DNA of 64,000 nt from Pseudoflavonifractor phocaeensis (lineage in GTDB: Bacteria > Bacillota > Clostridia > Oscillospirales > Oscillospiraceae), in NCBI RefSeq assembly GCF_016901955.1, contig NZ_JACJLC010000008.1, forward strand, positions 1 to 64,000, given 5' to 3'. A program made the translations under genes and the position numbers. Positions 1 to 64,000 of this stretch are shown here, piece after piece (position 1 is the stretch's first letter; each line of letters begins with the position of its first letter). The notes beneath the pieces are model-generated. The model did no database searches, was not told the origin of the DNA, and was given only the letters and a program-made list of their open reading frames with translations.

Positions 1-59
1 CGGACCTGACGGCCCACGGGGCCGCAGGCCGGCTTGTGCAGTCGCAGGGGCTTAGACGG

Positions 60-109
60 CGTCGCGGAGGGCGCGAAGCGTGACAAGAAAGAAGCGCACA
101 GCGCCCGGG
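60..109 (+). repeat. Fragment of a dispersed intergenic repeat
   Basis: Bases 60-86 match the last 27 bases of the element that follows eno (about 3228-3254) at nearly every position. Bases 90-109 resemble the head of the same element (AAGCGC...AGCGCCCGGG). The 145 bases before gpmI contain no complete gene. The start of the window probably lies in the spacer after an upstream gene. Confidence 0.5.
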
Positions 110-145
110 CGCGCCATGCGTATCTTTCAGAACAAGAGGTAACGT

Positions 146-1666
146 ATGAGTAAAACACCGACTACTCTCATCATCATGGACGGCTTCGGCCTGCGCGGCG
201 ACAAGAACGGCAACGCCATCGCCGCCGCCCACACCCCCAATCTGGACAAGATCTTTGCCGAAAACCCCGGCTGCAAGCTGGCGGCCTCCGGCATGGACGT
301 AGGCCTGCCCGAGGGGCAGATGGGCAACTCCGAGGTGGGCCACACCAACATCGGCGCCGGCCGGGTGGTGTTCCAGGACCTGCCCCGGATCACCAAAGCT
401 ATCCAGGATGGCGACTTCTTTGAGAACGAGGCCTATCTGGAGGCCATGGACGACTGCAAGGAGCGTGACAGCGCGCTGCACGTGTTCGGCCTGCTCAGCG
501 ACGGCGGCGTCCACAGCCACATCACCCACATTTTCGCCCTGCTGGAGCTGGCCAAGCGCCGGGGCCTCCAGAAGGTGTTCGTCCACTGCTTCCTGGACGG
601 CCGGGATGTACCTCCCGCCTCCGGCAAGGACTATGTGCAGCAGCTGGTGGACAAGTGCAAGGAGATCGGCGTGGGCCAGGTGGCCACCGTTATGGGCCGC
701 TTCTATGCCATGGACCGGGACAAGCGGTGGGACCGCCTGCAGCGGGCCTATGACGCCATCGTCCTGGGCGTGGGCACCGAGAACGCCGACCCGGTGGACG
801 GGGTGCAGAAGTCCTATGACGCCGGGGTCACCGACGAGTTTGTGGAGCCCATCGTGTGCGCCAAGGACGGTAAGGTGAAGGAGGGCGACTCCATCATCTT
901 CATGAACTTCCGCCCCGACCGGGCCCGGGAGATCACCCGCTGCTTTGTGGACCCCAACTTTACCGATGTGGAGCGCAAGCACGGTTACTTCCCCGTCACC
1001 TATGTGTGCACCACCGAGTATGACGCCACCATGCCCAACGTGCTTATCGCCTTCCCCCATCACGAGCTGGTGAACATTTTTGGCGAGTATATTGCCCGTC
1101 AGGGCTACACTCAGCTGCGCATTGCCGAGACTGAGAAGTATGCCCATGTGACCTTCTTCTTCAACGGCGGCGCCGAGCAGGTGTTTGCCGGGGAGGACCG
1201 GTGCCTGATCCCCTCCCCCAAGGTGCCCACCTACGATCTGCAGCCCCAGATGAGCGCCCCCGAGGTCACCGAGGAGGCCGTCAAACGCATCGAGAGCGGC
1301 AAGTACGACGTGGTCATCCTGAACTTCGCCAACTGCGACATGGTGGGCCACACCGGCGTGTTTGACGCCGCCGTGAAGGCCGTGGAGGCCGTGGATGAGG
1401 GCGTGGGCAAGGTGGTGGAGGCCACCACCAAAATGGGCGGCGTGTCCCTCATCACCGCCGACCACGGCAACGCCGACCGGATGCTGGACGACGACGGGGT
1501 CACCCCCTATACCGCCCACACCACCAACCTGGTGCCCTTCTACATCGTGGGCGCTGACGTGAAGCTGCGGGACGGCCGTCTGGCCGACATCGCCCCCACC
1601 ATGCTGGACCTGATGGGGCTCGAGAAACCGGCCGAGATGGACGGGGAGACCCTGATTCTGAACTGA
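146..1666 (+). CDS. gpmI: 2,3-bisphosphoglycerate-independent phosphoglycerate mutase
   Basis: Cytosolic glycolytic and gluconeogenic enzyme that interconverts 3- and 2-phosphoglycerate using two Mn ions. The protein is 506 residues, normal for the family. The metal ligand Asp12 lies in MDGFG and the phosphorylated nucleophile Ser62 in GNSEVGH. The C-terminal metal-binding motif TADHGNAD is present. The ATG is preceded by AAGAGGT. It sits 155 bp upstream of eno on the same strand, so consecutive glycolytic steps are encoded together. The assignment is secure. Confidence 0.97.
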   Translation: MSKTPTTLIIMDGFGLRGDKNGNAIAAAHTPNLDKIFAENPGCKLAASGMDVGLPEGQMGNSEVGHTNIGAGRVVFQDLPRITKAIQDGDFFENEAYLEAMDDCKERDSALHVFGLLSDGGVHSHITHIFALLELAKRRGLQKVFVHCFLDGRDVPPASGKDYVQQLVDKCKEIGVGQVATVMGRFYAMDRDKRWDRLQRAYDAIVLGVGTENADPVDGVQKSYDAGVTDEFVEPIVCAKDGKVKEGDSIIFMNFRPDRAREITRCFVDPNFTDVERKHGYFPVTYVCTTEYDATMPNVLIAFPHHELVNIFGEYIARQGYTQLRIAETEKYAHVTFFFNGGAEQVFAGEDRCLIPSPKVPTYDLQPQMSAPEVTEEAVKRIESGKYDVVILNFANCDMVGHTGVFDAAVKAVEAVDEGVGKVVEATTKMGGVSLITADHGNADRMLDDDGVTPYTAHTTNLVPFYIVGADVKLRDGRLADIAPTMLDLMGLEKPAEMDGETLILN

Positions 1667-1669
1667 GAA

Positions 1670-1757
1670 CGGGCGGACCTGGTGTCCCGCCCCTGCGAAG
1701 GCGGTATCCGGCGGAACTCCGCCGTACCAAATATAGCCCGGCGGGCATAGCCCGCCC
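1670..1757. repeat. Cluster of short GC-rich palindromes
   Basis: The gpmI-eno spacer holds three inverted repeats of the GGCGG...CCGCC type: GGGCG..CCCGCCCC at 1670-1690, CGGCGGAACTCCGCCG near 1710, and GGCGGGCATAGCCCGCC near 1739. They resemble units at 3.3-3.4 kb and 56.7 kb. In RNA they could form hairpins that stabilise or partly terminate the gpmI transcript. No protein is encoded here. Confidence 0.55.
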
Positions 1758-1806
1758 CCCACAATCCAAGTTACCCCTGCGGGGCAGAAAACCGCCCCAA
1801 AATTGA

Positions 1807-3120
<1,314 letters not shown>

Positions 3121-3123
<3 letters not shown>

Positions 3124-3254
3124 GAGGAAGCGCTGAGCGCCCGGGAGCAGGCGCACAGCGAACCGCGCAGACAAAAAAGCAGTTTGGCCGAAGGCCAAAG
3201 GTATTTTTTGCGGAGCGGTGAGCAGTGTGCCGTTGCGGAGGGCGCGAAGCGTGA
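3121..3254 (+). repeat. Dispersed repeat directly after the eno stop codon
   Basis: This element starts at the eno stop and aligns over about 135 bases, with small indels, to the minus-strand sequence directly after the rpsJ stop (49842 down to 49709). Shared blocks include GAACCGCGCAGAC, GCCGAAGGC, GCGGAGCGGTGA and GCGAAGCGTGA. Both copies have the orientation of the preceding gene. No conserved reading frame explains the similarity, so it looks like a structured 3'-UTR or mobile non-coding element. Confidence 0.7.
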
Positions 3255-3272
3255 CAAATGAAGCAAGCGCAA

Positions 3273-3311
3273 GGGGCCGCTGCCACATGGCAGCGGCCCC
3301 GCTTTTGTTTT
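3273..3311 (+). terminator. Rho-independent terminator of eno
   Basis: A perfect 12-bp stem (GGGGCCGCTGCC / GGCAGCGGCCCC) with a 4-base loop is followed by GCTTTTGTTTT. It lies downstream of eno and past the dispersed repeat, so the repeat is probably included in the eno mRNA. Confidence 0.9.
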
Positions 3312-3318
3312 GGGTTAG

Positions 3319-3437
3319 CGGCCGCCATATATGGCGGCCCTACATGCAAATCACAGCCCATTGCAGGGACGCACATCGTGCGCCCGGCGGGACGTTTCCC
3401 GCTCTGTCACGGGCGGGCGGATGATATCCGCCCCTAC
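3319..3437. repeat. Array of palindromic intergenic units
   Basis: Four adjacent inverted repeats occur: GCGGCCGCCATATATGGCGG, GGACGCACATCGTGCGCCC, GGCGGGACGTTTCCCGC and GGGCGGATGATATCCGCCC. Several end in CCTAC (CTAC read from one side). The area lies between the convergent terminators of eno and the methyltransferase gene. The layout resembles REP-like palindromes; a partner transposase is not present in the window. Confidence 0.6.
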
Positions 3438-3498
3438 AGACGGCAAAACTATCCCGGCGAAACAACTCACGCCATCCCATTTTCCGCCTCCACAGCAC

Positions 3499-3533
3499 AA
3501 AAGGGCCCCGTCGCTATCGCGGCGGGGCCCTTT
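3499..3533 (-). terminator. Terminator of the rRNA methyltransferase gene
   Basis: The stem AAAGGGCCCCG...CGGGGCCCTTT is followed on the minus strand by TTTT. It lies immediately downstream of the minus-strand gene at 3541 and converges on the eno terminator. Confidence 0.85.
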
Positions 3534-3540
3534 CACACCC

Positions 3541-4746
3541 TTATTTGTCCTCCAGCACCTGGAAGATATAGAATTTCAGATACAGGGACTGGTCCGCCCC
3601 CCACAGCACCGGATGGTCAGGGGCCTGGGTGCGGAACTCCACCTGCCGCAGCCGCCGGCGGGCGTCTCTGGCGGCCTCCCCCACGGTCTTGGCGAACAGC
3701 TCGGGGGTCATGAAGTGGGAGCAGGTGCAGGTGGCCAGATAGCCCCCGTCCCGCACCAGTTTCATGCCCCGCAGGTTGATCTCCCGGTAGCCGGTCACCG
3801 CCTTTTTCACCGAAGCCCGGGACTTGGTGAAGGCGGGCGGGTCCAGGATCACCAGGTCGAACTTCTCCCCCCGCTGTTCCAGGTCGGGCAGCAGATCGAA
3901 CACGTCGTGGCACTCAAACCGTACCCGGTCCTCCATGCCGTTGAGCTGGGCGTTACGGGTGGCCTGATCCACCCCCAGCTGGGAGGCGTCCACCCCCAGC
4001 ACCTCCCTGGCCCCGCCCTTGGCGGCGTTGAGGGCAAAGGAGCCGGTGTGGGTGAAGCAGTCCAGCACCCGTCCCCCTTTGGCCAGGGGCTGGATGGCCA
4101 GGCGGTTGTACTTCTGGTCCAGGAAGAAACCGGTTTTTTGTCCCTCGGCCACATCCACCTGGTAGCGCACCCCGTTTTCCACGATCTCCACCACCGGGTC
4201 GAAGGGGTCGGACAAAAAGCCCTTCACCCGCTCCATCCCCTCCTTCAGCCGCACCTTGGCGTCGCTGCGCTCGTAGATGCCCCGGATGGCAATGCCGTCC
4301 TCCGCCAGAATGTCCACCAGCAGCTCCAGAATGGTGGATTTCAGCTTGTCGATGCCCAGGGCCAGGGACTCCACCACCAGCACGTCGGAAAACTTGTCCA
4401 CCACTAGGCCGGGGAGGAAGTCGGCCTCCCCGAAAATCACCCGGCAGGAGGAGGTGTCCACTGTGTCCTTGCGGTACTGCCAGGCAGCCCGCACCCGGCC
4501 CTCCAGAAAGGCCCGGTCGATGACGGCGTCCCCCTTCCGGGACAGGACCCGCACGGCGATGGTGGAGGCCCGGTTCAGGAACCCCACCCCCAGGGGGTAG
4601 CCGTTGTAGTCCTGGATGGCCACCACGTCCCCGTCGGCAGGGTCGCCCACAATTTCACCGATCTCATTGTCATAGATCCAGGGGCCGCCGGCCTTGAAGG
4701 CCCGGCCCTCTCCCCGTCTCAGGCGGATGGCAGGTTTATCAGACAT
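3541..4746 (-). CDS. Class I SAM-dependent rRNA methyltransferase (RlmI/RlmK-like)
   Basis: Predicted 23S rRNA cytosine-C5 methyltransferase of the RlmI (YccW/YwbD) family, 401 residues. The N-terminus (about 1-75) is PUA-like (GRAFKAGGPWIYDNEI). A Rossmann methyltransferase domain follows, with SAM motif I VLDCFTHTGSFALNAA, motif IV LDPPAFTKS and the candidate catalytic cysteine in TCTCSHFM. The ATG at 4746 is followed by SDKPAIRLRR, as usual for the family. It lies downstream of nrdD on the same strand with a 78-bp gap. The exact target base is inferred from the family. Confidence 0.9.
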   Translation of the reverse strand: MSDKPAIRLRRGEGRAFKAGGPWIYDNEIGEIVGDPADGDVVAIQDYNGYPLGVGFLNRASTIAVRVLSRKGDAVIDRAFLEGRVRAAWQYRKDTVDTSSCRVIFGEADFLPGLVVDKFSDVLVVESLALGIDKLKSTILELLVDILAEDGIAIRGIYERSDAKVRLKEGMERVKGFLSDPFDPVVEIVENGVRYQVDVAEGQKTGFFLDQKYNRLAIQPLAKGGRVLDCFTHTGSFALNAAKGGAREVLGVDASQLGVDQATRNAQLNGMEDRVRFECHDVFDLLPDLEQRGEKFDLVILDPPAFTKSRASVKKAVTGYREINLRGMKLVRDGGYLATCTCSHFMTPELFAKTVGEAARDARRRLRQVEFRTQAPDHPVLWGADQSLYLKFYIFQVLEDK

Positions 4747-4824
4747 AAGGAAGTTCCTCCCTGTATGGAATGGCCCCGCAGGGGCGTCTGGGCCGCCGAC
4801 GGTGTGGCAGGCGGAGGGTCGGCA

Positions 4825-7140
4825 TTACACGCTGTGCTTCACCCGGTCATGCTCTTCCGCCCGCTTGGCGTTGTTGAACCGGTCCAGGGTGCCAACCAGG
4901 TAGCCGGTGATCCGGCGGATGCGCTCAAAGGGCACGTCGTCCTCGGTGCGGCCGCAACCGGGGCAGCGGTCCCCGATGATGCCGGAGAAGCCGCACACCG
5001 GGTCCCGGTCCACCGGGTGGTTCACGGAGCCGTAGCCGATGCCGCTCTCCTTCATGCAGCGGATGACCTTCTCAAAGGCCTCCAGATTGTCGCTGGGGTC
5101 GCCGTCCATCTCCACGTAGCTGATGTGTCCGGCGTTGGTGAGGGCATGGTAGGGCCCCTCGATCTGGATCTTCTCATAGGCGGAGATGGGATAGTATACC
5201 GGCACATGGAAGGAGTTGGTGTAATATTCCCGGTCGGTGATCCCCTCCAGCACCCCAAACCGGGCCTTGTCCAGCCGGACGAACCGGCCGGACAGTCCCT
5301 CGGCGGGGGTGGCCAGCAGGGAGAAGTTGAGTCCCCGCTTTTCGCTCTCCTTATCCATCCGGGAGCGCATGTGGGAAATGATCTCCAGGCCCAGCACCCG
5401 GGCCTTTTCGCTCTCTCCGTGGTGGACGCCGATGAGGGCCTTCAGGGTCTCGGCCAGGCCGATGAAGCCCACCGACAGGGTGCCGTGTTTGAGGACCTCC
5501 CGCACCTCGTCGTTCCAGTCCAGCTTGTCGCTGTCCAGCCACACCCCCTGACCCATGAGGAAGGGGTAGTTGTACACGTGCTTGCGGCACTGGATCTCGA
5601 ACCGCTCCAGCAGCTGGGCCACGCACAGGTCCATCATCCGGTCCAGGGACTCAAAGAAGGTGTTCACATCCCCCCTGGCCTTGATGGCCAGCCGGGGCAG
5701 GTTGATGGTGGTGAAGCTCAGGTTGCCCCGGCCGTTGCAGATCTCCCGGCTGGGATCGTACACGTTGCCGATGACCCGGGTGCGGCAGCCCATGTAGGCA
5801 ATCTCGGTCTCCGGATGGCCGGGCTTATAGTATTGCAGGTTGAAGGGGGCGTCGATGAAGGAGAAGTTGGGGAAGAGCCGCTTGGCGGAGCACCGGATGG
5901 CCAGCTGGAACAGGTCATAGTTGGGCTCCCCGGGATTGTAGTTGACCCCCTCCTTCACCCGGAAGATCTGGATGGGGAAAATGGGGGTCTCACCGCCCCC
6001 CAGGCCGGCCTCGGTGGCCAGCATCACGTTTTTCATCACCATGCGGCCCTCGGGGGAGGTGTCCATGCCGTAGTTGATGGAGGAGAAGGGGGTCTGGGCC
6101 CCCGCCCGGGAGTGCATGGTGTTCAGGTTGTGGATCAGGGCCTCCATGGCCTGGTAGGTGGCCCGGTCGGTCTCCTTCACCGCCCGCTGCTGGGCGAACT
6201 GCTGGGCCTGCTCCAGCAGGGTCTGATCCCCGTACCGGGCCAGGGCCTCCCGCTCGGCGGCAAAATAGGCCTCGTCCCCCGCCAGGGTGGGGCACAGGCC
6301 GGTCTCCTGCTCCAGGGCGGCCATCATCCCCTTCAGCTCTCCCTCCGGGTCCTCCGCCCCGGCCAGCAGCATCAGGGCCCGGGCCAGGTTCTGGCGGTAC
6401 ACCCGCTTAAAGGTCTTGCGTACCCCGTCGGCCATGCCGTAGTCGAAGTTGACCACGCTCTGCCCACCGTGCTGGTCGTTCTGGTTGGACTGGATAGCGA
6501 TACAGCACAGGGCGGCGTAGGAGGAGATATCGTTGGGCTCCCGCAGAGTACCGTGGCCGGTGGAGAAGCCCCCGGCAAACAGCTTTTGAATGTCGATCTG
6601 GCAACAGGTGGTGGTAAGGGTAAGGAAATCCAGGTCATGGATATGGATATCCCCCTCCCGATGGGCCCGGGCGTGGTCGGGGTTGAGGACAAACATATCG
6701 TAGAACTGCTTGGCCCCCTCGGAGCCGAACTTGAGCATAGACCCCATGGCGGTGTCCCCGTCGATGTTGGCGTTCTCCCGCTTGATGTCGGAGTCCTTGG
6801 CGGCGGAGAAGGTGATGTCCTCGTAGGTCTTCATCAGCCGGGTGTTCATCTCCCGGGCCCGGCTGCGCTCCTCCCGGTAGAGGATGTAGGCCTTGGCGGT
6901 CTGGATGTAGCCGTTGTCCATGAGTACCCGCTCCACCAGATCCTGGATGTGCTCCACGTCGGGCTGCTGCTCCCCCTCTACCTCCAGAATGGAAAGCACC
7001 TCATCGGCCAACCGCCTGGCCTCGGCCTCCTTCCCCGGCTTATAGGTGGCCCGGAAGGCCTTGTCGATGGCTCCGGCGATCTTATCCTCATTGAACTGGG
7101 TGAGCCGCCCGTCCCGTTTTCTGATCTTGGTGAGTGTCAT
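4825..7140 (-). CDS. nrdD: Anaerobic (class III) ribonucleoside-triphosphate reductase
   Basis: Glycyl-radical enzyme that reduces ribonucleoside triphosphates to deoxyribonucleotides without oxygen. The 771-residue protein begins at the ATG at 7140 (MTLTKIRKRDG), preceded by GGAG; upstream in-frame sequence lies in the promoter and is not coding. Residues 1-95 form the ATP-cone regulatory domain. The C-terminus carries the radical site RRITGYLVG and a cysteine site (DPVCGFSG...CPGCG) in which only three cysteines of a possible CxxC/CxxC set are visible. The activase gene nrdG is not in the window. An NrdR box covers the promoter. Confidence 0.95.
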   Translation of the reverse strand: MTLTKIRKRDGRLTQFNEDKIAGAIDKAFRATYKPGKEAEARRLADEVLSILEVEGEQQPDVEHIQDLVERVLMDNGYIQTAKAYILYREERSRAREMNTRLMKTYEDITFSAAKDSDIKRENANIDGDTAMGSMLKFGSEGAKQFYDMFVLNPDHARAHREGDIHIHDLDFLTLTTTCCQIDIQKLFAGGFSTGHGTLREPNDISSYAALCCIAIQSNQNDQHGGQSVVNFDYGMADGVRKTFKRVYRQNLARALMLLAGAEDPEGELKGMMAALEQETGLCPTLAGDEAYFAAEREALARYGDQTLLEQAQQFAQQRAVKETDRATYQAMEALIHNLNTMHSRAGAQTPFSSINYGMDTSPEGRMVMKNVMLATEAGLGGGETPIFPIQIFRVKEGVNYNPGEPNYDLFQLAIRCSAKRLFPNFSFIDAPFNLQYYKPGHPETEIAYMGCRTRVIGNVYDPSREICNGRGNLSFTTINLPRLAIKARGDVNTFFESLDRMMDLCVAQLLERFEIQCRKHVYNYPFLMGQGVWLDSDKLDWNDEVREVLKHGTLSVGFIGLAETLKALIGVHHGESEKARVLGLEIISHMRSRMDKESEKRGLNFSLLATPAEGLSGRFVRLDKARFGVLEGITDREYYTNSFHVPVYYPISAYEKIQIEGPYHALTNAGHISYVEMDGDPSDNLEAFEKVIRCMKESGIGYGSVNHPVDRDPVCGFSGIIGDRCPGCGRTEDDVPFERIRRITGYLVGTLDRFNNAKRAEEHDRVKHSV

Positions 7141-7194
7141 TTGCGCTCCGTTCCTTTCTCCGCAGGGGAAACGATTACGTTTGGTTATAATTGG

Positions 7195-7227
7195 ACACAA
7201 TATATTGTGTATATAGTCTTCGCACAA
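7195..7227 (-). promoter_or_regulatory. nrdD promoter with NrdR box
   Basis: On the minus strand a -35 TTGTGC (7222-7227) and a -10 TATATT (7199-7204) are separated by 17 bp. The perfect 16-bp palindrome ACACAATATATTGTGT (7195-7210) overlaps the -10 and matches the known NrdR box. NrdR would block transcription when dATP is high. NrdR boxes usually come in pairs about 31-32 bp apart; I see only one clear copy. Confidence 0.85.
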
Positions 7228-7272
7228 CCACAATGATACCGTATCTTGACAGGCCTCGTCAAGGCGCAAAAC

Positions 7273-7306
7273 AAAAAGCACGTCCCAAATTCAGGACATG
7301 CTTTTT
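7273..7306 (-). terminator. Terminator of the homocysteine methyltransferase-family gene
   Basis: The stem AAAAAGCACGTCC / GGACATGCTTTTT (one wobble) has a T-run on either strand. It separates the gene at 7346-8566 from the nrdD promoter. Confidence 0.8.
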
Positions 7307-7345
7307 GTCTGTTTCGCTGATTTGCGGGCATATGGCTTGACAGCC

Positions 7346-8566
7346 TTACAGCAGCACCAGACCGTACTTTCGGGCCATGTCCCGCAAAAAGTCCTCCTCC
7401 AGGTCCACGGTGCCGTCCCAAAAGGCCCGGCCCTGATAGAGCCGCAGAGCCTTTTCCAGCAGCTGGGGCACGTCGGACCAGAGGCAGAGGGCATCTTTTA
7501 CAACATACTGGTGTTCGGCAAAGATATCCAGGTCGTCCTCCTCCAGGATAGCGATCTTCAGAGCTCCCTGGGGAGACTCCTCCTCGGCCTCCAGAATGTC
7601 CTCCATCAGGTCGGGGGTGCACTCGATGGTCTCTCCCACATCCACGTCGGGAGTAATGAACCGTGCCTCCTTCTCGCTGGCGCAGGGGATCACGTCGGGG
7701 TCCCGCTCCACCGGGGGGAAGGCGGAAAAGTCCACCCGGGCCACCGCATGGCTGAGGGCGGCGATGTGGGCGGCGCCGGTGCCGCAGCACCCGCCGAAGA
7801 TCCGGGCCCCGGCGGCCGCCCAGACCGGCACCAACGCCGCCAGCTCCTCTGGGGTACAACAGGCTCCGGGCAATCCGGCGGATGGTTTGGCGATGAGGGG
7901 TACGCTGGCATAGGGGGTGAGGCGGGCCAGCTGCTTCGCCGTGTCCGCCGGGGCGGTGCAGTTCAGACCAAAGGCGGCCACTCCCATGCCCTGCATGACG
8001 ATGAGGGCGGCCAGCACGTCGGTGCCGGCGGGGGTGCGGCCCTCGTCGTCGCAGGTAAAGCACACCCACACCGGCTTGTCCGACACGCTCCTGCAGGCCA
8101 GCACGGCGGCCCTGGCCTGGGCCATATCGGTCATGGTCTCCAGGAAAAACAGATCCACTCCGGCCACGGCCAGGGCGGCGGCCTGCTCGGTATACACCGC
8201 CACCATTTCCTCAAAGCTGCTGTCACCAAAGGGGGTAAGCGTCAGACCCGCCGGGGCCAGATCTCCGGCCACCAGTACGCCCGCTCCGGCGGCCTGCCGG
8301 GTGAGCTCCACCAGCCGGCAGTTGAGCTCCGCTACCTGACCCGCCAGGCCGTGGGGCTCCAGCATAACCCGGTTGGCCCCGAAGGTGGGGGCCAGCAGCA
8401 CCCGGCTGCCGGCGGCCACATAGCTCCGCTGGACCTCCAGCAGGGCCTGGGGGTGATCCAGCGCCCACCGCTCGGTGCAGGCCCCGGCGGGCATGCCCAG
8501 CTCCATCAGCCGGGTGCCGGTGGCGCCGTCCATCACAAGGGGCAGGGATATAGGGGTGGTGTCCAT
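7346..8566 (-). CDS. Homocysteine S-methyltransferase-family protein with C-terminal extension
   Basis: The first ~285 of 406 residues match the zinc-dependent homocysteine-binding barrel of the MetH N-terminus/BHMT family. The zinc ligands are Cys203 (LNCTAP) and Cys260-Cys261 (GGCCGTG), and the N-terminus reads MDGATGTRLMELGM. Residues about 290-406 form an acidic extension (EEDDLDIFAEHQYVVK) that I do not recognise. No folate or cobalamin domain follows, so it is not a full MetH; the methyl donor could be a methylated amino acid, S-methylmethionine or a separate corrinoid protein. A nearby upstream ATG is out of frame. Confidence 0.85.
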   Translation of the reverse strand: MDTTPISLPLVMDGATGTRLMELGMPAGACTERWALDHPQALLEVQRSYVAAGSRVLLAPTFGANRVMLEPHGLAGQVAELNCRLVELTRQAAGAGVLVAGDLAPAGLTLTPFGDSSFEEMVAVYTEQAAALAVAGVDLFFLETMTDMAQARAAVLACRSVSDKPVWVCFTCDDEGRTPAGTDVLAALIVMQGMGVAAFGLNCTAPADTAKQLARLTPYASVPLIAKPSAGLPGACCTPEELAALVPVWAAAGARIFGGCCGTGAAHIAALSHAVARVDFSAFPPVERDPDVIPCASEKEARFITPDVDVGETIECTPDLMEDILEAEEESPQGALKIAILEEDDLDIFAEHQYVVKDALCLWSDVPQLLEKALRLYQGRAFWDGTVDLEEDFLRDMARKYGLVLL

Positions 8567-8605
8567 GGTTCTTCATTTCCTCCTGAGCAGGCATATTTGC
8601 GCATT

Positions 8606-8635
8606 ATTATAGCACAGTCCGTCTACCCGGCGCAA
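8606..8635 (-). promoter_or_regulatory. Promoter of the homocysteine methyltransferase-family gene
   Basis: Minus strand -35 TTGCGC (8630-8635), 18-bp spacer, -10 TATAAT (8606-8611), about 40 bp before the start codon, with AGGAGG as ribosome binding site. No SAM riboswitch fits in the short leader. Confidence 0.7.
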
Positions 8636-8649
8636 GGTGGCGTTCCAGG

Positions 8650-8678
8650 AAAAATGGCCGCCCATGGCGGCCATTTTT
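8650..8678 (-). terminator. Terminator of the SLH-protein gene
   Basis: A perfect 13-bp stem AAAAATGGCCGCC / GGCGGCCATTTTT with a 3-base loop ends in a T-run, 17 bp beyond the SLH gene stop. Confidence 0.9.
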
Positions 8679-8694
8679 CGGATCCGTTTGAAGT

Positions 8695-11600
8695 TCAGGC
8701 GGTGATAGCCACGAAGCGGGCCAGAATGGTGGCCACCTCGGCACGGGAGGCGCCGTCCTGGGGGTTCACGCGGCCGGCATCGTCCCCCTGGATGATGCCC
8801 TTGCCCACCGCCCAGCTCATGGCGTCGGCGGCCCACAGGCTGATCTCCTGGTAGTCGGGGTACTGGCTCATGCTGGTGGACAGGATGGGCTTGCCGGCGT
8901 ACCGCCACAGCATGGTCACCAGCTGCTCCCGGGTGATGGTCTGATCCAGGTTGGTGCCGTCGGAGACGCCGTTTTCCACCGCCCAATCGGCCCCGGCCTC
9001 AAACCAGGTGTCGCCGGTGTCGGTGTCCACGCCCTCATACCGGGCCAGGACGGTGACCACCATGGCCCGGGTGGTGTCCTCAGCGGGGGCGAAGGTGGTC
9101 TCGCTGGTGCCGTTGAACAGCTCCCGGCTGGACGCGAAGGCCACGGTGTCCGCGGCCCAGTGGTCGGCGGGCACGTCCTCAAAGGTCTTGGTGTTGTCCA
9201 CGATCTTCACGGTCTCGCCGCCGGACAGGGTGACGGCCACGCCGTTTTCAGTGGTAAGGGTGGACTTGATGACCTCCTCGGTGCCGTCCTCCTTCACCAG
9301 TACCGCCACAGTACCGGCGGTGACGTTCTCCACCGGGATCTCCACCTTGGCGGTGGTGTCCTCGGGCAGCTCCACGGTGACGGTGGAGGCGCCGGCCTTG
9401 TCGGACGTCACGGCCACCCGGGGCATGGGCAGGGCCACGGCCTGGTCGTTCTGGGCGGCGTCGTCGATCACCTGCTGGGGCAGGGTCACCTGGGTCTGGG
9501 TCTTGCCGGTCTCGTCCACGGTGGTGGCGGAGGTGGAGCCGTCGGCCTGCTCCATGGTGGTGGAGCCGGAGCCGTCGGGGTTGCTGACGGTCTCGGTCTT
9601 GTTGCCCTCGGCGTCGGTGGCGGTGGTGGTGACGGTGCCGTCGGCGACCTCCACCACCTGGGTCTGGTTGCCCTCGGTGTCGGTATTGGTGGTGGTGACG
9701 GTGCCGTCGGCGGCCTCCACCTTCTCGGTCTGGTTGCCCTCGGCGTCAGTGGTGGTGGTGGTGACGGTGCCGTCAGGCTTGGTTTCCACCGACTCCTTGG
9801 AGCCATCCGGGTTCTTGGTGGTCTCGGTCACCGTGCCGTTGGGCTTGGTCACCGTGGTGGTGGTGGACCCGTCCGGGTTGGTGACGGTCTCCACCTTGTC
9901 CGGGGTGGTGGAACCGCCGGAGCTGCCGGAGCCGGACCCGCCGCCGGAGGGGGCGTTCTGGGTCCACTGGGCATAGATGGTGGTATTCTGGGTAAAGACA
10001 GTGTCATTTGTCACCGCAGTACCGCCGCTCTGCTCCGTATACCAGCCGTTGAAGGTGTACCCGCTGCGGGAGGGAGTGGGCAGGTCGGCCAGCTTGCCGC
10101 CGGCTCCGGTCACAGCGGTGGTATCCCCGGTAGTTCCATCACAGTACACAAATGTAATGGTAAAACTCCGCTCAAATACCAGTTTGGTCCCATTGACCAC
10201 CGACTTGACGTAACCGGTGTCAGCGTTAAACTGATTTTCGGAGGTTCCCGTGTCGCCCAAATCAATGGTGATGGCCTTGGAAATCGTGGTCACCGCTTCA
10301 CCCTCATATTTTCCCAGCAGGGTCACGGTGTCACCATCCACAGCGGCGGAAATGGCGTTGGAAAGATCAGTGTAGTACTTGCCGTTGACCTCAGCAACCA
10401 CGGCGGCGCCGGATTCAAAGCCATCCTCCAACGCACTGTTATGCAGAACCAGATAGTTTTCCCCGGCCTTAACGACGGTGTAGTCAACAGGCAGAAACTC
10501 ACTTAAAGACACCTTTTCGGAAGCGGGCACGCCCTCGGGGCGAATATCAGTATACTGTCTTGTCACCGTATCGCTGGCAAAGCAGCCACCGGTGATGGAG
10601 AGCTCGGCGGTGTATTTTGGCGTCGTGGCCGTCGTTTTGTCATAGTAGGTGTGGGCGATCACGCTGTCGTAATTGCCCCCTGTCACAGTGCAGTCGCCGG
10701 AGGCGCTTACCTCCAGCAGATCCAGGTCGGCATCCTGGATGGTCACATCAGCCGCCGTGCTGTAAAAGCCGATGCGCAGCCTGTCACCGGAAACATACTT
10801 GAGATTGAAGGAGCTGCCCAGCAAATTGAGAAAGTCGCAGTTGTCCTGAATCACAATGCTGCCGGTGAAGCTGTGTTTGTTGGCATAAAGGCTGCGGCCA
10901 CCGCTGTAAGGCGTGCGGATCACCACATCCTCATCGCTGTCTGTCTGGAGATAGGTCGTGTCTTTATCCGTGGCGTTGACGCCTTCGGTGACTCTGGTGT
11001 AGCAGTTGCCGGAGGAGCTGCTGCTGGTGGCCACCACACCCGCCTCCACCTTTTCAGCCATGGTCATCGAGGAAACCTTATAGGTGACGGGCTCGCCGCT
11101 CTGCTCCACCGCCTTGTACCACTGGGCAAGCTGGGTATCAGACGGTTTGGTGGAGAAGGTACCACCGGTGATGGTGACGGTGCCGCTGCCGGTGATCTTG
11201 CTCAGGTTATAGGTGGCGCCCCTGGTGATCTTGATCGTGCCGTTGTTCTCGATGTCGTAGACCGTGGCGGAGTTGCCGCTGAGGGACATGGTGCCGTTGT
11301 TCACGATTTGGGAACTCCCGGCCAGGTCAGAGCCGTAGATGGTGAGCTCCCCGTTGTTGGTCAGGGTGCCGATGTCATAGCCGTAAGGGTAGAAGGTGAT
11401 CTTCCTGTCCACGGGAATGTTGGCATCCTCTGTCACGTCCGCCATTAGGTAGAGATAGGTTTTGGTTTTATCAATAGCTTCCTGCAGGGAGAAGTAAACC
11501 TCAGAGCCATAATAGGCCACAGGAGCGATGTCATCCACGTCCTTTTCAGGATCAGAGCGCATGGGATACAGGGCCTTTACTGTCAGCTTGTCTACCTCGG

Positions 11601-12408
11601 CGGTGGTGGGGGTTTCGATATAGTTTCCGTCCACCTTCAGCGTAATGGTGTTCCGGTTGATATACCACACGCCGATGGAGCAGATGGAAGAACCGGGATT
11701 TTCCGTATCATAAAACAGATTATCCGTAATGGTCAACTCATTGATTTTGTTGCCGGAGAAAATCGCCAGGTTATGCTCCACATGGACATACCTCAGCTGA
11801 GTGCTGTCGGTGGCGGTGTGCTGGAACACGTTATTTTTAATCACGATTCCCGCTGTAGTGGCTGCGGGCGTGATCTGGATGGCGTCCCAGTCGATGTTGT
11901 CAAAGGTGCAGCCGGTGATGGTGGCGGTGCCGGTGAGCTTGGAGGCGTAGATGGCGCTCTGGTTGCCGATCTTGCTTTTCCAGCCGTAGTATTCGCAAGT
12001 ATCCTCGTCCACTTCCGTGGTGTTGTGGATATTTATGAAATTTACATTCTTTACTGTGGCGCCTGCCGCGGGGATGTGGACGCCGATGTGGCCGCTGAGG
12101 GTGTGGCCTTTCCCGTCCAGAGTGGTGCCGGCCTGCAGGGTGTAATTGATGCCCTTGTCATAGCCTTCCTTGTCCACACTGTTGTCGATGTTCTTCAGCA
12201 GCGTGACGGTCTGGCCGTCCGTGGCGGCATTCAAAGCCTCCTTCAGGGTATCATAGTGGGTGGTAGTCCCATCCTTTGTAATGGCCGCCTCATGGGTGCA
12301 GGTGTCACCGCCCTGACAGTTGGTAACACCCTCTGCCCCCGCCGTCACCGGCAGCAAGGACAGCACCATGGCCAGAGCCAGGATAGTGGATAGGAACTTT
12401 TTCTTCAT
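8695..12408 (-). CDS. Secreted cell-surface protein with beta-helix, InlB-type repeat and SLH domains
   Basis: A very large exported protein (about 1237 residues). The chosen ATG at 12408 starts a clear signal peptide (MKKKFLSTILALAMVLSLLP, ending near AGA-EG), preceded by GGAG; an ATG seven codons upstream has no good binding site. Residues about 30-680 look like parallel beta-helix (repeated ITGGTF, VTLLKNID and NNGTIKIT-type strands). A Listeria-Bacteroides-type repeat (TFNGWYTEQSGG, IYAQW) follows, then Thr-rich 22-residue repeats (DGTVTTTxTDxEGN). Three C-terminal SLH modules (FEDVPADHWA, WAVENGVSDG, WAVGKGIIQGDD) would anchor it to wall polymers. Probable adhesin or S-layer-associated protein; the ligand is unknown. 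It may be controlled by the divergent XRE gene. Confidence 0.88.
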   Translation of the reverse strand: MKKKFLSTILALAMVLSLLPVTAGAEGVTNCQGGDTCTHEAAITKDGTTTHYDTLKEALNAATDGQTVTLLKNIDNSVDKEGYDKGINYTLQAGTTLDGKGHTLSGHIGVHIPAAGATVKNVNFINIHNTTEVDEDTCEYYGWKSKIGNQSAIYASKLTGTATITGCTFDNIDWDAIQITPAATTAGIVIKNNVFQHTATDSTQLRYVHVEHNLAIFSGNKINELTITDNLFYDTENPGSSICSIGVWYINRNTITLKVDGNYIETPTTAEVDKLTVKALYPMRSDPEKDVDDIAPVAYYGSEVYFSLQEAIDKTKTYLYLMADVTEDANIPVDRKITFYPYGYDIGTLTNNGELTIYGSDLAGSSQIVNNGTMSLSGNSATVYDIENNGTIKITRGATYNLSKITGSGTVTITGGTFSTKPSDTQLAQWYKAVEQSGEPVTYKVSSMTMAEKVEAGVVATSSSSSGNCYTRVTEGVNATDKDTTYLQTDSDEDVVIRTPYSGGRSLYANKHSFTGSIVIQDNCDFLNLLGSSFNLKYVSGDRLRIGFYSTAADVTIQDADLDLLEVSASGDCTVTGGNYDSVIAHTYYDKTTATTPKYTAELSITGGCFASDTVTRQYTDIRPEGVPASEKVSLSEFLPVDYTVVKAGENYLVLHNSALEDGFESGAAVVAEVNGKYYTDLSNAISAAVDGDTVTLLGKYEGEAVTTISKAITIDLGDTGTSENQFNADTGYVKSVVNGTKLVFERSFTITFVYCDGTTGDTTAVTGAGGKLADLPTPSRSGYTFNGWYTEQSGGTAVTNDTVFTQNTTIYAQWTQNAPSGGGSGSGSSGGSTTPDKVETVTNPDGSTTTTVTKPNGTVTETTKNPDGSKESVETKPDGTVTTTTTDAEGNQTEKVEAADGTVTTTNTDTEGNQTQVVEVADGTVTTTATDAEGNKTETVSNPDGSGSTTMEQADGSTSATTVDETGKTQTQVTLPQQVIDDAAQNDQAVALPMPRVAVTSDKAGASTVTVELPEDTTAKVEIPVENVTAGTVAVLVKEDGTEEVIKSTLTTENGVAVTLSGGETVKIVDNTKTFEDVPADHWAADTVAFASSRELFNGTSETTFAPAEDTTRAMVVTVLARYEGVDTDTGDTWFEAGADWAVENGVSDGTNLDQTITREQLVTMLWRYAGKPILSTSMSQYPDYQEISLWAADAMSWAVGKGIIQGDDAGRVNPQDGASRAEVATILARFVAITA

Positions 12409-12453
12409 CTCTTCTACACTCCTTTTCATCTCTCAGTTTTTGGCTAACAGCAT

Positions 12454-12506
12454 TTGGATATGGCCATTATAGTGAATATATTCAGTATAGTCAATACCTT
12501 CACTAT
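12454..12506. promoter_or_regulatory. Overlapping divergent promoters with palindromic operator
   Basis: Minus strand: -35 TTGACT (12489-12494), 17 bp, -10 TATAAT (12466-12471), driving the SLH gene. Plus strand: -35 TTGGAT (12454-12459), 17 bp, -10 TATATT (12477-12482), driving the XRE gene. The perfect palindrome TGAATATATTCA (12473-12484) lies in the minus spacer and over the plus -10. A second inverted repeat, ATAGTGAA (12469-12476) / TTCACTAT (12499-12506), surrounds it. One bound protein could therefore control both genes. Confidence 0.75.
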
Positions 12507-12531
12507 GTTAACTTTAAACAGGGTGAGAAAT

Positions 12532-12738
12532 GTGATCAGCTATGGGCCGTTTTATCGGACTTTATTGGAAAAAGGGGTCACGGAATATTATTTGATCTAT
12601 AAGCAGGGGGTGGATTCCCATACCATCCACCGCATGAAGCACGGAAAACCCATCACCACCACCACCCTGAATACCCTCTGCGAGATCCTGGACTGCCGGG
12701 TGGAGGACATTCTGGAGTACATTCCGGACGAGGAATAG
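12532..12738 (+). CDS. Small XRE-family (Cro/C1-type) DNA-binding regulator
   Basis: A 68-residue protein consisting of one helix-turn-helix: LLEKGVTEYYLIYKQGV, SHTIHRMKHGKPITTTTLNT and LCEILDCRVEDILEYIPDEE, the usual Cro/C1 pattern of short Firmicutes regulators. I chose the GTG at 12532 because it has AGGGTGAG upstream and gives the standard family N-terminus; an in-frame ATG at 12505 lies within the operator and has no ribosome site. It is divergent from the SLH gene and shares its promoter region, so it probably represses itself and that gene. That role is inferred. Confidence 0.82.
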   Translation: MISYGPFYRTLLEKGVTEYYLIYKQGVDSHTIHRMKHGKPITTTTLNTLCEILDCRVEDILEYIPDEE

Positions 12739-12847
12739 GCCTCTGCGGCTATCCTGCTTGACCATACCATTCTTTCAAAATAAATGCAATAACCTATGTA
12801 AACATAATCCCATATTCCCGATTTTATCGTTCGACAATTTTTTACAG

Positions 12848-12888
12848 AAAACCGCCTGCCGCAGCAAAACGCACGGCAGGCGGTTTTT
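12848..12888. terminator. Bidirectional terminator
   Basis: The stem AAAACCGCCTGCCG / CGGCAGGCGGTTTT has T-runs on both sides and lies between the convergent XRE and ATPase genes. Nothing else is visible in the 200-bp spacer. Confidence 0.85.
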
Positions 12889-12939
12889 TCAGCTTCCCCC
12901 CATATCTTTCTACCGGCCGGCAGCGTTGGGTTCCGGGAT

Positions 12940-14022
12940 CTACCCCAGCGCCAGGAAATCCCGGATGATCTCCTCCCCCACCGCCTTGCCCTTTGCAAAG
13001 TCCACGTAGGGGTTGTAGCAGGCCTCCAGTTCATCGTGCATGGCCTTGGCCTGGGCCAGGGAGGCCACCGCCTCCTCCAGCAGAGCAGCGGCCACCTTCC
13101 CGGCGAACCGCAGCCGTCCCCGGTCCCGGCGCAAAAGCTCCTGGTCCGCCATGGCGTCCAGCCGCAGCCGCCGGTAAGGCCGGTTGGGCCAGCTCTGCCA
13201 CGGCCCCGAGGTAACAAAGGCCAGGGACAGGGCGGGAATCAGCAGGTGGGCCATCCGGTCGGGGAAGATGGGGTCGGGGCAGGCCACCACGTCGTACCCC
13301 GCCGCCATGGCTCCGGCGGCCAGGGCGGTGAGCATGGAGTGGGCCAGGCCATAGCTGTCCGCCAGCTCGTAGACCCGGCCGCACTGAGCCTCCACCGTTT
13401 CCCACTCGCACCGCACTCCCTGCCAGGTCACCGCCCCCAGGAAGCGCTGCACCGCCTTGCCTTCTTGACCGCCCACTTTTTTGCACTCCCGGGACAGGAT
13501 ACCCCGGACCCGCTTGGCCATTTTGGCCTCCAGGGCGGGGGTGAGCAGAGTTGCCCGCCCATCCTCCAGCAGCTGGGCCGCCGCCGTCAGGCACCGATAG
13601 GCACGGTTATAGCAGGCCTTGTAGCCCTTCATGCACCCCTTCAGCTCTCCGGCTACCTGCCGCAGCCCTGCCGGGTCGTAACAGGCCCCTAAATCCACAT
13701 AGTGCTCCACCAGTCCGGGATATCTGGGCTCCACCACATGGGGGGCGGTGCCGTCCACCACCGCCGCCCCCAGGGCAGGCACCACCACAGCGTCCAGGGA
13801 GTCCGGGTCCCCGGAGCAGCGTATGTACTCCACCGTCAGGCCCGCCGCCTCCATGGCGGCTCCCACCTGCCGCATCAGGGTGGATTTGCCGCAGCCGGGG
13901 CCTCCCTTCAGAATGCGCACATCCCGGGCCCCCTCCGGGTCGATGAGCTGGCTGTACAGGGAATAAAAGCCCGTGGGCGCGTTGGCCCCCAAGTAATAAC
14001 AGATCCTGGCCTCTGCCTCCAT
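12940..14022 (-). CDS. P-loop ATPase/nucleotide kinase-like protein (PRK06851-type)
   Basis: 360 residues with a Walker A motif LKGGPGCGKSTLMRQ near residue 40. The body resembles a conserved Clostridia family of putative ATPases that appears to hold two P-loop-like halves; a second segment (TSGPWQSWPNRPYRRLRLDAM) lacks a clear Walker motif. No signal peptide or membrane segment. The substrate is unknown. It lies 68 bp downstream of the metal ATPase on the same strand and may be cotranscribed with it, but no functional link is evident. Confidence 0.6.
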   Translation of the reverse strand: MEAEARICYYLGANAPTGFYSLYSQLIDPEGARDVRILKGGPGCGKSTLMRQVGAAMEAAGLTVEYIRCSGDPDSLDAVVVPALGAAVVDGTAPHVVEPRYPGLVEHYVDLGACYDPAGLRQVAGELKGCMKGYKACYNRAYRCLTAAAQLLEDGRATLLTPALEAKMAKRVRGILSRECKKVGGQEGKAVQRFLGAVTWQGVRCEWETVEAQCGRVYELADSYGLAHSMLTALAAGAMAAGYDVVACPDPIFPDRMAHLLIPALSLAFVTSGPWQSWPNRPYRRLRLDAMADQELLRRDRGRLRFAGKVAAALLEEAVASLAQAKAMHDELEACYNPYVDFAKGKAVGEEIIRDFLALG

Positions 14023-14090
14023 AAATGACCCTCCAAGCGTTTGATTTTCACTCTCAGGCTATGCGGAGACAGGCTTTCCGGTGCCTGGGC

Positions 14091-15962
14091 TCAGTCCTCC
14101 CGCCCCCGCCATTTCAGCAGCAGAGCGGAGTTGGAGATCACCAGCACCGAGCCGGCATTGTGCACCAGGGCCCCCACCACCGGGTCCAGCACCCCGGTGA
14201 CCGCCAGGGCAATGGCCAGGAAATTCAGGCCCATGGAAAAGCTCATATTCACCTTGATGGTGGTCATCATCCGCCGGGACAGGCGGATCAGGTGGGGCAG
14301 CTCCTTGACCTCGTCGTCCACCAGGGCGATGTCAGCGGCCTCCACGGCGATGTCGCTCCCCACGCCTCCCATGGCGATGCCCACCTGGGCCCGCTTCAGG
14401 GCGGGGGCGTCGTTGACTCCGTCGCCCATCATACATACCGGCCTGCCCTCCCTTTGGCAGGCGTCGATGGCCGCCAGCTTATCCTCGGGCAGGCACCCCG
14501 CCCGCACCGCCCGGATGCCCACCTGACCGGCGATGGCCTGGGCTGCCTGGGCGTGGTCGCCGGTGAGCAGCATGGGCTCCACATCCAGCCCGGCCAGCCG
14601 GGCCACCATGCCGGCGCTCTGGGGGCGCAGGGTGTCCGACAGGGCCACGTATCCCGCCAGCTCTCCCTCCACCCCCAGGTAGGTGAGGGTGCAGCCTCTG
14701 GCCAGAGCGGCCTCCGCAGCCGGAGGCGGAGCTGCCTCGATCCCCTGGGAGGCCAGCAGCTCCAGATTGCCCGCCAGCACCCGGACCCCCTCCACAGTGG
14801 CCTGAATGCCCCGGCCGGGCAGCATCTGAAAATCCGTCGCCGGAGCTGGGGAAGCCTTGTTTTCCGCCTGCCAGCACCCCACGATGGCCTTGCCCAGAGG
14901 ATGCTCCGACAGGCCCTCGGCGGAGGCCGCCAGACGGTACAGGGCCTCTTTGCTCCAGCCCGGGGAGAGGCTGACCACCTCCACCACCTGAGGGACCCCC
15001 TGGGTAAGGGTACCCGTCTTGTCAAATGCCACCACCTTTACCCCGGCCAGACGCTCCAGGGCGTCGCCCTCCCGCACCAGAAAGCCGTGGCGGGTGGCGT
15101 TACCGATGGCCGCCATGATGGCGGTGGGAGTGGCAAGCACCAGGGCACAGGGACAGAACACCACCAGAATGGTCACCGCCCGCAGGATCTCTGCGGTAAA
15201 CAGCCAGGTGAGGGCGGCGGCGGAGAGAGCGGCCACCACGATCCAGGTGGCCCACCGGTCGGCCAGTCCCACGATCTTGGCCTTACCCGCGTCGGCAGAC
15301 TGGACCAGCCGGATCATCCGCTGGATGGAGCTGTCCTCCCCCACCCGGGTGGCCTCCATCTCAAAGGCTCCGAACTGGTTTACCGTACCCGAGGATACCG
15401 GGTCCCCCACGCCCTTGTCCACCGGCAGGGATTCGCCGGTCATCACCGCCTGATTGATGGAGGTCTGGCCGGACAGGATCACCCCGTCCACCGGGACTCC
15501 CTCTCCGGGAAGCACCCGCAGCCGGTCCCCCACCCGCACCTGCTGGGCAGGAACTATCTCTTCCCGTCCCTCCCGCAGCACCCGGGCGTTCTGGGGCGTG
15601 AGACGTACCAGCTTTTCGATGCCCGCCCGGGCCCGGGCCACCGTCAGCTCCTCCAGCAGGGCCCCCAGCTGCATGATGAAGGCCACCTCACCGGCGGCAA
15701 AGGTCTGGCCGATGGCCACCGAGGCCACCAGGGCCAGGGAGACCAGCACATCCGCCTTGATATCGAAGGCGGTGATCAGGCCAATGACCGCCTCCAGGAT
15801 AATAGGCACACCGCACAGGACAATGGCCACCCATGCCATGTCAAAGGGAAAGGGCCGTATCTGTGCCAGGCTGCACCCCACCGCGATACCCGAGAGAACC
15901 AGCAGCACCACGTCCTTTTTGATCCCTCCCAGGCCCAGAAGGACCTCCAGTTTTTCCACCAT
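14091..15962 (-). CDS. Heavy-metal translocating P1B-type ATPase
   Basis: Membrane metal-export ATPase, about 623 residues from the ATG at 15962, which follows GGAGGG and GAGGAC; an ATG seven codons upstream lacks a binding site. It contains the phosphatase loop TGES, the membrane metal motif CPC (residues about 270-272), phosphorylation Asp in DKTGTLTQG (about 314) and the hinge GDGVNDAPALK. The last helices read HNAGSVLVISNSALLL. There is no N-terminal HMA domain and no cysteine-rich metal-binding tail. The metal is uncertain: CPC fits Cu, Zn or Mn exporters, and HN.GS near the end is unlike typical CopA. The promoter carries a CsoR-family operator, which favours copper or another thiophilic metal. 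Confidence 0.9.
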   Translation of the reverse strand: MVEKLEVLLGLGGIKKDVVLLVLSGIAVGCSLAQIRPFPFDMAWVAIVLCGVPIILEAVIGLITAFDIKADVLVSLALVASVAIGQTFAAGEVAFIMQLGALLEELTVARARAGIEKLVRLTPQNARVLREGREEIVPAQQVRVGDRLRVLPGEGVPVDGVILSGQTSINQAVMTGESLPVDKGVGDPVSSGTVNQFGAFEMEATRVGEDSSIQRMIRLVQSADAGKAKIVGLADRWATWIVVAALSAAALTWLFTAEILRAVTILVVFCPCALVLATPTAIMAAIGNATRHGFLVREGDALERLAGVKVVAFDKTGTLTQGVPQVVEVVSLSPGWSKEALYRLAASAEGLSEHPLGKAIVGCWQAENKASPAPATDFQMLPGRGIQATVEGVRVLAGNLELLASQGIEAAPPPAAEAALARGCTLTYLGVEGELAGYVALSDTLRPQSAGMVARLAGLDVEPMLLTGDHAQAAQAIAGQVGIRAVRAGCLPEDKLAAIDACQREGRPVCMMGDGVNDAPALKRAQVGIAMGGVGSDIAVEAADIALVDDEVKELPHLIRLSRRMMTTIKVNMSFSMGLNFLAIALAVTGVLDPVVGALVHNAGSVLVISNSALLLKWRGRED

Positions 15963-16005
15963 CCTGTCCTCAGCTCCCTCCATATACTATACCAGGTATG
16001 GTTTT

Positions 16006-16034
16006 ATTATACCCATAGGGGTATGCCCTGTCAA
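16006..16034 (-). promoter_or_regulatory. Consensus promoter with CsoR-family operator
   Basis: Minus strand -35 TTGACA (16029-16034), 17-bp spacer, -10 TATAAT (16006-16011), both perfect consensus. The spacer contains most of ATACCC-ATAG-GGGTAT (16009-16024), a perfect 6-4-6 inverted repeat typical of CsoR/CstR-type repressors. A second imperfect element, ATACC-A-GGTAT, lies in the transcribed leader near 15986-15997. No csoR gene is present in the window, so the repressor would act in trans. Confidence 0.8.
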
Positions 16035-16086
16035 GAAGAAAACGGATGGGCAGCCTATGGCTGGCCCATCCGCGGCATAGTATCCC

Positions 16087-16992
16087 TTACACCCCGCTTT
16101 GATAAAAGCACAGCAGCTCCTCCAACAGCATGGAGGCCGCCGGGGACAGGGGACTGGACCGGCGGTAAAGCAGGTAGAACTGCCGCTCCAGCAGGGGGCT
16201 GTCCGGAGAGAAGGCCAGGATCTTCCCCTCCTCCGCCGCCTCCCGGGCGGCGCATCCCGACAGGATGGAGATGCCCAGGCCGTTTTTCACCCCCTGGAGG
16301 ATGCTCTCGGTGCTCTCCAGCTGGGCGGCCAGGCAGAGGTTCTTGGGGTCCACCCCGACGCCCCGCAGATACTGCTCCCCCTGCTTCCGGGTGCCGGAGC
16401 CCGCCTCCCGCACCAGATAGGGGGCGGTTTTCAGCACCTCCACCGGCATCTCGCCCCCCAGGGCCCGGTACTCCGGGGTGTTGGGGGTAACGATCACCAG
16501 CCGCTCGGTAAAAAAGGGCACGCACAGCAGCCCCACCCGCTGGACGGGGGCCCCCACCAGCCCCAGCTCCGCCCCGTTTTCCGCCATCCACTGGGTGACC
16601 TGGCTACTGTCCCCCTGGCGGATCTGGAAAAACACGTCGGGATACCGCTGCCGCAGCAGAGGGAGCACCTGGGGCAGCAGGTACTGGGAGGGCACGGTAG
16701 AGGCGGCGATGGACAGGGTGCCCGAGATGGCGGAGGCAGAGGTACGCACATCCTGGGCCGCCCGCTGGCACAGGCCCAGAATTTCAGCGGCGTACCGGCT
16801 CAAAACCCGACCGGGGGCGGTGAGCCGCAGCTCCTTGGTGGAGCGCACCACCAGCCGGGTGCCCAGCTCATCCTCCAGGGCGGCCACATGGGCGCTGACG
16901 GTGGGCTGGGTGAGGTAGAGGGCCTCCGCCGCCTTGGAAAAGCTGTGGAGCTGGGCCACCTGTAAAAAGATCTCCAACTGTTTCAGCTGCAT
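16087..16992 (-). CDS. LysR-family regulator next to the selenium genes
   Basis: A 301-residue LysR-type activator or repressor. The N-terminal winged helix-turn-helix is clear (FLQVAQLHSFSKAAEALYL, TQPTVSAHVAALEDELG). The C-terminal effector domain runs from about residue 90 to 290. It is divergent from selD with only 71 bp between start codons, the usual position for a LysR protein that controls its neighbour. LysR proteins linked to selenium metabolism are known in Clostridia. The effector is not evident; a selenium or sulfur compound is an inference. Confidence 0.88.
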   Translation of the reverse strand: MQLKQLEIFLQVAQLHSFSKAAEALYLTQPTVSAHVAALEDELGTRLVVRSTKELRLTAPGRVLSRYAAEILGLCQRAAQDVRTSASAISGTLSIAASTVPSQYLLPQVLPLLRQRYPDVFFQIRQGDSSQVTQWMAENGAELGLVGAPVQRVGLLCVPFFTERLVIVTPNTPEYRALGGEMPVEVLKTAPYLVREAGSGTRKQGEQYLRGVGVDPKNLCLAAQLESTESILQGVKNGLGISILSGCAAREAAEEGKILAFSPDSPLLERQFYLLYRRSSPLSPAASMLLEELLCFYQSGV

Positions 16993-17005
16993 GACTGACC
17001 TCCGA

Positions 17006-17034
17006 TTGCTTTTTCTGTCAAAATGGGGTACACT
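17006..17034 (+). promoter_or_regulatory. selD promoter
   Basis: Plus strand -35 TTGCTT (17006-17011), 17-bp spacer, -10 TACACT (17029-17034), about 30 bp before the selD ATG. It lies in the lysR-selD divergent region, where LysR binding would be expected. Confidence 0.6.
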
Positions 17035-17063
17035 GTGGATACCAAAGTACAGGGGGTGATGAG

Positions 17064-18107
17064 ATGCCGTATGAGAAGCTGCGCCTGACCGCCATGACCA
17101 CGGCTGGTGGGTGAGGGGCCAAAATAGGACCGGGCGTCCTAAGGAATGTATTGTCCGGCCTGCCCAGGCCGGCCGACCCCAACCTGCTGGTGGGGTATGA
17201 CTCCAGCGACGACGCCGCCGTGTACAAGGTGAGCGACGACGTGGCCATGATCCAGACGGTGGACTTCTTCCCGCCGGTAGTGGACGACCCTTACACCTTC
17301 GGGCAGATCGCCGCCACCAACGCCCTCTCCGACGTGTACGCCATGGGAGGCAAGCCCACCCTGGCCATGAATCTGCTGGCCTTCCCCTCCTGCCTGCCCC
17401 TGGAGGCGGTGGGAGACATCCTGGCCGGCGGGGCCTCCAAGGTCACCGAGGCGGGGGCGGTCATCGCCGGGGGCCACAGCATCGACGACCAGGAACCCAA
17501 ATACGGCCTGTGCGTTACCGGGCTGGTCCACCCCCAGCACATCCTCACCAACAGCGGAGCAAAGGAGGGGGATATCCTGGTGCTCACCAAGGCCCTTGGC
17601 ACCGGCATTCTGTCCACCGCCGCCAAAGCGGAGCTGCTGGAGCAGGAGGATTATGACCACATGGTGGCCCTGATGACCACCCTGAACAAGTACGCCGCCC
17701 AGGCCGCCGTGCCCCTCCACCCCAATGCCTGCACCGACGTCACCGGCTTCGGCCTGGTGGGCCACGTGAAGGAGATGGCGCAGGGCTGCGGCCACACCAT
17801 CGAGCTGTGGGCGGGCAAGGTACCCATCGTACCCGCCGCCCTGGCCCTGGCCCGGGACGGCATCATCCCCGCCGGGGCCTACCGCAATATGGACTTTGCC
17901 CAGGACGACGTCTGTCAGGCCGACGGCATCCCCCAGGAGGTGGTGGACTGCATGTACGATCCCCAGACCGCCGGGGGACTGCTGGTCAGCCTGCCAGAGG
18001 CCCAGGTGCCCGAGCTCCTCCGCCGGATGGAGGAGGAGGGGGTGCCCGCCGTGCCGGTGGGCATGGTCCGCCCCAGAGGGGACAAGTGGGTCCACATCAA
18101 ACCCTAG
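17064..18107 (+). CDS. selD: Selenophosphate synthetase, selenocysteine-containing (UGA at codon 17)
   Basis: Makes monoselenophosphate from selenide and ATP, the selenium donor for selenocysteine and selenouridine. The sequence reads through an in-frame TGA at 17112-17114. Starting at the ATG at 17064 (GGGGGTGAT upstream) the protein begins MPYEKLRLTAMTTAGG-U-GAKIGPG. The Sec is residue 17 and the essential Lys is residue 20, exactly the positions of Cys17 and Lys20 in E. coli SelD. With Sec counted, length is 347 residues, normal for the family. Downstream motifs include DPNLLVGYDSSDDAAV, ATNALSDVYAMGG and DPQTAGGLL. A gene caller that stops at TGA would start falsely near 17151. Confidence 0.95.
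17112..17141 (+). promoter_or_regulatory. Bacterial SECIS-like hairpin after the selD UGA
   Basis: Ten bases after the UGA a perfect 6-bp stem TAGGAC (17125-17130) / GTCCTA (17136-17141) encloses the loop CGGGC. Position, size and a G-rich apical loop match bacterial SECIS elements recognised by SelB. The hairpin lies within the coding sequence. Confidence 0.75.
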
Positions 18108-18114
18108 CATCAGA

Positions 18115-18148
18115 GGGTCCGCCGGTCTCCGGCGGGCCCTTTCTTTTT
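18115..18148 (+). terminator. selD terminator
   Basis: The stem GGGTCCGCCGG / CCGGCGGGCCC with a 3-base loop is followed by TTTCTTTTT directly after the selD stop. Confidence 0.88.
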
Positions 18149-18213
18149 CCACAGCATACCACACTTTATCGTTTTTTTCTATGAAGTTCATTGGAATTAT
18201 GGAAAATTCGTAT

Positions 18214-18242
18214 TTCAAATTTCTGCCCGTCCGGGCTATAAT
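18214..18242 (+). promoter_or_regulatory. yedE promoter
   Basis: Plus strand -35 TTCAAA (18214-18219), 17 bp, -10 TATAAT (18237-18242). A small hairpin GGAAG..CTTCC (18251-18268) lies in the leader. The transporter operon therefore has its own promoter, separate from selD. Confidence 0.7.
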
Positions 18243-18294
18243 TTGAATAAGGAAGTTTTTTAGCTTCCCTAAAAATTTGTGTGAGGTGTTGTGT

Positions 18295-19368
18295 GTGTCT
18301 AAACTGAAACTGCACCTGCCGGTGATTCTGGCCGGTCTGGTGGTTGGCATTGCCTCGGTGGTGCTGGTTGCCCTGGGCAACCCGGTGAACATGGGCTTCT
18401 GCATCGCCTGCTTCCTGCGTGACATCGCCGGCGGCGTGGGGATGCATCGGGCGCCCATCGTCCAGTACATCCGGCCCGAGATCATCGGCCTGATCCTGGG
18501 CGCCATGATCATGGCCCTGGCGGGCAAGGAGTTCAAGGTCCGGGGCGGCTCTTCCCCCATGACCCGGTTCGTGCTGGGCTTCTGCGTTATGGTGGGGGCC
18601 CTCATGTTCCTGGGCTGCCCCCTGCGGATGGTCATCCGCCTGGGCGGCGGCGACGGGAACGCCATCCTGGGCCTGATCGGCTTCATCATCGGCATTTTTG
18701 TGGGTACCCTCTTCCTGAAGGCGGGCTTCTCCCTGAAAAAGTCCCAGCCTCAGCCGGCGGTGGAGGGCCTGCTGATGCCCGCCGTCAATGTGGGCCTGCT
18801 CATCCTGGTGTGCGCCGCCCCCGCCTTTATCTTCTTCTCCACTGAGGGCCCCGGCTCCATGCGGGCCCCCATTGCCGCCGCCCTCATCGCCGGTCTGGTG
18901 GTGGGCGCCATCGCCCAGCGCAGCCGCCTGTGCATGGCCGGCGGCATCCGGGACGCCATGATGCTCAAGGACTTCCACCTGCTCATGGGCTTTGTGGCCA
19001 TCTTCGTGGCCGTGCTGGTGGGCAACCTGATCGTGGGCTCCATGGGCCTCAAGGGCGGCTTTAACCCCGGCTTCGCCGGTCAGGCCGTGGCCCACACCGA
19101 CGGGCTGTGGAACCTGCTGGGCATGGTGCTGGTGGGCCTGGGCTCCGTGCTGCTGGGTGGCTGCCCCCTGCGGCAGCTCATCCTCTCCGGCAGCGGCAAC
19201 AGCGACTCCTCCGTGGCCGTGCTGGGCATGGTGGTGGGCGCCGCCTTCTGCCACAACTTCGGCCTGGCCTCCTCCACCGACGGCCCCTCCTTCGCCGGTA
19301 AGGTGGCTGTCATCATCGGCCTGGTCCTGGTCTGCGCCATCGGCGCGGGCAACACCAAGAAAGCGTGA
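18295..19368 (+). CDS. yedE: YedE-family putative selenium transporter
   Basis: Polytopic membrane protein of about 357 residues of the YeeE/YedE (sulfur transport) superfamily. The two halves repeat the family motifs: MGFCIACFLRD and LGCPLRMVIRLGGG in the first, SRLCMAGGIRDAMM and LGGCPLRQLILSGSGN in the second; the conserved cysteines and GCPLR loops line the thiosulfate path in characterised YeeE proteins. I chose GTG at 18295, with GAGGT upstream. Its place after selD and before TusA-like and DUF3343 genes supports selenium rather than sulfur transport. The transported species is inferred. Confidence 0.88.
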   Translation: MSKLKLHLPVILAGLVVGIASVVLVALGNPVNMGFCIACFLRDIAGGVGMHRAPIVQYIRPEIIGLILGAMIMALAGKEFKVRGGSSPMTRFVLGFCVMVGALMFLGCPLRMVIRLGGGDGNAILGLIGFIIGIFVGTLFLKAGFSLKKSQPQPAVEGLLMPAVNVGLLILVCAAPAFIFFSTEGPGSMRAPIAAALIAGLVVGAIAQRSRLCMAGGIRDAMMLKDFHLLMGFVAIFVAVLVGNLIVGSMGLKGGFNPGFAGQAVAHTDGLWNLLGMVLVGLGSVLLGGCPLRQLILSGSGNSDSSVAVLGMVVGAAFCHNFGLASSTDGPSFAGKVAVIIGLVLVCAIGAGNTKKA

Positions 19369-19378
19369 GGTGAACGGT

Positions 19379-19582
19379 ATGAATCAAGTGGACGCCAGAG
19401 GCTACTCCTGTCCTGAGCCGGTGCTCATGACCAAGAAGGCCCTGAAAAACGGCACCCCCCTGGTGGTGCTGGTGGACAACGAGACCCCCCTCCAGAACGT
19501 GCGCCGGTTCGCCATGAACAACGGCTACCAGGTAACCTGGAAAGAGGTGGGGGAGGACTATGAGCTCACCATCACCAAGTAA
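19379..19582 (+). CDS. TusA/SirA-like sulfur (selenium) carrier protein
   Basis: A 67-residue TusA-family protein beginning MNQVDARGYSCPEPVLMTKK; the conserved Cys11 in the CPxP motif is the persulfide/perselenide carrier. It corresponds to the N-terminal domain of YedF, whose DsrE-like C-terminal domain is absent here. It starts 11 bp after yedE, with GAGGTGAAC as ribosome site, and its end overlaps the next gene by 23 bp, so it is translated as part of an operon. A role in passing selenium to SelD is inferred. Confidence 0.9.
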   Translation: MNQVDARGYSCPEPVLMTKKALKNGTPLVVLVDNETPLQNVRRFAMNNGYQVTWKEVGEDYELTITK

Positions 19583-19820
19583 GGAGCAGATCGCCACCTT
19601 CCACACCCACTTCGGGGCCCTCAGCTTTCACAAGCGGCTGCGCGCCCTGGGGGATCAGGCGGTGATGATGCCGGTGCCCAGAAAGCTGTCTGCCTCCTGC
19701 GGCACCTGCGTCAAGTTCTTCCTCCCCTTCGACCCGGCCTGGGCCGATGAGGACCTGGACAGCGTCTACGCTGTCCAGGGGCAGGATTTTCAGCTCCTGT
19801 TCCAGAACGAAGAGGCATGA
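19560..19820 (+). CDS. DUF3343 family protein (putative Se/S carrier)
   Basis: An 86-residue soluble protein matching DUF3343: an N-terminal beta strand and helix (QIATFHTHFGALSFHKRL), then MMPVPRKLSASCGTCVKF. The conserved Cys in SASCG is a plausible chalcogen-binding residue, and a second Cys lies three residues later. The start overlaps the TusA-like gene in another frame; the family N-terminus fits this ATG or one a few residues later. Genes of this family commonly accompany selenium genes in anaerobes. It ends the selenium operon, just before a strong terminator. Confidence 0.8.
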   Translation: MSSPSPSKEQIATFHTHFGALSFHKRLRALGDQAVMMPVPRKLSASCGTCVKFFLPFDPAWADEDLDSVYAVQGQDFQLLFQNEEA

Positions 19821-19825
19821 CAAAC

Positions 19826-19864
19826 CCCGGCCCGCCGAAACAACGGCGGGCCGGGGCCTTTTTA
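19826..19864. terminator. Terminator of the selenium operon
   Basis: A perfect 13-bp stem CCCCGGCCCGCCG / CGGCGGGCCGGGG is followed by CCTTTTT. Its T-run touches the stop codon of the convergent XRE gene. Confidence 0.92.
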
Positions 19865-20104
19865 GTCCAGGGTCAGCCCGGCAAAGAAATCTGCGTATTC
19901 ACCTCGGAAAATCTCCTTCAATGCCACCAGTTCGCTTACCTTGATGTTCATCCGGTTGGTCTCCAGCTTGGCATAGGTGCTTTTGGAAATGCGCAGCCCC
20001 ATGAGCTGGAGTCTGGCCACCGTCTGCTCCTGGGTCATGCCCGCCGCCTTCCGCAGCCGCTGTATATTGTTCCCGATATCCATGTCCGGTCTGATTTTTT
20101 GCAT
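19862..20104 (-). CDS. XRE-family helix-turn-helix regulator
   Basis: An 80-residue Cro/C1-type DNA-binding protein: IGNNIQRLRKAAGMTQEQTV, ARLQLMGLRISKSTYAKLET, NRMNIKVSELVALKEIF. The ATG at 20104 is chosen over a TTG seven codons upstream; no strong ribosome site is visible for either. It stands alone between the selenium operon and asnS. It resembles small regulators of mobile or stress genes; its target is unknown. Confidence 0.8.
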   Translation of the reverse strand: MQKIRPDMDIGNNIQRLRKAAGMTQEQTVARLQLMGLRISKSTYAKLETNRMNIKVSELVALKEIFRGEYADFFAGLTLD

Positions 20105-20170
20105 ATCCACACCCACAATTCGCAATATAGAATTTTAAATATGCTCAATGGCCACCGACCTCAGTAACGC

Positions 20171-20205
20171 AAAACCGCCCGGCAAGGCATTTCCTTGCCG
20201 GGCGG
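20171..20205 (-). terminator. asnS terminator
   Basis: A perfect 13-bp stem CCGCCCGGCAAGG / CCTTGCCGGGCGG with a 5-base loop is followed on the minus strand by TTTT. Confidence 0.9.
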
Positions 20206-20218
20206 CCGCAATATCGCA

Positions 20219-21613
20219 TCAGAAATCGGCGTTGCCCACGGTGCGGGGGTGGAGCTCCACGTCCCGGATGTTGGAGATGCCGGTAAGGTACATCACCATC
20301 CGCTCAAAGCCCAGGCCGAAGCCGGCGTGGCGGCAGGAGCCGTACCGCCGCAGGTCGCAGTACCACCAGTAGTCCTCCGGGTTCATGCCCAGCTCCTTGA
20401 TGCGGCCCTCCAGCAGGTCCAGCCGCTCCTCACGCTGGGAGCCGCCGATGATCTCCCCGATGCCGGGCACCAGGCAGTCGGCGGCGGCCACGGTCTTGCC
20501 GTCGTCGTTGAGGCGCATATAGAAGGCCTTGATCTCCTTGGGGTAGTCGGTGACGAACACCGGGCGCTTGAACACCTGCTCGGTGAGGTACCGCTCGTGC
20601 TCGGTCTGGAGGTCGCAGCCCCACTCCACCTTGTAGTCGAACTTGTCGTTGTTCTGGCGCAGCAGCTCCACCGCCTCGGTGTAGGTCACCCGGCCGAAGT
20701 CGGAGGAGGCCACGTGCTCCAGCCGCTCCTTCAGGCCCTTGTCCACGAAGGAGGAGAAGAAGTTCATCTCGTCGGGGCACTTTTCCATGACGGTGTTGAT
20801 GATATACTTGATCATGGCCTCGGCGGTGTCCATATAGTCGTTCAGGTCAGCGAAGGCCATCTCAGGCTCGATCATCCAGAACTCGGCGGCGTGGCGCTGG
20901 GTGTTGGAGTTCTCCGCCCGGAAGGTGGGGCCGAAGGTGTACACGTTGCCGAAGGCCAGGGCGAAGTTCTCGGCGTTCAGCTGGCCGGACACGGTGAGGT
21001 TGGCCTTCTTGCCAAAAAAGTCCTTGGAGTAATCCACCTGGCCGTCCTCGGTCCGGGGCAGGTCGTTGAGGTCCAGGGTGGTCACCTGGAACATCTCGCC
21101 GGCCCCCTCGCAGTCGGAGGCGGTGATGATGGGGGTCTGGGCGTACACGAAGCCCCGGTCCTGGAAGAAGCAGTGGATGGCGTGGGCGGCCACGGAACGC
21201 ACCCGGAAGGCGGCGGAGAACAGGTTGGTGCGGGGCCGGAGGTGCTGGATGGTGCGCAGGTACTCCACGCTGTGGCGCTTCTTCTGGAGGGGATAGTCGG
21301 GGGTAGAAGCACCCTCCACCGCCACAGTGGCGGCCTTCACCTCCAGGGGCTGCTTGGCCTGGGGGGTGAGCACCACGGTGCCGGTGACGATGAGGGCGGC
21401 CCCCACGTTCTGCCCGGCGATCTCCTTATAGTTGTCCAGCACATTGGCGTCCAGGACCACCTGCAAATTCTTGAAGCAGGAGCCGTCGTTGAGCTCCACA
21501 AAGCCGAAGCTCTTCATGTCCCGGATGGTGCGGGCCCAGCCGCAGACGGTGACCTCTTTGCCGCCGAACTGCTCCTGGTCCGCGAAAATCTGCGCGATCT
21601 TGGTGCGTTCCAT
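20219..21613 (-). CDS. asnS: Asparagine--tRNA ligase
   Basis: Class IIb aminoacyl-tRNA synthetase that charges tRNA-Asn. 464 residues from the ATG at 21613 (GAGGAAG upstream); sequence further upstream is not coding. An N-terminal OB-fold anticodon-binding domain ([18 protein letters not shown]) precedes the catalytic domain with motif 2 ([20 protein letters not shown]) and motif 3 ([13 protein letters not shown]). Full length. The spacer to the upstream permease gene is short, so no T-box leader is possible. Confidence 0.97.
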
Positions 21614-21662
21614 ATAAATCTTCCTCGATTCATAAAAATTGGTCTCAGTGGGCAATAGTATA

Positions 21663-23102
21663 TCATTTTTTGCCGGATTTGCAAGGGGTTGCGGGCATTT
21701 CTCCCTCCAGCGCCCCGCCAAAGATCCGCTTTTCCCGTTCCACCCGGGACACCGACCGGTCCCGCAGCCGGTAGAGGGCCGCCCCCAGTGCGGCCAGCAG
21801 GGCGGCCAGGCCGTACTCCAGGCCGTCCAGGGCCCCGGGGCTCATGGGCAGCAGCAGGTTGCCCGCCAGGAAGAGGGAGGCCGCCACCCCCAGCACCGCC
21901 GTCACCCGCCCCCCGGGCATGGATACCGGACGGCGGAGGTTTGGCCTGGTTTTCCGCAGCCACAGCACCGCCAGCAAAGACATGACCCACATGACCACCG
22001 TGGTGAGGGAGGCCACGTTGATGAAGGGGAGGAACAGCAGCTTGCCGGTAAAGGGGGTCACAACCACAAAGGCGGCAGTAAACCAGATGCACCGGGCGGG
22101 GGTACCGTATCTGGGGTGGAGCCGGGTAAACCCAGCGGGCACCAGGGCGAACCGGGCCAGACCGTAGAGCATCTGGGCGGAGGAGTAGAGGGTGGAGTTC
22201 ATCACCCCCACCGCTCCCACAAAGGCGGTGCCCAGAAAGAGGAGCCTCACCCAGCTCTGACCGGTGATGGACACCAGCACGTCGGCAAAGGGGGCGGTGC
22301 GGCCCACCGCCTGGGTCCAGGGCATGCACCCCGCCACAGCGGTGGACACCAGGCACAAAATGCCGGTGACCAGGAACAGGCAGGTGATGAGGGCGGCCCC
22401 CGCCTTCCGGGCGGCGGGGCCGGTGGCGTCGGCGGCGGCCTTGGACACCGTCTCCCACCCGGCCACCGAGAACACCAGCAGGGAGAGCAGGGCTGCCGAG
22501 CCGGAGAAGTCAAAGTCCAGCCCCCCGTCGGCGGCGTACACCGCCGGGTCGAAGTGGGCAAAGCAAAGGGCCAGCCCCACGGCGCACATCACCAGCAGCA
22601 CCACGGTGGCGATCTTGGCCAGGGAGGCGCACACGTTGGCCCCTTTCAGCTGCACCCACAAAATGGCCCCCGCCAGGGCCAGCTGGAGCACCAGGTTGGG
22701 CAGGGTCACCGGAAAGTCTCCCACCTGATAGAGCACCGCCGTCTCCCGCAGAACGGGAAAGAGCTCGTCCAGCAGGGAGATGGCCGCCAGATCCACCCAG
22801 CAGAACACGATGGTGTTCATCAGAATCCCCGCCCACCCCACGGCAAAGGCCCCGGTGGGCCCGAAGGCGGCGTAGGAGTATACCACCTCCCCGCCGGGCA
22901 GGGGGAGCATGGGGATGGCCTCCATGTAGGCGAAGGCAAAGGGGAGCTCGATGACGACGCACAGGGCGAAGGCCACCGCCAGGTTGAGGGGGCCCCCCGC
23001 CGTGTCCAGCCAGGTGCCGGTGAGGAGCAGCCAGCTGGTGCCCAGCATACACCCCACCCCCATGGCCACCAGGCCAAAGTAGCTGATGCCCTTTCTGCCC
23101 AT
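21663..23102 (-). CDS. APC-superfamily amino acid permease
   Basis: Membrane transporter of about 479 residues with about 12 hydrophobic segments. The first helix carries the APC substrate motif ([15 protein letters not shown]), followed by [20 protein letters not shown] and a glycine-rich third helix [15 protein letters not shown]. The second of two close ATGs (23102) is chosen because GGGGGAT is correctly spaced. The substrate is not identifiable. Its promoter lies directly upstream (TTGCGG, 17 bp, TATAAT). Confidence 0.88.
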
Positions 23103-23133
23103 GTCCATCCCCCGTTCTGTATGAGATGGTTCT

Positions 23134-23162
23134 ATTATAATGCCCCCGGCACAAAGCCGCAA
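23134..23162 (-). promoter_or_regulatory. APC permease promoter, overlapping a GC hairpin
   Basis: Minus strand -35 TTGCGG (23157-23162), 17 bp, -10 TATAAT (23134-23139). The spacer forms one arm of the inverted repeat GCCCCCGGCACAA / TTGTGCCGGGGGC (about 23142-23179). That hairpin is followed on the plus strand by GTTTT. Confidence 0.6.
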
Positions 23163-23223
23163 GCCTTGTGCCGGGGGCGTTTTCTGCGGGCTGCCGCAAA
23201 ATCATGCAACAGTCTCCGCTTTT

Positions 23224-23310
23224 TGTCATCCTGAGCGAATGCGAAGGATCTTTGGGGCCGGTTTGCGCTCTGCAGCAAGATTCTTCGCCCCTTTGGGGCT
23301 CAGAATGACA
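23224..23310. repeat. Palindromic TGTCATCCTGAG-type intergenic repeat
   Basis: The ends are inverted copies: TGTCATCCTGAGCGAA at the left and GGGGCTCAGAATGACA at the right. Inner arms GCGAAGGATCTT and AAGATTCTTCGC also pair, so the whole 87 bp folds back on itself. Repeats of this TGTCATYCTGAG type are common non-coding elements in bacterial genomes. No coding potential. Confidence 0.75.
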
Positions 23311-23343
23311 GAATCATTCTGTTTTACATCAGTGCATGCCCGC

Positions 23344-23850
23344 TCAATCGATATAGAGGGGGATCAAAAAGGTCCAGGGGGCGGTGACCACGGCCATGGT
23401 CAGGGCGATCACGTGCCGCTGCCGCCCGTCCAGCTGGGGACAGGATCTCATGGCCCGCTTGTCAAAGAAGTAGATGCACACCCCGGCGATGGCCACCCCC
23501 GCCAGGGTATAGAGAAAGCCGGGCAGGGTGCGGAAGGGATTGAGGGCGGCGGCGGAAAAGACCCCCTCTACCCAGGCCCCCACCGGGTCGGGCAGCAGGG
23601 AGAGATACCAGAACCCGAAGAGGAACAGGGCCCCCACAAAGTCGGCCAGAAAGCCCAGCAGCCAGAGCTTCCACCACAGCCGTTTCAGCACCGCCTTTTT
23701 TTCGGCGTGCTTCAATACCGCCAGGGCAATGAGCAGTACCATACAGTCGATAAGCAGGTTGCCCGGCAGGGTAATGATCCACACCTGGGGGAAAAAGTAC
23801 AAGATCCAGATGGGCAGCAGGATGTTGTACAGCCTCACCTCCCGGTTCAT
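23344..23850 (-). CDS. Hypothetical four-helix membrane protein of the LytTR cluster
   Basis: A 168-residue integral membrane protein beginning MNREVRLYNILLPIWILYFF, with about four to five hydrophobic segments and a conserved-looking LADFVGALFLFG. It overlaps the stop of the DUF3021 gene by ATGA and is therefore translationally coupled to it. I do not recognise a family function. It may be a partner of DUF3021 in a LytTR-controlled membrane system. Confidence 0.7.
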   Translation of the reverse strand: MNREVRLYNILLPIWILYFFPQVWIITLPGNLLIDCMVLLIALAVLKHAEKKAVLKRLWWKLWLLGFLADFVGALFLFGFWYLSLLPDPVGAWVEGVFSAAALNPFRTLPGFLYTLAGVAIAGVCIYFFDKRAMRSCPQLDGRQRHVIALTMAVVTAPWTFLIPLYID

Positions 23851-24353
23851 GGGCCACCCCGCTTTCCTTTGCGGCGGGGCAGTCCCAGCTTTGCCCGAAT
23901 GGCGGCTGCCTCCGCCAGCCACACTGCCCAGCGCATCAGCCAGATCAGCAGGTAGACTCCCGCCAGAAGGGCCAGATAGACCAGCAGCGGGGCCAGCTCT
24001 CCCCAGTTCCACCCGCACAGGCACACCATCAGGGTGAGGGCCCCGGCGGTGACGGCAAAGTGGGCCAGAGACCGCCGGGCCAGGGCGACCCCGTCGTCGG
24101 CAAAGGGGAGGGTGGACACCCCCACCACCGCCCCCATGAGGAAGTAGAGCCCCAGCTGCACCGCCAGGGCGGCGGGGCCTGCCAGCCGCTCCAGGTCATA
24201 GCTCACCAGCCGGAAGGGGGTGCGGATGGACATGGCCAGGAGGCCGCCCGCCACCAGGTCGTTGAACACCCCGCCCACCGGAATGAGGACGGCGATGCCG
24301 ACAATCCCGCCCAGCAGGATGCGCACCAGCCATTGCTTCTGTCTGTGTGTCAT
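23847..24353 (-). CDS. DUF3021-like membrane protein
   Basis: 168 residues with about four transmembrane helices and a basic C-terminus (LPRRKGKRGG). The layout (short N-terminus, IVGIAVLIPVGGVFNDL, then paired helices FLMGAVVGVSTLPF) fits DUF3021, a family usually encoded directly after a LytTR regulator, as here (13 bp). Such membrane proteins are thought to inhibit or sense for the LytTR protein. Confidence 0.72.
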   Translation of the reverse strand: MTHRQKQWLVRILLGGIVGIAVLIPVGGVFNDLVAGGLLAMSIRTPFRLVSYDLERLAGPAALAVQLGLYFLMGAVVGVSTLPFADDGVALARRSLAHFAVTAGALTLMVCLCGWNWGELAPLLVYLALLAGVYLLIWLMRWAVWLAEAAAIRAKLGLPRRKGKRGGP

Positions 24354-24366
24354 GGTGTTCCCTCCT

Positions 24367-24801
24367 TTACAAGCCCAAGGCCTCTTTGATCTTCTTCACA
24401 TACCGCCGGGAGACATAGCACACCGTCTCCCCTGCCAGGGTGATGCGGATGGTGCCGGTGAGGGCCAGGTCCAGGGCGGTGATCTGCCCCAGGTTGACGA
24501 TCTCTGAGTGGGAGATGCGCACAAAGGCGTGGCGGTCCAGCCTGGCCTCCAGCTCGTAGAGCCGCTCCCTCAGATCAAACACCCCCCGGGTGGTCTGGAC
24601 TTTTACCCCCTTCTCCTCCCCGTAGCACCGGAGGATCTCCTCCGCCGCCAGGGGCACGGCGGTATCCCCCCGCCAGCCGATGAGCACCCCGCCCCCCTCC
24701 AGCCGGGCGGCCAGGGCCTTCACCTCGTGGGTGAGGGCGGGGGCGGTGATGGTCACCGACAGCTCCCCACAGCCGGGCTCGATGCGGATCTCTACCTTCA
24801 T
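24367..24801 (-). CDS. LytTR-domain DNA-binding regulator
   Basis: A 144-residue regulator without a receiver domain. The C-terminal LytTR domain (about 45-144) shows LYELEARLDRHAFVRISHSEIVN and ITLAGETVCYVSRRYVKKIK; the N-terminal 45 residues form a short beta-rich segment. Start ATG at 24801 follows GAAAGGAGG. It leads a three-gene operon with DUF3021 and a second membrane protein, a known LytTR-regulatory arrangement for autoregulated membrane or competence-type functions. A candidate promoter (TAGACA, 17 bp, TATATT) lies just upstream. Confidence 0.87.
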   Translation of the reverse strand: MKVEIRIEPGCGELSVTITAPALTHEVKALAARLEGGGVLIGWRGDTAVPLAAEEILRCYGEEKGVKVQTTRGVFDLRERLYELEARLDRHAFVRISHSEIVNLGQITALDLALTGTIRITLAGETVCYVSRRYVKKIKEALGL

Positions 24802-24832
24802 GCCGCCCCCTCCTTTCACCCCCAATATACCC

Positions 24833-24874
24833 AAAAAAAGGCCGTCTGTCTACCGGTTTGAGACAGACGGCCTT
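24833..24874 (-). terminator. rnr terminator
   Basis: The stem AAGGCCGTCTGTC / GACAGACGGCCTT is followed on the minus strand by a run of seven T. It lies between rnr and the LytTR gene. Confidence 0.92.
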
Positions 24875-24948
24875 GGGGGCGGGACAACTGGTTTCGCCCC
24901 AAGTTTTCATAACTATTTGTTATATTCTAGCGCAGAAATAACAAAACA

Positions 24949-26985
24949 TCATCGCTTTTTGCCGCCCTTCCGGCGGCGGGGCAGGTGCATGGCCCGGCGG
25001 TTCCCCTCCCTGCGGCGGGGCTTCTTCTCCCGGGGCCTGTCCTCCTGCCTGCGCTCCCTGCGCTCCACCGGGGTGCCGCCGGGGAGGATGAGATCCACCT
25101 GGCCGCTCACCGGGTCGGCGGCGGCGCACACCACCTCCAGCTCCCCGCCGAAGGTGTACCGGCCCTTGCCGTTGACCTCCACCAGCAGCAGATGGGCCTG
25201 GTCGTACTCCCAGGGCCCGCCGGGCAGGGCCTCCACCGGCAGCAGTCCCTCCACGCCCCCGGCCACGGTGACGAACAGGCCGAACCGGGTGACCCCGGTC
25301 ACCACCCCGGAGAAGGTCTCCCCCACGTGGCCCGCCATGAACTCGGCCAGGTACCGCTTTTCGATCTCCCGCTCGGCCTCCTGGGCGGCCAGCTCCCGCT
25401 GGGAGGACTGGACGGCCCCCCGCTGGACGGCGGCGGCCAGGTTCTTCTCCTGCCGGTCCAGGGAGCCCTCCAGCAGGGCGGACAGCACCCGGTGGACCAG
25501 CAGGTCGGGGTACCGGCGGATGGGAGAGGTGAAGTGGCAGTAGAACTCCGCCCCCAGGCCGAAGTGGCCCAGATTGTCCTTGTCGTACCGGGCCTTCATC
25601 AGGGAGCGGAGCACCATCATGGACACCGCCCCCTCCACCGGCTTGCCCCTGGCCCAGTCCAGCAGCTTTTGCAGGCCGGGGCCGTCGGCGGTTTTCAGGT
25701 CGTAGCCCAGGGGAGCCACCATGGTGCGCAGGGCCTCGGTCTTTTCGGCGGAGGGCTCCTCGTGGACCCGGTAGACGCAGGGCTTTTTCTGCCGGTTCAG
25801 ATGCTCCGCCACGCACTCGTTGGCGGCCAGCATGAAGGACTCGATGAGCTTTTCGCTCTCCCCCTGCTGCCGCTGGCCCACCGCCACCGGCTTGCCCTCC
25901 CCGTCGCACACCACATAGCTCTCCTTGGTCTCCAGGTCCAGGGCCCCCCGGCGGCGGCGCAGCCCTTCCAGCCGCTTGGCCAGGGCGGCCATGTCTTTCA
26001 GCGTGGGCAGGATGTGGGCGTACCGTTCCGCCAGGGCGGGGTCCGCCCCCGCCAGCAGGGTGTTGCAGTCCTCATAGGTCATCCGCTCCTTGGAGCGGAG
26101 CACCGTCTTGGCGATCCGGTGGCGCAGCACCCGGCCGTCCGCCCCCAGGGTCAGGATGCAGGACAGGGCCAACCGGTCCACCTGGGGGTTCAGGGAGCAG
26201 ATGCCGTTGGACAGGGCCTCGGGGAGCATGGGCACCACCTGATCGGCAAAGTACACCGAGGTGCCCCGCTCCCAGGCCTCCAGGTCCAGCTGGGAGCCGG
26301 GGCGGACATAGTGGCTCACGTCGACGATGTGGACCCCCAGCACCAGGTTGCCCTCACTGTCCCGCTCCAGGCTGACGGCGTCGTCAAAGTCCTTGGAGGA
26401 GGCCCCGTCGATGGTAAAGATCAGCTTGTCCCGCAGGTCCAGCCGCCCCGCCAGGGCAGCGGGGGCCACGGTCTGGGGGATGGCCTGGGTCTCCGCCATG
26501 ACGGCGGGGGGAAAGGCGCGGACAATGTCGTGGCTGTACAGAATGGCCTCCACGGCGCTCTCCCGCCGGTCCGCCGGGCCGAACACCTCCCGCAGGATGC
26601 CCATGGGGGCGGTCTTGCCCCCGCCGAAGCCGGTCATGGCCACGGCGGCCCGCTCCCCTGCCCGGATGTTTTTCCGCTTGGTGTACACCTGGATGGCGGC
26701 GGGCAGCCGGTCATTGTCGGGCCGCAGCCACAGGCCCCGGTCCCGCCGCTCCAGCACGCCGGTGACCGTCTTGTTGGCCCGGGCCAGCACCGCCGTCACC
26801 CTGGCCACCCGGCGGCCCTTCTCCCGGTCCTCCTCGGTGACCACGGCGGACACCCGGTCCCCGTTCCAGGCTCCGCCCTCCGCCCGGGGCGGGATAAAGC
26901 AGTCCTCCCCCTCCTCCGGGATCAAAAATCCAAATCCACGGCCGCTGGCCTGGTAAATTCCAATCAACTTTTGTAATTCTTTCAT
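24949..26985 (-). CDS. rnr: Ribonuclease R
   Basis: Processive 3'-to-5' exoribonuclease that degrades structured RNA. 678 residues: N-terminal cold-shock/OB domain (IYQASGRGFGFLIPEE), RNB catalytic domain with DGASSKDFDDAVSLE (metal-binding Asp residues) and SPIRRYPDLLVHRVL, C-terminal S1 domain (FSGVVTGVTRFGLFVTV) and a basic tail rich in Arg/Lys. Start ATG follows AAAGGAATT. In many Firmicutes rnr follows secG; here a regulator and a membrane gene lie between them. No smpB follows. Confidence 0.96.
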   Translation of the reverse strand: MKELQKLIGIYQASGRGFGFLIPEEGEDCFIPPRAEGGAWNGDRVSAVVTEEDREKGRRVARVTAVLARANKTVTGVLERRDRGLWLRPDNDRLPAAIQVYTKRKNIRAGERAAVAMTGFGGGKTAPMGILREVFGPADRRESAVEAILYSHDIVRAFPPAVMAETQAIPQTVAPAALAGRLDLRDKLIFTIDGASSKDFDDAVSLERDSEGNLVLGVHIVDVSHYVRPGSQLDLEAWERGTSVYFADQVVPMLPEALSNGICSLNPQVDRLALSCILTLGADGRVLRHRIAKTVLRSKERMTYEDCNTLLAGADPALAERYAHILPTLKDMAALAKRLEGLRRRRGALDLETKESYVVCDGEGKPVAVGQRQQGESEKLIESFMLAANECVAEHLNRQKKPCVYRVHEEPSAEKTEALRTMVAPLGYDLKTADGPGLQKLLDWARGKPVEGAVSMMVLRSLMKARYDKDNLGHFGLGAEFYCHFTSPIRRYPDLLVHRVLSALLEGSLDRQEKNLAAAVQRGAVQSSQRELAAQEAEREIEKRYLAEFMAGHVGETFSGVVTGVTRFGLFVTVAGGVEGLLPVEALPGGPWEYDQAHLLLVEVNGKGRYTFGGELEVVCAAADPVSGQVDLILPGGTPVERRERRQEDRPREKKPRRREGNRRAMHLPRRRKGGKKR

Positions 26986-27015
26986 AGATAATTCCTTTCT
27001 GTGTTCACTCTGATT

Positions 27016-27044
27016 ATTATACCCCCTTTTTCTCCCCGTCTCAA
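27016..27044 (-). promoter_or_regulatory. rnr promoter
   Basis: Minus strand -35 TTGAGA (27039-27044), 17-bp spacer, -10 TATAAT (27016-27021), about 30 bp before the rnr ATG. Confidence 0.75.
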
Positions 27045-27053
27045 CGAAAAGAT

Positions 27054-27084
27054 AGGGTCCTCCGGCAAAGCCTCCGGAGGACCC
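27054..27084 (-). terminator. Terminator of the regulator/membrane gene pair
   Basis: The stem AGGGTCCTCCGG / CCGGAGGACCCT is followed on the minus strand by a weak T-stretch (ATCTTTTCG). It isolates rnr from the genes upstream. Confidence 0.7.
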
Positions 27085-27090
27085 TCAAAC

Positions 27091-27486
27091 TCAGTCAGAC
27101 GTTTTCCCGCTACAGCCCCGGACCAGGGCCAGAGTCATGGTGAGGGCCGCCGCCAGGGCGGCGGTCTGTCCGGCGGAAAACAGGCCCTGAACCAGCCCCC
27201 CCACCAAACCCGGCAGCAGGATACGGCCATCCTCCCCCACGAAGGGCAGGAAAACCAGGCTGTACAGCCGTCCGGCAAGCAGGGTGGCCGCCCACAGCAC
27301 TCCCGCCAGCACCACCCTGCCGGGGTTGGGCTGCCACATCAGCCGGGCAAAGCTTCTGACAGTTCCCACCGCCAGGGCCACCATGGCCGCCAGCATCAGC
27401 CAGCCCACAAACAGCCGCATGTAATTCATCTCAGGGGTGTAGTGGAGGGTGGTCAGGGTCAGACGCCAGGTAATCCCGGTAGCCAT
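27091..27486 (-). CDS. Hypothetical membrane protein
   Basis: 131 residues with four hydrophobic segments (FVGWLMLAAMVALAVGTV, VVLAGVLWAATLLAG, and others). It follows the XRE-membrane gene after 15 bp. No convincing ribosome site precedes the ATG; a start at MNYMRLF is possible. I do not recognise a family. Probably cotranscribed with and controlled by the upstream regulator. Confidence 0.6.
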   Translation of the reverse strand: MATGITWRLTLTTLHYTPEMNYMRLFVGWLMLAAMVALAVGTVRSFARLMWQPNPGRVVLAGVLWAATLLAGRLYSLVFLPFVGEDGRILLPGLVGGLVQGLFSAGQTAALAAALTMTLALVRGCSGKTSD

Positions 27487-27501
27487 AGTCCAGTAAATCT
27501 G

Positions 27502-27951
27502 CTAGGGCAGGTACACCGCCCAGGCACACCACAGCCCCAAACGCCGGTTTACCCGCAGGCAGAGCACGCCGCACAGGAGGAAGGGCAGCAAAAACAGCAG
27601 CCCCAGCGGCAACCCGTCCAGCCCGGTCAAAAACAGGAGCAGCAGCAGGCCCAGCAGGCCCACCCCCAGCAGCACCCCGCCCACCACCTGACGGCTTTGG
27701 GCGGGGCCCGCGGACCGGGGCGGTTCCGGCTCCTCCTCCTGCTGCCCGGCCGGTTCCTCTCCGCACACCAGCTGATCCAGGGTCACACCGAACAGGCGGC
27801 TCATGACCACCAGCTTGTCCAGGTCGGGCACCGAGCCGTTGGTCTCCCATTTGGACACCGACTGCCGGGACACCCCCAGCCGGTCGGCCAGATCTCCCTG
27901 GGACATGCCCCGTTCCTTCCGCAGGCGGCAGATGTTCTCCCCCAATGTCAT
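27502..27951 (-). CDS. XRE regulator with C-terminal membrane anchor
   Basis: 149 residues. The N-terminal 65 form a strong Cro/C1 helix-turn-helix (ICRLRKERGMSQGDLADRLG, VSRQSVSKWETNGSVPDLDK). A Pro/Glu linker is followed by two or three hydrophobic helices (VLLGVGLLGLLLLLFL, LGLLFLLPFLLCGVLCL). The ATG at 27951 follows GGAGGGG. Membrane-tethered XRE regulators of this shape are common in Clostridia. Paired with a small membrane protein downstream. Confidence 0.85.
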   Translation of the reverse strand: MTLGENICRLRKERGMSQGDLADRLGVSRQSVSKWETNGSVPDLDKLVVMSRLFGVTLDQLVCGEEPAGQQEEEPEPPRSAGPAQSRQVVGGVLLGVGLLGLLLLLFLTGLDGLPLGLLFLLPFLLCGVLCLRVNRRLGLWCAWAVYLP

Positions 27952-27974
27952 AGTATCCCCTCCTCGTCTCCTCC

Positions 27975-28003
27975 AGTATAGCCGAAGGCCCCCGCCTTGT
28001 CCA
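27975..28003 (-). promoter_or_regulatory. Promoter of the membrane-anchored XRE gene
   Basis: Minus strand -35 TGGACA (27998-28003), 17 bp, -10 TATACT (27975-27980). Confidence 0.65.
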
Positions 28004-28058
28004 CCAAGCCCCCTTGAAAGCCCCGCAACCAGCGGTTGCTTTTGGTCTTTCAAACAAC

Positions 28059-28093
28059 AAAAACGCCCTTTCGAAAACCGAAAGGGCGTTTTT
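28059..28093 (-). terminator. secG terminator
   Basis: A perfect 15-bp stem AAAAACGCCCTTTCG / CGAAAGGGCGTTTTT lies directly after secG. A further palindrome CAACCAGCGGTTG lies at about 28027-28039. Confidence 0.93.
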
Positions 28094-28103
28094 GATCACT
28101 TGC

Positions 28104-28340
28104 TTACAGCAGGCAGATGACAAAGGTGAGGATCATAAATCCGATGGCCACCCACTTGGTCATCTTGGCCAGCTTGGCGTCCCAGCTCTTGGCCTTGTTC
28201 TTGGCCAGGAAGGTGTCGGCCGCACCGGCAATGGCGCCGGACAGGCCGGCGCTCTTGCCGGACTGGAGCAGCACCACGGCGATGAGGAACAGGCAGGCCG
28301 CCACATCAATAATGCTCAGAATCAGCTTCGTGATATCCAC
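28104..28340 (-). CDS. secG: Preprotein translocase subunit SecG
   Basis: A 78-residue membrane protein of the SecYEG channel. It has two transmembrane helices (LILSIIDVAACLFLIAVVLL and MTKWVAIGFMILTFVICLL) around the family loop QSGKSAGLSGAIAGAADTF. The start codon is GTG, preceded by AAAGGACG. It is monocistronic, with its own promoter and terminator. secY is elsewhere in the window. Confidence 0.95.
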   Translation of the reverse strand: MDITKLILSIIDVAACLFLIAVVLLQSGKSAGLSGAIAGAADTFLAKNKAKSWDAKLAKMTKWVAIGFMILTFVICLL

Positions 28341-28428
28341 GCTACATCGTCCTTTCGCCCCGTCTACGGGGTCTCTCGCACTCTATTTGGGCGCAGCTGT
28401 GCTGCGCCGCATCTTACACGTAAGAAGT

Positions 28429-28457
28429 ATGATAGCACAAAGAAAGGGCGATTGCAA
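28429..28457 (-). promoter_or_regulatory. secG promoter
   Basis: Minus strand -35 TTGCAA (28452-28457), 17 bp, -10 TATCAT (28429-28434). The leader contains the hairpin GGCGCAGCTGTGCTGCGCC (about 28390-28409). Confidence 0.65.
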
Positions 28458-28473
28458 GTGGTTTTCACATTTT

Positions 28474-30249
28474 TTACGCGGAAGCCCGAAGCATCCGCCG
28501 GCTGCCCCAGCAGGTGGCCAGGAAGTAGCCGCCGTACACCGCCACCAACAGCAGGGCGGTGACAGCCCCGGAGGCCCCCACGTCCACGCGGCCCACCTGG
28601 GCAATGATCTCATTTGCGGCGGTCATGCCCACCACGGCGTGGATCAGCGCCAGGGCCAGTGGGAGAAAGAAGGCCAGAAAGACCTGCACGTCCACCGACC
28701 GGCCCCGGTCCCGCTCCGACACACCCAGCCGGGAGAGGATCTGATAGCGGCCTGCGCTGTCTGCGGCCTGGCTGAGCTGCTGAAGGGCCAGCACCGCCGC
28801 CGAGGCCACCAGGAACACCACCCCCAGGTACAGTCCGATGAAGAGCACCAGCACCTTGGTGCCCATCAGGTCCATCCAGGCGGCCTGCTTGGTGGAGTAG
28901 GAGTAGCCCCCGGTGTTCGTCAGGTCGCTCACCGCCGCCAGAAAGGCCTCCTCCGCCCCCTGAGGGTCCCCGGCGTAGTCGGCCAGAAAGTGCCACAGCA
29001 CGGCGGTGTACGCCCCGCCGTCATCATTCGGCAGGACCTCCGCCCCCTGATGCTTCAAAAAGGCCTGGGCCCGCTCGGTGCCCCAGGCGGACTCCAGGGC
29101 GGCGTAATCCGCCTCCCGAAGCCCGAACTCCCCCTGGCTATCCCGGCAGAGAGGGAAGGCCGCCCAGGGGCCGCACCAGCGGTCCGGGTCAAAGCCCCGC
29201 TCCGCCAGGGCGGCGGGCAGGTCCATGGCCTGCCCCTCCTCCTCCGGCCACACCGTCAGCTCCACGCTCCAGGGCTGGGCCTCCTCCGTCATCCGCTCCA
29301 CCGTGTTGTTCAGCCCCACCGAGGTGGCGGTGATGCCGATGGCCAGCAGCAGCATCAGGCAGATCACTGTCATGGACCGGTAGGTGGTGTTGATGCCGGC
29401 GTTGAACTGCCGGAGGATAAACAGGTTCAGGCCCTTGTAGTACAGCTTTTTGCTGCCCTGGCACAGCCGCAGCAGAAAGCCGGACAGCCCCCGGAAAAAC
29501 AGCAGGGTGCCCAGGCTGCCCAGGCCGATCATCACCCAGAACAGGGCGTCCACCCGGAGCATGCCCCGGATGAGCAGCATGGCGTAGGCCACCCCCAGCA
29601 GGGCGCAGCCCACCAGAAACAGGGCCACCGAGGCCCCCAGGCTCCTGGCCTTCAGCTCCTGGTTGGTGCGGTTGGCCCGCAGCAGGTCGATGAGCCGTTT
29701 GCGGAACAGGGACAGGGTATGGCAGACCATCACCAGCAAAAAGATCCCCACAAAGGCCAGGGCGGTGCGGACCAGGGCGGGGACGGACACGCTGAACCGG
29801 AAGGCGGTCTGGGGCACGGCAAAGAGCCCGGCGGTAAATACCGACAGGGCCTGGGACAGCACCACCCCCAGAGCCAGCCCTACCGCCAGGGCGGTCAGGG
29901 CGGTAAAAGCGGTCTCGGCCAGCAGCAGACCGGCTACCTGCCGCCGCTCCATGCCCAGCAGCAGGTAGGTGCCCAGCTCCCGGGACCGGCGGCGCACCAG
30001 GAACCCGGAGGCGTACAGGATGAGGAAGGCCAGCACCACCCACACGAACACCGACAGCATCCCGATGAGCCGCATGATACTGTCCACCAGATCCTGCCGC
30101 TGGTTGCCGCTCAGGTATTGGAGCACCGTCTGGGTCTCCAGGGCGTTGAACACATAGAAGAGGCACACGCCGAAGGCCACGGTGAGGAAATACACCCCGT
30201 AGTCCCGGAAGCTGCGCCCCACGTTTTTGACCGCAAGCTTAGAGAACAT
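28474..30249 (-). CDS. FtsX-type ABC transporter permease (BceB/VraG-like)
   Basis: About 591 residues from the ATG at 30249 (MFSKLAVKNVGRSFRDYGVYF, the typical BceB-type N-terminus). It has about ten transmembrane segments and a large extracellular domain of about 200 residues in the second half. The start overlaps the end of the ATPase gene by 11 bp. Such transporters sense or resist peptide antibiotics, normally with a BceRS two-component system, which is absent here. Substrate unknown. Confidence 0.88.
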   Translation of the reverse strand: MFSKLAVKNVGRSFRDYGVYFLTVAFGVCLFYVFNALETQTVLQYLSGNQRQDLVDSIMRLIGMLSVFVWVVLAFLILYASGFLVRRRSRELGTYLLLGMERRQVAGLLLAETAFTALTALAVGLALGVVLSQALSVFTAGLFAVPQTAFRFSVSVPALVRTALAFVGIFLLVMVCHTLSLFRKRLIDLLRANRTNQELKARSLGASVALFLVGCALLGVAYAMLLIRGMLRVDALFWVMIGLGSLGTLLFFRGLSGFLLRLCQGSKKLYYKGLNLFILRQFNAGINTTYRSMTVICLMLLLAIGITATSVGLNNTVERMTEEAQPWSVELTVWPEEEGQAMDLPAALAERGFDPDRWCGPWAAFPLCRDSQGEFGLREADYAALESAWGTERAQAFLKHQGAEVLPNDDGGAYTAVLWHFLADYAGDPQGAEEAFLAAVSDLTNTGGYSYSTKQAAWMDLMGTKVLVLFIGLYLGVVFLVASAAVLALQQLSQAADSAGRYQILSRLGVSERDRGRSVDVQVFLAFFLPLALALIHAVVGMTAANEIIAQVGRVDVGASGAVTALLLVAVYGGYFLATCWGSRRMLRASA

Positions 30250-31003
30250 CGCTCTGGTCACCTCCCAGCGTGGCCACCACATCCATGATCCGCCGGAAAA
30301 AGTCCCGCCGGCTCAGGGTCCCCCGCTCCAGCTGGGTAAACACCGCCCCGTCCCGCAAAAACAGGATGCGGTGGCAGTAGCTGGCGGTAAAGGCGTCATG
30401 GGTCACCATGAGGATGGTGGCCGCCAGTTGGGTATTCAGGGCCTCGAACCGGTCCAGCAGCAGCCGGGAGGCCTTGGAGTCCAGGGCCCCGGTGGGCTCG
30501 TCAGCCAGGATCAAAGCGGGCCGGGTGACGATGGCCCGGGCGGCCGCCGTCCGCTGCTGCTGGCCCCCGGACATCTGGTAGGGGTACTTGTTCAGGCAGT
30601 CGCCGATCTCCAGCAGCCCGGCGGTCTCCCTGACCAGGCCCTCTACCTGTCCCGCCGGAGTGCCCCGAATGGTGAGGGCCAAAGCGATGTTTTCAAAGGC
30701 GGTGAGGGTGTCCAGCAGGTTGCAGTCCTGGAACACAAAGCCCAGCCGCTCCCGCCGGAATTTGGCCAGGGCCTTGGGCTTCAGCCCCGTGATCTCCTGC
30801 CCTTCCACCCGGATGCTGCCGCCGGTGGGCCGGTCGATGGTGGCAATACAGTTGAGCAGAGTGGTCTTGCCGCTGCCCGAGGGGCCCATGATGCCCACAA
30901 ACTCGCCTTTTTCCACCGAAAGATCCACATGATCCACCGCGTGGGTAATACTGCCCTTGCCGTAATCCCGGCACAGGCCCTTGACCTCCAAGATCTGGTC
31001 CAA
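30239..31003 (-). CDS. ABC transporter ATP-binding protein (BceA-like)
   Basis: A 254-residue ATPase of the MacB/LolD/BceA group. Walker A is GPSGSGKTTLLN, the signature is MSGGQQQRTAAARAI and Walker B is ALILADEPTGALDS, followed by the H-loop VTHDAF. It forms a transporter with the overlapping permease. A -10 box TATACT lies about 17-30 bp before the gene with no good -35, which would suit an activator-dependent promoter. Confidence 0.92.
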   Translation of the reverse strand: MDQILEVKGLCRDYGKGSITHAVDHVDLSVEKGEFVGIMGPSGSGKTTLLNCIATIDRPTGGSIRVEGQEITGLKPKALAKFRRERLGFVFQDCNLLDTLTAFENIALALTIRGTPAGQVEGLVRETAGLLEIGDCLNKYPYQMSGGQQQRTAAARAIVTRPALILADEPTGALDSKASRLLLDRFEALNTQLAATILMVTHDAFTASYCHRILFLRDGAVFTQLERGTLSRRDFFRRIMDVVATLGGDQSDVL

Positions 31004-31084
31004 TCCGATCCCTCCCTTTTGTTGGGATCAGTATAGCAGGTCTATCTTAAAAATTTCTAAATCCCATCTTACCGATTGATAAAA

Positions 31085-31134
31085 TTGCCCCGGGCCCAGG
31101 GGCAAAAAAAGTCCCGGAGCACACGCTCCGGGAC
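31085..31134 (-). terminator. Terminator of the M20 hydrolase operon
   Basis: A 10-bp stem GTCCCGGAGC / GCTCCGGGAC is followed on the minus strand by seven T. A second hairpin TTGCCCC / GGGGCAA follows at 31085-31105. Confidence 0.92.
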
Positions 31135-31145
31135 GCAATGTACCG

Positions 31146-32252
31146 TCAGATCAGCCGCTGGAACAGCCCGCAGGCGACCTCCAGCAGCGGGTCGGGAAAA
31201 TCAAAGTTTTCGCTGTGAAGGGGCGGATGGTCCTCCCCGTCCCCCAGCAGGAAGAGGGCCCCCTCCGCCTGCCGCAGGTACCAGCCAAAGTCCTCCGAGC
31301 CCCGCATGGGCTCGGCCATGTCCACCACGGTAAGGCCCAGGGCCTCCGCCGCCAGGCGGACCTTCTCCACCCCGGCGGGATGGTTGGCGGTCTCGGGGAA
31401 CACGTCCTGCTCCTCCAGGGCAAGCTCCAGGCCGTAATCCGCCGCCTGCCCCTCCGCCAGGGCCGCAATGGCCCGGTGGAGCCCGTCCAGCTCCTGCTGG
31501 TACTGGGCCCGCAGGGTGAGCAGCAGCCTCCCCCGCCAGGCGGAGATGCCGAAGGCAGGCTCCCCCACGTCCATCTGCACCACGGTGGCCATCACCAGGC
31601 CCCGGTGGTCCTCCCGCCGGGTGAGCCCGGGCAGGGCGGACACCACCGCCGCCACGGCGTAGGCCGGGTTGCGGCCCAGCTCGGGGGTGCTGGCGTGGGT
31701 GGGGGCGCCGGTGAAGGACAGGATGACCCCCTTGGAGGCGCAGTTCATGGTGCCCTCCCGGAGGGCCACCGCCCCCAGGGGGTAGCCGGGCATGTTGTGG
31801 AAGGCGTATACCTCCCCGATGCCCTCCTCCTTCAGGAAGGCGGCGCAGGCCTCGCCTCCCGCCCCCACCTCCTCGGCGGGCTGGAAGATGAGGTACACGT
31901 CCCGCTCCGTCCCGGTCCCGGCCAGGGTGAGCCCCAGCAGGGCCAGAGCGGCGCTGTGGCCGTCGTGGCCGCACTTGTGGGCAACCCCCGGGTTCTGGGA
32001 GCGGTAGGGCAGGTCGGTATGTTCCTCCATGGGCAGGGCGTCAAAGTCGGCCCGGAAGGCTACCTTGCCCGCTCCCCTGCCCCGGCACAGGGCGTAAAAC
32101 CAGGTTCCCCGGTCGTACAGCTCCAGACTGGTATGGGTCCGCAGAAAGTCCACCAGGCAGGCCTTGGTCCAAATCTCCCGGCCGGACAGCTCCGGGTGGG
32201 CATGGAGCTGGTGGCGCAGCTCCGTGGCCAGGGCGATCAGGTCTTTTTTCAC
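31146..32252 (-). CDS. M20-family amidohydrolase/peptidase
   Basis: A 368-residue zinc or manganese amidohydrolase (M20D, IAA-amino acid hydrolase/N-acetyldiaminopimelate deacetylase type). Metal ligands and catalytic residues are visible in KCGHDGHSA, FQPAEEVGAGG, FHNMPG and GSEDFGWYL; the lid domain lies at about 180-290. Start is coupled to the preceding gene by ATGA overlap. Substrate unknown: an N-acyl amino acid or dipeptide. A role in lysine/diaminopimelate synthesis is possible but not supported by context. Confidence 0.88.
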   Translation of the reverse strand: MKKDLIALATELRHQLHAHPELSGREIWTKACLVDFLRTHTSLELYDRGTWFYALCRGRGAGKVAFRADFDALPMEEHTDLPYRSQNPGVAHKCGHDGHSAALALLGLTLAGTGTERDVYLIFQPAEEVGAGGEACAAFLKEEGIGEVYAFHNMPGYPLGAVALREGTMNCASKGVILSFTGAPTHASTPELGRNPAYAVAAVVSALPGLTRREDHRGLVMATVVQMDVGEPAFGISAWRGRLLLTLRAQYQQELDGLHRAIAALAEGQAADYGLELALEEQDVFPETANHPAGVEKVRLAAEALGLTVVDMAEPMRGSEDFGWYLRQAEGALFLLGDGEDHPPLHSENFDFPDPLLEVACGLFQRLI

Positions 32253-33499
32253 TGGTCCTTCCCCTTTTCCTCTTCCTCAGGCAGGACCTCCACCCGGATC
32301 TCCAGCACCCGGCGGTGGTCCACCTTGGTGACCGTCACATCCAGTCCGTCGGAGGCAAACCGGTCTCCCTCCTCAGGAATGCGGCCGATCTGGTCCATGA
32401 CCCAGCCAGAGATGGTGTTGGCGTCGCACTCGCCCTTGATGGAGAACAGGTCGAACAGATCGGCCAGATCAGCGGTACAGGAAATGATGTAGCTGCCGTC
32501 CTCCTGTTTTTTGAATTCCTCAATGACCTCGTCGTGCTCATCCCAGATCTCGCCCACCAGCTCTTCCACGATATCCTCCAGGGTGACCAGACCCTCGGTA
32601 CCGCCGTACTCATCCACTACGATGGCCAGATGGCCCTTCTCCCGCTGAAGGATCCGCAGCAGCTCGGAGATCTTGGTGTTTCCTGTGGTGTAGAGCACCG
32701 GACCGGTGATAGATTTCAGATCCTCGATGCCCCGGTAGCGGGCGGCGTGGAAATCCTTTTCGTGGATCACGCCGATGATGTCGTCCACATCCTCATGATA
32801 CACCGGCAGACGGGAGTAGCCGCTCTCGGCAAAGGCCTGGGCCACGTCCTCCATGGTATCGGTGTCCTCCACCGCCACGATATCCACTCGGGGGGTCAGG
32901 ATCTCATCCACTTCCATATCGTTGAACTCAATGGCGGAGCGGATAAGCTTGCTCTCGTGCTGGTCCAGGCCTCCCTCGCTTTCAGCCTGGTCCACCATGG
33001 TGACCAGCTCCTCTTCGGTGATGCCGTTGTCACCCTCCTGGTGGAATACCTTGGACAGCAGCCGTTTCAGCAGGCTGAACAGGAAATTCACCGGAGTGAG
33101 GATCACCATCAGCACCCGCATGATGGGAGCGGAAAACATAGCGAAGCTTTCAGGATACTCCTTGGACAGGCTCTTCGGGGAGACCTCGCCGAAGATGAGC
33201 ACCACCAGGGTGATGACTACCGTGGAGATCACCGCGCCGTTGCGCAGACGCAGTCCCTCGGTAAAAAGAACGGTGGCCAGGGAGGAGGCGGACAGGTTGA
33301 CGATGTTGTTGCCCACCAGAATGGTGGACAGCAGGTTATCGTAGTTATCCACCAGCTTCAGGGTAAGGGTGGCCCGGCGGTCGCCGGCGTCCGCCTTGCT
33401 TTTCAGGCGAATGCGATTGAGGGAGGTAAACGCGGTCTCTGTGGCGGAAAAGTAGGCCGACAGGATCACCAGGACCACCAGAACGGCGATCATGGTCAT
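32249..33499 (-). CDS. CNNM/CBS-domain hemolysin-family membrane protein (CorC/TlyC type)
   Basis: 416 residues. An N-terminal CNNM (DUF21) domain of three to four helices ([39 protein letters not shown]) is followed by two CBS domains (about 200-320; [29 protein letters not shown]) and a CorC_HlyC domain. Related proteins export Mg2+ (MpfA, CorB/C). I chose the ATG at 33499 because AGAAGG is well spaced; an ATG six codons upstream has none. The gene follows a leader of about 190 nt with an upstream small frame. Confidence 0.92.
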
Positions 33500-33540
33500 A
33501 TTGGAACCTTCTAACATAGAAAAAAGATCAACTCCAAACA

Positions 33541-33672
33541 CTATACATGGCATGGTTTACGGAACACCAAAAGGACACCCCTATTCCCGCCTGCCGGGAA
33601 ATAAGGCTGCCCTGGTCCATGGGATGTTCTGATGTAACGCAACTGGGCGGAGGTTCGTCCACGAGGATTCAC
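33541..33672 (-). CDS. Possible leader peptide upstream of the CNNM gene
   Basis: A 43-codon frame starts at GTG 33672 with an excellent ribosome site (GAAGGAG, correct spacing) about 20 nt after the predicted transcription start. It begins MNPRGRTSAQLRY and ends 41 nt before the CNNM start. It contains several Pro and Arg codons and spans a strong hairpin (TTCCC..GGGAA, near 33583-33602). It could be a regulatory leader frame; it has no known family and may not be translated. Confidence 0.35.
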   Translation of the reverse strand: MNPRGRTSAQLRYIRTSHGPGQPYFPAGGNRGVLLVFRKPCHV

Positions 33673-33699
33673 CGTCTCCTTCACGATAGATTGTAGATA

Positions 33700-33728
33700 A
33701 GTATAGCATAGCATACGACAGATTGCAA
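33700..33728 (-). promoter_or_regulatory. Promoter of the CNNM/M20 operon
   Basis: Minus strand -35 TTGCAA (33723-33728), 17 bp, -10 TATACT (33700-33705). Transcription would begin near 33693 and give a 190-nt leader. Confidence 0.7.
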
Positions 33729-33788
33729 GAGCCCGGCCAAAAAAGAACCTTTTCTCCACAATTCCAGGGAAAACACTCCCTTTTATAC

Positions 33789-33822
33789 AAAAAAACACAC
33801 CCTGTCAATGACAGGGTGTGTT
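33789..33822 (-). terminator. Terminator of the ribosomal protein/rpoA cluster
   Basis: AACACACCCTGTCA / TGACAGGGTGTGTT forms a perfect stem followed on the minus strand by TTTTTTTG. It ends the long S10-spc-alpha transcript after rplQ. Confidence 0.93.
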
Positions 33823-33836
33823 GGAAAGCAAAGCGA

Positions 33837-34178
33837 TCACACCAGCTGGATGATGGCCATCTCAGCGGCGTCGCCGCGGCGGGGGCCGATCTTCACGACC
33901 CGGGTGTAGCCGCCGTTGCGGTCAGCATACTTGGGGCCCAGCTCGTCAAAGGTCTTCTTGGCCACGTCCTCCTTGGTCAGGAAGGACAGAGCCTTACGAT
34001 AGTTGGCCAGGTTGGCGTGCTTGGCCAGAGTGATCATCTTCTCGGCCATGGGAGCCACTTCCTTGGCACGGGCATAGGTGGTCTTGATCTGACCATTCTC
34101 CAGCAGGTAGGTGGTCATGGCGCGCAGCATAGCCATGCGCTGATCGGTGGGCTTGCCCAGCTTACGATTGTGAGACAT
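33837..34178 (-). CDS. rplQ: 50S ribosomal protein L17
   Basis: 113 residues, beginning [20 protein letters not shown], the standard L17 start; a nearby upstream in-frame start is not used. Located near the peptide exit tunnel of the large subunit. Last gene of the alpha operon, after rpoA, before the terminator. The hairpin GTTCGCCTTGGCGAAC (about 34201-34216) lies just upstream. Confidence 0.97.
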
Positions 34179-34325
34179 GAGACACAACTCCTATCGGATG
34201 TTCGCCAAGGCGAACTCCACATTTTAAATTCGTCCGGGGGAAAACTCCCCTGAAAGGGCGCTTGCGCCAAACAGGTCCGGGAGGGGACGTTACGTGCCCC
34301 CGGGCCGCCCTTTCCCCTGGCCTTC

Positions 34326-35273
34326 TCAGGCTTCCTCGTCGGCCAGGTGCAGGCCCATCATGGCCAGCTTGTTGATGACCTCTTCCAGGGACTTGCGGCC
34401 CAGGTTGCGCACCTTCATCATCTCGTCCTCGGTCTTGGAGATCAGATCCTCCACCGTGTTGATGTTGGCCCGCTTGAGGCAGTTGAAGGAACGGACGGAC
34501 AGGTCCAGCTCCTCGATGGTCAGCTCCAGCACTTTGTCCCGCTGAGCCTCCGCCTTCTCCACCACCGTGGACTTGGAGCCCATGGTCTCAGAGAGATCGG
34601 TGAAGAGGACGAAGTGATCGCACAGGATCCGGGCGCCCAGGCTGACAGCGTCCCGGGCGGTGATGGTACCGTCGGTCCACACCTCCAGGGTCAGCTTGTC
34701 AAAGTCGGTCAGGTCACGGACACGGGTGTTCTCCACCGTGTAGTTGACCTTGCGCACCGGCGTGTAGATGGAATCCACCGGGATCAGGCCGATAATGGTC
34801 TGAGCCGGCTTGTTCCGGTCAGCGGGAACATAGCCCCGGCCATGGGACAGAGTCAGCTCCATGTTGAGGCTGGCGTCAGGGCCCAGAGTGGCAATGTGGA
34901 GGTCGGGGTTGAGGATCTCCACCTCGCCGTCAGCCTTGATGTCGCCGGCGGTGACTTCACACTCGCCGTTGGCCTCGATATAGACTGTCTTGACCCCCTC
35001 GGAGTAGAGCTTTGCGATGATGCTCTTCACGTTGAGGACGATCTCGGTCACGTCCTCCTTCACACCGGGGATGGTGGAAAACTCGTGCTGCACACCGGCG
35101 ATCTTGATGGAGGTAACCGCCGTGCCGGGCAGGGACGAGAGCAGAATGCGGCGCAGGGAGTTGCCAAGGGTGGTACCGTAGCCGCGCTCCAGAGGCTCCA
35201 CCACGTACTTGCCGTAGGAGCCGTCGCCGGGGTTCTCCACACATTCAATGCGGGGCTTCTCGATTTCTACCAT
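34326..35273 (-). CDS. rpoA: DNA-directed RNA polymerase subunit alpha
   Basis: 315 residues. The N-terminal dimerisation domain includes [27 protein letters not shown]; the C-terminal domain (about 240-315) has [20 protein letters not shown] and [12 protein letters not shown], which bind UP elements and regulators. Between rpsD and rplQ in the alpha operon. The 147-bp gap to rplQ contains only short GC palindromes (for example GGCGCAAGCGCC). Confidence 0.98.
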
Positions 35274-35352
35274 GTGTTACCCTCCTTTATACGGCGGCGG
35301 GCCGCGCCCGCCGCCTGATACAGCTCACCAATAATCGAGGGTACAAGCACGA

Positions 35353-35982
35353 TTACTTGGAGTACAGCTCGACGATCAGGTGCTCCTCGATGGGCAGATC
35401 CACGTCCTCGCGGGCGGGGAGGGCCACCACCTTGGCCACCAGATTGTTCTGATCGAAGTCCAGCCACTTGGGAGCGGGACGGGAACCGTTGGCCTCCAGG
35501 GAAGCCTTGAACTTGTCCTTGCTCCGGCTGGTCTCCTTCAGGGCGATGACTTCGCCGGGCTTGACCAGGTAGGAGGGGATGTCCACCCGATGGCCGTTGA
35601 TGGTGAAGTGACCGTGACGGACCAGCTGACGGGCCTCAGGACGGCTCATGGCGAAGCCCAGACGGTAGATCACATTGTCCAGGCGGGTCTCCAGGATGGA
35701 CAGCAGGTTGTCGCCGGTGACACCCTTGCGGGCGGCGGCCATCTCATAGTACTTGCGGAACTGGCTCTCCAGCACGCCGTAGTAGCGGCGGGCCTTCTGC
35801 TTCTCCCGCAGCTGCATGCCGTACTCGGACAGCTTCTTGGCCCGGCCCTGGTTGTGCATGCCGGGGGCAAAGGGACGGCGCTCCATGGCGCACTTGTCGG
35901 TGTAGCAGCGGTCGCCCTTCAGGAAGAGCTTCTGGCCCTCTCTGCGGCACTGGCGGCAGACTGCTCCGGTATATCTAGCCAT
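35353..35982 (-). CDS. rpsD: 30S ribosomal protein S4
   Basis: 209 residues. The N-terminal zinc knuckle is intact (CRQCRREG...CYTDKC), so this is the C+ form, and the S4 RNA-binding domain is clear ([21 protein letters not shown]). Primary 16S rRNA-binding protein that starts 30S assembly. In the alpha operon with rpsM, rpsK and rpoA. Confidence 0.98.
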
Positions 35983-36003
35983 AATTCGTAACTCCTCCTT
36001 CTC

Positions 36004-36405
36004 TTACACGCGGCGGCGCTTGGGCGGACGGCAGCCGTTGTGGGGAATGGGGGTCACGTCCTTGATCAGGGTGACCTCCAGGCCCACGGCCTGCAGGGCG
36101 CGGATGGCGGCCTCACGGCCGGCGCCGGGACCCTTCACGTACACCTCCACGGTCTTCAGGCCGTGCTCCATGGCAGCCTTGGCGGCAGTCTCGGCAGCGG
36201 TCTGAGCGGCGAAGGGAGTGGATTTCCGGGAGCCCCGGAAGCCCAGGCCGCCGGAGGAGGCCCAGGACAGGGCGTTGCCGCCCATATCGGTCACAGTGAC
36301 CATGGTGTTGTTGAAGGAAGAGCGGATATGCACCTGGCCCTTTTCAACGTTCTTGCGCTCACGGCGCTTACGGATAACCTTCTTACCCTTGGTAGCGGTA
36401 GCCAT
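36004..36405 (-). CDS. rpsK: 30S ribosomal protein S11
   Basis: 133 residues; contains [22 protein letters not shown] and the C-terminal [11 protein letters not shown]. Forms part of the 30S platform next to the mRNA exit. Between rpsM and rpsD with short gaps. Confidence 0.98.
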
Positions 36406-36420
36406 GTGTCTCTCCCTCCC

Positions 36421-36789
36421 TTACTTCTTCTTGTTGGCGACGGTGCGCTTGGGACCCTTACGGGTACGAGCGTTGGTCTTGGAACGCTGACCGCGGACGG
36501 GCAGACCCTTGCGGTGCCGCATGCCCCGGTAGCAGCCGATCTCAGTGAGACGCTTGATATCCATCGCCACGTCACGGCGGAGGTCGCCCTCCACAGTGTA
36601 GCTGTGGCTGATGATCTCGCGCAGCTTAGCCTCGTCGGCCTCGGTCAGATCCTTCACGCGGGTGTCGGGGTTGATACCGGCCTCAGCCAGGATCTTGTTG
36701 GCGCTGGTGCGCCCGATACCAAAGATATAGGTAAGGCCGATCTCGACCCGCTTATCCTTGGGCAAATCAATGCCAGCAATACGTGCCAT
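36421..36789 (-). CDS. rpsM: 30S ribosomal protein S13
   Basis: 122 residues; starts [20 protein letters not shown] and ends with the basic tail that contacts P-site tRNA ([21 protein letters not shown] minus one residue). Contains the helix-hairpin-helix motif [10 protein letters not shown]. First S13-S11-S4 gene of the alpha group. Confidence 0.98.
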
Positions 36790-36808
36790 ACTGTTTCAGC
36801 ACCTCCTA

Positions 36809-36922
36809 TTAACCTTGTCTCTGCTTATGCTTGGGGTTTTCGCAAATAACCATGACCTTGCCCTTGCGCTTGATGATCTTGCACTTCTCGCACATGGGCT
36901 TCACGGACGGTCTAACTTTCAT
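36809..36922 (-). CDS. rpmJ: 50S ribosomal protein L36
   Basis: A 37-residue protein beginning [20 protein letters not shown]. The zinc ligands CxxC (Cys11, Cys14), Cys27 and His32 are intact, so this is the zinc-binding form. Ribosome site AGGAGG precedes the ATG. Located between infA and rpsM, the standard order. Confidence 0.97.
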
Positions 36923-37031
36923 GTCATTAACCTCCTGTAGAGCCTGATGGCCCCGGCGCGGCGGAGGCAAGGCCCCGCTGACCCGCGCCGGTCATTGATA
37001 GGGTGGGCGGCAAGCCGCCAAAGGGGATGGA

Positions 37032-37250
37032 TCACTTGGAACGCCAGGTGATCCGGCCCCGGGTCAAATCGTAGGGGGACATCTGCACGGTGACCTTGTC
37101 CCCGGGCAGGATGCGGATAAAATTCATCCGCAGCTTGCCGGAGATGTGGGCCAGAATAATGTGGCCGTTTCCGATGTCCACATGGAACGTGGTATTGGGA
37201 AGGGACTCGGTGACGACGCCCTCCACTTCGATCATATCGTCTTTTGCCAA
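37032..37250 (-). CDS. infA: Translation initiation factor IF-1 (TTG start)
   Basis: A single OB-fold protein that occupies the 30S A site during initiation. The start is TTG at 37250: AGGAGGG lies about nine bases upstream, translation gives [13 protein letters not shown], and the length is exactly the canonical 72 residues. The in-frame ATG five codons later would remove the conserved N-terminus. Contains [21 protein letters not shown] and ends [10 protein letters not shown]. The KOW gene upstream ends just before the TTG, so the two are coupled. Confidence 0.95.
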
Positions 37251-37254
37251 AGCG

Positions 37255-37533
37255 TCATACCCTCCTTGACTCTTCAACTCGGAAAGCGGCCAGCGCCCTC
37301 CGCACCTCTCGGTTGGTGATGGGGTTCCCCGCCCGGAGCCGGTCCAGAGCAGGGTGTTGGCTGTCCCCAACGGGGGCCGTGTGGACGGTCTTTTTCCGCT
37401 TGGGGGATTCAGTCTTGCGCCGCTTCCCGTCGCAGAGCAGCAGATAGGGCCCGTCTGTGTCCAGGACACAAAACAGCTCTCCCTTGTCATGCCCCGCCAG
37501 TGAGCGGACGATCCGCGGCAGTTCCAGCGTCAT
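37255..37533 (-). CDS. KOW domain-containing RNA-binding protein (L14e-like)
   Basis: 92 residues. The N-terminus ([23 protein letters not shown]) is a KOW/SH3-like fold related to archaeal L14e; the middle is basic ([13 protein letters not shown]). A gene of this type commonly sits between map and infA in Clostridia. It ends four bases before the infA start. Probably a ribosome-associated factor; function not established. Confidence 0.85.
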
Positions 37534-37535
37534 GG

Positions 37536-38294
37536 TCAGGCCTCCGCCACGGTAAGCACTTCCGGCTCCCCGTCGGTGATGAGGATGGTGTTCTCATAGT
37601 GGGCGGTCAGGCTGCCGTCGGCAGACACCGTGGTCCAGCCGTCCTTGAGCACCTTCACCCGCCAGTCGCCTGCGCACACCATGGGCTCCACCGCCAGCGT
37701 CATACCCGGCTGGAGCCGGGGCCCGTGGCCGGCGGGGCCGTAGTTGGGTACCTCGGGAGGCTCGTGGAGTTTTGCTCCCACGCCATGCCCCACAAAGTCC
37801 CGCACCACGGAGAAGCCGTTGGCCTCCACATACTGCTGAACGGCGTGGGAAATGTCAAACACCCGCTTGCCCGGCCGGGCCAGACGGATGCCCTCCCAGA
37901 AGCTCTGCTCGGTGACCCGGATGAGCCGCATGGCCTCGTCGCTCACCTCTCCGCAGGGGAAGGTAGCGGCGCAGTCGCCATGGAACCCGTCCAGATAGGC
38001 GCCCACGTCAATGCTGACGATGTCGCCCTCATTCAGCTTCCGGGGACCGGGAATGCCATGGATCACCTGCTCGTTGATAGAGATGCAGGCAGAGCCGGAA
38101 AAGCCGCTGTAGCCCAGGAAGGAGGGCTTGGCTCCATGGCTCTCGATGAAACGGCGCACCGCGGTGTCGATCTCGTGGGTGGTGACACCGGGGCGCACCA
38201 TGGAGCCGGCCAGCGCCCGGGCCTGGGCGGTGAGCCGCCCAGCCCGGCGCATGAGCTCAATCTCCCTTGGGGATTTCAGTGAGATCATTTCCAT
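37536..38294 (-). CDS. map: Methionine aminopeptidase, type I
   Basis: 252 residues. The five metal ligands and the catalytic His are visible: Asp96, Asp107, His170, Glu203, Glu234 and His79. No N-terminal zinc-finger extension. Removes the initiator Met from nascent proteins. Start could be the first or third codon (MEMISLK). Coupled to adk, six bases upstream. Confidence 0.97.
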   Translation of the reverse strand: MEMISLKSPREIELMRRAGRLTAQARALAGSMVRPGVTTHEIDTAVRRFIESHGAKPSFLGYSGFSGSACISINEQVIHGIPGPRKLNEGDIVSIDVGAYLDGFHGDCAATFPCGEVSDEAMRLIRVTEQSFWEGIRLARPGKRVFDISHAVQQYVEANGFSVVRDFVGHGVGAKLHEPPEVPNYGPAGHGPRLQPGMTLAVEPMVCAGDWRVKVLKDGWTTVSADGSLTAHYENTILITDGEPEVLTVAEA

Positions 38295-38300
38295 CTCAAA

Positions 38301-38933
38301 TCACTTCCCCAGCAATTCCATGATCTTATCGTTGGTCTCCTCGATCCCGCCCAGGTCGGGCACGCTCTTCAGCACGCCGTGGGCCTGATAGTAACCCTTC
38401 AAGGGCTCGGTCTCGTTGTGGTAGACCTCCAGCCGGTGCTTGACGGTCTCCGGCTGGTCATCCTTGCGCTGCTCCAGCACCCCGCCACACTTGTCGCAGA
38501 TCCCCTCCTGCTTGGGAGGAGCCGCCTTGACATGGTAGGTTGCGCCGCAGCTGTGGCAGGTCCGCCGGCCCGTCATCCGGGCCTCGATGACGCTGTCAGC
38601 GATCTCCAGGGAGAGCACCGCATCAAAGTGGATACCATGGGCATCCAGGGCCTGGGCCTGGGCGATGGTGCGGGGCACCCCGTCCAGGATAAAGCCGCCG
38701 GCACAGTCGCTCTGGGCCAGCCGCTCCTGAATGATCCCGATAATGACCTCATCGGGCACCAGCTTGCCGGCGTCCATATAGCTCTTGGCCTGCAGGCCCA
38801 CAGGGGTCTCCGCCTTTACGGCAGCCCGCAGAATGTTTCCGGTGGAGATGGTAGGAATACCCAGTTTCTTGCTGATCAGCTCAGCCTGGGTACCCTTACC
38901 GGCGCCAGGGGCGCCCAAAAGGATGATTTTCAT
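38301..38933 (-). CDS. adk: Adenylate kinase, zinc-type LID
   Basis: 210 residues. P-loop GAPGAGKGTQAE at the N-terminus; the LID domain carries four cysteines (CHSCGATYH, CDKCGG) for structural zinc, as in Gram-positive enzymes. Catalyses ATP + AMP = 2 ADP. Located between secY and map as in B. subtilis. Confidence 0.98.
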   Translation of the reverse strand: MKIILLGAPGAGKGTQAELISKKLGIPTISTGNILRAAVKAETPVGLQAKSYMDAGKLVPDEVIIGIIQERLAQSDCAGGFILDGVPRTIAQAQALDAHGIHFDAVLSLEIADSVIEARMTGRRTCHSCGATYHVKAAPPKQEGICDKCGGVLEQRKDDQPETVKHRLEVYHNETEPLKGYYQAHGVLKSVPDLGGIEETNDKIMELLGK

Positions 38934-38948
38934 AATCTCTCCCCTTTA

Positions 38949-40274
38949 TTACTCCAGGAAGCCCTTGTAATGCCGCATCATCATCTGAGCCTCCATGGCC
39001 TTGGTGGTCTCCAGGGCAACGCCCACCACAATGATGACGGAGGTACCGCCAATGGCCAGGCTGTTGACGCCGATAATGGCGCCGGTGATGATGGGAGCGA
39101 TGGCGATGATCGCCAGGTAAAGCGCGCCGAACATGGTGATCTTACCCAGTACCTTGTGGATAAAGTCGGCGGTGGGCTTGCCGGGACGGAAGCCAGGGAT
39201 GAACCCGCCATTCTTCTTCAGGTTGTTGGCCACCTCCACGGGGTTGAACTGCATGGTGGAGTAGAAGTAGCTAAAGCCAACGATCAGCAGGAAGTAAACC
39301 ACAATATAGATGATGCTGGTAGTATCGAAAATTCGCAGGAACACACCCCAGCCGCCCTCACTTTGGGCGCTCTTGCCAAAGAACATACCGATGGTAGCAG
39401 GCAGAGAGGCAATGGCCTGGGCAAAGATGATGGGCATAACGCCGCTCATATTCACCTTCAGGGGGATGTGGCTGGACTGGCCGCCGTACATCTTGCGGCC
39501 CACCACCCGCTTGGCGTACTGGACAGGGATGCGGCGCTCGGAGTTCTGGATGAACACAATGAGCACCACGATGGCCAGCATACCGATGACGATCAGGATG
39601 GCGCCCCACCAGGGCAGGTTGAAGCTGTCGGTGACCCCGTTGAGGTTGTTCTGAATGCCGGTGTACATGGTGGTGACCATGCCGGGGATCCGGGACAGGA
39701 TGCCGGCAAACAGGATGATGGAGATGCCGTTGCCGATGCCGAACTCGGTGATCTGCTCACCCAGCCACATGACAAAGGCGGAACCGGCAGTAAAGCAAAG
39801 GATGATCACGATGGCGGCCCACCAGCCGGGGAGACCGGCGGTGTCCAGCAGGGCGCCGCTGTTGGTGTTGGCGATCAGGGTGTAGTAACCCAGACCCTGG
39901 AGGATAGCGATAGCCACAGTCACGTAACGGGTGATGGCCGCGATCTTCTTCCGGCCCTCCTCGCCGCCCTCCCGCTGGAGACGCTCCAGGGCGGGGATGG
40001 CTACGGTGAGCAGCTGGATGATGATGGAGCTGTTGATATACGGCTGTACACCCAGGGCAAAGACGGCGGCCATGGAGAAGGCGGTGCCGTTCATGGTGCC
40101 CAGCAGGGAGAAGATGCCTCCCATGCTGTTGAGCGTATTGCCCAGCAGGTCACTGTCGATGAAGGGGACAGGGACCACCGAGCCCAGCCGGAAGATGAGC
40201 AGCGCGAAGATGGTAAAGAGGATCTTCTTGCGCAGCTCGGGGATCTTCCACGCGTTACGGATGGTCTGGATCAC
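38949..40274 (-). CDS. secY: Preprotein translocase subunit SecY
   Basis: 441 residues, ten predicted transmembrane helices, forming the Sec channel with SecE and SecG. Motifs include GVQPYINSSIIIQLLTVAIP and the cytoplasmic loop GGFIPGFRPGKPT. Start is GTG at 40274, directly adjacent to the rplO stop; the rplO-secY pair is therefore tightly coupled. Confidence 0.98.
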   Translation of the reverse strand: MIQTIRNAWKIPELRKKILFTIFALLIFRLGSVVPVPFIDSDLLGNTLNSMGGIFSLLGTMNGTAFSMAAVFALGVQPYINSSIIIQLLTVAIPALERLQREGGEEGRKKIAAITRYVTVAIAILQGLGYYTLIANTNSGALLDTAGLPGWWAAIVIILCFTAGSAFVMWLGEQITEFGIGNGISIILFAGILSRIPGMVTTMYTGIQNNLNGVTDSFNLPWWGAILIVIGMLAIVVLIVFIQNSERRIPVQYAKRVVGRKMYGGQSSHIPLKVNMSGVMPIIFAQAIASLPATIGMFFGKSAQSEGGWGVFLRIFDTTSIIYIVVYFLLIVGFSYFYSTMQFNPVEVANNLKKNGGFIPGFRPGKPTADFIHKVLGKITMFGALYLAIIAIAPIITGAIIGVNSLAIGGTSVIIVVGVALETTKAMEAQMMMRHYKGFLE

Positions 40275-40715
40275 TTAGACCACCTCGTACTTTCCGCCAG
40301 CAGCCACGATCTTCTCCTTGGCGGAGGCGGAGAAAGCGGAGGCACGGACGATCAGCTTCTTGGTCAGGGTGCCGTTGCCCAGCACCTTGTAGCCATACTC
40401 GCACTTGGAGAGGATGCCCTTCTCCAGCAGGTCGCAGACATTGACGGTGGCGCCGTCCTCGAACTTCTCCAGGGCGGAGACGTTGATGGCCTCCAGACGC
40501 TTGGCGAAGATGTTGTTGAAGCCGCGCTTGGGGATGCGGCGGGTCAGAGGCATCTGGCCGCCCTCAAAACCCACGCGGACACCGCCGCCGGAGCGGGCCC
40601 ACTGGCCCTTCTGACCGCGGCCGGCGGTCTTGCCGTTGCCGGAACCGTTGCCGCGGCCCTTGCGGTAAGCCTTGGGGTTGGAGCCGGCAGCGGGAGACAG
40701 ATCATGCAGATTCAT
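40275..40715 (-). CDS. rplO: 50S ribosomal protein L15
   Basis: 146 residues from the ATG at 40715 (AAGGAGGTG upstream); an ATG three codons earlier is less well placed. Begins [14 protein letters not shown] with the glycine-rich [18 protein letters not shown]. Late-assembly large-subunit protein. Between rpmD and secY. Confidence 0.97.
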
Positions 40716-40728
40716 TTCGCGCACCTCC

Positions 40729-40911
40729 TTACTGTTCCTCGGACACCTGCAGCAGGTAGCCGATGTGGGCGATCTTGCCGCGGGTGGCCTCGTTGTCGGG
40801 CTGTACGGTGGTGTCGCCGATGTGGCGCAGGCCCAGAGCCTCGGCGGTGGCCTTATGCTTGGCGATCCGGCCGTTCAGGCTCTTGACCAGCTTGATGTTC
40901 AGATTAGCCAT
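40729..40911 (-). CDS. rpmD: 50S ribosomal protein L30
   Basis: 60 residues, [20 protein letters not shown], the short bacterial form. Between rpsE and rplO in the spc operon. Confidence 0.97.
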
Positions 40912-40925
40912 GTTTACGGCCCTCC

Positions 40926-41426
40926 TTAACCTACGATCTCGCTGACGCTCTTGCCGCGGATGCGGGAGATCTCCTCAGGGCCACGGAGAGCCTTCAGGCC
41001 CTCAAAGGTGGCGGAGACCACATTCTGCGGGTTGTTGGAGCGCAGGCACTTGGCGCGGATATCACGGATGCCGGCGGCCTCCATGACGGCGCGGACGGGG
41101 CCGCCGGCGATGATGCCGGTACCGGGGGCAGCGGGCTTGAGCAGCACGCGGCCGGCGCCGAACTCACCGATGACCTCGTGGGGAATGGTAGTGCCGGACA
41201 GAGTCACATTGCACATATGCTTCTTGGCATCCTCGATGCCCTTGCGGATGGCCTCGGGCACCTCAGCGGCCTTACCAAGGCCGAAGCCCACGCGGCCCTT
41301 CTCGTCGCCTACCACCATCAGGGCGGCAAACTTGAAGATACGGCCGCCCTTGACGGTCTTGGACACGCGGTTCAGGGCAACCAGCTTCTCGGTGAACTCG
41401 CTGGGTTCTCTTTCAAAACGAGCCAT
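40926..41426 (-). CDS. rpsE: 30S ribosomal protein S5
   Basis: 166 residues. The dsRNA-binding N-terminal domain ([20 protein letters not shown]) and C-terminal domain ([20 protein letters not shown]) are intact. Involved in decoding accuracy and in unwinding mRNA at the entry channel. Confidence 0.98.
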
Positions 41427-41443
41427 TTATTCTTCCTCCTCCC

Positions 41444-41803
41444 TTAGAACTGCAGGCCGCCCTCGCGGGCGCCTTCGGCCAGGGCCTGCACGCGGCCGTG
41501 GTACACGTAGCCGCCGCGGTCAAACACGACGGTCTCGATGCCGGCGGCCTTGGCGCGCTCGGCGACAGCCAGGCCCACCTTCTTGGCGGCCTCGCAGTCG
41601 GAGCCCTTGCCCTCAAAGCCCTTTTCCATGGAGGAAGCGGACACCAGGGTCTTGCCGTTCACATCGTCGATGATCTGGGCATAGATGTTGGTGTTGCTGC
41701 GGAACACGTTGAGACGGGGACGCTCGGGCGTGCCGGAAATCTTGCCGCGCACTCTCTTGTGGCGCTTAAGCCGCTGAGCGTTGGTATCGGGTCTGTTGAT
41801 CAT
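41444..41803 (-). CDS. rplR: 50S ribosomal protein L18
   Basis: 119 residues; basic N-terminus ([20 protein letters not shown]) and C-terminal [20 protein letters not shown]. Binds 5S rRNA together with L5. Confidence 0.98.
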
Positions 41804-41817
41804 AGTGGCACACCTCC

Positions 41818-42366
41818 TTATTTCTTCTTGACGCCGGTCTTGCCTTCCTTGCGGCGGATGACCTCGTCGGTGTATTTGATGCCCTTGCCCTTATAAGGCT
41901 CGGGGGGACGCTTCTCGCGGACTTCGGCGGCGAACTGGCCGACCTTCTGCTTGTCGACGCCGCTGATGACGATCTTGTTGGCGCTGGGCACCTCGATGGA
42001 GATGCCGTCGATCTCCTCGACGATCACCTGATGGGAGAAGCCCAGGTTCATGACCAGCTTGTTGCCTTCCTTGGCCACACGGTAGCCGACGCCGTTCACG
42101 TCCAGCTCCTTCTTGTAGCCCTCGGTCACGCCCACCACCATGTTGTTCAGCAGGGTGCGGGTCAGGCCGTGGAGGCTGCGGTTCTCCTTCTCGTCATTGG
42201 GACGGGTGACATGGATCACATCGCCCTCCTGGGCAATGTTCATGTTGGGGTGCAGCTGCTGGGTCAGAGTGCCCTTGGGGCCCTTCACGGTAACCAGGTT
42301 ACCGGCTTCGATCTTCACGTCCACACCGGCGGGGATGGAGATCGGCATTCTTCCGATACGAGACAT
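41818..42366 (-). CDS. rplF: 50S ribosomal protein L6
   Basis: 182 residues with two homologous domains; begins [17 protein letters not shown] and holds the signature [14 protein letters not shown]. Lies near the factor-binding site. Confidence 0.98.
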
Positions 42367-42382
42367 ATTCTACTCTCCCTCC

Positions 42383-42781
42383 TTACCAGACAAACGCCAG
42401 GACCTCGCCGCCGACATGAGCCGCGCGGGCGGCCTTGTCGGTCATGACGCCCTTGGACGTGGATACGATGGCAATGCCCAGGCCACGGAGGACGCGGGGC
42501 AGCTCGTCAGCACCGGCATAGACACGCAGGCCGGGCTTGGAAACGCGGCGAAGGCCGGTGATGACCTTCTCCTTGCCGGGGTTGTACTTCAGAGTTACGC
42601 GGATGACACCCTGAGTACCGTCGTCGATCAGCTGGAAGTTCTTGATATAGCCCTCGTCCAGCAGGATCTGCGCGATGGATTTCTTCATGTTGGACGCGGG
42701 AACGTCCACGGTGTCATGCTTCGCATTGTTCGCGTTGCGGATGCGGGTCAGCATATCCGCAATGGGGTCTGTGATGTGCAT
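42383..42781 (-). CDS. rpsH: 30S ribosomal protein S8
   Basis: 132 residues; starts [20 protein letters not shown] and ends [27 protein letters not shown]. 16S rRNA-binding assembly protein; in enteric bacteria S8 represses its own operon. Here it is preceded by an unusual 372-bp spacer with its own promoter. Confidence 0.98.
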
Positions 42782-42887
42782 GAGTTTACCCTCCTTCTTG
42801 ATTTACGGACCCGTGAGAAAGCCCGTTAAGGCGGCAAGGTATCGGAGTTCGCGAGGCTCCGACCTGTTAGCCGTCTGCCAAGGAAAT

Positions 42888-42916
42888 ATTATATCGTGAA
42901 AACCCCGCTGTGAAAA
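42888..42916 (-). promoter_or_regulatory. Internal spc-operon promoter upstream of rpsH
   Basis: Minus strand -35 TTTTCA (42911-42916), 17 bp, -10 TATAAT (42888-42893). The -35 lies in ACTTTTCACAG (42908-42918, minus reading), which is a perfect inverted copy of CTGTGAAAAGT at 42990-43000. The transcript would begin near 42881, about 100 nt before rpsH, with a small hairpin CGGAG..CTCCG at 42843-42861 in the leader. Confidence 0.7.
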
Positions 42917-43071
42917 GTAGAAAATGTCGTATTCCAAAACTTTTGGAGGAATGCCCTAGCCACCCCCCAGCAGAGCGGCCCGGTTATTCACTTTTCACAG
43001 TAAGATCGCCACAATCAACGGGTTTTTCTCCTATACGGAGAATTTTACTTTTTGAACTTTTAGACAAATTC

Positions 43072-43145
43072 AAAAAGGGCGTAACGCAACGCAAGCGCCT
43101 GACGTGTGTTCCACGTCGGGCGCGGGCGCTTGCGTAACTGTTACG
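43072..43145 (-). terminator. Long hairpin after rpsZ, possible terminator or processing site
   Basis: Arms GTAACGCAACGCAAGCGCC and GGCGCTTGCGTAACTGTTAC pair over about 18 bp with an inner stem CACGTC/GACGTG. On the minus strand it is followed 10-15 nt later by CCCTTTTTG. A second hairpin TTCTCC..GGAGAA lies at 43026-43042. The rest of 42917-43071 shows no coding frame. Confidence 0.55.
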
Positions 43146-43153
43146 GTTCCTGC

Positions 43154-43339
43154 TTACCAGGAGGCCTTCTTCACACCGGGGATCTGGCCCTTGTAGGCCA
43201 GCTCGCGGAAGCAGATACGGCAGATGCCGTAGTCCCGCAGGTAGGCGTGGGGGCGGCCGCAGATCTTGCAGCGGTTGTAGCGGCGGGTGGAGAACTTGGG
43301 CTCCGCCTGCTGCTTCAGGATCATAGACTTCTTAGCCAT
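43154..43339 (-). CDS. rpsZ: 30S ribosomal protein S14, zinc-binding type Z
   Basis: 61 residues with the zinc ligands CKICGR...CRICF, so the short C+ form. Last gene before the spacer that splits the spc operon. Confidence 0.97.
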
Positions 43340-43353
43340 TACGTTCTCCTCCT

Positions 43354-43908
43354 TTACCGGGCAAAGGGCGCGCCGATGAGGGTCAGCAGCTCTTTGGCCT
43401 CTTCGTCGGTCTTGGCGGTGGTGCAGATGACCACGTCCAGGCCGCGGATCTTGTCGATCTTGTCGTACTCGATCTCGGGGAAGATCAGCTGCTCCTTGAT
43501 GCCCAGGGCATAGTTGCCGCGGCCGTCAAAGGAGTTGCCGTTGATGCCCCGGAAGTCACGGACACGGGGGAGGGCCACATTGAACAGGCGGTCCAGGAAC
43601 TCCCACATCCGGTCGGCACGCAGGGTGACCTTGGCGCCGATGGGCATACCCTCGCGGAGCTTGAAGTTAGCCACGGACTTCTTGGCCTTGGTGATGATGG
43701 CCTTCTGACCGGTGATCTTGGTCAGGTCGCCCACCACAGCCTCCAGCACCTTGGAGTTGTCCCGGGCCTCGCCGCAGCCACAGTTGACCACGATCTTGTC
43801 GATGCGGGGGATCTCCATGGAGCTCTTGTAGCCGAACTTCTGCATGAGAGCAGGAGCGACCTCGGCCTGATACTTGGCCTTCAGATTGGGCATTTTCTTC
43901 TCAGACAT
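43354..43908 (-). CDS. rplE: 50S ribosomal protein L5
   Basis: 184 residues; contains [20 protein letters not shown] and [13 protein letters not shown]. Binds 5S rRNA and contacts P-site tRNA in the central protuberance. Confidence 0.98.
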
Positions 43909-43925
43909 GTTTCACTCCTCCTCTC

Positions 43926-44243
43926 TCAGATCTCGGCGCCGCACTTCTTGCAGACGCGGACCTTCTTGCCGTCGGCCAGCAGCTTGTGAGCGGGCCGGGT
44001 GGGCTTGTTGCACTTGGGGCAGACACGCTGCACCTTGCAGGCGTAGATGGGGGCTTCCTTCTTGATGATGCCGCCCTGCTCGCCCTGACGGCGGGGCTTG
44101 GTGTGACGGGAGACCACATTGACCTTCTCCACAACCACCTTGCCGTCCTTAGGCATAACCTCCAGGACCTTGCCCTGCTTGCCCTTGTCCTTGCCGGACA
44201 GAACGATAACGGTATCGTCCTTACGAATGCTCATCTTGTTCAT
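43926..44243 (-). CDS. rplX: 50S ribosomal protein L24
   Basis: 105 residues; KOW motif near the start ([20 protein letters not shown]) and a C-terminal CPKCNK...CKKCG pair of cysteine motifs that may bind zinc. Assembly initiator of the 50S subunit. Confidence 0.97.
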
Positions 44244-44259
44244 GTCTTCTCCTACCCCC

Positions 44260-44628
44260 TTACAGCACTTCGGGAGCCAGGGACAGGATCTTCATATAAT
44301 CCTTGTCGCGCAGCTCGCGGGCCACGGGCCCAAAGATACGGGTACCGCGGGGATTCTTGTCGTCCTTAATGAGAACGGCGGCGTTCTCGTCAAAGCGGAC
44401 ATAGCTGCCGTCGGCACGGCGAACGCCCTTGGCGGAACGGACGATAACGGCCTTGACGACCTCGCCCTTCTTCACGGTGCCGCCGGGCTGAGCCTTGCGC
44501 ACGGAAGCCACCACAACGTCGCCGATGTTGCCGAACTTACGGCTGGAGCCGCCCAGCACACGGATGGTCTTGATCTCCTTGGCGCCGGTGTTGTCGGCCA
44601 CCTTCAGATAAGTTTCCTGCTGAATCAT
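44260..44628 (-). CDS. rplN: 50S ribosomal protein L14
   Basis: 122 residues; begins [20 protein letters not shown] and ends [18 protein letters not shown]. Intersubunit bridge protein. Confidence 0.98.
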
Positions 44629-44640
44629 ACCGACACCTCC

Positions 44641-44901
44641 TTACTTCGCCTTTTCGATGATCTCAACGACCCGCCAACGCTTGTCCTTGGACAGGGGCCG
44701 GGTCTCCATGACCCGGACGCGGTCGCCGATGCCACACTCGTTCTTCTCGTCATGAGCCTTCAGCTTGTAGGTGCTCTTGACGATCTTCTTGTACAGGGGG
44801 TGGGCCACACGGTCGGCAATGGCCACCACCACGGTCTTGTCCATCTTATCGGAAACCACCAGGCCGACTCTGGTCTTACGGGAAGAAGTTCTGTTTTCCA
44901 T
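44641..44901 (-). CDS. rpsQ: 30S ribosomal protein S17
   Basis: 86 residues; OB-fold with signature [20 protein letters not shown]. Binds the 5' domain of 16S rRNA. Confidence 0.98.
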
Positions 44902-44918
44902 GTTCTAGCTCCTCCTTC

Positions 44919-45122
44919 TTATCGGCCTGCGAGCTGCTGCTCACGGATGATGGTCTTTACACGGGCGATGTCCCGCTTGACCTCGGCGATCTTCACCGGG
45001 TTCTCCAGCTGATTGGTGGCATGCTGAAGACGGAGCTGGAAGAGATCCTTCTTCAGGTCGCCCAGCTTGCTCTCCAGCTCGCTGGCGCTCATCTTACGGA
45101 TTTCAGTAGCCTTCATCTTCAT
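44919..45122 (-). CDS. rpmC: 50S ribosomal protein L29
   Basis: 67 residues of coiled-coil type; [20 protein letters not shown] and the signature [14 protein letters not shown]. The start overlaps the rplP stop (ATGA), so translation is coupled; a start two codons later is possible. Located at the tunnel exit. Confidence 0.97.
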
Positions 45123-45553
45123 TCACCACCATTCTCGGTCTCGGCGGTCTCTTTCGCCACGATCTTGCACTTGACAGGCAGCTTGTGGGAAGCGAGACGC
45201 AGGGCCTCGCGGGCGACCTCCTCGGAGACGCCGGCGATCTCGAACATAACACGGCCGGGCTTGACCACGGCCACCCAGTACTCGGGGGAGCCCTTACCGG
45301 AACCCATGCGGGTCTCAGCGGGCTTCTCGGTGATGGGCTTATCGGGGAAGATCTTGATCCAAACCTTACCGCCACGCTTGGTGTAACGGGTCATGGCGAT
45401 ACGGGCGGCCTCGATCTGGTTGCTGGTGATCCAGCTGGGCTCAACGGCCTGCAGGCCGAACTCACCGTAGGTCACGGTGTTGCCGCGCATGGCCTTGCCC
45501 TTCAGGCGGCCGCGATGCACGCGGCGGTATTTCACTCTCTTCGGCAGCAGCAT
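45119..45553 (-). CDS. rplP: 50S ribosomal protein L16
   Basis: 144 residues; begins [20 protein letters not shown]. Organises the A-site tRNA region of the 50S subunit. It abuts rpsC and overlaps rpmC. Confidence 0.98.
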
Positions 45554-46416
45554 TAGTTGGAGCCTCCTTCCTTGGGAGCAGCAGTGCGGGCGCCGCCCTG
45601 GGGACGGGCACCGCCCTGGGGACGGTTGTTGTTGAAGCCACCCTGGCGGTTGCCGCCGTTGCGGTTGAAGCCGCCGTTGCGGTTAAAGCCGCCCTTGCGG
45701 TCGCCGTCGCGGCGATCCCGGCGAGGACGCTGATCCCGCTCCTTGAAGTTCTTGGTGTCCAGGGTACGGGGGGTGGTACGCAGGGTCTGAGTGAGCACCT
45801 CGCCCTTGTAGATCCACACCTTCACGCCGATGCGGCCGTAGGTGGTGGCAGCCTCAGCAAAGCCGTAGTCGATGTCGGCCCGCAGGGTCTGCAGGGGGAT
45901 GGTGCCGTCGTGATAGTGCTCGGTGCGGGCGATCTCAGCGCCGCCCAGACGGCCGGACACCTGGGTCTTGATGCCCCGGGCGCCCATACGCATGGCGCGA
46001 CCCATGGCGTTCTTCATGGCCCGGCGGAAGCCGATGCGCTTCTCCAGCTGCTGGGCGATGTTCTCGGCCACCAGCTGAGCGTCCATATCGGGGCTCTTGA
46101 CCTCAACGATGTTGAGGGCCACGGCCTTGCCGATCATCTTCTCCAGCTTCAGGCGCAGAGCCTCAATGGCCTCGCCGCCCTTGCCGATGACCACGCCGGG
46201 ACGGGCGCAGTGCAGATAGATGCGCACCTTGGCGTTGTCACGCTCGATCTCGATCTTGGGGATACCGGCGGAATACAGGGTCTTCTTCAGGTAGTCCCGG
46301 ATCTTCTTGTCCTCCACCAGCAGGTCGCCCACCTTCTCATTGCGGGCATACCAGCGGGAGTCCCAGTCCTTAATGACGCCCACGCGCAGGCCGTGGGGAT
46401 TGACTTTCTGTCCCAT
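45553..46416 (-). CDS. rpsC: 30S ribosomal protein S3 with Gly/Asn/Arg-rich C-terminal extension
   Basis: 287 residues, about 70 longer than the usual 210-220. Residues 1-212 are a normal S3: KH domain with [11 protein letters not shown] and the C-terminal domain ending [10 protein letters not shown]. Residues 213-287 form a basic, low-complexity tail with repeated GGFNRN and RPQGGA units. S3 lies at the mRNA entry and has helicase activity with S4 and S5, so the tail could contact RNA. No frameshift is involved. Confidence 0.97.
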
Positions 46417-46431
46417 ATTCTTCCTCCTCCC

Positions 46432-46764
46432 TTAGCGCTCAGCCACAGCGATGGTGATGTGAGAAGTCCGCTTGTTGATCCGATAGGCGCGGCCCTGGGC
46501 CCGGGGCATCATCCGCTTGATGATGGGGCCGGGGCAGGCGAACACCTGGGAAACATACAGCTTCTCGGGATCCATCTGGTGGTTGTTCTCCGCGTTGGCG
46601 GCGGCGCTCTTGAGGAGCTTCAGCAGCAGCTCGGAGGCGGCCTTGGGGGTGGTCATCAGAATGGCGTTGGCCTGGGCCACGCTCTTGCCGCGGATCAGGT
46701 CGCAGACGATCTGGACCTTGCGGGGAGAGATACGGGCATATCTCAGATGTGCTTTAGCTTCCAT
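46432..46764 (-). CDS. rplV: 50S ribosomal protein L22
   Basis: 110 residues from the ATG at 46764 ([20 protein letters not shown]). Its loop lines the exit tunnel. The frame continues upstream through rpsS in another frame, which is not coding. Confidence 0.97.
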
Positions 46765-46780
46765 GTTCTCTCTCTCCTCC

Positions 46781-47053
46781 TTACTTACCAGTCTTGCTGC
46801 CGGCGTGGCCGCGGAAGGTACGGGTGGGGGCGAACTCGCCCAGCTTGTGGCCAACCATATCCTCGGTGACGTAGACGGGCACATGCTTGCGGCCGTCGTG
46901 CACGGCAAAGGTGTGACCGACAAAGGAGGGGAAGATGGTGGAGGCGCGGCTCCAGGTCTTCAGCACCTTCTTCTCGCCAGTCTGGTTCATCTCATCGACC
47001 CGCTTCAGCAGCTCGGGGGCGCAAAAGGGGCCTTTCTTGATACTTCTGCTCAT
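46781..47053 (-). CDS. rpsS: 30S ribosomal protein S19
   Basis: 90 residues; [20 protein letters not shown] and the signature [20 protein letters not shown]. Forms a complex with S13 in the head of the 30S subunit. Confidence 0.98.
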
Positions 47054-47068
47054 CTTTTACTGCCTCCC

Positions 47069-47902
47069 TTACTTCGCGTTGCGGTGCTTCACGATGAACT
47101 TCTCGGTGCGGTTCTTGCCCTTGCGGGTCTTGTAACCCATGGCGGGCTTGCCCCAAGGAGTCACAGGGCCGGGACGACCGACGGGGCTCTTGCCCTCGCC
47201 GCCGCCGTGGGGGTGGTCATTGGGGTTCATGACGGAGCCGCGGACGGTGGGCCGCCAGCCCATGTGGCGCTTACGGCCGGCCTTACCGATCTGGATGTTG
47301 GCCCAGTCGGTGTTGCCAACCTGACCGATGGTGGCCTTGCACTCCTCACGGACGTAGCGGACCTCGCCGGAGGGCAGACGGACCTGAGCCATGCCGTTCT
47401 CCTTGGCCATGAGCTGAGCGGCCTCGCCGGCGGCGCGGACCAGCTGAGCGCCCTTGCCGGGGTAGAGCTCCACACAGTGGATCATCTCGCCCACGGGGAT
47501 GTTGGCGATGGGCAGGCAGTTGCCGGGCAGGATGTCGGCCTCGGGGCCGGTCATGATGATGTGGCCGGCCTTCAGACCCACGGGAGCCAGGATATAGCGC
47601 TTCTCGCCGTCCTCGTACTGGATCAGGGCGATGTTGGCGGAGCGGTTGGGGTCGTACTGCAGGTTGATGACAGTAGCGGTGCCCTCTTTGTTGCGCTTGA
47701 AGTCGATGATGCGGTACTTCTTCTTGTTGCCGCCGCCGCGATGGCGGACGGTGATGCGGCCGTAGCTGTTGCGGCCGGCATTCTTCTTCAGGTTCTCCAG
47801 CAGGCTGCGCTCGGGCTTGGCCTTCTTATCGATGCCCTCGAAGGCGCTCACGGTCATGTGGCGGCGGGAGGGCGTAGTGGGCTTATAAGTTTTGATAGCC
47901 AT
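47069..47902 (-). CDS. rplB: 50S ribosomal protein L2
   Basis: 277 residues; the conserved C-terminal [20 protein letters not shown] includes the His implicated in peptidyl transfer. Primary 23S rRNA-binding protein. Confidence 0.98.
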
Positions 47903-47917
47903 TGTTCCTTCTCCTCC

Positions 47918-48217
47918 TTACACCATGCCCTCGAAGAACTCGATGGTCTTGGAGTCCTCGGTCAGGGTAACCATAGCCTTCTTCCAGTTGGCCCGGCGGC
48001 CGGCGGGGAAGCGGCCGGTGCGCTTGGCCTTGCCCTGCATGTTCAGGGTGTTGACCTTGGCCACCTTCACGCCGAAGATCTCCTCCACGGCCTTGGCGAT
48101 CTCGATCTTGTTCGCGTCCTTGGCCACCTCGAAGGTGTACTTCTTGGCCTCGGTCTCGGCCATGGACTGCTCGGTGATGATGGGGCGCTTGATGATATCA
48201 TAAGCGGTGGTAGCCAT
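47918..48217 (-). CDS. rplW: 50S ribosomal protein L23
   Basis: 99 residues; [20 protein letters not shown]. Docking site for trigger factor and SRP at the tunnel exit. Its start shares one base with the rplD stop. Confidence 0.98.
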
Positions 48218-48837
48218 TACGCAAACACCTCCTCGATGACGGCCAGGGCCGCCTTGTCAACGATAAACTTGCCAGCGTTCACGATGTCGTACACGCTGAG
48301 GATCTTGGCGGTGGTGGTCACCACGCCGGGAATGTTGCGGGCGGACTTGAGCACGTTCTCGTTCACCTCGGGGGTGACGACCACGGCCTTCTTGGCGCCC
48401 ACGGTGTTCAGGAAGCCCTGCATGGTCTTGGTCTTGATGGCATCCAGGTCCAGGCCGTCCACCACGATCACGTTGCCCTCAGCCGCCTTGGCGGACAGGG
48501 CGGACTTCAGGGCCAGGCGCTTGACCTTCTTGTTCAGCACGTAGCTGTAGTCCCGGGGCTTGGGGGCGAACACGATGCCGCCGTGGGTCCACTGGGGAGC
48601 CCGGGTGGAGCCCTGACGGGCCCGGCCGGTGCCCTTCTGGCGCCAGGGCTTGATGCCGCCGCCGGAGACCTCGGCGCGGGTCAGAGCACTCTGGGTGCCC
48701 TGCCGGCAGTTGGCCAGGTGGTTCTTGACCACCTCGTGGACGACGGTCTGATTGGGCTCGATCCCGAACACAGCTTCGGAGAGCTCCACTTCGCCGACCT
48801 GGTTGCCGGCCATGTTCACAAGAATTGCCTTAGGCAT
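48217..48837 (-). CDS. rplD: 50S ribosomal protein L4
   Basis: 206 residues; the tunnel loop [20 protein letters not shown] is intact. In E. coli L4 controls the S10 operon by attenuation; a terminator-like hairpin is present in this S10 leader. Confidence 0.98.
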
Positions 48838-48854
48838 TTGAGTTCTCTCCTTTC

Positions 48855-49580
48855 TTACTTGTTACGGGCGGAAGCCTTCTGGGGATTGACGCGGGCGGAA
48901 GCCTTCTGCGGGTTGACGCTGATGGCGGCGGCGGCACCCTTCTCCTTGACGTTGATCACGGAGTTGCGCAGGTACACGATGCCGCCCTTGGGGCCGGGGA
49001 TAGCGCCGCGCACGGCGATGATGCCCAGCTCGGAGTCCACCTTGATAACGTCCAGGTTCAGAACAGTGACCTGCTCGTTGCCCATCTGGCCGGCGCCGAT
49101 CTTGCCCTTGAAGATACGGGAGGGATCGGTGCTGGAGCCCATGGAGCCGGCGTGACGGTGCACAGGGCCGGTACCGTGGGATTCCTTCAGGCGGGCGGCG
49201 CCATGGCGCTTGATGACGCCCTGGTAGCCGTGGCCCTTGCTGATGCCGGTCACGTCCACCCGGTCGCCCTCGGCGAACACATCGGCCTTCACCTCGTCGC
49301 CCACGTTGAGGGCGTCGCAGTTGGCCAGCTTGAACTCCTTCAGGGTCTTCTTCCGGGCCTCGCCGGCCTTCTTCAGGTGACCCAGCTCAGGCTTGGTGAG
49401 CTTCTTCTCGGCTACGTCCTCGTAGCCCAGCTGCACGGCGTTGTAGCCGTCCTTTTCCTCGGTCTTCTTCTGCACCACGGTGCAGGGGCCCGCCTCAATG
49501 ACGGTGACCGGGATGACCTTGCCGGCTTCGTCGAAGATCTGCGTCATGCCGACCTTCTTGCCGATAATGGCCTTTTCCAT
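48855..49580 (-). CDS. rplC: 50S ribosomal protein L3 with duplicated C-terminal tail
   Basis: 241 residues, about 30 longer than usual. The core is normal ([35 protein letters not shown]). After residue 221 the tail consists of VNPQKASAR repeated twice, then NK; the DNA shows two 27-bp tandem copies at 48864-48917. Start ATG at 49580 follows AAGGAGG. Confidence 0.97.
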
Positions 49581-49708
49581 GTTTTTTCCTCCTTATTAAG
49601 GTTATTGGTCGGGAGAGTTACCCATCGGGCCGGTATTGCTCTCGCGACTTGACCCGCCTGTCTCAAATAACGCGACAGGCCGCGGTACTAACAAAGGAAT
49701 GGTCGCTG

Positions 49709-49842
49709 TTATCACGCTTCGCCTGTTCGCAACGCGGTCACTGTTCACCGCTCCGCGAAAAATGCCGCTCCGCCTTCGGCGTCGCCTGTTTTTTCGTCTG
49801 CGCGGTTCACTGTGCCGCTGCTCACGACGGCTCAGGCGCTTA
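49709..49842 (-). repeat. Dispersed repeat directly after the rpsJ stop codon
   Basis: The second copy of the element that follows eno. On the minus strand it begins at the rpsJ stop (TAAGCGCCTGAGC) and shares GAACCGCGCAGAC, GCCGAAGGC, GCGGAGCGGTGA and GCGAAGCGTGA in the same order. It lengthens the rpsJ-rplC spacer to 259 bp, which is unusual inside the S10 operon. The remaining spacer holds a hairpin GCCTGTC..GACAGGC (49656-49680). Confidence 0.7.
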
Positions 49843-50154
49843 CAGCTTGATCTCGATCTCCACGCCGGCGGGGAGCTCCAGGCTCATCAGGGCCTCGACG
49901 GTCTTGGGAGAGGGCTTGAGGATGTCGATCAGGCGCTTGTGGGTGCGGCGCTCGAACTGCTCCCGGCTGTCCTTGTACTTGTGGACGGCCCGCAGGATGG
50001 TGACGACCTCCTTCTTGGTGGGCAGAGGGATGGGGCCGGACACGGAAGCGCCGGTGCGCTTGGCGGTCTCAACGATCTTCTCAGCGCTCTGGTCGATGAG
50101 CTGGTGATCGTAGGCCTTCAGACGGATGCGGATCATTTCTTTCTGAGCTGCCAT
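49840..50154 (-). CDS. rpsJ: 30S ribosomal protein S10
   Basis: 104 residues; [20 protein letters not shown] and the signature [16 protein letters not shown]. First gene of the S10 operon; also the NusE antitermination factor. Preceded by a leader of about 290 nt and followed by a dispersed repeat. Confidence 0.98.
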
Positions 50155-50291
50155 GGTGTTTGTTCCTCCTTAAACATACGAAGTGGTGCGCTCTGGCCGG
50201 GTCCACGGGGCCTCGGCGCGGTGTTTTCCTCGCTTCGTACGGTGAGAGATTTCAGTACACGTTTCCGTGCGTATCACTCCGTGACATGAAG

Positions 50292-50316
50292 AAAACCGGC
50301 ACAAGCAGGCCGGTTT
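50292..50316 (-). terminator. Terminator-like hairpin in the S10 leader
   Basis: AAACCGGC / GCCGGTTT with an 8-base loop, followed on the minus strand by TTTTCTT, about 140 nt before rpsJ. It could be an attenuator of the ribosomal protein operon. The rest of the leader (50155-50450) shows no coding frame. Confidence 0.6.
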
Positions 50317-50455
50317 ACTCCATGCATGGCGATATACGCCGCGCACAGATCCCTCAGCCGCCCGATTCTAGCTCGGACATACTCCGCGGAAGTTACCTCA
50401 TTGCTGAGCAATCTCCCGCATCATCGCACAATGCGCCCCAAACAGGCGCTTGATA

Positions 50456-50484
50456 ATGATACACTCAAACCGAGGGACTGTCAA
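50456..50484 (-). promoter_or_regulatory. S10 operon promoter
   Basis: Minus strand -35 TTGACA (50479-50484), 17 bp, -10 TATCAT (50456-50461). The -35 overlaps the TGA stop codon of the upstream glycosyltransferase gene. Confidence 0.8.
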
Positions 50485-51929
50485 GGGCTTTCCCGTTTTT
50501 TTCGCAAAATTTTTCTCCAGTCCAGGGCGGGGCTCATGAGCACCGGCTGGGCCAGCAGCAAAAGGGCAGGCAGGATGGAGTAGTGGTACCGCCCCGCCAC
50601 CTCCACCAGCATCTGGGCGCAGGTGAGCCCCAGGATATACAGGGGCAGCAGCAGCATGGCGGACCGGTCGTTCCGCCGCCACAGTACCACCGCCCCCGCC
50701 GCCCCCAGCAGCAGGACGGCATAGTAGAAGGTATTGCACAGCAGGGAGAACGCCTCGTGGTGGCGGAGCACCGCCCGGGAGTAATTTACGCAGGCGTCGT
50801 CGGTGCCCATCAGATTTTTCATCTTCTCCTTCATCAGGGCGGGGAAATTGATCTGACCGGAGGTGATGCGCTCCTTGGCGGCCTCCATTGCCTTCTCCTG
50901 GGCCTGCTGGGCGGTGGCCCCCGGCTCATTGCTGAAGGAGAAGAGCAGGTCGCTGTCCCCCTGGTTCCACTGGCCGCTGTAGTTGTAGTTGAACCCCACC
51001 AGGAAGCTGTAGCCCGAGCTGGTGGCCGGCTCCTCCCCGATGCGGGCGGCCAGATGGGCGTTCCACAGGGGACCGGTGACCAGATAGGCCGCCAGCGTCA
51101 GCCCCACCAGGGGCAGCCAGTACCGCCGGCCCTCCCGGCGGCCCAGCTCCTCCGGCTTCAGGCAGAACCGCCAGATCACCAGGGCAATGAGCACCACTGC
51201 GGCGATGGGCCGCACTCCCTGGAACAGCCGCAGCAGCACCCCCGCCGCCAGGCCCACCACTACCGGCAGCTTCTTTCCCTCCTCCGCCCAGGCGATAAGG
51301 GTCAGCACCGCCAGCAGCAGGGTGGTGTACAGGGGCTCGGACAGGGCAAAGACGTTATACATGGTCTGGGAGGGGCAGGCGATCCACAGCAGATAGACCG
51401 AGATCCCCCCGGCCAGGCCCCACCACCGCTTGCCGATGAGGAAGAGGAAGCTGCCCGAGATGGCAGTGAGGACCACGTTGACCCACTGGGCCACCAGCTC
51501 TCCCTCCCCGAACAGCCGGATAAACCAGCTCAGGAAGGAGGAGTAGCCGAACACATGGGGAAAAAGGGCCATATACCGGCCGTAGGCCAGCGTATCCTGC
51601 TGGGCCAGCTGCTGGGCGTAGGACCAGAAGGTGGCGTAGTCGTAGGCCTGGGGCACCCGCACCAGCAGGATCCAGGCCCCCTTAACCGCCAGGCACAGCA
51701 GGGTGAGAATCACCCAGGCCCACAGGGGCCCCAGCCTGGCCAGCAGCCGGGACAGCAGAGGCAGCACCAGCACCATGGCGGCCAGGGCCAGCAGGCCCAG
51801 CCCGAAGGCTTTTTGGGTCTCGCCGTTTTGAAACGCCCCCAGATACAGGGTGCAGGCCATCAGGGCGATAAACAGGGCCAGCATGATCCGGGTCAACAGA
51901 GCGGGCAGAGCCCCCAGACAGGTTTTCAT
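50481..51929 (-). CDS. Polytopic membrane glycosyltransferase (GT39/ArnT-like)
   Basis: About 482 residues with roughly eleven transmembrane helices, from the ATG at 51929 (AAAGGAG upstream). The first loop has the expected acidic motif region (VRVPQAYDYATFWSYAQQL), and later loops contain FALSEPLYTTLLLAVL and RPIAAVVLIALVIW, as in GT-C enzymes that use lipid-linked sugars. Likely modifies a cell-envelope polymer or protein; the acceptor is unknown. It stands alone between the ribosomal and shikimate operons. Confidence 0.78.
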   Translation of the reverse strand: MKTCLGALPALLTRIMLALFIALMACTLYLGAFQNGETQKAFGLGLLALAAMVLVLPLLSRLLARLGPLWAWVILTLLCLAVKGAWILLVRVPQAYDYATFWSYAQQLAQQDTLAYGRYMALFPHVFGYSSFLSWFIRLFGEGELVAQWVNVVLTAISGSFLFLIGKRWWGLAGGISVYLLWIACPSQTMYNVFALSEPLYTTLLLAVLTLIAWAEEGKKLPVVVGLAAGVLLRLFQGVRPIAAVVLIALVIWRFCLKPEELGRREGRRYWLPLVGLTLAAYLVTGPLWNAHLAARIGEEPATSSGYSFLVGFNYNYSGQWNQGDSDLLFSFSNEPGATAQQAQEKAMEAAKERITSGQINFPALMKEKMKNLMGTDDACVNYSRAVLRHHEAFSLLCNTFYYAVLLLGAAGAVVLWRRNDRSAMLLLPLYILGLTCAQMLVEVAGRYHYSILPALLLLAQPVLMSPALDWRKILRKKRESP

Positions 51930-51963
51930 GGTGTACGCTCCTTTCCGTTTCTCTGTGACAGAA

Positions 51964-51992
51964 ATTCTATCCCCCACCCCTCCTTCTGTCAA
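51964..51992 (-). promoter_or_regulatory. Promoter of the membrane glycosyltransferase gene
   Basis: Minus strand -35 TTGACA (51987-51992), 17 bp, -10 TAGAAT (51964-51969), about 35 bp before the start codon. Confidence 0.75.
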
Positions 51993-52039
51993 GTCCGGGT
52001 CGATGCGCCCGTTGGCCGCCAGTCCCGTTCATCCGTCCA

Positions 52040-52076
52040 AAAGCAGCCCCGCCGGCGGTTCCAGCGGGGCTGCTTT
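52040..52076 (-). terminator. Terminator of the shikimate operon
   Basis: A 13-bp stem AAAGCAGCCCCGC / GCGGGGCTGCTTT is followed on the minus strand by TTTTGG, 37 bp after the aroE stop. Confidence 0.9.
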
Positions 52077-52112
52077 GGAAAGAAATCGTCCCAAACCGTG
52101 TGGGGCCACCCA

Positions 52113-53513
52113 TCAGGGCAGCTTGTCCGCCAACAACTTTTTCATCTCCGCAGCGTCGATGGGCTGCCCGGTGAAGTACTCCAGGGCCAGCACCGCCTGA
52201 TTTACCAGCAGACCCAGCCCGTTCACCGTCTTGTGGCCCCGGTGTCTGGCCTGCCACAGCAGCTCGGTCTCAGCGGGGGCGTAGATGAGATCCACCACCG
52301 CCGTACCCGTTTTCAGCCCGTCCAGAAAGGTGAAGTCCTCAAACTGCCCGGCGGCCCCCTCCATGCCCAGGGAGGTGCAGTTTACCAGCAGGTCACAGGC
52401 GGTCGCCTCCTTATATAAGGTGGCCCGGTCAAATCCGGCGGGGCGCATATGGAGGGGGTCGAAGGCGCACAGCTCCTCCGCCTTCTCCACCGTGCGGTTG
52501 CACACCGTCAGCTGCGCCCCCGCCTGGACCAGCTTGAGGCACACCGCCTTGGCGGCGCCTCCCGCCCCCAGGATGAGGATCTTCATCCCCGCCGGGTGGA
52601 TGCCCTCGTCGTCCAGGGCCCGGAGGAACCCCTCCCCGTCGGTGTTGTAGCCGTAAGCCTTTCCATCCCGGATGCACACCGTGTTCACCGCTCCGATGAG
52701 CCGGGCGTCCCCGTCCAGCTCATCCATCAGGGGCACCAGCTCCTCCTTGTGGGGCATGGTGGCGTTGAACCCGGCGTAGCCGGCGAACTTGGCGCAGTCC
52801 AGCCACTGCTTACACTGCCCCCGGGGCACCGGCTGGCACAGGTACACATAGTCCAGCCCCAGGGCCTTCAGCATGGTATTGTGGAGCAGGGGGGACTTGG
52901 AGTGGCCCACCGGGTCCCCGATGACGCAGAGCTTTCGGGTGGAATTTTTCACTTCTACCTTCATATCGATCTCTCTCCGTTCCTCTACCGGCCGGTGGTC
53001 AGGGAGGGCGGCGTTCACCGCCAGGGCAATGAGCAGGCCCACAATGGTCTCGATCATCCGGGCAATGGCGTAATAGTACCGGGTCACTCCAGTGACCCCG
53101 GTGATAAGAATGACGCAGGGCAGGATGCAGGCCATACCGCAGGCGGTGGGCCGCTTGATGAGCAGGCAGAGCCACACCCCTGCCACACACACCGCCCCCA
53201 GCACCAGGGTTTTGAGCCAAAAATTCTCCAGGGCGGGGCCCAGCAGCAGGGTGGCGGTGCCCAGCACGCCGCCCACCAGCACGCCGATGAGACGGGACAG
53301 ACCCTGATGGAAGGTCTGGCCCAAGGTGCTCTGGGTGCAGATGATGCAGGCGATGCAGGCGTACAGGGGCCCCATCTGGCCCAGCACACCCCCCAGCTCC
53401 TCCCGATAGGTGAGCCCGAAGGGGAGGAAGAGGGCGTAGGATACCATCACCGCCACGGCGGTCTTGATGACCCGCATACCGATGCGGGGCAGGGGTACAG
53501 AGGGATGTTTCAT
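52113..53513 (-). CDS. aroE: Fusion of an aromatic-acid-exporter-like membrane domain with shikimate dehydrogenase
   Basis: 466 residues in one open frame. Residues 1-170 form about four to five hydrophobic segments of the FUSC/aromatic acid exporter (ArAE, DUF939) type (MRVIKTAVAVMVSYALFLPF, GLSRLIGVLVGGVLGTATLL). Residues 184-466 are a complete AroE: GDPVGHSKSPLLHNTML, FNATMPHKEEL with catalytic Lys, GYNTDGEGFLRAL and the NADP loop LGAGGAAKAV. An internal ATG (codon 184, at 52964) has GGAGAGAG upstream, so free AroE could also be made. AroE reduces 3-dehydroshikimate to shikimate. The membrane part might export or tether shikimate intermediates (inference). Start at 53513 follows AAGGAG. 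Confidence 0.9.
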   Translation of the reverse strand: MKHPSVPLPRIGMRVIKTAVAVMVSYALFLPFGLTYREELGGVLGQMGPLYACIACIICTQSTLGQTFHQGLSRLIGVLVGGVLGTATLLLGPALENFWLKTLVLGAVCVAGVWLCLLIKRPTACGMACILPCVILITGVTGVTRYYYAIARMIETIVGLLIALAVNAALPDHRPVEERREIDMKVEVKNSTRKLCVIGDPVGHSKSPLLHNTMLKALGLDYVYLCQPVPRGQCKQWLDCAKFAGYAGFNATMPHKEELVPLMDELDGDARLIGAVNTVCIRDGKAYGYNTDGEGFLRALDDEGIHPAGMKILILGAGGAAKAVCLKLVQAGAQLTVCNRTVEKAEELCAFDPLHMRPAGFDRATLYKEATACDLLVNCTSLGMEGAAGQFEDFTFLDGLKTGTAVVDLIYAPAETELLWQARHRGHKTVNGLGLLVNQAVLALEYFTGQPIDAAEMKKLLADKLP

Positions 53514-53541
53514 GCTTTCTCCTTATTTATGATGGAAGCTC

Positions 53542-53979
53542 TCATGGATTAGTTTCTCTGGAGAGAAAGTAACCAATGGCCGCCTCGTAGCCGTAGAGTC
53601 CCAGGCCACAGATCTGCCCTACGCAGGCGGGGGCGGTGACGCTCTTGTGGCGGAACTCCTCCCGCTGGTGGACGTTGGAGATGTGGACCTCGATGCAGGG
53701 CGCGTCCACCGCCTTCAGGGCGTCCAGGATGGCGTAGGAGTAGTGGGTGTAGGCCCCGGGGTTCATGATGATGGCGTCGTACACCCCATCGGCCCCGTGG
53801 ATGGCGTCGAGGATGGCCCCCTCGTGGTTGGACTGGAAGCAGTCCGCCGTGGAGCCGTGGGCAGCGGCAAAGTCCTTCAGCCGCCGGCACAGGGCCTCAT
53901 AGGTATTCTGCCCGTAAATACCCGGCTCCCGCTTGCCCAGCAGGTTCAGGTTGGGCCCGTTGATGATGAGGAATTTCAT
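53542..53979 (-). CDS. aroQ: 3-dehydroquinate dehydratase, type II
   Basis: A 145-residue dodecameric enzyme that converts 3-dehydroquinate to 3-dehydroshikimate. Signature NGPNLNLLGKREPGIYG with the catalytic Tyr, NPGAYTHYSYAI, and EVHISNVHQREEFRHKSV with the catalytic His. Coupled to aroK by ATGA overlap. Confidence 0.97.
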   Translation of the reverse strand: MKFLIINGPNLNLLGKREPGIYGQNTYEALCRRLKDFAAAHGSTADCFQSNHEGAILDAIHGADGVYDAIIMNPGAYTHYSYAILDALKAVDAPCIEVHISNVHQREEFRHKSVTAPACVGQICGLGLYGYEAAIGYFLSRETNP

Positions 53980-54482
53980 ACCCTCGCCTCCTGTTCATAA
54001 AGAGCGGCGATCTGTTCCGCCGCCGCCTGGGCGGTATCGGTGTTGGAAATGGTATACTGAGCGTATTTTCGATAGAGCTCGATCCGCTCCGTATACAGTT
54101 TTTTCAGCTTATCCGGCTGGCTGCCCACCAGGGGCCGACCGCTGTGGTCCTCCCCGATGATAGCCTCCAGGGCCCGGTCCCGGAAGAAGATCACCCCGGT
54201 GGCCCCCAGGGCCTCCATGTTCTCCGGCCGGAGGACCATCCCCCCGCCGGTGGCGATGACCGTCCCCTCCAGCCCGGCGGCCTGCCGGGCGGCGGCAGTC
54301 TCCCGGTCCCGGAAGGCCAACTCCCCCTCCGCGGCAAAGATCTCCGGGATGGTGGCCCCGGCGGCCCGCTCCACCAGCTCGTCGGTGTCCACCAGGGGCA
54401 GGTCCAGCAGCTGGGCCAGGATGCGGCCCACGGCGGTCTTGCCGCAGCCGGGCATGCCGATGAGCACGATGTTCTTCCTCAT
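53976..54482 (-). CDS. aroK: Shikimate kinase
   Basis: 168 residues. Walker A GMPGCGKTAVGRIL, shikimate-binding DTDELVE and GGGMVLR, and the lid SGRPLVG. Phosphorylates shikimate. Overlaps pheA and aroQ by four bases each. Confidence 0.97.
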   Translation of the reverse strand: MRKNIVLIGMPGCGKTAVGRILAQLLDLPLVDTDELVERAAGATIPEIFAAEGELAFRDRETAAARQAAGLEGTVIATGGGMVLRPENMEALGATGVIFFRDRALEAIIGEDHSGRPLVGSQPDKLKKLYTERIELYRKYAQYTISNTDTAQAAAEQIAALYEQEARV

Positions 54483-55648
54483 GGCCGCTCCTCCCAGGCC
54501 CGGTAGTTCCCCAGGATCCGGAACTCCGCCGCCAGCTGGCTCAGCTCATGGAGCACCCCGTCCATGCCGTCGGCGGCCAGATCGCCGGTGAAGTCCAGAA
54601 AGAACAGGTACTCCCAGCCCCGGCCGGGAATGGGCCGGGACTCCAGCTTCAGCAGGTTCAGGCCCTGGACGGCGAAGATGGTGAGGATCTCGTGGAGGGA
54701 GCCGCTCTGGTGGGGCAGGCGGAACATGGCGCTGATCTTGTTCCGGCCGGGCCGCAGCTCGGGAACAGGGGACACCACGGCAAACCGGGTGTGGTTCATG
54801 GTGTTATAGTTGACCCCTTCTGCCAGGATATGGAGGCCATAGAGCTCCGCCGCCCGGCGGGAGCAGATGGCGGCGGCGGTCCGGTCCCCGGTCTGGGCCA
54901 CCAGCTTGGCAGACCCGGCGGTGTCCAGGGTGGGCACCCGCTTCCACTCCCGGTGACTGTCCAGGTACTTTTCGCACTGCATCAGCCCCTGCTCATGGGA
55001 GTACACCGTCTGAATGTCCTCCAGAGCCACCCCGGGCAGGGCCATAAGGCAGTGTACCACCGGCACCTGCCACTCCCCCACGATGGAATAGCGGTACTGG
55101 GCCAGCAGATCGTACACCTGGCGGATGGAGCCGGTGGAGGAGTTCTCCACCGGCAGCACGGCGTAGTCGGCCTCGCCCCCCTCCAGGGCGGCGAACACGT
55201 CGGTGAACCAGGCCTTGCCGGCGCTGTTCACCTCCCTGCCGAAAAAGCCCACGGCGGCCTCCTCGCTGTAGCACCCCGGTTCCCCCTGGTAGGCAACCCG
55301 GGGATTGGCCACCGGCTGGCGCGCCCGGGCCAGGTCGGCCAGCCAGGAGGCGTAGCCCGGGTCCTCCGCCCCCTCCTTCACCAGGTGGCGCTGCTGGCGG
55401 CGGGAGATGGCCATGATGCTCTCATACAGGGCGGCCAGATCGGCCTTCCGGGCGGGGTCATCGGTGAGGGCGGCCCGGGCGGCAATGACCTCTTTTTCCC
55501 GCCCGGCGTCCAGCACCGGGATACCCTGACCCTGCTTATATTCCCCCACTTTCCCGGTGACCTCCATCCGCTCCAGGAAAAGGCGGACCAGTTCCCCGTC
55601 GATGCGGTCGATCTCCCGGCGGTATTGCTCCAGTTCGGTCATATCCAT
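54479..55648 (-). CDS. pheA: Bifunctional chorismate mutase/prephenate dehydratase
   Basis: 389 residues. Residues 1-90 are an AroQ-type chorismate mutase (LEQYRREIDRIDGELVRLFL). Residues about 115-295 form prephenate dehydratase (VAYQGEPGCYSEEAA, PVENSSTGSI, and the TRF motif in NHTRFAVVS). The C-terminal ACT domain has the Phe-binding ESRP motif (KLESRPIPGRGWEYLFF), so feedback by phenylalanine is expected. It commits the operon to phenylalanine; no tyrA is present here. Confidence 0.97.
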   Translation of the reverse strand: MDMTELEQYRREIDRIDGELVRLFLERMEVTGKVGEYKQGQGIPVLDAGREKEVIAARAALTDDPARKADLAALYESIMAISRRQQRHLVKEGAEDPGYASWLADLARARQPVANPRVAYQGEPGCYSEEAAVGFFGREVNSAGKAWFTDVFAALEGGEADYAVLPVENSSTGSIRQVYDLLAQYRYSIVGEWQVPVVHCLMALPGVALEDIQTVYSHEQGLMQCEKYLDSHREWKRVPTLDTAGSAKLVAQTGDRTAAAICSRRAAELYGLHILAEGVNYNTMNHTRFAVVSPVPELRPGRNKISAMFRLPHQSGSLHEILTIFAVQGLNLLKLESRPIPGRGWEYLFFLDFTGDLAADGMDGVLHELSQLAAEFRILGNYRAWEERP

Positions 55649-55656
55649 TCGCTCCT

Positions 55657-56700
55657 TTACAACCCCAGCACCTGGCAGGCGGCCAGGGCGGCGGCAGCCT
55701 CGATCACCGGCACCGCCCGGGGGACGATGCAGGGGTCGTGCCGGCCCTTGATCTCGATCTCCACCTCTTCCCCGGTGCGCAGGTCCACGCTCTCCTGGGG
55801 CAGGGAGATGGAAGGCGTGGGCCGGATGGTGACCTCAAAGGTCACCGGCATGCCGTTGGTGATGCCCCCGTTGACCCCACCGGCGTGGTTGGTGCGGGTG
55901 ACCACCTTTCCGTCCCGTACCTCAAAGGGGTCGTTGGCCTCGCTGCCCCGCATGAGGGAGAAGGCCACCCCGGCGCCGAAGTCCACCCCCTTGACGGCAG
56001 GGACGGCAAAGAGGTACTGGGAAAAAACCCCCTCCACGTTGCAGCCGAAGTCGGGGGCACCCAGCCCGGCGGGCAGGCCGGTGACGGCGCACTCGATGGC
56101 GCCTCCCACACTGTCCTGCTCCTCCTTGGCCTCCAGAATGGCCTGGCGCATCTCCTCCCCCTTGCCGTCGTCCAGCACGGGGAAGGCTTTGGCGGCCACC
56201 CCTTTCAGGTCCTCGGTGTCCTCCAGGGAGGCGTCGCAGATGCCGTAGATGGAGCTGATGTGGGCTCCCACCCACACGCCCCGACCGGCCAGCACCTGCT
56301 TGGCCACCGCCCCGGCGGCCACCAGGGGGGCGGTGAGCCGGCCGGAGAAGTGGCCGCCCCCCCGATAATCCAGGCAGCCCTGGCTTTTGATGAATCCGGC
56401 GTAGTCCCCATGGCCCGGCCGGGGGGTGTAGCGGATGGATTCATAATCGCCGGAGTGCTGGTCGGCATTGCGGATCACCATGGCCAGGGGGGCCCCGGTG
56501 GTCTTGCCCTCAAACACCCCGGACAGCACCTCCACCCGGTCGCTCTCCTTGCGGGCAGTGGCGGTGGGGTCCTGGCCCGGTTTGCGCCGGTCCAGCTCCT
56601 TCTGCACCTGCTCCAGGTCCAGGTCCAGCCCGGCGGGCACCCCCTCCACCACCACGCCGATGGCAGGGCCGTGGGATTCGCCAAAGATCATATGTCGCAT
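55657..56700 (-). CDS. aroC: Chorismate synthase
   Basis: A 347-residue FMN-dependent enzyme that makes chorismate from EPSP. Signatures GESHGPAIGVVVEGVPAG, DYRGGGHFSGRLTA and RGSEANDPFEV. Nine bases upstream of pheA. A palindromic repeat lies between it and aroA. Confidence 0.98.
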   Translation of the reverse strand: MRHMIFGESHGPAIGVVVEGVPAGLDLDLEQVQKELDRRKPGQDPTATARKESDRVEVLSGVFEGKTTGAPLAMVIRNADQHSGDYESIRYTPRPGHGDYAGFIKSQGCLDYRGGGHFSGRLTAPLVAAGAVAKQVLAGRGVWVGAHISSIYGICDASLEDTEDLKGVAAKAFPVLDDGKGEEMRQAILEAKEEQDSVGGAIECAVTGLPAGLGAPDFGCNVEGVFSQYLFAVPAVKGVDFGAGVAFSLMRGSEANDPFEVRDGKVVTRTNHAGGVNGGITNGMPVTFEVTIRPTPSISLPQESVDLRTGEEVEIEIKGRHDPCIVPRAVPVIEAAAALAACQVLGL

Positions 56701-56719
56701 AATCGTTCCTCCAATGGTC

Positions 56720-56781
56720 GGGCGGTCCGGAGGCCCGCCCCTACGTCCTTTTCCACAGGGGGCGGCGTCCCCGACGCCCCG
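56720..56781. repeat. Palindromic unit inside the shikimate operon
   Basis: GGGCGGTCCGGAGGCCCGCCC followed by CTAC (its first 20 bases are at 56720-56739), then GGGCGGCGTCCCCGACGCCCC at about 56759-56780. Same type as the units near 1.7 and 3.4 kb. It fills the aroA-aroC spacer and could act as a processing or attenuation hairpin in the operon mRNA. Confidence 0.55.
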
Positions 56782-57954
56782 TTATCCCCGGGCGATCCTC
56801 CCGCCCAGGGCCTCGTAGTCCCGCCAGAACTCCGGATAGGATTTCTGTACGCACTCCGCCCCGTCAATGGTCACCGGCTCCTCGCACCGGATGGCGGCGA
56901 TGGCGGCCATCATGGCGATACGGTGGTCGTTGTGGCCGGACACCTCCACCCCGCCGGGAAGCCGGTCTTTTCCAGTGATGGTCAGGGCGTCGGGGTGCTC
57001 CTCCACCTGGCCCCCCAGGGCACCCAGCACCTGGGTGACGGTGGCCAGCCGGTCGCTCTCCTTGATGCGCAGCCGTCCGGCGTTGACAATATGGGTGACC
57101 TGCCCCCGCCGCAGGGCGGCCATGGCCGCCAGAGGAGGCACCAGGTCGGGGCACTGGCTCACATCCAGCTCCACCGGCCCCTCTCCCTGTAATTTCATAT
57201 AATAGGGCACGATGCACATATCCCCCTGGGTGGAAAAGGCATTGAGCCCTTGGATCTCCAGATCACAGCCCAGGCTGATGGCGGCATACCAGAAAGCAGC
57301 GTTGGACCAGTCGGCCTCGACGGTCAGGTCCCGGGCCTGATAGGTCTGATTTCCCGGCACCCGGAAGGTACTCTCCCCGTCGTAGTCCGCCCGCACCCCG
57401 AACTGCTCCAGGGCGTCCAGAGTCATGTCCACATACCCCCGGGATTCCAGGGGGGTGGTCAGTAAGATCCGGCTGTCCCCCGGCAGCAGGGGGAGGGCGT
57501 ACAGCAGTCCGGTGATAAACTGGGAGGACACGTCCCCCGGCAGGACATAGTCCCCCGGCTCCAGCCTGCCCTCCACCGTCAGCATTCCCTCCGCCTGCCG
57601 GTAGGAGATCCCCCGCTCTCGGAAAAGAGCGAAATAGGGCTCCTGGGGCCGCTCCATCAGCCGCCCGCGGCCGGTAAAGCGGCCGCCCCCCCGGAGTGCC
57701 AGGGCCACCGGGATAAGGAAGCGGAGGGTGGAGCCGCTCTCCCCACAATCCAGCAGGGGCAGGTCCTCCCCCGGCTCTTTCAGGGCGGCCATGCACCGGA
57801 GAGTAGCGTCGATGTCCTGGGAGTGCGTAATGTGCCCGATATGGCTCTCCCCCGCCCCCAGGGCGGCGGCAATGATGAGCCGGTGGGCCTGGGATTTGGA
57901 GGAGGGCGGCGTAATGGTCCCTTTTAATAAGGTAGGGGTAACGGTGATCCTCAT
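56782..57954 (-). CDS. aroA: 3-phosphoshikimate 1-carboxyvinyltransferase (EPSP synthase)
   Basis: 390 residues, somewhat shorter than the 420-430 typical of class I enzymes. The N-terminal PPSSKSQAHRLIIAAAL and LDCGESGSTLRFLIPVAL are the substrate-binding regions; the C-terminal half has RIKESDRLATV and GHNDHRIAMMAAI. Adds phosphoenolpyruvate to shikimate-3-phosphate. Its start overlaps the aroB stop by ATGA. Confidence 0.97.
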   Translation of the reverse strand: MRITVTPTLLKGTITPPSSKSQAHRLIIAAALGAGESHIGHITHSQDIDATLRCMAALKEPGEDLPLLDCGESGSTLRFLIPVALALRGGGRFTGRGRLMERPQEPYFALFRERGISYRQAEGMLTVEGRLEPGDYVLPGDVSSQFITGLLYALPLLPGDSRILLTTPLESRGYVDMTLDALEQFGVRADYDGESTFRVPGNQTYQARDLTVEADWSNAAFWYAAISLGCDLEIQGLNAFSTQGDMCIVPYYMKLQGEGPVELDVSQCPDLVPPLAAMAALRRGQVTHIVNAGRLRIKESDRLATVTQVLGALGGQVEEHPDALTITGKDRLPGGVEVSGHNDHRIAMMAAIAAIRCEEPVTIDGAECVQKSYPEFWRDYEALGGRIARG

Positions 57955-59015
57955 GCCAGCGCCTCCAGCAGAGCAGCCTTGTCCATCCGCCAGGGGATGG
58001 CATGTCCCAGCTCCTCCAACACGATAAGGGAGATCTGCTCCCCCGTTCCCTTCTTGTCCAGCCCCACAGCAGCGGCGTACTCTGCCCCGGTACAGGGGAT
58101 GGCGGTGGGCAGGCCCAGGGCCTCCAGCAGACCGGCGATCTTCTCAGCCGTTCCCGCCGGTGTAACCCCCAGGGAGGTCCCCAGCCGGGCGGCTTTTACC
58201 ATCCCGGCGGCCACCGCCTGGCCGTGGGTCCAGGTCTGGTAGTGCCCCGCCAGCTCATAGGCGTGGCCCAGGGTGTGGCCGAAGTTGAGCAGCATCCGCT
58301 CCCCGGTGTCCCGCTCATCCCGTTCCACTACCATCCGTTTAATATTACAGCAGGTATACAAAATGTGTTCAATTTCTCCCATCAGGGCAGTTCGATCCGG
58401 ACGCTGGGCCAGGAAGGCAAAGAAGGCCCCGTCCTTGATGCAGCCGTACTTCACCACCTCGGCCATGCCGTCGGCAAAGGTGGCGTCGGGCAGGGTTTCC
58501 AGCACCTCCGGGTCCATGAGCACCAGCCGGGGCTGCCAGAAGGCCCCGGCCAGATTCTTCCCGGCCTCCAGGTCGATGGCTACCTTGCCTCCCACGGAGG
58601 AGTCCACCTGGGCCAGCAGGGTAGTAGGGATCTGGACAAAGTCCACCCCCCGGAGGATGGTGGCGGCGGCAAAGCCCGCCAGGTCCCCCACCACGCCGCC
58701 GCCCAGGGCCACCACGGCGTCGGTGCGGGTGAGGCGGGCGGCCATCATGGCCTCCCACAGTCCGGCCAGCTGGCCGGCGCACTTGGAAGACTCTCCGGCC
58801 GGGATCACGTGGCTGCTCACCTGGAACCCGGCGGCGGCCAGGCTGTCCGCCGTTGTTTGCAGATACAGCGGGGCCACGTTGGCGTCGGTGACCACAAACA
58901 GCCGCCCGGCCTTGGGGAGGGCCTTGCGGCAACACTCCCCTGCCCGGGCCAGCAGCCCTCGCTGGATGAGAATATCATAGCTGCGCCCCGGCAGGGACAC
59001 GGTGAGAGTTTTCAT
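57951..59015 (-). CDS. aroB: 3-dehydroquinate synthase
   Basis: 354 residues from the ATG at 59015 (GAAAGGACG upstream). NAD-binding segment GGGVVGDLAGFAAATILRGV, metal-binding region LNFGHTLGHAYEL, and QIPTTLLAQVDSSVGGKVAID. Converts DAHP to 3-dehydroquinate. Follows aroF after 60 bp. Confidence 0.97.
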   Translation of the reverse strand: MKTLTVSLPGRSYDILIQRGLLARAGECCRKALPKAGRLFVVTDANVAPLYLQTTADSLAAAGFQVSSHVIPAGESSKCAGQLAGLWEAMMAARLTRTDAVVALGGGVVGDLAGFAAATILRGVDFVQIPTTLLAQVDSSVGGKVAIDLEAGKNLAGAFWQPRLVLMDPEVLETLPDATFADGMAEVVKYGCIKDGAFFAFLAQRPDRTALMGEIEHILYTCCNIKRMVVERDERDTGERMLLNFGHTLGHAYELAGHYQTWTHGQAVAAGMVKAARLGTSLGVTPAGTAEKIAGLLEALGLPTAIPCTGAEYAAAVGLDKKGTGEQISLIVLEELGHAIPWRMDKAALLEALA

Positions 59016-59075
59016 AGCCGCTTCGTCCTTTCCCGCGCGGTGGGCCGTCAAGCCGCGAGCCCTTCGCGCCTCGTT

Positions 59076-60095
59076 TTATTTTACCAGTGTCTTCCCCACC
59101 AGGTCAACCAGAGCGGTGACCTTGTGCATCAGGGCGTCAAAGTTCTGAGGGGTGAGGGACTGCTGTCCGTCGCACTTGGCGTGGGCGGGGTCGTTGTGGA
59201 CCTCGATGATAAGGCCGTCGGCGCCGGCGGCCACAGCGGCCAGGGCCAGGGGCTCCACCATCCAGTACATCCCGGCTGCGTGGGAGGGGTCCACGATGAT
59301 AGGCAGGTGGCTCATCTGCTTGATGGCGGGGATAGCGGACACGTCCAGGGTGTTGCGGGTGTAGGTCTCAAAGGTGCGCATCCCCCGCTCGCACAGGATC
59401 ACGTTCTCGTTGCCCTCGCTCATGATATACTCGGCGGACATGATCCATTCCTCGTAGGTATTGGACAGCCCCCGCTTCAGGAGGATGGGTTTGCTCATCT
59501 TACCCACCTCTTTGAGCAGCTCGAAGTTCTGCATGTTCCGGGCCCCCACCTGGACCACATCCACCTCCCGCTCGAAGAGGTCGCACATCCGGGGGTCCAT
59601 GATTTCGGTGACGATGGGCAGGCCGGTCTTGGCCCGGGCCTCCATCAGCAGGTCCAGCCCGGCGGTCCCCATGCCCTGAAAGGAATAGGGGGAGGTGCGG
59701 GGCTTGAAGGCGCCTCCCCGGAGCAGGGCGGCGCCGGAGGCCTTCACATCCTCAGCCACGGCGCAGATCTGTTCCTCGCTTTCCACCGAACAGGGGCCGG
59801 CAATGACCGAAAAGTTTCCGCCGCCGATCTTGGCCTTGCCTACGCTCACCACCGTGTCCTCCGGGTGGAACTTCCGGTTGGCCTTTTTATAGGGCTCCTG
59901 GACCCGCATGACCCGCTCCACGTTGGGATCAATGGAGATCTTGTCCATATCCACGGCGGTGGTATCGCCCACCAGGCCCAGAATGGTGCAGCCCACGCCG
60001 TTGGTGACGCCGATCTCCAGGCCCTGCTCCTTCAGCTTTTCCACCAGACGCTGGATACTCTCCTGGCTGGTACCGGGCTTCATGACGACTACCAT
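59076..60095 (-). CDS. aroF: DAHP synthase, type I-beta, with N-terminal regulatory domain
   Basis: 339 residues, first enzyme of the shikimate pathway (PEP + erythrose-4-phosphate). Residues 1-70 are the ferredoxin-like regulatory domain (MVVVMKPGTSQESIQRLVEK), and the barrel holds AGPCSVESEEQ, GGAFKPRTSPYSFQG, KPILLKRGL and VDPSHAAG. The ATG at 60095 is spaced correctly from GAAAGG; another ATG touches that site. First gene of the operon, behind a Phe-rich leader peptide and terminator. Confidence 0.96.
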   Translation of the reverse strand: MVVVMKPGTSQESIQRLVEKLKEQGLEIGVTNGVGCTILGLVGDTTAVDMDKISIDPNVERVMRVQEPYKKANRKFHPEDTVVSVGKAKIGGGNFSVIAGPCSVESEEQICAVAEDVKASGAALLRGGAFKPRTSPYSFQGMGTAGLDLLMEARAKTGLPIVTEIMDPRMCDLFEREVDVVQVGARNMQNFELLKEVGKMSKPILLKRGLSNTYEEWIMSAEYIMSEGNENVILCERGMRTFETYTRNTLDVSAIPAIKQMSHLPIIVDPSHAAGMYWMVEPLALAAVAAGADGLIIEVHNDPAHAKCDGQQSLTPQNFDALMHKVTALVDLVGKTLVK

Positions 60096-60113
60096 AACAA
60101 ACATCCTTTCAAA

Positions 60114-60159
60114 CAAAAAATAAGAAAAGGGCGCCCATTGATGAACTCAATGAGCGCCC
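60114..60159 (-). terminator. Attenuator-type terminator before aroF
   Basis: In RNA (minus strand) GGGCGCTCATTG / CAATGGGCGCCC forms a 12-bp stem with a 7-base loop (60129-60159), followed by TTTTCTTATTTTTT (60114-60128). It lies between the leader peptide and aroF, whose start codon is only about 20 nt further. A preceding hairpin TGGGGC-GAAG-GCCCCA (about 60179-60195) may take part in alternative folding. Confidence 0.85.
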
Positions 60160-60204
60160 AGCATACAAACAGGCTCTATGGGGCCTTCGCCCCACCCATT
60201 TCAT

Positions 60205-60306
60205 TCATCCCTCTGATTTCCCCATGCCAAAAAAGCCGGCGCCCATAAATCGAGCCCAGCCAAAGGAAAACAGGAAGGATGCGGTTGTGAGGGAGCGGTG
60301 TGCCAT
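60205..60306 (-). CDS. Phe-rich leader peptide of the shikimate operon
   Basis: A 33-residue frame from ATG 60306 with a good ribosome site (GTGAGGA, about seven bases away). Residues 11-26 read FLFSFGWARFMGAGFF: six Phe and one Trp in 16 positions. It starts about 30 nt after the predicted transcription start and stops 45 nt before the terminator hairpin. This is the design of a ribosome-mediated attenuator responding to charged tRNA-Phe (and perhaps tRNA-Trp). Confidence 0.75.
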   Translation of the reverse strand: MAHRSLTTASFLFSFGWARFMGAGFFGMGKSEG

Positions 60307-60342
60307 GGTACGGTTCCTCACTTCTCAAAACAGGTTGGAGTC

Positions 60343-60371
60343 ATTATACCCCTTGGTTTTTCAAATTGCAA
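60343..60371 (-). promoter_or_regulatory. Promoter of the shikimate operon
   Basis: Minus strand -35 TTGCAA (60366-60371), 17-bp spacer, -10 TATAAT (60343-60348). Transcription would start near 60336, just before the leader peptide. Confidence 0.8.
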
Positions 60372-60391
60372 CCGGGATTTTGTACAAAGCC

Positions 60392-60410
60392 CCGGGCCAT
60401 TTCGGCCCGG
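60392..60410 (-). terminator. Hairpin after the MATE gene
   Basis: CCGGGCC / GGCCCGG with a 5-base loop lies directly after the stop and is followed on the minus strand by GGGCTTTG, a weak T-run. Probable terminator. Confidence 0.6.
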
Positions 60411-60416
60411 TCTCTC

Positions 60417-61772
60417 TCAATTCTGAGCCTCTACCGCCGGGATATGCCGCAGCAGCCGCCACAGGCAGAGGGCAAAGAGCACCGAGCTGATGGACCAGGT
60501 CAGAGGGTAGGCCCAGTACACCACCCGGATATCGGGGATGAGCCGGACGGTTACGGTGATATAGGTGATGCGCAGGGCACACCACACCGACAGCATGATG
60601 GCCATAGGTACGATAGGCCGGCCCATGCCCCGGAGGATACCGGCGGAGCAGTGGGAGAAGGACAGCAGGCAGTAAAACAGGGATACGGTGCGGGCGTAGG
60701 CCACCCCGAAGGCCACCACCTCGGGCTCGCTGTTGAAGGCGGCCACCAGCACCGGGGAAGCGGTAAAAATGATGACGCCAATGACCTCGGCCAGCAGGGG
60801 ACTGCACAGCAGGCCGAACCGCATTCCCGCCCGCACCCGGTCAAACCGCCGGGCCCCCAGGTTCTGGCTGACAAAGGTGGACAGGGCCAGGGCAAAGCAG
60901 GTCACCGGCAAAAAGGCAAAGCCCTCGATGCGGCTGTAGGCCCCGCAGCCCGCCATGGCCGCCGAGTCAAAGGAATTGATGTTGGCCTGGACGATGACGT
61001 TGGCCAGGGAGATCACCGAGTTCTGCACCCCGGAGGGCAGTCCCAGAGTGATGATCTGCCGGAAGGCGGGTCCCTGGAACCCCACCCGCCGCCAGGTCAC
61101 CTTGTAGCATTCCCCGGTGCGGGTGAGCTTGCGGAAGGCCAGGAAGGCGGACAGGCACTGGCTGAGGATGGTGGCCAGGGCGGCGCTGCCCACCCCCAGA
61201 TTCAGCACCGCCACAAACAGCAGGTCCAGCACCACATTGGCCGCCGAGGCCGCCAGCAGATACTTCATGGGGCTGCGGCTGTCCCCCACCGACTGGAGGA
61301 TGCTGGCCCCCATGTTGTAGAGCACCACGGCGGAGGAGCCCAGGAAGTACACCCGGAAGTAGAGGATGGAGCTGTCGATGACGTCGGTGGGGGTACCGAT
61401 CCACCGCAGCAGCTGGGGAGTGAGGGCCACCCCCAGCACGGTGAGCGCCGCCCCGGCGCACAGTCCCAGGGCCACGGTAGTATGGATGGCCCGGCTCATG
61501 CGCTCCTCGTCCTCCGCCCCGTAGTACCGGGCGATGAGCACTCCCGCTCCCAGGGACACGCCGTTGATAAACCCGATGAGCAGCATGATCATGCTGCTGG
61601 AGGAGCTCACCGCCGCCAGGGCGGGCCGGCCGATAAAGTTTCCTACAATAAGGGAATCCACGGCGTTGTACAGCTGCTGGAACAGGTTGCTGAAAAAGAT
61701 GGGCAGGGCGAAGGTCAGCATTTTTTTGGGGACGCTGCCCTCCGTCAGCCGGTTGTGCCCGGTGTGGTCCAC
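60417..61772 (-). CDS. MATE-family efflux transporter
   Basis: 451 residues, about twelve transmembrane helices in two homologous bundles. The N-terminus is typical (LTEGSVPKKMLTFALPIFFS, then NLFQQLYNAVDSLIVGNFIG). Related exporters use Na+ or H+ gradients to expel cationic compounds. It lies upstream of the shikimate operon, with a terminator between. Substrate unknown. Confidence 0.93.
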   Translation of the reverse strand: MDHTGHNRLTEGSVPKKMLTFALPIFFSNLFQQLYNAVDSLIVGNFIGRPALAAVSSSSSMIMLLIGFINGVSLGAGVLIARYYGAEDEERMSRAIHTTVALGLCAGAALTVLGVALTPQLLRWIGTPTDVIDSSILYFRVYFLGSSAVVLYNMGASILQSVGDSRSPMKYLLAASAANVVLDLLFVAVLNLGVGSAALATILSQCLSAFLAFRKLTRTGECYKVTWRRVGFQGPAFRQIITLGLPSGVQNSVISLANVIVQANINSFDSAAMAGCGAYSRIEGFAFLPVTCFALALSTFVSQNLGARRFDRVRAGMRFGLLCSPLLAEVIGVIIFTASPVLVAAFNSEPEVVAFGVAYARTVSLFYCLLSFSHCSAGILRGMGRPIVPMAIMLSVWCALRITYITVTVRLIPDIRVVYWAYPLTWSISSVLFALCLWRLLRHIPAVEAQN

Positions 61773-61907
61773 TGGAAGTCATCTCCGCTCTCATACTCAT
61801 GTCCCTCCATTATCCTCGCCCCCGGACGAATTGTCAAGGCCGGGGCAATCACCCTTTGGGCCGGATGGAATAGGATGGAGCAGTCACGGAGAACGGAGGA
61901 GCGGGTC

Positions 61908-62780
61908 ATGAGAAGTGAGTTGAACATCTGGGTGGCGGGAGGCGACCTGCGCCAGGCCAAACTGGCGGAGCTGCTGGCCGCCGACGGTCACACGGTACAT
62001 ACCTATGCCCTGGACTGCGGGGAGCCCCTGTCCGGGGTGCTGCCGGAGTCCGGGCCCGCCGGAGCGGCTCTGGCGGACTGCGTCATCCTTCCTCTGCCGG
62101 CGGAGGAGGAGGGCGGGCTGCTCCACGCCCCCCTGTGGAAGGAACCGGTGCCTCTGACCTCCCTGCTGGCCCCCCTGCGGCCCGGTCAGCTGGTGTGCGC
62201 GGGAATGGCGGGCCCCGGCCTCACTGCCCTGGCGGAAGCGCGGGGGCTGATCCTCCGGGACTATTTCGCCCGGGAGGAGCTGGCGGTAGCCAACGCGGTG
62301 CCCACCGCGGAGGGCGCCATCCAGCTGGCCATGGAGGAGCTGCCCATCACCCTCCACCGGGCCCGGGTACTGGTACTGGGCTGCGGCCGAATCAGCCGGG
62401 CGCTGGCCCCCCGGCTGGTGGCTCTGGGAGCCAGAGTCAGCGTGGCCGCCCGGAAATGGGCCCACCTGGCCTGGGCGGAGAGCTGGGGATGCACCGGGGA
62501 GCACATCGGCCAGCTGGAGGGCTGGCTGTGCGGCTATGACCTGGTGATCAATACCGTTCCCGCCCCGGTGCTGGGTGAGGTCCAGCTGGCCGACCTGAAG
62601 CCGGGCTGTCTGGTCATCGATCTGGCCTCCAAGCCCGGCGGCGTGGACTTCCAGGCCGCCGCCCGCCTGGGGGTCAAGGTGATCTGGGCCCTGTCCCTGC
62701 CAGGCAAGGTGGCCCCGGTCACAGCCGGCCAGTGCATCCAGACCACCATTTACAACATATTGCATGAAATGGGAGTGTGA
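61908..62780 (+). CDS. dpaA: Dipicolinate synthase subunit A
   Basis: 290 residues (SpoVFA family) from the ATG at 61908 with GGAGGAG upstream. An N-terminal domain (IWVAGGDLRQAKLAELLAAD) is followed by a Rossmann fold with VLVLGCGRISRALAPRLVAL and later CLVIDLASKPGGVDF. With subunit B it makes dipicolinic acid in the mother cell during sporulation. Start of a two-gene operon; shows that the organism belongs to a sporulating lineage. No sigma-K promoter could be confirmed by eye. Confidence 0.93.
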   Translation: MRSELNIWVAGGDLRQAKLAELLAADGHTVHTYALDCGEPLSGVLPESGPAGAALADCVILPLPAEEEGGLLHAPLWKEPVPLTSLLAPLRPGQLVCAGMAGPGLTALAEARGLILRDYFAREELAVANAVPTAEGAIQLAMEELPITLHRARVLVLGCGRISRALAPRLVALGARVSVAARKWAHLAWAESWGCTGEHIGQLEGWLCGYDLVINTVPAPVLGEVQLADLKPGCLVIDLASKPGGVDFQAAARLGVKVIWALSLPGKVAPVTAGQCIQTTIYNILHEMGV

Positions 62781-62782
62781 GC

Positions 62783-63361
62783 ATGGATACGACTAAGGTG
62801 GGATTCGCCTTTTGCGGCTCCTTTTGTACATTGAGCATGGCCATGGCCGCCCTGGAGAAGGTAAAGGCCCGGTTTGGGGACGTGACCCCCATCGTGTCGG
62901 AGCATACCGCCGCTTTCGACACCCGCTTCGGCCCCGCCCACGAGTTTATGCGGGAGATGGAACGGATCTGCGACAGGCGGGTCATCGACACCCTGGTGAA
63001 GGCGGAGCCCATCGGCCCCAAAAAGCTGCTGGATGTGCTGGTGATCTGCCCCTGCACCGGCAACACCCTGGCCAAGCTGGCGGGCGGCATCACCGACACC
63101 ACGGTGACCCTGGCAGCCAAGGCTCATTTGCGCAACGGCCGGCCGGTGGTCATCTGTCCCGCCACCAACGACGGTCTGGCAGCCTCCGCCAAGAACATTG
63201 GCCAGCTGCTGGACAAAAAGCACGTCTACTTCGTGCCCTTCCGTCAGGATGATCCCCAGGGCAAGCCCACCTCCCTGGTGGGGGAGTTTTCCCTGGTGGT
63301 GCCGGCAATCGAAGCCGCCCTGGAGGGCCGCCAGCTCCAGCCCCTGCTGCTGGGCAGTTAA
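62783..63361 (+). CDS. dpaB: Dipicolinate synthase subunit B (flavoprotein)
   Basis: 192 residues of the SpoVFB flavoprotein family (GFAFCGSFCTLSMAMAALEK, CPCTGNTLAKLAGGITDT, PATNDGLAASAKNIGQLL). The ATG at 62783 has GGGAG seven bases upstream; a GTG two codons earlier overlaps the dpaA stop and is less likely. Acts with DpaA. Confidence 0.94.
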   Translation: MDTTKVGFAFCGSFCTLSMAMAALEKVKARFGDVTPIVSEHTAAFDTRFGPAHEFMREMERICDRRVIDTLVKAEPIGPKKLLDVLVICPCTGNTLAKLAGGITDTTVTLAAKAHLRNGRPVVICPATNDGLAASAKNIGQLLDKKHVYFVPFRQDDPQGKPTSLVGEFSLVVPAIEAALEGRQLQPLLLGS

Positions 63362-63399
63362 AAAACGGGCCTGCTGCGCAATCGCAGCAGGCCTGTTTT
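63362..63399. terminator. Bidirectional terminator after dpaB
   Basis: A perfect stem ACGGGCCTGCTGCG / CGCAGCAGGCCTGT (one wobble) with T-runs on both sides separates dpaB from the convergent GH3 gene. Confidence 0.92.
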
Positions 63400-63417
63400 G
63401 CTTGTCTGTCAAATGGT

Positions 63418-64000
63418 TCAGCCCTCTTCCAGGGGGATCAGCCCCCGGTTGATCTTGAAGGTCAGGATCCGCTGGACGCTCTTGTCCAATCGCTCCTGGG
63501 AGATGAGGCCGTTGTCCACCGCAGCCGTCAGGGCGTCGATGGTGCCGTCCAGATCGCCGGGGCACAGGAGCACATCCACACCGGCCTGGATGGCCATCAC
63601 CGCCGCCTGGCCGCCGGTATAATACTTGGTAAGGGCGGACATCTGCATGGCGTCGGTCATGACTAGGCCGTCGTAGCCCATCTCCTCCCGGAGCAGACCG
63701 GTGACCATCTCATAGGACAGGGGGGCGGGGACGTCGTCCAGGTCGGGCACAATGATATGGCCCATCATCACGGCGTCGGCTCCCGCCTCAATGCCCGCCA
63801 GGAAGGGGACCAGCTCCCCCTCCCACAGCTCTTCCCGGGTGCGGTAGAGGTAAGCGGCCCCATAGTGGGAGTCAGTGGAGGTGCCGCCGTGGCCAGGGAA
63901 GTGCTTGAGCACCGACCCCACGCCGCCGGCGTGGAAGCCCTCCACCGCCGCCGACACCAGCTCTGCCGCCGTGTCAAAATCGGTGCTGTAGGCCCGGTCG
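63418..64000 (-). CDS. Glycoside hydrolase family 3 protein, beta-N-acetylhexosaminidase type (partial)
   Basis: Only the C-terminal 194 or so residues are in the window; the frame runs open to the right edge. Contains the NagZ-type motif SVLKHFPGHGGTSTDSH (catalytic His/Asp loop) and the nucleophile region YDGLVMTDAMQMSAL. Probably removes N-acetylglucosamine during peptidoglycan turnover; a lipoprotein or SLH form cannot be judged without the N-terminus. Confidence 0.9.
   Translation of the reverse strand, partial: DRAYSTDFDTAAELVSAAVEGFHAGGVGSVLKHFPGHGGTSTDSHYGAAYLYRTREELWEGELVPFLAGIEAGADAVMMGHIIVPDLDDVPAPLSYEMVTGLLREEMGYDGLVMTDAMQMSALTKYYTGGQAAVMAIQAGVDVLLCPGDLDGTIDALTAAVDNGLISQERLDKSVQRILTFKINRGLIPLEEG

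Follow-up and report, generated by a model that had tools for sequence, protein, structure and literature searches.

A conserved, very probable phenylalanine leader-peptide attenuator before the aroF operon of Pseudoflavonifractor phocaeensis, paired with a tyrosine-type switch

The phe and trp leader attenuators of enterobacteria work through four RNA segments and their pairings, 1:2, 2:3 and 3:4. A Phe-rich leader found upstream of aroF in Pseudoflavonifractor phocaeensis resembles them in its four-segment logic, its clustered control codons and a terminator before the first gene, but its operon is led by aroF, and no Rfam leader family was matched at gathering score either here or in 20 related loci. 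T-boxes, the better-known device in Clostridia, likewise sense the charging of one tRNA and control a terminator, but they bind the tRNA directly, without a leader peptide, and no T-box match was found here.

According to the available part of one paper, T-boxes control most aminoacyl-tRNA synthetase genes in Firmicutes, and classical attenuation controls none; the same text mentions attenuators on Phe genes in other species (PMC1262725). Leader-peptide systems for other amino acids have been described, at least in the accessible portions of their sources. For example, His leader attenuators precede his operons in 17 Firmicutes genomes, including Clostridioides difficile (PMC9413887), and His leader peptides precede hisS/hisZ in bacilli, in a report whose authors, apart from ermC, knew of no leader peptides outside Proteobacteria and Actinobacteria (PMC2965389). 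A Leu-rich attenuator is reported from Staphylococcus aureus (PMC5794164). As far as these partial texts go, the His attenuators resemble the present locus in being of the leader-peptide type, with five Eubacteriales among their hosts, C. difficile included, in genomes that have neither a His T-box nor a repressor; they differ in using His codons, in standing before his operons or hisS/hisZ and in not being aromatic (PMC9413887, PMC2965389).

The closest published precedent found, judged from the accessible portion of its source, is uORFC-13-1 before Acholeplasma aroF. Its 24 representatives precede aroF in Acholeplasma and environmental DNA only, with Phe codon(s) and a terminator, and attenuation has been proposed for it (PMC8632094). 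Compared by description only, the two share the gene, a uORF with Phe codon(s), a possible promoter, a ribosome-binding site and an adjacent intrinsic terminator, but the available text on uORFC-13-1 specifies 'at least one' Phe codon and describes no Phe/Tyr isozyme split (PMC8632094). The openly accessible literature, a scope that leaves out most subscription papers, yielded no account of aromatic leader attenuators from Clostridia. The kind of switch is classical; this member, its spread and the Phe/Tyr isozyme split appear to be undescribed.

The window, that is, the whole stretch of 64,000 nucleotides that was analysed, belongs to a host genome of 3.5 Mb, with Flavonifractor plautii (G013, L005) among its congeners. 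The promoter, leader frame, terminator and aroF operon all lie on its minus strand, with the following features:

60343..60371, minus strand: promoter TTGCAA-17-TATAAT, sigma-70 type (promoter scan)
60316..60321, minus strand: leader Shine-Dalgarno site GTGAGG, also the 5' arm of a possible 6-bp hairpin
60205..60306, minus strand: predicted leader peptide frame MAHRSLTTASFLFSFGWARFMGAGFFGMGKSEG, 33 codons plus stop (ATG at 60306, stop at 60207..60205)
60277..60282, minus strand: predicted outer arm of segment 1, GCATCC, codons 9-10, pairing with GGATG at 60210..60206 (RNAalifold, swap test)
60235..60260, minus strand: predicted inner hairpin of 1:2 around codons 16-24 (GCTGGGCTCG / TGGGC-G-CCGGC)
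60193..60210, minus strand: segment 2 (GGATGAATGAAATGGGTG), overlapping the leader stop codon and a predicted partner of both segments 1 and 3
60179..60194, minus strand: small G+C hairpin TGGGGC GAAG GCCCCA between segments 2 and 3 (by eye)
60140..60159, minus strand: segment 3, the terminator 5' arm and loop (GGGCGCTCATTGAGTTCATC)
60129..60141, minus strand: segment 4, the terminator 3' arm
60159..60129, minus strand: terminator, 13 pairs with a 5-nt loop
60114..60128, minus strand: T-rich tail, the expected end of the attenuated RNA
59076..60095, minus strand: aroF (DAHP synthase), the first regulated gene (Pfam PF00793, PF18152)
52113..59051, minus strand: aroB, aroA, aroC, pheA (CM-PDT), aroK, aroQ and aroE (Pfam)

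A first-pass annotation of this DNA had described a near-consensus promoter, a Shine-Dalgarno site and a 33-codon frame with six Phe codons and one Trp codon in 16 positions, and both the description and the coordinates were confirmed. The promoter is the sole promoter-like site in 59900-60500 (10/12 matches; shuffle mean 0.4), and TATAAT stands at its position in each of 18 aligned relatives, in an alignment that was itself trimmed at TATAAT. The Phe codons occupy positions 11, 13, 15, 20, 25 and 26 and, together with Trp17, fall within 16 codons. The terminator (-24.7 kcal/mol; z -7.6 against shuffles) had been given as a 12-bp hairpin with a long T-run; the hairpin and a T-rich tail to 60114 stand, but there are 13 pairs, not 12. 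Pfam matches bear out the eight-gene operon placed behind the leader, in the order aroF-aroB-aroA-aroC-pheA-aroK-aroQ-aroE, where pheA encodes chorismate mutase-prephenate dehydratase and aroF, judged against its relatives, probably starts at 60095. Several features of attenuators are found here, including a predicted short frame with its own start codon and Shine-Dalgarno site, placed between promoter and terminator, an intrinsic terminator ahead of the first gene, and control codons that match the end product of the operon (six Phe in 16 codons, with pheA in the operon).

The Shine-Dalgarno site GTGAGG can also pair with CCTCAC (60292..60287, codons 5-8), in a hairpin that spans 60287-60321. 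In 30 sequences, 88% of cells in this hairpin are paired, and covariation does not support it because no pair has changed on both sides. By eye, it was not apparent in leaders that are more distant. This hairpin may limit repeated translation of the leader.

RNAalifold, applied to 18 leaders, predicts a long 1:2 element that joins GCATCC at codons 9-10 to GGATG at the stop codon. Its inner hairpin has 96.7% of cells paired, with one-sided variation. A 2:3 antiterminator, in which GATGAA..AATGGGTG pairs with CGCTCATT..TTCATC, was obtained once the terminator 3' arm had been left out. The small G+C hairpin between segments 2 and 3 is also present in relatives, with other sequences (by eye). As predicted pairings, 1:2, 2:3 and 3:4 constitute the classical four-segment attenuator geometry, in which antiterminator 2:3 and protector 1:2 are predicted to be mutually exclusive and, by the comparisons below, to co-evolve. 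The covariation term of RNAalifold on the genus alignment was -0.62; this alignment holds little covariation because its sequences are too alike. A swap test that needs no alignment was applied as well, along with a wider alignment.

Across the window, 10 start codons (both strands, several nested) open a short frame with a Shine-Dalgarno site and at least five aromatic residues in 14 codons, so the leader frame alone is not decisive, even with the most Phe among these starts (6 in 16). What is decisive, from sequence comparison, is the conservation of the predicted frame. The leader is present in 17/17 Flavonifractor orthologues, the window's own included (L001-L016, L049; G010, G011 and G019, with aroF split or partial, fall outside this count), and also in a genome of the same family, G033 (L017). 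When the leader was aligned across related genomes, as the first-pass annotation had proposed, aromatic codons and hairpin arms proved conserved and co-varying; the loss of the frame or of its Phe codons in relatives, which it had named as evidence against an attenuator, was not what was found.

Across 16 Flavonifractor genomes, synonymous third-position divergence is 0.041 in the 23-codon leader core compared with 0.206 in aroF, lower than in all 316 aroF windows (minimum 0.091), and divergence at first and second codon positions of the core is 0.040. Third positions are thus frozen like first and second ones, so the constraint looks like one on RNA and codon identity, not on the peptide alone. 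This bears on a reading in which it is the peptide that halts the ribosome, in response to free Phe or some other ligand and not to tRNA charging. Such an arrest peptide would fit the core LTTASxLFSxGWARFMGxGFFGM, which is almost invariant in 16 Flavonifractor genomes, but it is disfavoured because third codon positions are as frozen as the others; outside the genus, moreover, the peptide sequence drifts, and what persists is the richness in aromatics together with the pairings. An arrest peptide is accordingly improbable.

For a ribosome-mediated Phe attenuator, the evidence extends to the pairings. In alignment-based counts from 30 relatives, which are inflated by the kinship of the sequences, 95.1% of cells hold standard pairs (Shine-Dalgarno hairpin, 1:2, inner hairpin and 3:4), with both-sided changes lying mostly in the terminator (6/8 pairs) and a covariation score matched by 0/500 shuffles. 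The corresponding values for 2:3 are 92.6% and 2/500, and slid structures drop to 26-63% paired. Relatedness being the concern, the swap test was made free of alignment: segments 1-4 were cut by rule from each leader, duplex energies were compared between own and permuted partners, and the terminator was selected without regard to its fit to segments 1 or 2. The first set of 107 loci with leader and terminator came to 71 after removal of near-duplicates. In these 71, 2:3 reached z -11.1 and 1:2 z -9.3 (0/5000 permutations as good), compared with -1.6 and +1.0 for the control pairings 1:3 and 2:4; the value for 3:4 (-28.8) is circular.

This pattern recurred in the variants of the test. Permuting only among loci of similar G+C gave -9.2 for 2:3 and -6.5 for 1:2 (controls 1:3 -0.3, 2:4 +2.5, 1:4 -1.1), and strict dereplication to 40 loci gave -6.9 and -5.4. 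The 19 GWARF-like loci yielded -3.9 and -2.7, and the other 52 loci -7.7 and -5.8. In 32 new, independent class-wide loci, with the densest window's last aromatic codon as the boundary of segments 1 and 2 (the frame's last aromatic codon in the 71-locus set), the values were -9.9 and -11.4, with controls at -0.5, -1.3 and 0.0. By these sequence comparisons, the predicted pairings that an attenuator needs co-evolve, whereas the control pairings that it does not need do not. No 2:3 excess was seen in 11 of the 71 loci and no 1:2 excess in 10. Taken singly and set against shuffles, 2:3 reached p 0.05 in 42/107 loci; the window's own 2:3 did not reach significance when segment 2 was shuffled for comparison (z -1.2, p 0.095). 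The attenuator proposed in the first-pass annotation is supported by these results, and the antiterminator, absent from that annotation, co-evolves with the terminator 5' arm.

The leader region is thus very likely to be a conserved, ribosome-mediated Phe leader-peptide transcription attenuator. Its anatomy, conservation, co-evolution and match of codons to pathway branch are computed, and from these we infer translation, stalling, readthrough and its direction. RNA polymerase would start near 60336, and a ribosome would begin the leader. With charged Phe-tRNA in short supply, the ribosome would stall at the Phe codons and break the 1:2 pairing; segment 2, once freed, would pair with the emerging segment 3 and delay the 3:4 terminator, and polymerase would read into the eight-gene shikimate/phenylalanine operon. 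With Phe-tRNA plentiful, the ribosome would get to the stop codon inside segment 2 and cover that segment, allowing the 3:4 terminator to form and the RNA to end near 60114. With no ribosome, 1:2 could form, and termination would follow.

Folding was also modelled for different ribosome positions, by forbidding pairs under an assumed footprint on a transcript assumed to start at 60336. At the stage when segment 3 has emerged and segment 4 has not, the modelled probability of GATGAA:TTCATC is 0.97 for a ribosome at F11, 0.83 at F13, 0.76 at F15 and 0.98 at F26; a stall at F20 would add no 2:3 (0.46 compared with 0.45 without a ribosome). Without a ribosome, 2:3 still competes with 1:2 in the model. 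The stop codon lies in segment 2, and with the ribosome there the modelled probability of 2:3 is 0 under the assumed footprint. In all ribosome states modelled, equilibrium favours the terminator as soon as segment 4 has been made, so the switch would have to be kinetic, depending on co-transcriptional timing.

Across related genomes, one detection rule finds an aromatic leader in 113/138 aroF upstreams; dinucleotide shuffles give 2.2% per locus (2.8% and 3.8% in the two subsets), and a reverse-strand control gives 10/138. By residue, the loci observed numbered 73 for Phe and 45 for Tyr vs 3.5 and 0.4 in shuffles, with Gly at 41 vs 7.9 and Thr at 9 vs 0.9. The 138 loci are L001-L150 minus nine repeat-genome loci (L071-L078, L111) and minus L020, L079 and L118, which have no upstream DNA. 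A detector limited to 45 codons missed long leaders, among them those of several Clostridium species, and the tally therefore used one of up to 60 codons, reaching 350 bases upstream (400 bases class-wide); some of the 25 leader-less loci have a leader just beyond this rule.

In a class-wide draw, 79/108 genomes were matched, and one place from each of 73 plus six second copies made up 79 places. Excluded were G000 and G048 (already in the set), G158 (contig edge) and G130, G142 and G164 (partial matches), and for G146 the second-best place was taken, its best lying at a contig edge. An aromatic leader was present in 41/79 places, nearly all before homologues of at least ~57% identity, and none was detected in 38/79, among them all six second aroF copies (0/6 with leader). 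One of the 41, L251, has no terminator and is probably due to chance. Names of metagenome bins (e.g. Lentisphaerae, Fusobacteria) may be wrong and are not counted as evidence of spread beyond Clostridia.

These frequencies also weigh on a reading in which the Phe-rich frame is incidental, the hairpin being the terminator of the upstream MATE gene or a plain promoter-proximal terminator. In the window, which has 116 open frames with 150 codons or more, the same rule does pick out aromatic-rich short frames ahead of two places besides aroF (three rows, of which two are nested). Chance, however, gives such leaders at 2-4% in shuffles compared with 113/138 here, the promoter separates the leader from the MATE gene, relatives differ in the DNA ahead of the promoter while keeping the leader (by eye), and the alternative pairings co-evolve. 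A pure chance frame is rejected by conservation and co-evolution, and the reading is highly improbable. Control of the operon by a tRNA-binding T-box leader, to which the 16 T-box matches in the host genome and a T-box motif before aroF in a few relatives might point, is rejected with next to no probability left to it, since no covariance-model match lies upstream of aroF: as the first-pass annotation had noted, no T-box architecture is visible, with no match in 59900-60500 at E up to 10 and none in the window at gathering score.

No Rfam match of any kind rises above chance in 59900-60500 at E up to 10. In the 20 leader-bearing related loci no Rfam family reached gathering score, and a scan of 20 of 23 named loci for RNA families returned tRNA only. 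The T-box motif is rarer than the leader before aroF, being present, by motif only, in 6/79 class-wide loci and 4/138 related loci (L030, L061, L128 and L132, of which L030 and L061 fit the Rfam model too). In many gut Clostridia, Flavonifractor plautii included, entry into the aromatic pathway would be under a switch without a matching Rfam 15 family, and leader-peptide and T-box control would exchange on the same gene, aroF.

The probable Phe leader attenuator is one half of a Phe/Tyr pair of such switches. A second aroF in the same genome (G000:C251, L151) carries a Tyr-rich leader, MARWFGFGYYAYRCSYASGVFPCP, starting from GTG, and its next gene is tyrA (PDH_N, PDH_C). Leader codons match the pathway branch, Phe with pheA and Tyr with tyrA: pheA lies within the Phe-leader operon in 11/11 cases tested (the window and 10 others), and tyrA follows the Tyr-leader aroF in 18/18 genomes tested (own plus 17; G016 is outside the count). 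The Tyr-type leaders have the same geometry, with 93.9% and 92.6% of cells paired and 0/500 shuffles in both. One of their positions co-changes in segments 2, 3 and 4 (T-A-T in 9, C-G-C in 7, other in 2; n=18), a pattern that perhaps reflects few events.

Codon content separates the two types. Phe/(Phe+Tyr) is 0.83-1.0 in 18 Phe-type leaders, 12 of which contain one Tyr, and 0.14-0.43 in 18 Tyr-type leaders. In 19 hand-picked loci from genomes with one full-length aroF, some of them incomplete or with fragments of a second copy, it is 0.43-0.86 (median 0.56), and most of these leaders mix Phe and Tyr. In a further 54 loci that have a leader and whose downstream gene was identified, the median Phe share is 0.5 with tyrA downstream (n=17) vs 0.75 without (n=37; p 3e-5 by Mann-Whitney test, with no correction for relatedness).

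On balance, we lean towards a history in which the old and widely shared way of controlling DAHP synthase in Clostridia is leader-peptide attenuation and not the T-box. Following duplication of aroF, leaders would have been re-addressed by codon exchange (Phe with pheA, Tyr with tyrA), while species with one aroF would keep a mixed leader that senses both. Mixed, Phe-rich and Tyr-rich leaders would then form a natural series whose codons show how regulation specialises once a gene has been duplicated.

At three second aroF copies, L169-L171, no obvious leader was seen by eye. Upstream of the second aroF of G033 (L048 1-603), a Tyr-rich frame stops 183 bases before aroF, farther than in other Tyr-type loci, with extra sequence beyond a terminator-like hairpin; the switch may be displaced there.

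Other features of the window lie in and around the operon. There is no tRNA gene within the 64 kb, and the sole Rfam match at gathering score is the S10-Clostridia ribosomal protein leader RF03136 (50355-50432, minus strand, 38.1 bits), upstream of a 104-codon minus-strand frame (49840-50154) of a size that fits rpsJ. A 246-codon open frame at 57263-58003 (minus strand) overlaps the aroB/aroA junction in a different frame, has no Pfam/NCBIfam match and is probably not a gene. The aroE product (52113-53513, minus strand) carries an N-terminal ArAE_1/FUSC_2 domain, aromatic acid exporter-like, at residues ~10-169 before the shikimate dehydrogenase; matches to the aroE region are ~1.4 kb long in 8/10 related genomes, which suggests that the fusion is conserved. 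Finally, aroK (53979-54482, minus strand) shares 84-92% identity with 2/10 compared genomes (L175, L181) and 39-47% with the other eight, and the adjoining genes keep higher identity across the same ten genomes; in-place replacement of aroK is possible.
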